Below the pieces are notes generated by a model that saw nothing but the letters and a program-made list of their open reading frames with translations, made no database searches and had not been told where the DNA came from. DNA of 33,221 bases from the NCBI GenBank assembly GCA_020351185.1, contig CP070729.1, forward strand, positions 885,228-918,448, written 5' to 3'. This stretch comes from Dehalococcoidia bacterium. Lineage in GTDB: Bacteria > Chloroflexota > Dehalococcoidia > Dehalococcoidales > G020351185. The position numbers and the translations under genes were made by a program. This document shows positions 1-33,221 of this stretch, one piece after another. Position 1 is the stretch's first letter, and every line of letters begins with the position of its first letter.

Positions 1-622
1 CACTCCATTATCGGAAATGAAAGAACTCGTTGCTGACCGCACAGAAACCAATTCTGGCAAGTCGGGTCTCTATTTTAAAATCAATCCTAAGGTAGATGAT
101 ATACCCGAAAAATATTCGATAAAACATGGTAACATAAAGCTACTTATAATGGGTCAGGTTAAGCAAGGCGGTAGTGGATGCTATTGCCCCGAAAATGCCT
201 TTCTATCTGCTTTACTGGCCCATTTACTTATAGCCAGAGACGAAATTGTTATTCTTGATATGGCAGCTGGTATTGAACATTTAGGAAGAGGGACAGCAAA
301 GGCAGTTGACAAACTTCTAGTCGTTGTGGAACCCAGCCGCGCCAGTATTGAAACTACCTATCGTATAGAAAAGCTGGCGAATGATATCGACCTCACTAAT
401 ATTGCACTTGTCGGTAATAAAATACACAGTCAATCAGAGAAGGAATTTCTCATATCCAGTCTTAAAAAATATAATTTTTTTGGTTTTATACCCTACGACG
501 TAGCTATCTTACAGGCTGAAATGCACGATAAATCTCTTCTGGGTGCCAGTCATGGAGTGAGCACTGCGGTTAGGGAAATATATAATAATCTAATCAAAGA
601 ACAAAGGAGTAAAGATTCATGA
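1..622 (+). CDS. cooC: CooC-family nickel-insertion ATPase, 5' truncated by window edge
   Basis: This is a CooC/AcsF-type MinD-like ATPase that matures the Ni-Fe-S centres of CO dehydrogenase or acetyl-CoA synthase. The reading frame is open back to base 2 and the first Met at base 17 already lies inside the fold, so the real start and the P-loop domain are upstream of the window. What remains shows the family blocks: NPKVDDIP, then [11 protein letters not shown] with the Cys-x-Cys metal-binding pair, then [16 protein letters not shown] with the conserved Asp and Glu after the membrane-like strand. The stop overlaps the fhs start (ATGA), and the fhs ribosome-binding site AAGGAG lies inside this gene, so the two are translationally coupled. 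A second, complete paralogue sits three genes downstream. Family identity is secure; which metal site it serves is not visible. Confidence 0.88.
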
Positions 623-2400
623 CAAAGTTCGACATTACGACACTAGATGCTACCAAATTGAAGGATTGGCAAATTGCCGAAGAGACCGAAAAACACATGA
701 AACCTGTCCAGCAGCTAGCTGAAGAATGGGGAATAACAAAGGAAGAACTTTTACCTTACGGCCACTATTTAGGTAAGGTTGATTTTGCTGCGATTGTCGA
801 ACGTTTGAAGGGCAAACCCAATGCCAAATATATTGATGTCACCGCCATTACCCCAACACCACTAGGCGAAGGCAAAAGCACCACCGCTATGGGATTGGTG
901 CCCGGTTTGGCCAAACGAGGTAAAAACGTATCTGGTGCAATTCGCCAACCTTCCGGTGGTCCTACTTTCAATATAAAAGGTAGCGCTGCTGGTGGTGGTC
1001 TCTCACAGTGTATCCCGCTAACACCTTTTTCATTGGGTCTTACGGGTGATATAGACAATGTTACCAATGCTCATAACTTAGCCATGGTAGCGTTGACTTC
1101 ACGTCTACAACATGAGTTTATCAATACCGATGAGTTTCTAACAAAAAGAAATCTTAAAAGACTTGATATCGACCCACGAAATGTTGAGATGAAATGGATT
1201 ATGGATTTCTGCGCCCAGGCTTTACGGGATATCGTTATCGGCATTGGGGGTAAGATGGATGGCTTTTTAATGCGCTCTGGCTTTGCCATATCGGTAAGCT
1301 CTGAGGTTATGGCTATTCTTTCCGTGTTTACTAGTCTTAAAGATCTGCGTCAACGCATGTCCAAAATAGTAGTTGCATATGATAAACGAGGAAATCCGAT
1401 AACAACTAAAGATCTTGAAGTTGATGGTGCAATGACCGCGTGGATGGTAAAAGCAGCCAATCCAAATCTGTTACAATCCCTTGAAGGGCAACCAGTTCTG
1501 GTTCATGCTGGCCCTTTTGCCAATATAGCTGTCGGCCAATCTTCAATCGTCGCCGATCAAGTAGCATTGAAACTCTCTGACTACCACGTTACCGAGAGCG
1601 GTTTTGGGGCTGATATCGGTTTTGAAAAATTCTGGAATATCAAATGCCGTCTAAGTGGCTTAATCCCTAATTGCGCTGTAATAGTAGCTACCGTCAGAGC
1701 CCTGAAAATGCATGGTGGTGGACCAAAGGTTGTCCCTGGCAAACCCTTGGATGATTCTTATACTGCAGAGAACATTGCACTGGTCGAAAATGGTTGTACT
1801 AACCTTATAGCCCATATAGAGACGGTTAAAAAATCCGGTGTAAATCCTGTGGTCTGTATCAATAGTTTCCATACAGACACTGTAAACGAAATCAATGCAG
1901 TAAAGAGGTTGGCCGAACAATCCGGGGCTAGGGTTGCCGTATCCGAGCACTGGCTTAAAGGCGGTATCGGTGCACTTGAGTTGGCTGATGCTGTCATCGA
2001 TGCATGTGAAGAAGAGGTTGATTTTAAGTTGCTTTATGAAAACCATGTCCCCTTACGTCAGAGGATTGAAACCGTCGCAAGGGAAGTTTATGGTGCTGAC
2101 GGAGTTACGTATTCACCTGAGGCACAAATAAAAGCTGAGCGTATGGAACAAGATCCGAATATTCAGAATATGGCTACCTGCATGGTTAAAACTCATCTTA
2201 GCTTGAGTCATGATCCCAATCTTAAAGGTCGCCCTAAAGGCTGGATTCTACCCATAAGGGATATACTCACCTACGGTGGTGCTGGTTTTATCGTACCGGT
2301 AGCAGGTGATATAAAGCTAATGCCAGGAACTTCCTCAGATCCGGCATTTAGAAGAATAGACGTTGATGTTGAAACAGGGAAGGTAAAGGGACTTTTTTAA
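619..2400 (+). CDS. fhs: Formate-tetrahydrofolate ligase (10-formyl-THF synthetase), long form
   Basis: It ligates formate to tetrahydrofolate using ATP, the entry of the methyl branch of the Wood-Ljungdahl pathway. The 593-residue protein has the ATP-binding loop [11 protein letters not shown] at about residues 79-89, followed by [34 protein letters not shown] and the C-terminal PGTSSDP block. It is longer than the roughly 557-residue acetogen enzymes. Several details (GKST instead of [34 protein letters not shown]) resemble, from memory, the synthetase domain of eukaryotic C1-THF synthase more than the Moorella enzyme. The start is fixed by AAGGAG at 604-609 and the 4-base overlap with cooC. 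The next gene begins 17 bases after the stop. Confidence 0.97.
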
Positions 2401-2417
2401 AGATATAAAGGAATGAG

Positions 2418-4346
2418 ATGGCGATTAACTCAAAATGTCCACGACACAATGTCCACTTTGAACCAGACAATATAATAATACAAGTGGATACAGGTGCCAA
2501 CCTTATGGAAACAGCAATCGCTGCTGGTGTGCACATTAATGCCTCCTGCGGCGGTGCTGGCGTTTGCGGCACATGTAACGTCCTTGTTAAAAGCGGGCAA
2601 GTGGAAAGCACCAGAACAGATAAGGTTTCGCAAATAGACTATAATAATGGAATTAGACAGGCATGCCAGACTCGAGTATTTTCAGATTTGAATATTGAAA
2701 TACCAGTTGGATCAAGATTGGAGAAGGCTGTCCTCTCCAGAGAGATTGAAGAGTTATCGACCCAAAAACCAGTAGCACTTGTCAGTGGATGGAGTTTTAA
2801 ACCACCCGTTGAAAAGGTGTGTCTGGATTTGCCGATACCTACAATAGATGATAATGTCAGTGATCTCTCCAGACTGCTTAGGGTTATAAAGCAGCGATGT
2901 AATTTGGAAAATATTTCTGTCAACGCCGATATATTATCCGGTTTAGCCCGGATACTGCGCAAGTATAACTGGCAGTTAACAGCCACCATCTTACTGGAAA
3001 CTAATTCGAATTACAGAGTTATTAATATCGAACCGGGTGATACTAGGAAAAGCCATTACTCCCTTGCGTTTGATATCGGTACTACAGCGGTTCGTGGACA
3101 ACTTTTAGATTTGAACCGAGGTATGGTGATTTCCCATTGTGTCGATTACAACCGACAGATAAGCTACGGTGAGGATGTTATCAGCCGTATTGCCTGGTCT
3201 CAAAAAACAGGGGGTTTGAAAAGGTTGCAAGAGGCGGTAACTGCCACCCTTAACGATCTTATAAAACGATTGATTAATTCAGCAGGTGTAGAGTTTCAAA
3301 GTATTTCGTATATGGTTGTTGCCGCTAATACGGTTATGACCCAGCTTTTAACGGGGCTTGATCCAAAATACCTTCGCCTTTCCCCCTATGTACCCACAAT
3401 CAGCAGTGTTCCGCTTTTAAAAGCCAAATCAATTGGTATAAATACGGAAGAACATGTTCACTTGTATATAGTCCCTTCGGTAGCTAGCTATGTCGGTGGT
3501 GATATAGTTGCCGGCATTCTAGGAGCTGGCGTTCACCAAAGCGATGAGACAATCCTATATATAGATATCGGTACTAATGGTGAGATTGTTATCGGAAACT
3601 CGGAAATAATGCTGGCCGCTTCCTGTTCCGCCGGACCTACTTTTGAGGGTGGTGGCATCAAACATGGAATGATAGCTACTTCAGGGGCGATAGAGGGATT
3701 TGAAATAAACTCTTTAGACTTTGAGCCAGTCGTTTCGACCATAGACAATGCTAAAGCAAAGGGTATATGTGGTTCCGGACTTATTAACGTAGCTGCTAAG
3801 TTGCTTGAATCTGGTATCATAACACAGAATGGCAAAATTAACACAGATTTTTCTACAAAAAGAATAAGAAAAGGTGAAGATGGCTATGAATACGTCCTGT
3901 GTAAAAAGGCAAAAACCCAAATCGGTAAAGATATTGTCATTACCGAAATTGATTTAGATAATTTGATGCGTTCAAAAGCAGCGATGTATGCCGGATATCA
4001 GACATTGGCTAAAAGCATGGGCATAAACCTAACCAATATAGATAGGGTAATTATTGCGGGTACATTCGGAAATAATATCGACATTAAAAACGCCATAACA
4101 ATTGGTCTTCTACCCGATCTACCCCGTGAAAGATTCGTCTTCATCGGCAATGGGTCTTTATTGGGATCTAGATTAATTTCTTTCAGCAGCGATTTGCTGT
4201 TCGATGGAGAAACTATTGCAAGAAAGATGACCAATATAGAGTTATCAGAGAACGTAGAATTTATGTCAAACTATATGGCAGCCCTATTTTTACCTCATAC
4301 TAATATGAAGGAGTTTCCCTCTGTATCAATTAAGAAAGGAAAATAG
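2418..4346 (+). CDS. acsV: Corrinoid protein reductive activator (RACo/AcsV), ferredoxin plus ASKHA ATPase
   Basis: RACo-type proteins use ATP to push an electron into the inactive Co(II) form of the corrinoid iron-sulfur protein (AcsCD) and return it to methyl-accepting Co(I). The 642-residue protein starts with a plant-type 2Fe-2S ferredoxin domain with Cys44, Cys50, Cys53 and Cys83 (C-x5-C-x2-C and a distant Cys). A linker follows, then an ASKHA/DUF4445 region with phosphate loops FDIGTTAVRG (near residue 218) and YIDIGTNGEIVIG (near residue 380), plus the late glycine-rich IAGTFGNNID. These features match the family well. The ATG at 2418 follows AAAGGA. It is flanked by fhs and a complete cooC, and its substrate genes acsD and acsC lie downstream in the same direction. 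Confidence 0.93.
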   Translation: MAINSKCPRHNVHFEPDNIIIQVDTGANLMETAIAAGVHINASCGGAGVCGTCNVLVKSGQVESTRTDKVSQIDYNNGIRQACQTRVFSDLNIEIPVGSRLEKAVLSREIEELSTQKPVALVSGWSFKPPVEKVCLDLPIPTIDDNVSDLSRLLRVIKQRCNLENISVNADILSGLARILRKYNWQLTATILLETNSNYRVINIEPGDTRKSHYSLAFDIGTTAVRGQLLDLNRGMVISHCVDYNRQISYGEDVISRIAWSQKTGGLKRLQEAVTATLNDLIKRLINSAGVEFQSISYMVVAANTVMTQLLTGLDPKYLRLSPYVPTISSVPLLKAKSIGINTEEHVHLYIVPSVASYVGGDIVAGILGAGVHQSDETILYIDIGTNGEIVIGNSEIMLAASCSAGPTFEGGGIKHGMIATSGAIEGFEINSLDFEPVVSTIDNAKAKGICGSGLINVAAKLLESGIITQNGKINTDFSTKRIRKGEDGYEYVLCKKAKTQIGKDIVITEIDLDNLMRSKAAMYAGYQTLAKSMGINLTNIDRVIIAGTFGNNIDIKNAITIGLLPDLPRERFVFIGNGSLLGSRLISFSSDLLFDGETIARKMTNIELSENVEFMSNYMAALFLPHTNMKEFPSVSIKKGK

Positions 4347-4348
4347 TT

Positions 4349-5110
4349 TTGAGTTTCTCGATAGCAATAGCTGGTAAGGGTGGTAGCGGGAAAACATCGA
4401 CCGCTAGTTTGATTATCCGCTATTTGAAAAGAAAAGGATTAGTTCCTATTTTAGCAGTCGATGCTGATGGTAATGCGAATTTGGGAGAAAGCCTAGGGCT
4501 TAATACTGAAAAAACGATTGGTTCCATAATCGCCGCCTTTAATGATGATAAAATGAGCATACCTAGCGGCCTCACAAAAGGAGCTTATCTTGAATTGAAA
4601 CTGAACGAAGCCATTGTTGAAAGTAACAACGTAGATCTTATTTCTATGGGGAGAGGTGAAGGCACTGGCTGTTATTGTTACCCAAATACTGTTTTAAAGA
4701 AGTTTATCGATGAATTAAAGAACAACTATGCTTATATGGTTATGGATAATGAAGCTGGCATGGAACACCTCAGTCGCCGTACTACTGAAAATATTGACGA
4801 GCTTTTTGTAGTTTCCGACCATACGGTAAAAGGAGTGCGCACGGCGGTTCGTATAATACAGCTTATTGGAGAGTTGAAGCTTATAGTTGGAAGGCTTTCG
4901 GTTATTATCAATCGAGTTCCCCAAACAATGGACAATCATCTAGCAAAAGAGCTTGATCAGTTTGGGATAAAACCGACAGCTACCATACCCCTTGATGAAG
5001 AAATCCTTAAATACGACCTTGAGAAACGATCGTTGCTTAACTTACCTGACACTTCAAAGGCAGTTCAGTCAGTTAGGGGTTTAATGGAGATGATTCTGAG
5101 TAAAAAGTAA
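4349..5110 (+). CDS. cooC: CooC/AcsF nickel-insertion ATPase, complete second copy
   Basis: This MinD/SIMIBI-class ATPase is predicted to help load nickel into the CODH C-cluster or the ACS A-cluster. The 253-residue protein has the deviant Walker A loop GKGGSGKTS at its N-terminus, VDADGNANLGESLGL as the switch region, a Cys-Tyr-Cys pair in GTGCYCYPNT (the CxC metal site of CooC), and MDNEAGMEHLSRRTTENID as Walker B. The start is a TTG two bases after the acsV stop, preceded by AAGAAAGGA inside the end of acsV. No ATG lies upstream of the P-loop, so TTG is the best choice. It shares its motifs with the truncated paralogue at the start of the window. Two copies may divide work between AcsA and AcsB, but the sequence does not show which does what. 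Confidence 0.93.
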   Translation: MSFSIAIAGKGGSGKTSTASLIIRYLKRKGLVPILAVDADGNANLGESLGLNTEKTIGSIIAAFNDDKMSIPSGLTKGAYLELKLNEAIVESNNVDLISMGRGEGTGCYCYPNTVLKKFIDELKNNYAYMVMDNEAGMEHLSRRTTENIDELFVVSDHTVKGVRTAVRIIQLIGELKLIVGRLSVIINRVPQTMDNHLAKELDQFGIKPTATIPLDEEILKYDLEKRSLLNLPDTSKAVQSVRGLMEMILSKK

Positions 5111-5138
5111 TCCCAATTAACATATCTAGGAGGGTTAA

Positions 5139-6026
5139 ATGGTAGCAGAGATCATTAGTGGTAATGCTATATCAAAACAGATCCGAGAAGAGCTTAAACA
5201 AGAAGTTGCTCGATTAAAAGCAAATTACAACATTGTGCCTGGTCTAGCGACTGTACTCGTCGGAGAAGATCCGGCATCACAAACATATGTTGGTTCAAAG
5301 GTAAAAACATGCAATGAATTGGGTATTTACTCAGAGAGACACGACCTTTCCGCCGATACTGATGAACAAACACTGCTTGCTCTTATTGACAGATTAAATA
5401 AGGATACCAAAATCAATGGTATTTTAGTACAACTGCCGTTGCCCAAAGATATTAATGAAAATAATATACTCTTGGCCATTGATCCCAAAAAAGATGTCGA
5501 TGGTTTTCATCCTATAAACGTAGGTAAGCTTATGATTGGTGAGCCAGATTACCTTCCTTGTACCCCACATGGTATTCAGCAACTTCTTGTCCGTTCGGGA
5601 GTGGAAACTGAAGGTGCCGATGTTGTAGTTGTCGGTAGGAGCAATATAGTCGGTAAACCAGTGGCAAACATATTAATGCAAAAAAGAACCGGTGCCAATG
5701 CTACTGTTACTGTCTGCCACACAAGGACACGTGACCTGTATTCCCACACAAAGCGCGCCGATATACTTATTGTAGCTGCTGGTAAACCAAAAGAGATTAC
5801 CGCTGAAATGGTAAAGGAAGGGTCTATTGTCATAGACGTTGGAGTGCATCGTATAGGTAAAACCAAGGAAGGTAAAAATATACTTTGCGGCGATGTGGAT
5901 TTTGAATCGGTAAAGGAGAAGGTTAAGGCCATTACACCCGTTCCTGGTGGTGTTGGTCCGATGACTATAGTTATGCTCATGACAAACACTGTAAAGTCAG
6001 CCAAACTGGCCGCCGGTGTAGTTTAA
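5139..6026 (+). CDS. folD: Methylene-THF dehydrogenase / methenyl-THF cyclohydrolase
   Basis: FolD interconverts 10-formyl-, 5,10-methenyl- and 5,10-methylene-tetrahydrofolate, the two steps after Fhs in the methyl branch. The 295-residue protein is of normal length. It shows the catalytic YVGSKVKTC block (Tyr and Lys of the cyclohydrolase site), QLPLPKDIN, the PCTPHG substrate loop, the Rossmann-fold VVGRSNIVGKPVA and the C-terminal PVPGGVGPMTI signature. The start ATG has a strong ribosome-binding site, AGGAGGG at 5129-5135. It lies 28 bases after cooC and is followed by a 73-base gap holding a likely promoter. No methylene-THF reductase gene follows it, so the next step of the pathway must be encoded elsewhere. 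Confidence 0.98.
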   Translation: MVAEIISGNAISKQIREELKQEVARLKANYNIVPGLATVLVGEDPASQTYVGSKVKTCNELGIYSERHDLSADTDEQTLLALIDRLNKDTKINGILVQLPLPKDINENNILLAIDPKKDVDGFHPINVGKLMIGEPDYLPCTPHGIQQLLVRSGVETEGADVVVVGRSNIVGKPVANILMQKRTGANATVTVCHTRTRDLYSHTKRADILIVAAGKPKEITAEMVKEGSIVIDVGVHRIGKTKEGKNILCGDVDFESVKEKVKAITPVPGGVGPMTIVMLMTNTVKSAKLAAGVV

Positions 6027-6035
6027 TTATCTGTT

Positions 6036-6063
6036 TTGATAATTATTTTAGTTTTCATATAAT
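6036..6063 (+). promoter_or_regulatory. Probable sigma-70 promoter inside the Wood-Ljungdahl cluster
   Basis: TTGATA at 6036-6041 and a perfect TATAAT at 6058-6063 are separated by 16 bases, within the AT-rich gap after folD. Transcription would begin near 6070 and run into the 55-residue ORF and acsDABCE. It would let the CODH/ACS subunit genes be expressed apart from the folate genes. This is based on consensus match only. Confidence 0.6.
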
Positions 6064-6099
6064 ATACTGACTGTTTTTATAAATTTATCGGAGGAAAAT

Positions 6100-6267
6100 A
6101 TGGACTATAAAACCGAGGAGAAGAGTGCACCTGGTCGGGGTAAAGTTAAGGTGCTTGCAGACACATATGAAAAAGGCGAACCTAAAGGTATCGCCGCTGG
6201 AAGATGGCTCAATAAATTAAAAGACCGGCAGGAAAAGATAAAATACCTCAAAGTCAGCATGAGATAA
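6100..6267 (+). CDS. Unrecognised small basic protein (55 aa) in the CODH/ACS operon
   Basis: I do not recognise this protein. The frame runs from ATG at 6100 to TAA at 6265-6267, with a near-perfect ribosome-binding site GGAGG at 6090-6094 and 5 bases of spacing. The product is hydrophilic and basic (about 15 Lys/Arg against 8 Asp/Glu). It has no Cys, no His and no membrane segment. A central KGEPKGIAAGRWLNKLKD stretch may be a helix-forming binding element. It sits between folD and acsD, 41 bases upstream of acsD and just downstream of a likely promoter, so it would be the first gene of the CODH/ACS transcript. Position and strong translation signals argue that it is real. A small chaperone or regulator of CODH/ACS is possible, but nothing in the sequence proves it. 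Confidence 0.7.
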   Translation: MDYKTEEKSAPGRGKVKVLADTYEKGEPKGIAAGRWLNKLKDRQEKIKYLKVSMR

Positions 6268-6308
6268 TGATGTCAAATATCAATACTTACCTTTAAACGG
6301 AGGCAGGA

Positions 6309-7256
6309 ATGGTTTTCGAAATCCCTAAAATAGAATACAGCGGTCAAATAAAGAAAGTAACACTGGGTAGTGATAATAGTGCGGTAACTGTTGGTGGTGA
6401 GACGTCTTACCCGTTTCATCTTTTTGAAGGTGGGGTTCCGAATCTACCTAGAATCGCTATGGAAATTTATGATACACCTCCAGACGACTGGCCAGAAGCA
6501 GCTTTGGCTCCCTTTGAAGGTGTCATAGATGATCCGGTTAACTGGGCAAAGAAATGTATAGATGAATACAATGCGGAGATGATCTGTCTTCAGCTATTGA
6601 GCACAGATCCTAATGGACTTGACAGGAGCGCGGAAGAAGCCACTGCCGTTGTTAAAAAAGTGGTTGACGCCATTGAAATACCATTAATTGTTTGGGGAAC
6701 TGCCAACCACGAAAAGGATACGGAAGTACTTAGAAAGGTTTGTGAAGTTTGTCAGGGCAAGAGACTTGTCATTGGTCCAGTTGAGGAGGGTGATTACAAA
6801 AAGATTGCAGCTGCTGCTTTAGGATATGACCATACGGTTATTGCTTCTAGCCCAATAGACATAAATCTTGCCAAGCAACTTAATATACTATTGGGTAATT
6901 TAGGAATTCCCGAAGAACATATCATTATGGATCCTACTGTCAGTAGTATCGGTTATGGCATAGAATATTGCTATTCTGTTATGGAACGTATAAGGATGGC
7001 CGCCTTGACCCAGCAAGACGACAAACTGCAACTTCCAATAATATGCAATATAGCCAAAGAAACGTGGAAAACAAAAGAGGTAAAGACACCAGAAACAGAA
7101 GAGCCCAAACTTGGAGATGCAAAGAAGCGCGGCATTCTTATGGAAGCTATGTCAGCTTTGGTTCTCCTTTTAGCCGGTGGCGACGTTGTTGTTATGCGTC
7201 ATCCTGAAGCCATAAAACTTATCCGTGAGATAATAACCGAACTAACCACATCCTGA
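6309..7256 (+). CDS. acsD: Corrinoid iron-sulfur protein small subunit
   Basis: AcsD pairs with AcsC to form the corrinoid iron-sulfur protein, which takes a methyl group from methyl-THF and hands it to acetyl-CoA synthase. The 315-residue protein is close to the usual length of about 320 and has the family's TIM-barrel blocks: SYPFHLFEG near the N-terminus, CLQLLSTDPNG, PLIVWGTANHEKD, HIIMDPTVSSIGYGIEY and the closing GDVVVMRHPEA. The small subunit carries no metal cluster of its own, in agreement with the lack of a Cys motif here. The ATG follows GGAGG at 6299-6303. acsA starts 33 bases after the stop behind its own AAGGAG. Confidence 0.97.
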   Translation: MVFEIPKIEYSGQIKKVTLGSDNSAVTVGGETSYPFHLFEGGVPNLPRIAMEIYDTPPDDWPEAALAPFEGVIDDPVNWAKKCIDEYNAEMICLQLLSTDPNGLDRSAEEATAVVKKVVDAIEIPLIVWGTANHEKDTEVLRKVCEVCQGKRLVIGPVEEGDYKKIAAAALGYDHTVIASSPIDINLAKQLNILLGNLGIPEEHIIMDPTVSSIGYGIEYCYSVMERIRMAALTQQDDKLQLPIICNIAKETWKTKEVKTPETEEPKLGDAKKRGILMEAMSALVLLLAGGDVVVMRHPEAIKLIREIITELTTS

Positions 7257-7289
7257 TGTTTTTTAAATACAAAATCAAGGAGTAAATAT

Positions 7290-9260
7290 ATGTCAGAAGA
7301 ATTAAAGAATAGGAGTATTGACCCGGCAAGTATTGAAATGCTTGAGAAAGCAGCTCAAGAAAATATTCGGACCGTTTTCGATCGCGCTGAAAAAATGAAA
7401 CCCTGCCCTATTGGCGGCGAGGGTAGCTGTTGCAGTATCTGTGCTATGGGGCCTTGCCGTGTACCTTTGGCCAAGGGCAAAGAAGAAACCCCTGAAGAAA
7501 AAACCAAAAGGACAGGGGTTTGCGGAGCCACCGTCGAAACAATTGCCGCGCGCAACTTTGTTCGCAAGATTGCCGCTGGTACCGCCTCTCATAGTGACCA
7601 TGGACGGCGTGTTGTAGAAGCTTTCAAGCTTATGGCAGAGAATAAGATAAAAGATTTTGAAGTAAAAGACGAACAAAAGCTTCTTAATCTGGCACTTGAT
7701 TTAGGGATTGAAATTGGCGAAAGAGATAACAACGAAATCGCACTTGATATAGCCAAAATCTGCGAGAATGAATTCGGTAAACAGGAAGGCGAACTGATAT
7801 TTGTAAAGAATGCGCCTATCAAACGACAGGAGATATGGAAAAAACAAGGCGTGGTTCCTCGCGGTATAGATCGTGAGGTTGTGGAACTTATGCACCGTAC
7901 CCATATGGGCGTTGATCAAGACTACAAAAGCCTTATGCTACAAGGTACGCGAACGGCCCTAGCAGACGGTTGGGGCGGTAGTATGATTGCTACCGAACTT
8001 CAGGACGTCATGTTTGGCACACCAACGCCAGCACTCAGTGAGATTAACCTGGGTGTTCTTAAAGAAGATATGGTCAACATTATCATTCACGGTCATGAAC
8101 CAGCTTTAGCTGAGATGTTAGCTGTCTTAAGTCATGATCCAGAACTTATTGAATATGCAAAAACCAAAGGAGCAAAAGGTATCAATCTCGCTGGAATGTG
8201 CTGCACAGCCAATGAAATTATGATGCGTCATGGTGTTCCTATCGCTGGCAATTATTTACAACAGGAACTTGCAATTATAACTGGTGCAGTTGATGCGATG
8301 GTCGTTGACGTTCAATGTATAATGCAGGGGCTTCAGGAGGTCGCAAGGTGTTTCCATACAAAACTTATTACAACAGACGAGCGCGCTCATATTACGGATT
8401 CCTCCTTTATGCTGTTCGACGAACGTAAAGCTAGAGAGTCTGCTAGAGTTATTATTAAAGCCAGCATCGATAACTTCACAAATCGTAGTAAAAATATCAG
8501 AATCCCGCAGATCAAGACACCTCTTATTGCTGGTTTTTCACATGAAACTATAAACTACCTACTCGGAGGTCTCTATAGAGCTTCATATCGCCCACTCAAC
8601 GATAATATTATTAACGGCAGAATCCGTGGCCTTGCTGGTGTGGTTGGTTGCAACAATGCACGTACCACACATGATAGTGCACATACCCTTATGATTAAAG
8701 AATTACTGAAGAATGACGTACTCGTACTTTCTACTGGCTGTGCTGCTATGGCAGCTGGTAAAGCTGGTCTTATGCTACCGGAGGCTGCCAAAGAATTCTG
8801 CGGACCTGGTCTTGCTGAAGTTTGTGAGACCGTAGGCATCCCGCCAGTATTGCATATGGGTGCCTGCGTTGACAACAGTCGAATCCTTGTTGCAGCCACA
8901 GCCGTTGTTAAGGATGGTGGATTAGGAGATGATATCAGTGATTTACCAGCAGCCGGTGCAGCACCTGAATGGATGAGTGAAAAAGCCATTGCCATTGGCC
9001 AGTATTTTGTTGCGTCTGGTGTATTTACCATTTTTGGCACCAACTGGCCTACTCTGGGAAGTTCAGATTTTACCAATTATCTTTTTAAAGATATGGAGGC
9101 TATGTATGGTGGCAAGTGGGCTTTTGAGCCAGATGCTGTCAAAGCCGCTCACCTTATGATTGAACATATTGATAAAAAGCGGAAAGCTTTAGGCATTGAT
9201 AAAGCTAGAGAACGAGTTTTGTATGATATGCAGATGCGACGGGAAATGGAAGCGGTTTAA
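7290..9260 (+). CDS. acsA: Carbon monoxide dehydrogenase catalytic subunit (CooS/AcsA)
   Basis: This Ni-Fe-S enzyme reduces CO2 to CO (or the reverse) and feeds CO through a tunnel to AcsB. The 656-residue protein has the N-terminal Cys39, Cys47, Cys48, Cys51 and Cys56 that bind the D and B clusters. The C-cluster environment follows in order: IIHGHEP (His ligand), GMCCTANE, VDVQCIMQG, GVVGCNNART, LSTGCAAMAAGKAGL and HMGACVDNSR. All expected ligand positions appear intact. The length is close to the 674 residues of the acetogen enzyme. The start is set by AAGGAG at 7277-7282 with 7-base spacing. It lies between acsD and acsB, the arrangement expected for the bifunctional CODH/ACS complex. Confidence 0.98.
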   Translation: MSEELKNRSIDPASIEMLEKAAQENIRTVFDRAEKMKPCPIGGEGSCCSICAMGPCRVPLAKGKEETPEEKTKRTGVCGATVETIAARNFVRKIAAGTASHSDHGRRVVEAFKLMAENKIKDFEVKDEQKLLNLALDLGIEIGERDNNEIALDIAKICENEFGKQEGELIFVKNAPIKRQEIWKKQGVVPRGIDREVVELMHRTHMGVDQDYKSLMLQGTRTALADGWGGSMIATELQDVMFGTPTPALSEINLGVLKEDMVNIIIHGHEPALAEMLAVLSHDPELIEYAKTKGAKGINLAGMCCTANEIMMRHGVPIAGNYLQQELAIITGAVDAMVVDVQCIMQGLQEVARCFHTKLITTDERAHITDSSFMLFDERKARESARVIIKASIDNFTNRSKNIRIPQIKTPLIAGFSHETINYLLGGLYRASYRPLNDNIINGRIRGLAGVVGCNNARTTHDSAHTLMIKELLKNDVLVLSTGCAAMAAGKAGLMLPEAAKEFCGPGLAEVCETVGIPPVLHMGACVDNSRILVAATAVVKDGGLGDDISDLPAAGAAPEWMSEKAIAIGQYFVASGVFTIFGTNWPTLGSSDFTNYLFKDMEAMYGGKWAFEPDAVKAAHLMIEHIDKKRKALGIDKARERVLYDMQMRREMEAV

Positions 9261-9292
9261 AATATAATCTAATAAGGAGCAAAGAACTTACT

Positions 9293-11497
9293 ATGTCAAA
9301 GATAATTGCATCAGCGGCTATAAGAGGAGCCCATGCTATCGTCAATAGGGCCGATAGTGAATGGCAACTAGCAATGGAAAAATGGGGGGCTAAGGAACCA
9401 GTGGGTTTCCCCAATACTGCTTATTACCTTCCCATAATCTATGGGATTCTAGGTATTAAAATAGAAAAACTGGGAGAAATGCAGCAGGTCATTGAACATT
9501 GTAAATCTCTATTGCCACCTCCGGTAAAAGAGAAACATCACCTGCCATATCTTGCACCGGCTCTTGATGCCGGTATGGCGACATTTTTTGCTGAGGAAAT
9601 TATTGAAGCTATAAGATACCTCAAAACACCTGATTTCTATACGAAATCAGAAGATCCAACAGACGAGAACATTTGGCTCGGAGCTGCCGACGATATCATC
9701 CTCAGAAAAAGGGGTATCGAATTTGTAGATGGTACTGCTCCTGGATTTGCTGCCATTCTCGGGGCTGCACCTAACAATGACATTGCCGTGAGTATCGCAC
9801 AAGAGCTGCAACAGAAAAACCTTTATGTCTTTATGTGCGCTGAAAACGAGGGGAAACGATTTTCCGAACAGCTTGTTGAGCGTGGAGTTCAGATTGGTTG
9901 GCCTACTCGCCTTGTTTCCTTCGGACCGGATGTATCTGCTGCAGTATTTGCTATGGGATTTGCTACCAGGGCGGCCATGTCCTTTGGTGGTATTGAGCCA
10001 GGTGACTATAGAAAGATTCTGTTGTACAATAAAGACCGTGTTTTTGCTTTTGCGATGCCGTTAGGCTATATAAGTGATGAATGGTATGCCAACGCCGCTG
10101 GAGCTGTCAACTGGGGATTCCCCACTATCGCCGACACCCCAATACCGGAAATTTTACCAACTGGAATTTGCACTTACGAACATGTGGTTTCCAATATTCC
10201 CCATGAAAATATCGTCTCAAGAGCTATAGAAGTACGTGGCCTTAAGGTGGCAGTCGCCGAAGTGCCAGTGCCAGTAGCCTACGGTCCTGCTTTCGAAGGC
10301 GAAAGAGTGCGTGGCGATGATATCTACTTAGAATGTGGTGGCGGCAGGACCCAAATGGTTGAATGGGTTACCTCTAAAAACATGGATGAAGTAGAGGATG
10401 GCAAGATTGAGGTCATCGGATCTGAAATAGTCGATGTTGAGCCCGGTTCAAAAATGCCTTTAGCGATAACTGTTGAAGTAGCTGGCAGAGAGATGCAAGA
10501 GGATTTCGAACCCATCCTAGAAAGGCAAATTCATCATTTACTTAATTATGCTCAGGGAGTAATGCATATCGGACAAAGAGATATAGCCTGGTTAAGAATT
10601 AGCAAAACGGCAGTGGAAAAGGGATTTCAGTTGCAGCATATAGGGGTAATTCTACACGCGAAACTGCATCAGGACTTCGGCCGTATTTTCGATAAAATTC
10701 AGGTTACAATATACACAGAAGAAGATAAGGTTCGCCAAATAGTTGAAAAAGCCAAAGAGGTTTATGCTACCAGAGATACGCGTATTGAGGGCATGGTTGA
10801 TGAAACAACCGATATCTATTATTCATGTACTCTATGCCAGTCATTTGCTCCTAGTCATGTTTGCGTTATAAGCCCAGAGAGAACCGGCCTTTGTGGTTCT
10901 TATAACTGGATGGATTGTAAAGCGGCTTATGAGATAAGTCCTACTGGTTCGAATCAACCAGTAGCTAAGGGGGAAACGATAGACGCCAAGTTAGGTCAAT
11001 GGAAAGGTGTGAATGAATTCGTAGCCAAAGCCTCCCGTGGTAAAGTTGATCACTACAACTTTTACAGTATCATAAATGATCCGATGACGACCTGCGGTTG
11101 TTGTGAATGTATCGCAGCTGTTCTACCTGTGTGTAATGGTGTGATGACAGTTAATCGTGAATTTATGGATATGACACCCTGCGGAATGAAATTTACCACT
11201 CTTGCCGGTACGATAGGTGGTGGCATCAGTACTCCTGGATTCGTCGGCCACGGTAAGTATAACATCACTCAGAGGAAGTTTCTAAGTGCCGAAGGTGGTA
11301 TAAAAAGGCTTGTATGGATGCCCAAGATGCTTAAGGAGGAAATAGCCGACCGTTTCAATGTTAGAGCTAAAGAAATGGGTACCCCAAACTTACTTGATAT
11401 GATTGCTGATGAAACCATAGGAGTTACTGAAGAAGAGATATTGCCATTCCTCCAAGAGAAAGGGCACCCAGCAGTAAGTATGGACCCAATACTTTAA
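9293..11497 (+). CDS. acsB: Acetyl-CoA synthase subunit (bacterial full-length type)
   Basis: AcsB joins CO, a methyl group from the corrinoid protein and CoA into acetyl-CoA at its nickel-containing A-cluster. The 734-residue protein is the full bacterial type (about 729 in acetogens), including the N-terminal CODH-contacting domain that archaeal CdhC lacks. The A-cluster ligands are present: the 4Fe-4S cysteines at about 512, 515, 524 and 534 (C-x2-C-x8-C-x9-C) and the Cys601-Gly-Cys603 pair that holds the distal nickel. The C-terminal block ends with the typical LLDMIADETIGVTEEEI. The ATG at 9293 follows AAGGAG at 9274-9279 with slightly long 13-base spacing. Confidence 0.98.
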   Translation: MSKIIASAAIRGAHAIVNRADSEWQLAMEKWGAKEPVGFPNTAYYLPIIYGILGIKIEKLGEMQQVIEHCKSLLPPPVKEKHHLPYLAPALDAGMATFFAEEIIEAIRYLKTPDFYTKSEDPTDENIWLGAADDIILRKRGIEFVDGTAPGFAAILGAAPNNDIAVSIAQELQQKNLYVFMCAENEGKRFSEQLVERGVQIGWPTRLVSFGPDVSAAVFAMGFATRAAMSFGGIEPGDYRKILLYNKDRVFAFAMPLGYISDEWYANAAGAVNWGFPTIADTPIPEILPTGICTYEHVVSNIPHENIVSRAIEVRGLKVAVAEVPVPVAYGPAFEGERVRGDDIYLECGGGRTQMVEWVTSKNMDEVEDGKIEVIGSEIVDVEPGSKMPLAITVEVAGREMQEDFEPILERQIHHLLNYAQGVMHIGQRDIAWLRISKTAVEKGFQLQHIGVILHAKLHQDFGRIFDKIQVTIYTEEDKVRQIVEKAKEVYATRDTRIEGMVDETTDIYYSCTLCQSFAPSHVCVISPERTGLCGSYNWMDCKAAYEISPTGSNQPVAKGETIDAKLGQWKGVNEFVAKASRGKVDHYNFYSIINDPMTTCGCCECIAAVLPVCNGVMTVNREFMDMTPCGMKFTTLAGTIGGGISTPGFVGHGKYNITQRKFLSAEGGIKRLVWMPKMLKEEIADRFNVRAKEMGTPNLLDMIADETIGVTEEEILPFLQEKGHPAVSMDPIL

Positions 11498-11511
11498 AAA
11501 AGGAGCATGAA

Positions 11512-12867
11512 ATGCCACTTACCGGTATAGAGATTTTTAAGTTATTACCTAAGACTAATTGCGGTGAATGCGGAGTGCCAACTTGTTTGGCTTTTGCTAT
11601 GGCACTAGCAGCTGGTAAGGCAGAATTGGCTGCCTGTCCCTATGTATCTGACGAAGCAAAGGAGAAACTTGAAGAAGCTTCAGCACCACCGATAAGACCA
11701 GTCACCATCGGCACGGGTGAAAGGGCTTTGAAAGTTGGTGGTGAGACTGTATTATTCCGCCACGAAAAGAGGTTCGAAAATCCCCCTGGTCTAGCTATAA
11801 CTATCAGTGATTCTATGGAAGATGCTGAAATAAATAGTCGCCTTGATAAGTCCAATAATCTACAGTATGAAAGGGTTGGACTCACGTTAAAATCTGAATT
11901 AATAGCAGCTAAGTGCGAATCTCGGGATCCTGCTAGTTTTAAATCATTAATAACCAAGGTAAAACAGAAAAGCAATGCTGGAATCATTCTTATGAGTGAA
12001 AATCCGGATATACTGGCTGCGGGTTTAGAGGTATGTGCTGAAAGTAAACCGCTCCTTTATACAGCGACAATAGAAAATGTGGATAAAGTGGCTGCATTAG
12101 CAAAAGATAAATCCTGTCCGGTAGCCGTAAAAGCGGAAAATATTCAAGAAATCATTCAGCTTACTACTAAACTCGAACAAACTGGTATTAAGGATATAGT
12201 AATTGATTCCGGAAATAGGAAGATGAAGCAGGCACTTGAAGATCAGATATCTATAAGGAGAGCTGCGTTAAATAACAAGATTCGTTCTTTGGGTTACCCA
12301 ACTATTATACTCGCTAGCGAGATGACTGACAATCCAATGATGGAAACCCTAATTGCTACCACCTTCATTGCTAAATACGGTAGCATCATTGTCATGTCCG
12401 ATTTTCAGGGAGAGAGCTTGTTTCCGTTGCTTGTTCTTCGTTTAAATATATTTACTGATCCACAGCGTCCGCTAGCCACCACCGAAGGAATATACAAAGT
12501 TGGTAATACAAACGAAAACTCACCGGTTCTATTAACATCAAACTTTTCCCTTACCTATTTCATTGTCTCTGGCGAAATGGAAAATAGCCGTATTCCCAGC
12601 TATCTTTTAGTTAAAGATACGGAAGGACTATCCGTTATGACTGCCTGGGCAGCTGGTAAATTTGGTGCTGACACTATTGCTCCATTCATCAAGAAATGTG
12701 GCATAGCAGATCAGATTAATCACCGCAAACTAATAATACCGGGTTACATAGCTATAGAGAGTGGTGGTCTTGAGGAAGAATTACCTGATTGGGAAATCCT
12801 AATCGGTCCAAGGGAAGGAGCTCATATTCCAGCTTACCTTAAAACTTGGAAGACTCAAGGAGGTTAA
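11512..12867 (+). CDS. acsC: Corrinoid iron-sulfur protein large subunit
   Basis: AcsC carries the 4Fe-4S cluster and the cobamide of the methyl-carrying corrinoid protein. The 451-residue protein begins with the cluster motif Cys17-x2-Cys20-x4-Cys25 and Cys42 (within NCGECGVPTC and AACP), followed by a linker, a TIM barrel and the C-terminal cobamide-binding domain ending near EEELPDWEILIGPREG. The length agrees with the family (about 446). A ribosome-binding site AAAGGAG lies directly before the ATG. Its stop is followed after one base by the acsE start, with the acsE ribosome-binding site inside this gene, so the two are tightly coupled. The AcsV protein encoded upstream is its expected re-activator. 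Confidence 0.97.
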   Translation: MPLTGIEIFKLLPKTNCGECGVPTCLAFAMALAAGKAELAACPYVSDEAKEKLEEASAPPIRPVTIGTGERALKVGGETVLFRHEKRFENPPGLAITISDSMEDAEINSRLDKSNNLQYERVGLTLKSELIAAKCESRDPASFKSLITKVKQKSNAGIILMSENPDILAAGLEVCAESKPLLYTATIENVDKVAALAKDKSCPVAVKAENIQEIIQLTTKLEQTGIKDIVIDSGNRKMKQALEDQISIRRAALNNKIRSLGYPTIILASEMTDNPMMETLIATTFIAKYGSIIVMSDFQGESLFPLLVLRLNIFTDPQRPLATTEGIYKVGNTNENSPVLLTSNFSLTYFIVSGEMENSRIPSYLLVKDTEGLSVMTAWAAGKFGADTIAPFIKKCGIADQINHRKLIIPGYIAIESGGLEEELPDWEILIGPREGAHIPAYLKTWKTQGG

Positions 12868-12868
12868 A

Positions 12869-13747
12869 ATGATTCTCGTTGGTGAAAATATAAACATCAT
12901 TTCAAAAACCATAGGTCCAGCGCTTAAGGAGAGAGATTCTGAGCCAATACAGAAAATGGCAAAGGATGAAGCATCAGCCGGGGTGGATTACCTTGACCTT
13001 AATATTGGACCAGCACGTAAGGCGGGTGATGAACTTATGGCATGGCTTGTCGATACCGTTCAGGCGGTCACCGATAAACTGCTGTCTCTGGATACTACAA
13101 ATCCAGTCGCCACTGAAGCCGGTCTTAAAGCCTGCAATAGCCGGGCATTAATCAACTCCGTATCATTACAACCAGAAAGGCTAGAAAAAGTATTACCAAT
13201 GGTAAAGCAGTATGACGCCGATATGATAGGTCTGCTCTGGGGTATTGAGGGAATGCCACGCGATGCCAACGAAAGATGTATGCTTGCTGTTGACCTTGTA
13301 TACCGGGCGAACCAGCTGGGTATTCCGAACGAAAATATATGGATAGATCCTATTGTTACACCAATCAGTGTCGAGATAAACCAACTCAAAGCTTGCCTTG
13401 ATTTTATGAGCATGTTAACTGAAATAGCCCCGGGTTGTAAATCAATTGTCGGATTGTCAAATGTTTCTAATGGGACACCGTCACATCTCAGGTCTTATTT
13501 AAACCGTACCTTTCTTGCGATGCTTATGAAGCACGATCTGCATTCAGCTATCGTTGATTCCTTTGATGAAGAGCTCATAAGATTGGCAAGGGGTGAGATG
13601 CCAGAAATAGTAAGTTTGGTGCACAATATGATGGATGGTAATATGCCCGATATGTCATCTTTAAACCTCAAACAGGTAGAATATGCAAAAACAGTTCGCG
13701 TGCTTAATGGAGAAACGCTCTATTCCGATTCCTGGCTTGAGATCTAA
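12869..13747 (+). CDS. acsE: Methyltetrahydrofolate:corrinoid iron-sulfur protein methyltransferase
   Basis: AcsE moves the methyl group of 5-methyl-THF to the cobalt of AcsCD and links the folate branch to the carbonyl branch. The 292-residue protein is a pterin-binding TIM barrel. It has LDLNIGPAR (the D-x-N-x-GP pterin motif), LDTTNP, IWIDPIVTPIS and IVGLSNVSNG, whose Asn is positioned to bind the pterin. It is somewhat longer than the 262-residue Moorella protein because of a C-terminal tail after the barrel. AAGGAGG at 12857-12863 gives an ideal start. It is separated from acsC by one base and from the next gene by six. Confidence 0.95.
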   Translation: MILVGENINIISKTIGPALKERDSEPIQKMAKDEASAGVDYLDLNIGPARKAGDELMAWLVDTVQAVTDKLLSLDTTNPVATEAGLKACNSRALINSVSLQPERLEKVLPMVKQYDADMIGLLWGIEGMPRDANERCMLAVDLVYRANQLGIPNENIWIDPIVTPISVEINQLKACLDFMSMLTEIAPGCKSIVGLSNVSNGTPSHLRSYLNRTFLAMLMKHDLHSAIVDSFDEELIRLARGEMPEIVSLVHNMMDGNMPDMSSLNLKQVEYAKTVRVLNGETLYSDSWLEI

Positions 13748-13753
13748 AACAAT

Positions 13754-14416
13754 ATGAAAACAAATGACCCAGTAAAGCATAGTCAAAGTAAATATCAAAC
13801 TGGTCTCGAATTGGCTTTTAAACTGGCTAAAACGAAATTAGCCTCCATCAACATAGCAGAGCAGTGTAAAAAAGCAGGGACTTCTATTAAGCAAGTAGAT
13901 AATTTAAAGAACATCTACCTTGATTATTTAGGTTCTACTTATGTAATTAAATTACCCGAGATAATAATAACCTCTGTAGATGCAAAGAATAAACCACTGC
14001 AAGCTCGAGAACAACTAATCCTGATTCATTATTTAATTAATGCCGATGGAAGTGTACCTAGGAATGAAAAAATCACCTACAAAGAGTTACAAGATGGTGC
14101 AACCTACTTCCCAACCTTCTATAAACGATCTATCAAACCCCTGTTGGGTAATTTCGATAAGAATCCAGATAAACTACTAAGTGCCGCTGCACAAGTGGGT
14201 GGTATTAAAACAGATTACGGTGACTTATCCGTAAAAATCGATGCCCTACCGAGAGTGTCAATTATTTATGTATTTTGGCAGGGAGATGATGAACTTTTAC
14301 CTGAGGGCAATATTCTTTTTGACAGTAATATCAAAGGTTATCTTTCAGCTGAAGATATTACAGTTCTATGTGAAATAATCACCTGGAAATTAATAAAACT
14401 CTCAGAAATATTCTAA
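13754..14416 (+). CDS. DUF3786-like protein at the end of the CODH/ACS operon
   Basis: This 220-residue protein resembles the DUF3786 family, which has no known reaction and which I recall as often fused to, or neighbouring, Fe-S domains like the one at the N-terminus of AcsC. Visible features are an alpha-helical N-terminus, a central YLINADGSVPRNEKITYKELQDGATYFP block with an aromatic-rich Phe-Tyr segment after it, and a C-terminal IIYVFWQGDDELLPEGNILFD block. One Cys near each end and no cluster motif are present. The ATG lies six bases after the acsE stop and has no clear ribosome-binding site, so it probably depends on translation of acsE. Its position suggests a role with corrinoid or folate chemistry, but that is only guilt by association. 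Confidence 0.72.
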   Translation: MKTNDPVKHSQSKYQTGLELAFKLAKTKLASINIAEQCKKAGTSIKQVDNLKNIYLDYLGSTYVIKLPEIIITSVDAKNKPLQAREQLILIHYLINADGSVPRNEKITYKELQDGATYFPTFYKRSIKPLLGNFDKNPDKLLSAAAQVGGIKTDYGDLSVKIDALPRVSIIYVFWQGDDELLPEGNILFDSNIKGYLSAEDITVLCEIITWKLIKLSEIF

Positions 14417-14509
14417 TTCGATTCATTCTCCTTATAAAACCCTATAGTCTAGGATAACAACTCCACTGGCTATCACGCCTGGTCCAATTTACCCGATTAT
14501 TATGGTTTC

Positions 14510-14538
14510 TTGACACAATTTATATAACTCTCTACTAT
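14510..14538 (+). promoter_or_regulatory. Probable sigma-70 promoter of trxA
   Basis: A perfect TTGACA at 14510-14515 is followed, after 17 bases, by TACTAT at 14533-14538. The predicted start near 14546 leaves a short leader before the AGAAGGAGA ribosome-binding site at 14558-14566. The surrounding gap 14417-14573 holds nothing else that I can support, and no clear terminator for the acs operon. Confidence 0.65.
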
Positions 14539-14573
14539 ATACTATGTAATCTTATTTAGAAGGAGACGATTAG

Positions 14574-14891
14574 ATGGTTCTAGATATCACCGATCAGACA
14601 TTTGAAAGTGAAGTTTTAAAATCTAAGTTACCAGTGTTGTTAGATTTGTGGGCACCGTGGTGTGGCCCCTGCCGTATGGTCAGTCCGGTGGTAGAAGCTC
14701 TTTCCGAGAAGAATGAGGAAAAATTGAAATTCTGTAAAATAAATGTCGATGAAAACCAAAAAACAGCTTCTCTTTATAGTGTTATGTCAATTCCCACCCT
14801 TATGTTTTTCAAGGACGGTAAAGTAATCGATACTGTTATCGGTGCTGTACCGGAATCTGTTCTCCAAGCTAAAATAGACGAACTCGTCTAA
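14574..14891 (+). CDS. trxA: Thioredoxin
   Basis: This 105-residue cytoplasmic thiol-disulfide carrier has the classical active site WCGPC near residue 30, preceded by the LLDLWAPW strand, the cis-proline loop SIPTLMFFKDGK and the closing GAVPE helix. Length and motif match TrxA rather than a thiol peroxidase or TlpA protein, and there is no signal peptide. It has its own strong promoter and ribosome-binding site, so it need not be part of the acs transcript. It may still supply reduced thiols to the oxygen-sensitive enzymes encoded upstream. It converges on btuD with 15 bases between the two stops. Confidence 0.97.
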   Translation: MVLDITDQTFESEVLKSKLPVLLDLWAPWCGPCRMVSPVVEALSEKNEEKLKFCKINVDENQKTASLYSVMSIPTLMFFKDGKVIDTVIGAVPESVLQAKIDELV

Positions 14892-14906
14892 TCGTTAAAA
14901 AACCAG

Positions 14907-15710
14907 TTATTCTTCAATTTCCTGTGTGTTATTAAAGGTGGTAGGCAATACAGCTGGTAGCCCACTCAGTGGATGGGATACAATACAATTACTCGAACCA
15001 TATACCTGTTTAATATTTCCTTCTGTTATTACCACGTGTGGTTCTCCCTGGCTATGTATTCGTCCCTCGCTTACCAATATCATTCTATCACAATATTGCG
15101 CTGCCAGGTTTAGTTCATGAATGGCAATTACCACAGTTAGATTCTCATTTTCACAGAGTTTTTTAATCAAATCAAGAATCTCTATCTGTCGTCCGATATC
15201 CAAATTGGCAGTTGGTTCATCTAGTAATATGCTTTTGGTTTGCTGTGCTAATACTCGCGCTATTACTACGCTCTGAATCTCCCCGCCCGAAAGTTGTCCA
15301 ATACGGCGTTCGGCAAGCTGTTGTGTTGCTGTTTTTTCCATAGCCTCCCATGCAACAACCATGTCCTTCTTGCTCTCATACTGAAGAAGTCCAAGGTGTG
15401 GATTTCTACCCATCAGCACTATCTCAAAGGCAGTAAAGGTGCTAGGTAATAAGGGCATCTGGGGAACTACTCCCAGCAATCGAGAAAGATCTCTCTTGGA
15501 TATCTGGTTTATATCCATTCCATTCAATAAGATACTACCCGAAAAAGGTCTAATAATCCTCGCTATAGCTTTTATTATTGTCGATTTACCACAGCCATTA
15601 GCTCCAACGATGCCTAGCATCTCGCCGGGTTTTACCTCGAAATTTATACCTCTCACCACTGGCTTTTGCCGATAGCCAAGGGTAATATCCTTTAATTTCA
15701 ACTCAATCAT
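14907..15710 (-). CDS. btuD: Cobalamin-type ABC transporter ATP-binding protein
   Basis: This is the ATPase of an importer of the BtuD/FhuC/FecE family. It shows Walker A GANGCGKSTIIK, the Q-loop region VPQMPLLPS, the signature LSGGEIQSVV, Walker B SILLDEPTANLD and the switch His in AIHELNLAAQY. I chose the ATG at 15708-15710, which begins MIELKLKDITLGY. The frame extends to a GTG at 15773, but those extra 21 residues overlap the end of the permease gene, lack a ribosome-binding site and lie outside the domain. With the chosen start the protein has 267 residues and begins 7 bases after the permease stop. Substrate assignment rests on the cobalamin riboswitch upstream of the operon, since the ATPase alone cannot distinguish B12 from siderophores. 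Confidence 0.9.
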   Translation of the reverse strand: MIELKLKDITLGYRQKPVVRGINFEVKPGEMLGIVGANGCGKSTIIKAIARIIRPFSGSILLNGMDINQISKRDLSRLLGVVPQMPLLPSTFTAFEIVLMGRNPHLGLLQYESKKDMVVAWEAMEKTATQQLAERRIGQLSGGEIQSVVIARVLAQQTKSILLDEPTANLDIGRQIEILDLIKKLCENENLTVVIAIHELNLAAQYCDRMILVSEGRIHSQGEPHVVITEGNIKQVYGSSNCIVSHPLSGLPAVLPTTFNNTQEIEE

Positions 15711-15717
15711 ATCTTTT

Positions 15718-16806
15718 TCAGAATAACATTTTTGCCCTTCGGCGTAGAAGGTAAAGGAAGAATGGCGCCCCACAAAGAGCTGTTATTACTCCTATCGGTA
15801 TCTCTGAGGGTGCGATTATGGTGCGTGCAGCAACATCTGCAATTATAAGGAATATGGCACCACATACCAAAGAAAGTGGTAATAGGAAACGATAATCTGG
15901 ACCCCAAATAAGGCGAACAGCATGAGGGGTTATTATACCCACAAAACCAATGATACCAACGAAAGAAACGGCAGCAGCTGTTACCATAGTTGCCACCGTA
16001 AGTAGAATAATTTTTAACCTTTCGACATTTAAACCTAACTGCTGAGCTTGTTCTTCGTCTAGCTGCATTATATTAAGCATTCTTGAAAAAAGCAGAATAA
16101 CAGTTGTCCCACTAACAATTATAGGCATGACTATTATGACTTCAGACCATTGGCTTAGTGCAAAACTACCAGAAAGCCAGAACATAATGCCGTGTAGTAG
16201 TTGTCCACTAGTTATAGCTAAATAGGCAACAATAGCACCCAGTAGTGCCCCAAGAGCTACACCAGCAAGGATAAGCGTTGTTACAGGTACAATCCTGCCA
16301 ACCCTAGCGAGTAAATAAACAATCATTACACTAAGCAGTGCTCCCAAGAAAGCCAGCATAGGCACCAGACTAATACCCATTCCAACCTTACTAGCCGGTG
16401 CTAAAAAGCCAAGTACAGCCCCCAATGCTGCCCCTTGAGCTACACCAATTAAATAAGGGTCGGCTAGTGGGTTACGAAACAATCCTTGGTAAGTAGCACC
16501 TGCTAATGCTAGAGCAGCCCCAACCAAACCAGCCAGAATTACCCTAGGTAAACGTATATCAATCACTATGGTTTCTATGGTACTATCCCAGCTGGGTGTT
16601 ATATCGATAAAGGGTATTTTAGAAATAAGGATGCTGGCTGTACGTGAAAATGGTATTTCAACACTACCGATAGAAGTACTAAATAATACAACCAGTATAA
16701 GCAAAAATAGTAACCCAATAATAGCCAAGACTCTCCCGCGCCAATGCGGGTAAATTAACCCCCCGGTTCTTATATCGAAACTGGTTTTTACCTTTCCCCT
16801 CCCCAT
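15718..16806 (-). CDS. btuC: Cobalamin-type ABC transporter permease (FecCD family)
   Basis: This integral membrane subunit forms the translocation path of the importer. The 362-residue protein has a first hydrophobic segment near residues 25-50 and about nine further membrane helices. The FecCD landmarks are RLPRVILAGLVGAALALAG, the LFRNPLADPYLIGV loop and the C-terminal GIIGFVGIITPHAVRLIWG coupling region. The start ATG follows AAAGGA with about 7 bases of spacing. It lies between btuF and btuD in the same direction. The initial 20 residues are basic and cytoplasmic and slightly longer than typical. Confidence 0.92.
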   Translation of the reverse strand: MGRGKVKTSFDIRTGGLIYPHWRGRVLAIIGLLFLLILVVLFSTSIGSVEIPFSRTASILISKIPFIDITPSWDSTIETIVIDIRLPRVILAGLVGAALALAGATYQGLFRNPLADPYLIGVAQGAALGAVLGFLAPASKVGMGISLVPMLAFLGALLSVMIVYLLARVGRIVPVTTLILAGVALGALLGAIVAYLAITSGQLLHGIMFWLSGSFALSQWSEVIIVMPIIVSGTTVILLFSRMLNIMQLDEEQAQQLGLNVERLKIILLTVATMVTAAAVSFVGIIGFVGIITPHAVRLIWGPDYRFLLPLSLVCGAIFLIIADVAARTIIAPSEIPIGVITALCGAPFFLYLLRRRAKMLF

Positions 16807-16847
16807 TATTGTATCCTTTCAAATCTCTGCTGCAACCGTTATTTACA

Positions 16848-17804
16848 TTACTCTATAGAGCTGAATATCTCTGGGTGTATCATATTAGCGATTAACTCTA
16901 ACGCTAGTACCATTCGCTGAGTCGGTCTATTGGTTAAATCAGCGTTTATCCCGTAAATCCTCCCATTTTTAGAAGCATCTACAATAGCCAACCTTGTTTC
17001 ATTCAAAACGAACATTAGTGATATATCACCCCCTTCGTATTCTTCCTCGTTGACAATTATCACCTGTGGATTTACACTTATTATTTCCTCTAGTGTCAAT
17101 GTTGGATAGCCTTCACCAGCAGCTGCAGCTACGTTTACTCCACCTGCTTTTTCAATAAGCTCATGGATACGGGTATCATTACCCACAGACATCATAGGCT
17201 CATGCCATATGACATATAGCACTTTTGGCCTTTCCTGATCTTTTAATTTATTCGTCTTATCGGTTATCGCCCGGACTCTATTTTTCATTTCATCTACAAT
17301 CTGTATAGCTTTGTCCTCATTGCCGGTAACTTTACCGATCAATATAATGGATTCCATTACTTCCTGAAGGTTATGTGGAACAATTGCAATAACCTTTAAT
17401 CCGTGTCCTTCGAGAGCTGGAATTACCTCGTGTTTATGTATATCCTCGGCTAGAATTAAATCTGGATTTAAAGAGATTACCTTTTCAATATCTACATCAC
17501 TAAAACCACCCACTATTTCTTTTTCTAATGCTTCTATTGGATAATTACAGAACTGAGTCACTCCTATCAGCTTATTCTCCAACCCTAATGCATAGATTAT
17601 TTCTGTATTACTAGGGGCTAAAGAAACTATCCTCGAAGGTTTCTCTTCCAAAATGACCACACGATCAAGATCATCGGTTATGGTAATTGGAGTTTTTATT
17701 TTCTGGTTTATATTCACCTCTCTATGGTCTACACAACCAATATTAAATATTAGAAGTAATATAATTAGAGTCAAGGATGCCATCAATACTTTAATTATTT
17801 GCAC
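16848..17804 (-). CDS. btuF: Cobalamin-type ABC transporter substrate-binding lipoprotein
   Basis: This is the extracytoplasmic binding protein of the importer (BtuF/TroA-like fold). The 318-residue protein starts with a signal peptide rich in Leu and Ile that ends at a Cys (FNIGC). This is probably a lipoprotein anchor, although the position -3 Asn is unusual. The mature part has TITDDLDRVVILEEKPSRIV, then LAPSNTEIIYALGLENKLIGV, then NPDLILAE, as in BtuF. The start is a GTG at 17804 supported by GGAGG at 17810-17814 with 5-base spacing. It is the first gene of the transport operon and lies directly behind an intrinsic terminator and a cobalamin riboswitch, which is the best evidence for its substrate. 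Confidence 0.92.
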   Translation of the reverse strand: MQIIKVLMASLTLIILLLIFNIGCVDHREVNINQKIKTPITITDDLDRVVILEEKPSRIVSLAPSNTEIIYALGLENKLIGVTQFCNYPIEALEKEIVGGFSDVDIEKVISLNPDLILAEDIHKHEVIPALEGHGLKVIAIVPHNLQEVMESIILIGKVTGNEDKAIQIVDEMKNRVRAITDKTNKLKDQERPKVLYVIWHEPMMSVGNDTRIHELIEKAGGVNVAAAAGEGYPTLTLEEIISVNPQVIIVNEEEYEGGDISLMFVLNETRLAIVDASKNGRIYGINADLTNRPTQRMVLALELIANMIHPEIFSSIE

Positions 17805-17833
17805 AAATTCCTCCGGTTATAATATTGTTTGCT

Positions 17834-17862
17834 AAAAAATATCCCTTGTCCGAGGACAAGGG
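17834..17862 (-). terminator. Intrinsic terminator in the btuF leader (riboswitch expression platform)
   Basis: On the minus strand CCCTTGTCC (17862-17854 side) pairs with GGACAAGGG across a tiny loop, followed by ATATTTTTT. This nine-pair stem with a U-tract lies between the cobalamin aptamer and btuF. It is the expected switch: ligand-bound aptamer favours this hairpin and stops transcription before btuFCD. Confidence 0.85.
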
Positions 17863-17889
17863 CATGTCTCATGTTTCTACCAACATATA

Positions 17890-18053
17890 GCACCTCCAAA
17901 CCCGCGGAGCTCTGTTACACTGAAGACGCTAGCGTTCTGACTTCTGGTAAGATTATTACCAGTTACAGCAGGCGGTACTGCGTCGGATTCTCACCGACTT
18001 GCTTTCCAGCTTAACCTAGATTACCCAGGCTCCTCAGCTTTCCGATATTTAAT
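17890..18053 (-). promoter_or_regulatory. Cobalamin riboswitch
   Basis: Read on the minus strand this leader has the landmarks of the B12 aptamer: GGTTAAGCTGGAAAGC, then GTCGGTGAGAATCCGAC (the conserved GGTGA-AATCC arm), then GCAGTACCGCCTGCTGTAAC, then the B12-box-like GAAGTCAGAAC. The matching hairpin arms CTGGTAA/TTACCAG are also visible. It begins just downstream of a consensus promoter and ends before a strong terminator, so it should repress btuFCD transcription when cobalamin is plentiful. The exact ends, especially the 3' end, are approximate. Confidence 0.9.
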
Positions 18054-18063
18054 TGTATAACAC

Positions 18064-18092
18064 ACAATAGCCATTTTTATATTTTTTGTCAA
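18064..18092 (-). promoter_or_regulatory. Promoter of the btuFCD riboswitch transcript
   Basis: On the minus strand TTGACA (18092-18087) is followed after exactly 17 bases by TATTGT (18069-18064). The predicted start near 18056 lies just before the riboswitch aptamer, which fits both signals. Confidence 0.7.
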
Positions 18093-18214
18093 GATATTTT
18101 TAAATAATTTTTTTATTATTCTTTTGCCATCAAAGAATTATTGACCATATCTGTTTTAATTTTCGCCGTATATAACATATCCAGTGTATCGGTTACCTTT
18201 CTTTTGGATAATAA

Positions 18215-18223
18215 TGTTATAAT
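18215..18223 (+). promoter_or_regulatory. Extended -10 promoter for the small Cys-rich gene
   Basis: TGTTATAAT (TG-n-TATAAT) is a perfect extended -10 element. No good -35 is seen 17 bases upstream, as is common for extended -10 promoters. It lies about 105 bases before the ATG at 18329. The rest of the 18093-18328 stretch is AT-rich and I see nothing else in it. Confidence 0.5.
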
Positions 18224-18328
18224 TCGAGAGATGGAGTCAGTGCTATTTTTTATCACATATATTGAATCCAAATGGTTTTTAATTTAAACTGGACTTATGA
18301 TCAATAATAAAAGATATGGAGATTGATG

Positions 18329-18634
18329 ATGGGTGATGTATTGGATGAAGCCTATAGCATAATGCAATGCAAGGAATGCCCCTGGTATAAGACCTGTATA
18401 ATGCCGATGAGATTTACCGCTGAAGATATCCGTCGCCAGATGACATCTACTCCCGGAGCCGATATCTCACAGCAGGCGGATCTTGGTATTCAAAATCTCA
18501 TATCAAGTATGGCAACTGCTGCCCAGAATTCAATTCTTGAAGGTTGTCCTGTACTTATCGAGCGTTTGCGTTCGAGCCCAAGGCTTGCCCAACAAATCAA
18601 AGAAATTATGCAGAGTTGGAGCCAGGAAGAATAG
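18329..18634 (+). CDS. Unrecognised small Cys-rich protein (101 aa)
   Basis: I do not recognise this protein. It has three Cys in a row of CKECPWYKTC near residue 15 and a fourth in EGCPVL near residue 74. A Gly/Ala/Gln-rich middle and a helical C-terminus follow. The Cys set could hold a zinc or iron-sulfur site. No signal peptide or membrane segment is visible. GGAG at 18318-18321 best fits the ATG at 18329 (7-base spacing). An in-frame ATG at 18326 and TTG at 18323 are less well spaced. Its last 29 bases overlap the 3' end of elp3 on the opposite strand. Both genes look intact through the overlap. Confidence 0.7.
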   Translation: MGDVLDEAYSIMQCKECPWYKTCIMPMRFTAEDIRRQMTSTPGADISQQADLGIQNLISSMATAAQNSILEGCPVLIERLRSSPRLAQQIKEIMQSWSQEE

Positions 18635-20030
18635 AATCCGGCATTTCTCCAAATTGTCTTTTAACCATATAACTCATTTCCGATTGGTATCCCATATTCT
18701 CAAAGCGATAGTACTGCCGGGCGCCAACCCCGCTTAAGATAACTATAGCAGTTACACCAAACTCTTTGAACGCAATCCGTTCCGCTTGTGTAAGTAAATG
18801 CTTACCTATTCCTTTATGCTGTATCGCATTAATATGACTTTTCCCAAGATTAACTTCAGGTCCGTAAACATGCAATTCCCTTACGAGTGCTAGTTTACCG
18901 TTAGAACAATCTATTTCGGGTATGGGTTTATCTTGAATTCTTAATCGCAAAAGACCAAAAAGTGTCTCCATTTTATCTTCAAGAGAAAGTAAAATCTCCT
19001 GCCCACCGGATGCTTCATAATCCAATCTTTCCATATTCGGTTCCCCAACCTGCCAGCCATTTTTTATTCTGTGTCCGTATTCACGGCAACGAATGCACCT
19101 ACAGTTAATACCCTTTTCTTTCAACTTCAGTCTTACAACATCACGCAGTGAATCCTTCAAGCCGCCTACAATGAATTTAGCTGGAATATCACGCAGTACT
19201 CTCGATATCCTAACGTACTTAGGAACATTCGCTTTTATTTCAGTTACAAGATTAACCATCACGCTATCATCGTACGGTTGATACTTACCTTCTCGATGCC
19301 ATTTCTCAAGTTTAGTACCTTCTACCACCATAGTTGGGTATATTTTTAATCCATCGGGTCTGAAGCGAGTATCAGAGAATATCATTTTTGAAAGTTCTAA
19401 ATCATGCTGTGGGCTAGAACCAGGCAATCCCGGCATCCAGTGATAATGAACTTTAAATCCATATTCTTTCAGTAACCTGGTAGCAATGACAACATCTTCA
19501 ACTAAATGCCCACGACCTACAATTTTATAAATATCATCATCTAACGTTTGTACTCCAAGTTCAATTCGTGTAACACCAAATTCGATCATCCTCTTTATAT
19601 CTTCTTGACGACACCAGTCTGGTCTAGTCTCTATGCATAACCCAACACAGCGATTTCTGGCTTTCTCATTAATCTTTTGAGCTTCTTCCAAGTTTGTGGA
19701 ATCTATTCCGTTAAGTCCATCGAAACAATCTTTAATAAATTTATATTGATACTCAACAGCGCAAGCGAGAAATGTACCTCCCATTATAATAAGTTCAACC
19801 TTGTCTGTAGGATGCTCCATCTCAGCCAATATTCTTAGCCTCAATTTAATCTGTTTTTTAGCATCGTAGTTACAGCTTATGGCACGTAACACCGCCGGCG
19901 ATTCAGGTGTATAACTTCGTGGAATGGCTGCAAAAGTGGGGCAATAAATGCATTGTCCCGGACAACTGTTAGGCTGCGTCATTACCGCTACGGGGGTAAC
20001 ACCCGATATTGTCCTTGATAGTTTTTTCAT
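18606..20030 (-). CDS. elp3: Elp3-type tRNA uridine-34 carboxymethylation enzyme (radical SAM plus acetyltransferase)
   Basis: Elp3 uses S-adenosylmethionine, a 4Fe-4S cluster and acetyl-CoA to place a carboxymethyl group on C5 of wobble uridine 34. The 474-residue protein has the radical-SAM triad Cys23-x3-Cys27-x2-Cys30 (CPGQCIYCP), then YTPESPAVLRA, IIMGGTFLAC, CVGLCIETRPDWC, RIELGVQTLDDDIY, YHWMPGLPGSS and KIYPTMVVEGT. A Cys-x2-Cys zinc region (INCRCIRCREYG) follows, then a GNAT domain with GIGKHLLTQAERIA and YYRFENMGY. The Elp3 of Dehalococcoides mccartyi is a structurally characterised bacterial example. I chose ATG 20030 rather than the TTG at 20051, because the extra seven residues lie outside the domain. 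The gene is divergent from a Trm9-like methyltransferase. Confidence 0.94.
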   Translation of the reverse strand: MKKLSRTISGVTPVAVMTQPNSCPGQCIYCPTFAAIPRSYTPESPAVLRAISCNYDAKKQIKLRLRILAEMEHPTDKVELIIMGGTFLACAVEYQYKFIKDCFDGLNGIDSTNLEEAQKINEKARNRCVGLCIETRPDWCRQEDIKRMIEFGVTRIELGVQTLDDDIYKIVGRGHLVEDVVIATRLLKEYGFKVHYHWMPGLPGSSPQHDLELSKMIFSDTRFRPDGLKIYPTMVVEGTKLEKWHREGKYQPYDDSVMVNLVTEIKANVPKYVRISRVLRDIPAKFIVGGLKDSLRDVVRLKLKEKGINCRCIRCREYGHRIKNGWQVGEPNMERLDYEASGGQEILLSLEDKMETLFGLLRLRIQDKPIPEIDCSNGKLALVRELHVYGPEVNLGKSHINAIQHKGIGKHLLTQAERIAFKEFGVTAIVILSGVGARQYYRFENMGYQSEMSYMVKRQFGEMPDSILPGSNSA

Positions 20031-20125
20031 TGTATACTCACTTAATAGCAATTATCAGTCTATCAGTTTTAAATTAAAGCAACAACTAAACATAAAAGGG
20101 TGATAATTTCTTAAGGGTAGCATTA

Positions 20126-20782
20126 TTGACTAACGACTTGAGAGATGTTTTTAATAAGCTAGCTCCTAGCTGGTATAACTACCGTCATCACTCCATATTT
20201 AGTGAAGAACTCAAGCTTTTAGCTAAGCGTTGGCAGGAAGGAAAACTTCTCAATCTGGGATGCGCCCATGGACCCGATTTCGTACCTTTTAAAGATAATT
20301 TCCAACTATACGGAATCGATTTTTCAAACGAGATGCTCGCTCTCGCCCAAAAATATTCACAGAAATACAATTTCAATGTTGAATTATCACTTGGAAATGT
20401 CATGCAACTTCCATATTCGAACAACTCATTTAACTTTGCGATATCCATAGCTATCTATCATCATATAAAAGGCAAGTCTGAAAGATTAATAGCTTTAGGC
20501 GAACTCCTACGTGTATTAAGACCTGAAGGTGAAGCTTTCATTACCGTATGGAATCGATGGCAACCTAAGTTCTGGTTTAAACCAAAAACAATATACGTAC
20601 CTTGGCGCAGACAAAATGAGACGCTTTACCGTTACTACTATCTTTTTTCCTATGCGGAACTTGAAAAACTCGTCATCCAAGCAGGCTTTCAAATAATTCG
20701 AACTTACCCGTATGATACCGGCCATTTCCCTCAAAAATACTTTTCAAGAAATATATGTTTGTTGCTTAAAAAAAATAGATAA
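20126..20782 (+). CDS. Trm9/ALKBH8-like SAM-dependent tRNA methyltransferase
   Basis: This is a class I SAM-dependent methyltransferase of 218 residues. Motif I is LLNLGCAHGPDF (about residues 41-52), the acidic ribose-binding strand is YGIDFSNEML, and the core ISIAIYHHI block is followed by RLIALGELLRVLRPEG and ITVWNRWQ. A VPW at 158-160 and YRYYYLF at 168-174, before an AELEKLV helix, are landmarks that I recognise from eukaryotic Trm9 and the methyltransferase domain of ALKBH8, which methylate cm5U34 to mcm5U34 in tRNA. It uses a TTG start at 20126 behind a weak AAGGG. Divergence from elp3, which makes the substrate of Trm9, strongly supports this role. A general small-molecule methyltransferase remains possible. 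Confidence 0.7.
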   Translation: MTNDLRDVFNKLAPSWYNYRHHSIFSEELKLLAKRWQEGKLLNLGCAHGPDFVPFKDNFQLYGIDFSNEMLALAQKYSQKYNFNVELSLGNVMQLPYSNNSFNFAISIAIYHHIKGKSERLIALGELLRVLRPEGEAFITVWNRWQPKFWFKPKTIYVPWRRQNETLYRYYYLFSYAELEKLVIQAGFQIIRTYPYDTGHFPQKYFSRNICLLLKKNR

Positions 20783-20889
20783 AAATATTTGCTTCTTATT
20801 AGCTATATTGCTAATATTACCCTTATTAATTTTATGAATTGGATACCCGATTGAGCAGTAATTTAAGCATAAACAGGAGGTTCCGTCAG

Positions 20890-21390
20890 ATGCTTATCCC
20901 AACTATTATTATGGGTGTTATTGCTATTATTTTCCTCATTATTGCCTATCAAAAAGGGGGTGGTGAGCATATCCTTGGTTTAAAGGCTGCTGGAAATATT
21001 CTTATTCAGATTCTACCATTGTTAATCTTCGCTTTTATTATTGCTGGTACCATACAGTATATTATTCCCAATGATCTGATATCAGAGTGGGTAGGTGCCG
21101 AATCTGGTCTCCGCGGTATATTCATCGGTTCTGCTGCTGGTGGTCTTACTCCAGGTGGTCCAATTATAGCAATGCCCATCGCCGCTGGTCTTTTACAATC
21201 CGGCGCCAGTATCGGCACGATGGTTGCCTTTATGACTGGCTGGTCGCTCTGGGCTTTTACCCGTTTACCTATTGAAATTGGTTTGATGGGCTGGAGATTT
21301 ACTGCTATACGCCTAGTCTGTACTTTTATATTTCCTTTATTAGCAGGTATTATTGCTAATTTTTTCTTTTCCAAGACCGAAGTTGTCTAA
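20890..21390 (+). CDS. Half-length YraQ/DUF318-type permease
   Basis: This is a membrane protein of 166 residues with about five hydrophobic segments. The central block, GSAAGGLTPGGPIIAMPIAAGLLQSG followed by GTMVAFMTGWSL (shown here in two parts), resembles one repeat of the DUF318/ArsP_1 permease family, whose full-length members have two such repeats in over 300 residues. It could work as a homodimer or with a second half encoded elsewhere; the substrate is unknown. The frame is open to a TTG at 20839, but AGGAGG at 20875-20880 points to the ATG at 20890, which begins directly with the first membrane segment. A small zinc-ribbon gene follows after 28 bases. Confidence 0.6.
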   Translation: MLIPTIIMGVIAIIFLIIAYQKGGGEHILGLKAAGNILIQILPLLIFAFIIAGTIQYIIPNDLISEWVGAESGLRGIFIGSAAGGLTPGGPIIAMPIAAGLLQSGASIGTMVAFMTGWSLWAFTRLPIEIGLMGWRFTAIRLVCTFIFPLLAGIIANFFFSKTEVV

Positions 21391-21418
21391 AAATTAGAAT
21401 CAGGAGGAGCTTTAGCTT

Positions 21419-21637
21419 ATGCTTTGTAAAATAAAATGCCCTGACTGTTCCAGTGAAGGTACAATTTCTCTACTAGAAACCACTTATGATGGGCCCTATA
21501 AGTGCTGGAAATGCCGCAACCTTTACGCTATAGAATTAAAAAACGGTGCTTTGCAGAGTTGTAAACCATTAAGCCAAGAAGAGTTCGAAAGATTACAGGA
21601 GATTGATGCTCTTAGGAAAAAATTTCGTAAACAATAA
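21419..21637 (+). CDS. Small zinc-ribbon protein (72 aa)
   Basis: The protein has a rubredoxin/zinc-ribbon pattern: CPDC near residue 7 and CWKC near residue 29, with a beta-hairpin-like segment between them, then NLYAIELKNGAL and a charged helical tail (SQEEFERLQEIDALRKKF). Start and expression are well supported by AGGAGG at 21402-21407. The order of elements (CPxC, about 18 residues, CxxC, then a Tyr-x-Ile and a Gly turn) loosely recalls the Trm112 family of small methyltransferase activators, but no family can be assigned with confidence. It lies downstream of the Trm9-like gene and the half permease on the same strand. Confidence 0.65.
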   Translation: MLCKIKCPDCSSEGTISLLETTYDGPYKCWKCRNLYAIELKNGALQSCKPLSQEEFERLQEIDALRKKFRKQ

Positions 21638-21830
21638 TTGATTGTTCCATTTTAAGAGAAACCAATCATAAATTTGAATATTCTTTGGGTTGATATTAAA
21701 CATCGATAATATACTCATAGTATTATGTTAAAAGGAATGGAAGTTGGCGTTAACATTCTTGAATATCGCATTACGAATATGATAAAAATAAACGATATAT
21801 CGAATATAATATCTATCATAAGGAGAGCTG

Positions 21831-22016
21831 ATGCCGGTAATTTTCATTGATATGTGGCAGGGTCGTACTTCAGCACAAAAAAGTCAGCTAGCAATGGGTA
21901 TTACAGCTGAATTTGTCAAAATAGGAATACCTCGCAACCAAGTCCATATCATCTTCAAAGATAATGATAAATCAAACTGGGCAATCGGTGGTAAACTAGC
22001 TTCAGAAAAGCAATAA
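21831..22016 (+). CDS. 4-oxalocrotonate tautomerase-like protein
   Basis: This is a 61-residue member of the small tautomerase superfamily. The Pro directly after Met (MPVIFIDMWQGR) becomes the catalytic N-terminal proline, and the Arg at position 11 of the mature chain is kept. The C-terminal WAIGGKLASEKQ matches the FGIGGELAS end of 4-oxalocrotonate tautomerase. The second catalytic Arg (position 39 in the reference enzyme) appears to be replaced by His in NQVHIIFKD, so the true substrate may differ. AAGGAGA lies directly upstream of the ATG. The gene stands alone in a 193-base gap that holds an AT-rich stretch with a TATAAT at 21805-21810 but no convincing -35. Confidence 0.85.
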   Translation: MPVIFIDMWQGRTSAQKSQLAMGITAEFVKIGIPRNQVHIIFKDNDKSNWAIGGKLASEKQ

Positions 22017-22028
22017 ATATTATTGTCT

Positions 22029-22568
22029 TTATGCTCTGTTTCCCCATTTTTGCTGATGCTTTTTCCTGAGAATATTTAAATTGTTTTGGAATATTCTTGT
22101 TTTTATATTATCAGTTGTCATAATCACTGCATCCTCTTGGTCATCAAGATAATAACCACGTCGGATCCCTCTCTTAAAAAAACCATACTTTTGATACAGA
22201 TTGATAGCAGTATTATTTGATACACGAACTTCAAGCGTTAGTAGATCAGCATTTTTTTCTAATGCTAAATCTAATATATTTATTAGTAACAGCTCGCCTA
22301 TTCCTTTTTGGTGATAAACCTGCTTAACAGCGAGGTTTACTATATGAGCTTCAGCAACCATCAGCCAGAAACCTGCCACACCGATTACAATATTACTTTT
22401 TTTTATATTTACTGACTTTACATTGCAAGCCACGATATAGTATGACAACTTGTTTGTTAATTCACGTTTATAATTCGTTTGAGGTTGCATTTTTGGAAAG
22501 TTATCTTGGTCAATCTCAGCTACCTGCCGTATATCTTCATTCCGCATCTGACGTATTACTATAGGCAT
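22029..22568 (-). CDS. rimI: RimI-like ribosomal protein N-alpha-acetyltransferase (GNAT)
   Basis: This GNAT-fold acetyltransferase probably acetylates the N-terminal alanine of ribosomal protein S18, as RimI does. The protein opens with MPIVIRQMRNEDIRQVAEID, has GVAGFWLMVAEAHIVNLAV as the core beta strands, the acetyl-CoA loop YHQKGIGELLL, then NNTAINLYQKYGFFKRGIRRGYY near the C-terminus, followed by a basic tail of about 30 residues. I chose the ATG at 22568; a GTG at 22580 is an equally possible start because neither has a good ribosome-binding site. It is the last gene of the ruvB-queH-rimI run on this strand. Other GNAT substrates cannot be excluded. Confidence 0.8.
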   Translation of the reverse strand: MPIVIRQMRNEDIRQVAEIDQDNFPKMQPQTNYKRELTNKLSYYIVACNVKSVNIKKSNIVIGVAGFWLMVAEAHIVNLAVKQVYHQKGIGELLLINILDLALEKNADLLTLEVRVSNNTAINLYQKYGFFKRGIRRGYYLDDQEDAVIMTTDNIKTRIFQNNLNILRKKHQQKWGNRA

Positions 22569-22591
22569 AATTAATGACACAATTTGTTCTT

Positions 22592-23131
22592 TTACTTAGG
22601 AGCAAAACGCTCCCATTCACTGTAGATGCATCCACAATACTGTTGTCGATATAATCCCAAAGGTTTCGTTATAAAACGACTATGTGAATAATCTTTTCGC
22701 AAATCGGCATAAATAAATAATATTTTTGTATCTTCTTCAACATCTTTTCCGATTTCCAACAATAAATCGTGTTTTTGGTGAGGGCTTATCAGTAAGCTGG
22801 AAGTAAAATATTTAAAACCATACTCATAAGCGATTTCGCCTGTTTATTGCAATCGAATACGGAAGCAATAACGGCAGCGTGTGTTTTCGTGTCCGACCAC
22901 TCTACGAAAATACTCCATCATTTCATATTCTTTATATATTATAATTTCAAAAGCTAACTTTTTCGCCAACAACTGTATTGCTTCAAGACGATATTCATGC
23001 TCTTTATAAGGATGAATATTTGGATTATACCAAAAGGCTTGTGTTGCATATCCCCGACCCCTCCAATATTCAACGGTGTAGGCAGTGCAGTGAGCGCAAC
23101 AACAATGAACCAAGATAGAGTTAAATTTCAT
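22592..23131 (-). pseudogene. queH: Epoxyqueuosine reductase QueH, interrupted by one in-frame stop codon
   Basis: QueH reduces epoxyqueuosine to queuosine at position 34 of certain tRNAs. The frame opens with MKFNSILVHCCCAHC and continues through FWYNPNIHPYKEHEYRLEA and the CRYCFRIRLQ block. It then meets TAA at 22846-22844 after 95 residues. The same frame then runs open for 83 more codons to TAA at 22594-22592 and encodes the expected second half: YGFKYFTSSLLISPHQKHD, GLYRQQYCGCIYS and a short tail. All family Cys pairs are present on one side or the other, and no frameshift is needed. The ATG lies 13 bases after the ruvB stop. A recent nonsense mutation, a sequencing error or a truncated non-functional product are the options; stop-codon reassignment is unlikely because TAA ends other genes here. 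Confidence 0.88.
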
Positions 23132-23144
23132 TTACATTATCGTT

Positions 23145-24137
23145 TTAAAGAAGAGTTGGTTGAGGCGGGTTCTCTTTTTTGTAATGAATACCTAAATGTT
23201 TGTAAGCTAACTCGGTGGCTACACGTCCTCTAGGAGTACGTTCAATAAAACCTAGTTGCAAAAGATAGGGTTCATAAACATCCATTATAGTATCTGTTTC
23301 CTCACTTATTGAGGCAGCAATGGTATCGAGGCCAACGGGACCACCACCAAACTTTTCAATTATAGTATGGATTAACTTATGGTCGATCTCATCCAGTCCT
23401 ATTCTATCAATTTCAAGCTTCTTAAGAGCATTAATTGCTGTTTCTTTTCTTATGTTACCATCAGACAGTACTTGAGCATAGTCCCTTACTCTTTTCAATA
23501 ACCTGTTTGACACCCTTGGTGTTCCTCTAGCACGGCAGGCTATCTCGCTCAATCCTTTACTTTCCGCTTTTACTCCTAATATAGATGCTGAGCGTTTCAG
23601 AATGGCCTCTATTGAAACCTTGTCGTAAAAATTAAAGCGATAAATGGAACCAAAACGGTCTCTTAAGGGTGGTGTTAGTTGCGCAAATCTGGTAGTAGCA
23701 CCGATTAGCGTAAACTCCGGAAGGTTGAGCCGTAAGCTTCTCGCACCGGGACCTTTGCCAATAATTATATCCAGCGCTTTGTCTTCCATGGCTGGATAGA
23801 GAATTTCCTCTACAGCTCTATTAAGTCGGTGAATTTCATCAATGAATAGAACATCATAGCTGTTTAGGTTTGTTAGTATTGCTGCAAGGTCTCCAGTTCG
23901 TTCTATCGCAGGCCCGGATGTGATTTTAACATTGACACCCATCTCACTGGCAATAATATATGCTAGAGTTGTTTTTCCTAAACCCGGTGGTCCATAAAGT
24001 AATATGTGATCTAGTGCTTCTCCTCTGCCTTTCGCGGCAGAGATGGCGATGTTAAGATTATCTTTAATATTGTTCTGCCCGATAAATTCATCCAATGAAC
24101 GTGGTCTTAAGTTAACATCAAGTGGCATATCTTCCAC
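23145..24137 (-). CDS. ruvB: Holliday junction branch-migration helicase RuvB
   Basis: RuvB is the AAA+ motor that drives Holliday junction branch migration with RuvA. The 330-residue protein has Walker [17 protein letters not shown], Walker [12 protein letters not shown], sensor 1 GATTRFAQL, the Arg finger region [12 protein letters not shown], and the C-terminal winged-helix domain ending in [12 protein letters not shown] list the GTG at 24137, the first standard start. The frame, however, encodes a typical RuvB N-terminus further upstream ([12 protein letters not shown]), beginning at an ATA (24167-24165) that sits 9 bases after a GAGG ribosome-binding site. The true start may therefore be that ATA. 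ruvB leads a ruvB-queH-rimI run and has its own extended -10 promoter. Confidence 0.96.
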
Positions 24138-24227
24138 ACCGGGCTTACCCGATATAATACGTTCTATTTTAACTTACCTCAATCTTGATTAATATACTCT
24201 TAAAAAATATTACTAAAAACCTTCGGC

Positions 24228-24236
24228 ATTATACCA
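24228..24236 (-). promoter_or_regulatory. Extended -10 promoter of ruvB
   Basis: On the minus strand TGGTATAAT (TG-n-TATAAT) is a full extended -10 consensus, with no good -35 at the usual distance. It lies about 60 bases upstream of the ruvB ribosome-binding site, downstream of the rpoC hairpin. Confidence 0.6.
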
Positions 24237-24268
24237 TAATATTTTTTTCTATTTCTTAAGAAATTAAT

Positions 24269-24296
24269 GAGCCACTTCGGTAAACCTGAGTGGCTC
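24269..24296 (-). terminator. Hairpin after rpoC, probable terminator
   Basis: GAGCCACT (24269-24276) and AGTGGCTC (24289-24296) form an eight-pair stem with a 12-base loop. The stem lies 30 bases after the rpoC stop. The following minus-strand sequence (ATTAATTTC) is AT-rich but not a clean U-tract, so termination may be partial and read-through into ruvB is possible. Confidence 0.55.
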
Positions 24297-24325
24297 CTTA
24301 TTTGTTGACTAAATCTATCAATTAA

Positions 24326-27300
24326 TCATTCAATCGGTTCTTTTTCTGTCTCTCCAATCTCTGTTATTTGGACACCTCCTTCTTTCTCCGGTAAGTTGCC
24401 CTGAATGTTTTCAATTTCTTTATCATTCATCTTTTTTTCGATAGGTTGTGGAGAAAATTCTGTGTTTAAATCCATTTCCATGGTTTCTTTTTCAATTTCC
24501 AATTGTCTTGCTGCTTCTTCCGTCGCCTCTATGCAAGCCCGGCATCGCGCTGGTATCAATTTACCAATGATAACATTTTCCTTTAATCCACTCAGTCTAT
24601 CCACCTTACCCTGTATTGCAGCTTCTGTTAATACCCGATTTGTTTCTTGGAATGAGGCAGCAGCTAACCAACTTTGGGTACTTAAACTAGCCCGTGTAAT
24701 ACCCATAAGCATGGCATGTGCAGTAGCTGGTTCACCACCTTCCGCCAACACTTTGGCATTAATTTCTTCATATCGGAACCTGTCTACCAATTCTCTTGGT
24801 ACAAGTTCCGTATCACCCGGTGAATCTATGCGGACTTTAGACAACATCTGTCTGACAATTACCTCTATGTGCTTATCGTTTATATGAACTCCCTGAGAAC
24901 AATAAACTTTCTGTACCTCTTCTACTATATATCTCTGAACAGCATCTTTACCGAGTACAACCAATATATCTTGGGGATTTACCGAACCGTCTGTAAGTTG
25001 TTGTCCAGCTTTTATTATATCTCCCGATTGTATACGAATATGTGTAGCAGCCGGAATACTATATTCTCTTTCTTCCGTTTCTTCGTATTTTATTAAAATC
25101 TTGTTTTTTTCAATAATGACTTCGCCTGCTACGTGACTCACTATATAATTGGTTATCGCCGTAGGTTTAGTTTCCTTTTCTTCTGTGGTAGGTTGTGCAA
25201 GCATGCTACCAATATCAACTATTTGTCCATCCTTTACATTCAATTTCCAACCTTTTGGTATCTGGTATTCATCATAAAAGGTATCTTGACTAGTAACCTT
25301 TATTAATCTTCCCTCTTCTCCATCAATAATATCAGTAATACCGTCTATTTCTGATATTATTGCTTGTGCTTTTGGTGGTCTTGCTTCAAACAATTCTTCA
25401 ACTCTGGGCAAACCGCTTGTGATATCCAATCCAACCACACCTCCTGTATGAAACGTACGTAATGTAAGTTGCGTACCTGGTTCTCCAATACTTTGCGCGG
25501 CAATGATACCCACTGCTGTATTTAAATCAACGAGATGCCAACGGGCAAGATCTCTTCCATAGCACATTTGACAAATCCCTTGTCCTGACTGACAACTAAG
25601 CGGTGACCTTATATGAACCTTTTTGATCCCAGCAGCAATAATCTCAGTAGCTTTGAATTCGTCAATTTCCTGATTCCGTTCTACTATTACCTTCCCAATT
25701 TTGGGGTCTTTTATTTCACTTGCAGCCATACGGCCAGTTATCCTATCATGCAACGGGGGTAGTAATCCTTTCTCCCCTACATCATCAACAATCCATGCAC
25801 CTTCTACAGTACAACAATCCTCTTCAAGAACAATCACATCTTGTGTTACATCCACTAGTCGCCGTGTTAAATAACCACTGCCTGATGTTCTCAATGCTGT
25901 ATCGGCAAGCCCCTTCCGTGCTCCGTGTGTGGATATGAAGTACTCCATTGCACTCAGACCTTCACGCAGACTAGATACAATGGGGAAATCTATAATCTTC
26001 CCTGCTGGATTTGTCATTAGACCTCTCATACCAATCATCTGCCTTATCTGTGATATATTGCCCTTTGCTCCAGATGTTGCCATCATATATATACTGCCAT
26101 GTTTGTCCATCGATTCGCTGATTGCGGTCGTCAGTCGATCAGTAGTTTCCATCCATACTTCTATGATGCTGTTATACCTTTCGTCCTCCGTAATCAAACC
26201 ACGCAGATATTGACTCTCTATAATAGCTGTTCTCTCATTAGCTTCCTCTAGTATTTTTGGTTTCTTTGATGGCACTTCTATGTCACTCATCGCTATAGAA
26301 ATCCCTGATCTAGTAGCATATTTGAAACCCAACTTTTTTATACCATCTAATACATCTGCTATCCTTTCGTTATCTCCTAGCAGATTATAGCAATTGGTTA
26401 TTATCTGTTTCAGACCTGATTTATCAATAGTTTTATTGATAAAACCTATTTCTTGGGGTAGAACCTCATTGAAGATTATGCGGCCGACGCTCGTTTTGAT
26501 GACTTCATTTTCTTTCAGCCTAACATTAATCTCGCCACAAAGATCTATCATTCCCATATGATGGCTTAACTTTGCTTCATCGATACTCCCAAAAGTTGTT
26601 TTTACAATTTCAGCATCATGTCTTATTTTTGTTAAATAATAACATCCAAATACCATATCCAAAGTCGGGGCTACAACAGGTTCGCCACAACTTGGCAATA
26701 ACATGTTATGTATACTCAGCATCATTTCTCTGGCTTCCTTGACTGCTGCCTTTGATAGTTGGACGTGTACAGCCATTTGGTCGCCATCAAAGTCGGCGTT
26801 AAAGGCAGAGCATACAAGAGGATGTATTTGTATAGCGCTACCATTGATCAATACCGGTTCAAATGCTTGGATACTAAGCCTATGTAGTGTCGGCGCTCGA
26901 TTAAGCATAACCGGCCGTTCCTTTACTACCTCCTCAAGTATATCGAATATCTCCGGCTTTGCTCTCTCAACAAGCCTGCGGGCGCTCTTGATATTCGAAG
27001 CTATTCCCTCTATTACCAGTTTGTGCATTACAAAGGGTTTGAACAACTCAAGCGCCATACGCCTAGGTAACCCGCATTGATGTAACTTTAAATCAGGACC
27101 AACAACTATCACCGAACGACCGCTGTAATCAACCCTCTTTCCAAGTAAGTTTTGGCGAAAACGACCCTGTTTGCCACGTAACATATCTGATAGAGATTTA
27201 GCTTTGTGATCTCCGCTCACTGAAATTGCTCGTCCTCTCCGACCATTGTCTATCAACGAATCAACAGCTTCTTGTAACATTCTTTTTTCGTTTCGTATTA

Positions 27301-28339
27301 TTATTTCCGGTGCACCTATTTCGATTAAATGTCGTAATCTGTTATTTCTATTAATAACCCGTCTGTAAAGGTCGTTGAGATCACTTGTTGCAAAGCGACC
27401 TCCGTCTAATTGAACCATTGGACGAAGGTCCGGAGGTAATACCGGCAGTGCTGTCAGAATCATCCATTCTGGCTTGTTATTGCTCCGACGGAATGCTTCT
27501 ACTAATTGTAATTGCTTCGAAGCCTTGCGCCGACGTTGTCCTGAAGAAGAACGTGTTTCACTTAATAAATGGCTTCTTAATTGGTCAAGGTTTATTTCAT
27601 TAAGTAGATTAAGTATGGCTTCTGCTCCCATACCGGCTTCGAATATATTAGCGTAATCCTTCTGTAATTCACGATATTGGTTTTCAGTTAAAAGAGCACC
27701 TTTTCTTAATTCTTTAAGCTGTTCTATTTTTATGGGTACTTCGTCTGCTAGTAAATCCTTTTCAATTTCAAAATTCCTTCTCATCTGATTTACTTCTTCT
27801 ACGGTCGCATGCTCTCCTTCTAATTCAGATATCTTTTTTTCAAGTGCAGCATGTTGTTCTGCGATCTTCCTCGTATAATCTTCTTCAAGTTTTTTTATAG
27901 CTTCTTCTCTTGCTTCTTCGTCAATTGATGTGACAATGTAATGAGAGAAGTAAATAACCCTTTCTAAACTTCTTGCTGATAGATCAAGCAATAATCCAAT
28001 GCGACTGGGAATACCCCGAGCAAACCATATATGGCTTATCGGGCATGCCAATTCAATATGGCCCATGCGCTCCCTGCGGACCTTTGAGCGGGCTATTTCA
28101 ACACCGCATTTATCGCAAATTATACCTTTAAAGCGTATCCTTTTGTATTTACCACAGGAGCATTCAAAGTCTTTCGTAGGACCAAATATTCTTTCGCAAA
28201 ACAAACCATCTCTTTCCGGTTTTAGTGTACGGTAGTTAATTGTTTCCGGCTTTATTACTTCACCATATGACCAACTTAGAATTTGCTCGGGTGAAGCTAG
28301 GGAAATACGTACGGCATCAAAATCATTGATTTCAAGCAC
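24326..28339 (-). CDS. rpoC: DNA-directed RNA polymerase subunit beta'
   Basis: This catalytic subunit of RNA polymerase has 1337 residues. The N-terminal zinc-binding Cys60, Cys62, Cys75 and Cys78 are present. The active-site motif [12 protein letters not shown] lies near residue 510, and the second zinc-binding set (CCTVEG... [11 protein letters not shown]) and the late [16 protein letters not shown] bridge-helix/trigger region are present. An extra charged segment of about 70 residues, strongly predicted as coiled coil, lies at about 141-212 between the [11 protein letters not shown] block and [10 protein letters not shown]. The last 45 residues form an acidic tail. The start is a GTG at 28339, which overlaps the rpoB stop by 8 bases and follows GGAGGAGGGAG inside rpoB. 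Confidence 0.99.
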
Positions 28340-31300
28340 TATCTTTCTCTACTCCCTCCTCCTCGATATCTTTTTTTACATTAGGTGATATAGAAACATT
28401 CTCATCGACCTCGTCTTTATTATTTTCCTCTAATCCAACCTCTGTTTCAGGTTCTTCATCATTAGATTGTTTTTCGATGTTTGGTGAAACCTCTATGACT
28501 TCAGGTCCATTTTCCAATTCGGTCGCATTGCTTTCCCTTCCAGCCTGGACGTTTTTATCTTCTTCGTTTATCACCTCAACCGCCAAAGATAAGCTCTGTA
28601 ATTCTTTCACAAGAACCTTGAATGACTCTGGTACACCGGGTGGCATAATATCTTCACCCTTTACAATAGCTTCATAAGTCTTCGCTCGGCCGGTTACATC
28701 ATCAGATTTTATTGTTAAAACCTCCTGAAGATTATGTGCCGCACCATAAGCCTCCAAAGACCAGACTTCCATCTCCCCAAATCTCTGCCCACCAAACTGA
28801 GCTTTACCTCCTAAGGGTTGTTGCGATATAAGGGAATATGGACCAGTGGAGCGTGCGTGAACTTTGTCTTCCACAAGGTGGTTCAACTTCATCATATATA
28901 TGGTACCCACTGTTATTGGTTGGTCAAAGGGTTCTCCAGTACGGCCATCTCGCAATAATGCTTTACCTGAAATCGGCGATGGGATATTCCTTTCTAAACT
29001 TATTTTTTTAACGGTCTCTTCCAATTTATTCGTATCAATCTTTCGGCGATTTATTCCCAATTGGTCAAGCCACAACAGCAGACAAGCCTTCTTAGCCTCC
29101 CCTTCAAATTTGGTATTAAAAACCTTTTCTCCTTCAAAACCTTTTTCACTTACTATTTTCGACGTTAGCGCTATTCTTTCTTGTGTATTGGTTTTCATAG
29201 TATCCCTGTTATCCCCATAAATATTTTTAATAAGCCACAATCTAGCTAAAGCATCCTCAATGGCTATATCACTGGCACCATCAAACACAGGAGTGAGTGC
29301 TTTAAAGTCCAATTGTTGAGCTGCCCATCCTAAGTGTGTTTCTAGCACTTGACCAATGTTCATCCTAGAAGGCACACCTATGGGATTTAAAATGATATCT
29401 ACAGGTGTACCATCGGGTAAAAAGGGCATATCCTCTACAGGAGCTACAATAGAAATAACTCCTTTATTCCCATGTCTTCCAGCAAGTTTATCGCCAGCTG
29501 AAATCTTTCTCTGTTGTGCTACCCATACCTGCACCCATTTATTCACCCTTACAGGCAATTCGTCATTTTCCTCACGAGAGAACACCCTTACTTTAATTAC
29601 CTTACCCCATTCTCCATGTGGAACTCTAAGCGAGGTATCCTTCACTTCACGGGCTTTTTCACCGAATATAGCTCTTAGGAGTTTCTCTTCTGCCGATAGC
29701 TCTGTCTCACCTTTTGGTGTTATTTTACCTACTAATATATCACCCGGCCCCACCTCAGCACCGATACGAATAAGTCCTTCTTCATCGAGTTCACGCAAAT
29801 TTTCTTCTCCTACGTTGGGTATATCTCGAGTAATCTCCTCTGGACCAAGTTTCGTATCTCTTGCTTCAACTTCATGCTTTGATATATGAATAGATGTAAA
29901 TTTATCTTTTTCTACTAGACGTTCGCTGATTATAATGGCATCTTCGTAGTTATAACCTCCCCAACTCATAAAAGCACACACCACATTCTGTCCCAAAGCT
30001 AACTCTCCGTTTTCCGTTGCCGAACTATCTGCTAACACTGATCCCTTTTCCACCCGTTCTCCTACTTTAACTACAACTCGTTGGTTAATACATGTTCCCT
30101 GATTAGTTCGCACAAATTTCCCAAGCGGATAGATATCTTCTTTCCCGATATCATTGGTTATAATAATTCGGAAACCCGTTACGGAGGTAACGATTCCACT
30201 ATCTCGTGCGAATAGAACCTGACCGCTATACTTTGCCGCCTCTTTCTCCATACCTGTAGCTACAAACGGTGATTCGGGGCATAGTAGTGGCACTGCTTGC
30301 CGTTGCATATTCGCTCCCATCAAAGCCCTGTTAGCATCATTATGCTCTAGGAATGGAATCAACGACGCCGCCACACTAAAAATTTGCTTGGGTGATACAT
30401 CCATATAATCTAATGTTTCAGGATTAGTCAGCAAGTATTGTTCCCCATGCCTAGCTTCAACTTTAACATCTACAAATTGTCCTTTTTCATCAATTTTGGT
30501 GTTTGCTTGTGCAATTATAAATTTATCTTCTTTATCCGCTGGTAAATAAACAACATCCTCAGTTACAAATGGAACTAGTTTAATATTTTCATTACTCAAA
30601 CGAGCAATTTTCGAGGCAAGTTCTGGGGTAATTTTATCTCCTGGTTTAGCTATAACTTCTCCTTTTTTATCCCTCACTTCATCACGAATTATCCTTTTCT
30701 GAAAACCTTTTAAACTAGATGGTTCTACTTCACTTACTACTTTCCTATAAGGTGTTTCAATAAAACCGTACGAATTAATGCGACCGAATGTTGCAAGAGA
30801 ACCAATAAGACCGATATTCGGCCCTTCAGGTGTCTCAATCGGGCAAATCCTACCATAATGAGAGAAGTGAACATCCCTTACATCGAAACCAGCACGCTCC
30901 CTAGATAAACCTCCTGGCCCCATTGCCGATAACCTACGCTTGTGTGTTAGTTCTGCTAATGGATTAGTCTGATCCATGAATTGTGATAATTGCGATCCTC
31001 CGAAAAACTCCCTGATTGCGGATACTACAGGGCGTATGTTAACCAAAGCTCCTGGGGTAACCAAATCTGTGCTTAAAATACTCATCCTCTCTCTGGCTAC
31101 CCTTTCGAGTCGCATTAATCCAATACGGAATTGATTTTGTATTAATTCCCCAACGACACGAATACGTCTATTCCCTAGATGTTCAATATCATCGCCGGAT
31201 TCGTCTCCATTGTTTATCTTAATAATACGCTTGACTATCTCAACTAAATCCTCATGTGTTAACGCACATTCATCTTTGTTAATTTTACCCTCGAGCCCGA

Positions 31301-32177
31301 GTCTTTGGTTTAGTTTATAGCGACCGACTATGCCTAAATCATAATGCTGGGGATTAAAGAAGAGATTATTAATCAATTTCTTAGCATTTTCTAAATTTGG
31401 TGGGTCTCCTGGGCGTATTTTTCGATAAATATCAATAAGGGCCGCAGCACTATCTTTTATAAGAGGATCGCGGTCTATGGTTGTTTGTATGAATTTTTTT
31501 CCCTCTGTTTCTTCCTCTTCGGCAAACATACTAAGAAGCTGTTTGTCGCTTTCAAACCCTATCGCACGTAAAAGTGTCGTCACAGGTATCTTACGCTTGC
31601 CATCAATCTTTACGGAAATGACATTCCTGTTGCTTGTTTCCATCTCCAACCAGGCACCTCTACCTGGAATTAGATTAACCATACACAATCGTCTACCACT
31701 GGTTGCATCTTCTTCAGTCATAAAATAAACACCCAGCGAACGGAGTAGTTGGCTTACTATCACCCTTTCCGTACCACTTGTTATAAAAGTACCTTTAGCT
31801 GTCATTAATGGTATATCGCCGAAAAATAGATCGAAAGGTTCTTTTATTTCTCCAGTAGCCTTCACCAGTAGTCTAGCTTTAACATAAAGTGGAACAGAAT
31901 ATGTCAAATCTCTCTGACTGCATTCTTGTTCACTAAAACGTGGTTCTCTAAATTCGTAACCTATAAAACTTAATTCAAGTTTGCTACCTATAAAATCCTT
32001 AATTGGAGATATTTCTTTTATTAATTGTTTAATACCTTCTTCTTGAAACCATTGATAAGAACCTAATTGTATTTCTATTAAATTGGGAACTTCTATGATT
32101 TGTGGCAATTTGGAGTACGATTGTCTTGATATAGTAGATTTTTCCTTGCGATTAGATAGAAGGGTTTCAGATACCAT
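28332..32177 (-). CDS. rpoB: DNA-directed RNA polymerase subunit beta
   Basis: This is the beta subunit of RNA polymerase. With the chosen start it has 1281 residues. The rifampicin-pocket block [18 protein letters not shown], then [20 protein letters not shown], keeps the Asp, His and Ser that determine sensitivity; E. coli Leu533 is Met here. [39 protein letters not shown] and the C-terminal [19 protein letters not shown] are also present. The last 80 residues are a highly acidic tail that contains two similar short pieces (VSPNIEK and ISPNVKK). The ATG at 32177 is preferred because AAAGGAG lies 6 bases before it; an in-frame ATG at 32198 has no ribosome-binding site. It overlaps rpoC by 8 bases. 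Upstream lies its own promoter, not the ribosomal protein genes of many other bacteria. Confidence 0.99.
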
Positions 32178-32213
32178 TTCAACTCCTTTAAAAGGCATGC
32201 AAAATTAAACGCT

Positions 32214-32244
32214 ATCTCAAAAAAGCAAAATTTTGATACGAGAT
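32214..32244 (-). repeat. Inverted repeat in the rpoB leader
   Basis: ATCTC at 32214-32218 pairs with GAGAT at 32240-32244, and a perfect ten-base palindrome CAAAATTTTG sits between them at 32226-32235. It lies in the transcribed leader, about 37 bases before the rpoB start. It could be a weak hairpin or a protein-binding site; function is unknown. Confidence 0.35.
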
Positions 32245-32295
32245 CACTGGGGACCATAACAAGGTGAATTCATAAGAGGCATAACGTAACCTAAT

Positions 32296-32324
32296 ATGCT
32301 ATCATATTATATCTATATTGTCAA
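32296..32324 (-). promoter_or_regulatory. Promoter of rpoBC
   Basis: On the minus strand a perfect TTGACA (32324-32319) is followed after 17 bases by TAGCAT (32301-32296) with a TGA directly before it, giving an extended -10. Transcription would start near 32290, leaving a leader of about 110 bases before rpoB. Confidence 0.7.
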
Positions 32325-32419
32325 CAGTATTATCAATATTTTCTCTAATTTCGGGCAAGTTATTTTAAGTATAATAGTACAATTTCCAAGTTAATAATTA
32401 ATACATCACCATAACTATT

Positions 32420-32448
32420 TTTACATATTCACTCTTATCTTGTATTAT
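32420..32448 (+). promoter_or_regulatory. Promoter of ribF
   Basis: TTTACA at 32420-32425 and TATTAT at 32443-32448 (each five of six consensus bases) are exactly 17 bases apart. Transcription would start near 32455, about 30 bases before the ribF ATG. A second TATAAT at 32370-32375 has no convincing -35. Confidence 0.6.
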
Positions 32449-32484
32449 ATCTAGCAAAAATGAATTGTATTCTCTCGAATAAAT

Positions 32485-33221
32485 ATGTTATTAGAAGAAA
32501 AACTTGCTAGATTAACAACCGAAAGTGAAACTGCTATAACCGTAGGTGTTTTTGATGGAGTTCACATCGGCCATAAATATTTACTATCTAAACTCATTAA
32601 GCAATCAAAGGAAAATAATCTTACAAGCTGTGTTGTAACCTTTAAGCAACATCCTCTTAAATTGTTTAATCCAAAAACTAGTCCTCCATTTCTTACAAAT
32701 TTGACGCAAAAAACCAAACTTCTAGGTAAAGCAGGAACCCAAAATGTCATTGCTCTTACTTTTACCACTGAAGTAGCCCATACCGGAGCTAGGCAGTTCG
32801 TTTATCTTTTACAGAAATACCTCAAGATGCGTAGACTCATACTTGGGCCTGATTTTACCCTCGGTAAAAATCAGGAAGGTGATGCGGATTTCCTTCGTAA
32901 TTTGAGCCAAGATATGGGTTTTACACTTACTGTAGTGCCATACCTGAAAATTGACGGTGAAATAGTAAGTAGTACTGCTATTCGTGAAGCGCTTTCAATA
33001 GGTGATATTAAAAAAGTTAGTAATATGCTTGGTCGTTATTATAGCCTTGAAGGATATGTAATCCCGGGTAATGGAAGAGGTACTAAAATTGGTTTTCCAA
33101 CCGCTAATTTAGATATTGAAACAGGATATGTAATGCCGTCAACTGGCATATATACTACTTGGGCTTATGTTGATCAACGGCGTTATCAATCGGTGACAAA
33201 TATAGGCATACGTCCCACGTT
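32485..33221 (+). CDS. ribF: Riboflavin kinase / FAD synthetase, 3' truncated by window edge
   Basis: This bifunctional enzyme phosphorylates riboflavin to FMN and adenylates FMN to FAD. The frame starts at ATG 32485 and is open to the end of the window (245 codons plus two bases), so the C-terminus is missing. The FAD synthetase half is complete: VGVFDGVHIGHKYLL with the nucleotidyltransferase HxGH-type motif, the LILGPDFTLGKN loop and VSSTAIREALS. The riboflavin kinase half has begun (VIPGNGRGTKIGFPTANLDIE, GIYTTWA, NIGIRPT). No ribosome-binding site precedes the ATG, and the frame is closed by TGA at 32461-32463, so no better upstream start exists. It is divergent from rpoB. Confidence 0.93.
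   Translation, partial: MLLEEKLARLTTESETAITVGVFDGVHIGHKYLLSKLIKQSKENNLTSCVVTFKQHPLKLFNPKTSPPFLTNLTQKTKLLGKAGTQNVIALTFTTEVAHTGARQFVYLLQKYLKMRRLILGPDFTLGKNQEGDADFLRNLSQDMGFTLTVVPYLKIDGEIVSSTAIREALSIGDIKKVSNMLGRYYSLEGYVIPGNGRGTKIGFPTANLDIETGYVMPSTGIYTTWAYVDQRRYQSVTNIGIRPT

Follow-up and report, generated by a model that had tools for sequence, protein, structure and literature searches.

What does Elp3 make in bacteria, and does a second enzyme act on its product? In eukaryotes, Elp3 makes cm5U34 and Trm9 methylates cm5U34 to mcm5U34. For a decade, structural work on Elongator has used bacterial Elp3 as a model, and the in vivo product of this enzyme is unknown. The in vitro activity of DmcElp3 is very weak (PMC7663514), and a 2020 review places bacterial Elp3 in Dehalococcoides only, where direct evidence of any xcm5U34 derivative is lacking (PMC7663514). 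The window that we analyzed, a 33,221-nucleotide stretch of DNA from a Dehalococcoidia bacterium, raises the question in a concrete form: elp3 lies there back to back with the gene of a class I methyltransferase. Our analysis indicates that Elp3 and this Trm9-like enzyme likely constitute a bacterial wobble-uridine pathway to mcm5(s2)U34 that replaces MnmE/MnmG and in which Trm112 is not obligatory. The substrate, product, and target tRNAs are inferred, and no biochemical evidence supports them. The features of the locus are as follows.

18606..20051, minus strand: elp3, radical SAM / acetyltransferase tRNA U34 5-carboxymethyl enzyme, 481 aa (TIGR01211, 2.8e-167; PDB 5l7j, 1e-200)
20031..20125, no strand: intergenic region separating the two divergent start codons, presumed shared promoter region (from the sequence)
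20126..20782, plus strand: Trm9-like class I SAM methyltransferase, proposed cm5U34 carboxyl methyltransferase, 218 aa (5cm2_Z profile match, five active-site residues, AlphaFold model)

The alignment of the window Elp3 to D. mccartyi Elp3 (5l7j) begins at residue 8, which corresponds to the ATG at 20030. The true start of elp3 is therefore probably this ATG rather than the TTG at 20051. The methyltransferase gene starts with TTG and has AGGG upstream, and the two start codons are about 95 bases apart. A scan of the divergent region (20031..20125) for consensus promoters returned no more matches than chance. At the other end of elp3, a frame of 103 residues that contains a cysteine cluster (18323-18634, plus strand) overlaps the 3' end of the gene tail to tail by 29 bases; this frame is present at only 5 of 35 related loci.

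The product of the minus-strand gene is a genuine Elp3, and its catalytic residues are intact. It matches the full-length Elp3 family model TIGR01211, which spans the radical SAM and KAT domains, at 557 bits (cut-off 350) and aligns end to end with the crystallized D. mccartyi Elp3, of which it is an orthologue. The [4Fe-4S] cysteines 30, 34, and 37 and the Zn-binding cysteine motif are retained, and the equivalents of the acetyl-CoA pocket residues K77, K193, E386, and Y441 (Dmc numbering) are all identical. That this enzyme forms cm5U34 is inferred.

The partner most resembles Trm9. Its best match among solved structures is Yarrowia Trm9 (5cm2), both as a single sequence (E 3e-13) and as a profile of 30 orthologues (5cm2_Z, E 2.6e-22), and the alignment runs past the core through the VPW and RYYxL blocks. 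In a Foldseek search, 5cm2 ranks second among approximately 1,950 class I methyltransferases, and among the 50 listed matches it has both the highest identity (25%) and the highest target-normalized TM-score (0.79). The AlphaFold model (pLDDT 89.8) contains a two-stranded hairpin at residues 155-172 (strands 155-162 and 165-172, pLDDT about 90), which corresponds to the lid described over the active site of Trm9 (PMC5372719).

Mutagenesis of yeast Trm9 identified R29, H115, R241, Y243, and N271 as active-site residues whose mutation disables the enzyme (PMC5372719). These correspond to R20, H112, R169, Y171, and N209 in the window protein, and across 109 Dehalococcoidia orthologues they are kept in 108, 109, 109, 106, and 109, respectively. 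As a background we used 32 methyltransferases, the best-scoring paralogues from related genomes; there the equivalents of R29, H115, R241, and N271 are kept in 11, 15, 6, and 4, and few keep Tyr at the Y243 position, where it is not among the common residues. Yeast Trm9 and one haloarchaeal Trm9-like protein outscore almost every one of these background enzymes. The yeast sequence was checked against 5cm2 (241.6 bits); the copy used is two residues short before R29, and yeast positions were mapped with an offset of two. The haloarchaeal reference came from a search of plasmids for archaeal Elp3/Trm9, which found one haloarchaeal Elp3 and no linked methyltransferase.

The first-pass annotation had described the two open reading frames at these positions as a divergent pair, elp3 on the minus strand and the methyltransferase on the plus strand, with starts less than 100 bases apart, and had recognized a Trm9/ALKBH8-like family by eye from the motifs SIAIYHHI, RVLRPEG, VWNRWQ, VPW, and YRYYYLF. 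The positions and arrangement held, all five motifs are present in the order given, and the best solved-structure match is Trm9 and not a small-molecule methyltransferase. It had also proposed a tree with Trm9, and this gave a divided answer. The partner found in other Chloroflexota, described below as the Anaerolineae type, groups with yeast and haloarchaeal Trm9 (94/88), and the Dehalococcoidia type is unresolved. A single clade of Trm9 and both bacterial groups is neither supported nor rejected (AU p 0.32), so it is possible that the shared Trm9-type active site is partly convergent.

How tightly is this enzyme tied to Elp3? Among 197 Dehalococcoidia genomes, 31 encode elp3, the identical 31 encode the methyltransferase, and 166 encode neither. 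The two genes are adjacent and divergent in 31 of 31, at methyltransferase identities of 41-57%. Three further weak methyltransferase matches (E about 1e-11), which look like ordinary paralogues, sit in genomes without elp3. In named public genomes, elp3 is divergent and adjacent at 75 of the 77 methyltransferase loci with upstream sequence. Of the 35 named loci flanked on either side by 4 kb or more of sequence, 34 carried elp3, and the next most frequent neighbors of the methyltransferase were rimI (17) and ruvB (10). The pair is therefore held together beyond general gene order, and the pairing is far beyond chance.

Two groups of loci stand apart in this collection. Two Dehalococcoidia methyltransferase loci (L125 and L127) have no elp3 within 5 kb upstream. 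Three contigs labeled Deltaproteobacteria (L096, L098, and L101) carry a Dehalococcoidia-type methyltransferase at 61-62% identity and represent either mislabeled bins or horizontal transfer.

The association extends beyond this class. In a sample of 400 Chloroflexota genomes, elp3 is present in 68, of which 41 lie outside Dehalococcoidia; we take these 41 to be of Anaerolineae type, a label that rests on general knowledge of the phylum. Most of their elp3 neighborhoods show a divergent methyltransferase that is very diverged from that of the window and shares with it the marks F-S-x-T-R, HHIP, a W-rich lid, and RYxHxF. Profile-profile comparison aligns the Dehalococcoidia and Anaerolineae types over the core and lid with 99.8% probability. 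The Anaerolineae-type partners have V or A at the Y243 position, and their C-terminal N was aligned by eye only. A profile of these partners detected 40 of 41 Elp3-positive genomes and 0 of 332 Elp3-negative genomes (Fisher p 4e-53, relatedness ignored). Of these 40 genomes, 35 have elp3 and the partner gene in a linked, divergent arrangement. In the remaining five (G282, G324, G352, G408, and G526), elp3 and the partner are both present at separate places. That the two genes occur together even when unlinked is the strongest sign that they share a pathway. The survey was confined to Chloroflexota, and the contig-level scan returned only the 80 closest relatives.

The sole Elp3-positive Chloroflexota genome without a recognizable Trm9-like partner is G366 (L188). 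Its Elp3 is 44% identical to that of the window.

If this pair modifies U34, what has become of the usual bacterial system? The MnmE/MnmG(/MnmC) pathway also modifies U34 at C5, in tRNAs of the same kind, but its enzymes are unrelated and its product is cmnm5U/mnm5U. We found no MnmG in any of 72 Elp3-positive genomes (31 Dehalococcoidia and 41 other Chloroflexota). Within Dehalococcoidia, MnmG is present in 50 of 197 genomes and in 0 of the 31 with Elp3 (p 7e-5, relatedness ignored), and MnmE exceeds its cut-off in 42 genomes, again in 0 of the 31; weaker MnmE matches in Elp3-positive Dehalococcoidia are restricted to the GTPase domain. The known pathway is absent from every Elp3-positive genome examined, and the two-gene cassette spans Chloroflexota and is mutually exclusive with MnmE/MnmG. 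The window's genome encodes MnmA, which adds the 2-thio group, as do 35 of 41 genomes from the same order. The final nucleoside in the Lys, Glu, and Gln tRNAs is therefore likely mcm5s2U34, although this remains an inference. About 116 of the 197 Dehalococcoidia genomes encode neither Elp3 nor MnmG, and how, or whether, C5 of U34 is modified there is unexplained.

A referee might ask whether a Trm9-type enzyme can work alone, as Trm112 is the activator and obligate partner of eukaryotic Trm9. We did not find Trm112p in the window's genome, which is 83% complete, and it was absent from 11 other Elp3-positive Dehalococcoidia genomes, five of which are single-contig assemblies at 99% completeness. 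Because Trm112 was not found in several complete Elp3-positive genomes, the bacterial methyltransferase cannot generally depend on it, a conclusion drawn from gene content and without binding data. Elp3-positive genomes outside Dehalococcoidia gave weak, patchy matches to Trm112p, and we rejected Trm112 as a third part of the cassette on the basis of this patchy distribution. Since partnership with Trm112 is a criterion that is not met here, we describe the methyltransferase as working like Trm9 and do not file it as a Trm9 orthologue.

We propose that Elp3, using radical SAM chemistry and acetyl-CoA, would convert U34 of certain tRNAs to cm5U34, and that the divergent methyltransferase would then move the methyl group of SAM to the side-chain carboxylate, giving mcm5U34. 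Together with thiolation by MnmA, this would yield mcm5s2U34 in the Lys, Glu, and Gln tRNAs. The cm5U carboxylate and the anticodon loop would be held by the Trm9-type set of R, H, R, Y, and N, with the lid hairpin covering the pocket. The methyltransferase would act without obligatory Trm112, and the pathway would substitute for MnmE/MnmG. The first-pass annotation had suggested that the pair may extend the Elp3 product to a methyl ester, mcm5U34, and had named conserved linkage with elp3 in relatives as a check. The linkage proved nearly absolute, with co-occurrence surviving where linkage is broken, and the ester is supported as far as computation goes, with substrate and product still inferred.

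Could the same observations arise otherwise? The alternative that we find hardest to set aside, while still considering it unlikely, is that the methyl ester is only an intermediate: a later step, such as reaction with ammonia to give ncm5U34, would leave a final nucleoside other than mcm5U. There is precedent: ncm5U34 is known in archaea, from Thermoplasma (PMC5372719), and in yeast cm5U feeds ncm5U as well as mcm5U (PMC6367351). However, no amidating gene was seen in linkage with the pair, and the flanking genes are not conserved.

The other alternatives change the substrate of the methyltransferase, and we regard both as very improbable. One holds that a small-molecule methyltransferase (UbiE/MenG, ArsM, or similar) merely sits beside elp3. 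The top matches in curated libraries are indeed UbiE/MenG models, but the window protein reaches no more than 47 bits against cut-offs above 150 (the highest match is UbiE, 47.3 bits against a cut-off of 216), and these models mainly cover the SAM-binding core. A UbiE-type identity was rejected on these scores and this poor coverage. Moreover, the methyltransferase keeps the Trm9 active-site set, and it accompanies elp3 in 31 of 31 genomes within Dehalococcoidia and in 40 of 41 outside the class, including those where the two genes are unlinked. The other holds that the enzyme resembles CmoM, converting cmo5U34 to mcmo5U34, or that it methylates another anticodon-loop nucleoside. CmoM is the known bacterial wobble carboxyl methyltransferase and performs the same chemistry on a similar side chain. 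Yet none of the members has a CmoM model among its listed family matches, and there is no reason for a cmo5U enzyme to track elp3 genome by genome. We retain the Elp3-Trm9-type pathway to mcm5(s2)U34 as the preferred reading.

How does this pathway compare with known ones? The bacterial methyltransferase shares with eukaryotic Trm9-Trm112 and the ALKBH8 methyltransferase domain (5cm2) the fold with its lid hairpin, the five active-site residues, the HH in the core motif, the VPW and RYYxL blocks, and a putative place in one pathway with Elp3. It differs in that it comes from bacteria, shares about 25% identity, is encoded next to elp3 in divergent orientation, is unresolved in the tree, and, to judge from gene content, does not require Trm112. 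Archaea likewise combine an Elp3 that acts as a single subunit with a homologue of Trm9. In Sulfolobus solfataricus the two genes were recognized as a cluster in 2008 (PMC2584109), and mcm5U34 is documented in Haloferax volcanii (per PMC7663514). However, archaeal Trm9 is patchy relative to Elp3, whereas the bacterial partner is present in all tested Elp3-positive genomes but one, and the bacterial pair replaces MnmE/MnmG. The open-access literature searched yielded no description of an Elp3-Trm9 pair in bacteria; most subscription papers, including the 2016 structure paper, were outside its scope. The relevant sections of later structural papers and the review mention no methyltransferase adjacent to D. 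mccartyi elp3. According to a 2017 review, genes resembling those of the Trm112-partner methyltransferases could not be detected in bacteria (PMC5372719), a claim that our finding contradicts.

A partner methyltransferase that tracks Elp3 by genome points to the probable Elp3 product. Dehalococcoidia with the pair probably use a "eukaryotic-type" tRNA modification instead of the usual bacterial one. With two genes they would run a pathway for which eukaryotes require many subunits, in clean replacement of the near-universal MnmE/MnmG system. A bolder reading, which we consider more likely than not, is that Chloroflexota possess a complete, Trm112-independent Elp3-Trm9-type mcm5(s2)U34 pathway that wholly replaces MnmE/MnmG as a divergent two-gene cassette in at least two classes. 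It would then be the first wobble-uridine ester pathway of eukaryote/archaea type in bacteria and might lie near the simplest ancestral form of the pathway. Dehalococcoides or cultivable Anaerolineae would allow a direct test of the mcm5U prediction.

The window contains a further tRNA modification gene, queH (epoxyqueuosine reductase; 22580-23131, minus strand), which has an in-frame stop after 'CFRIRLQ'. The remainder of the protein (TGEIAYEYGFKYFTSSLL...) goes on in the same frame past the stop, which may represent a nonsense change, a sequencing error, or readthrough.
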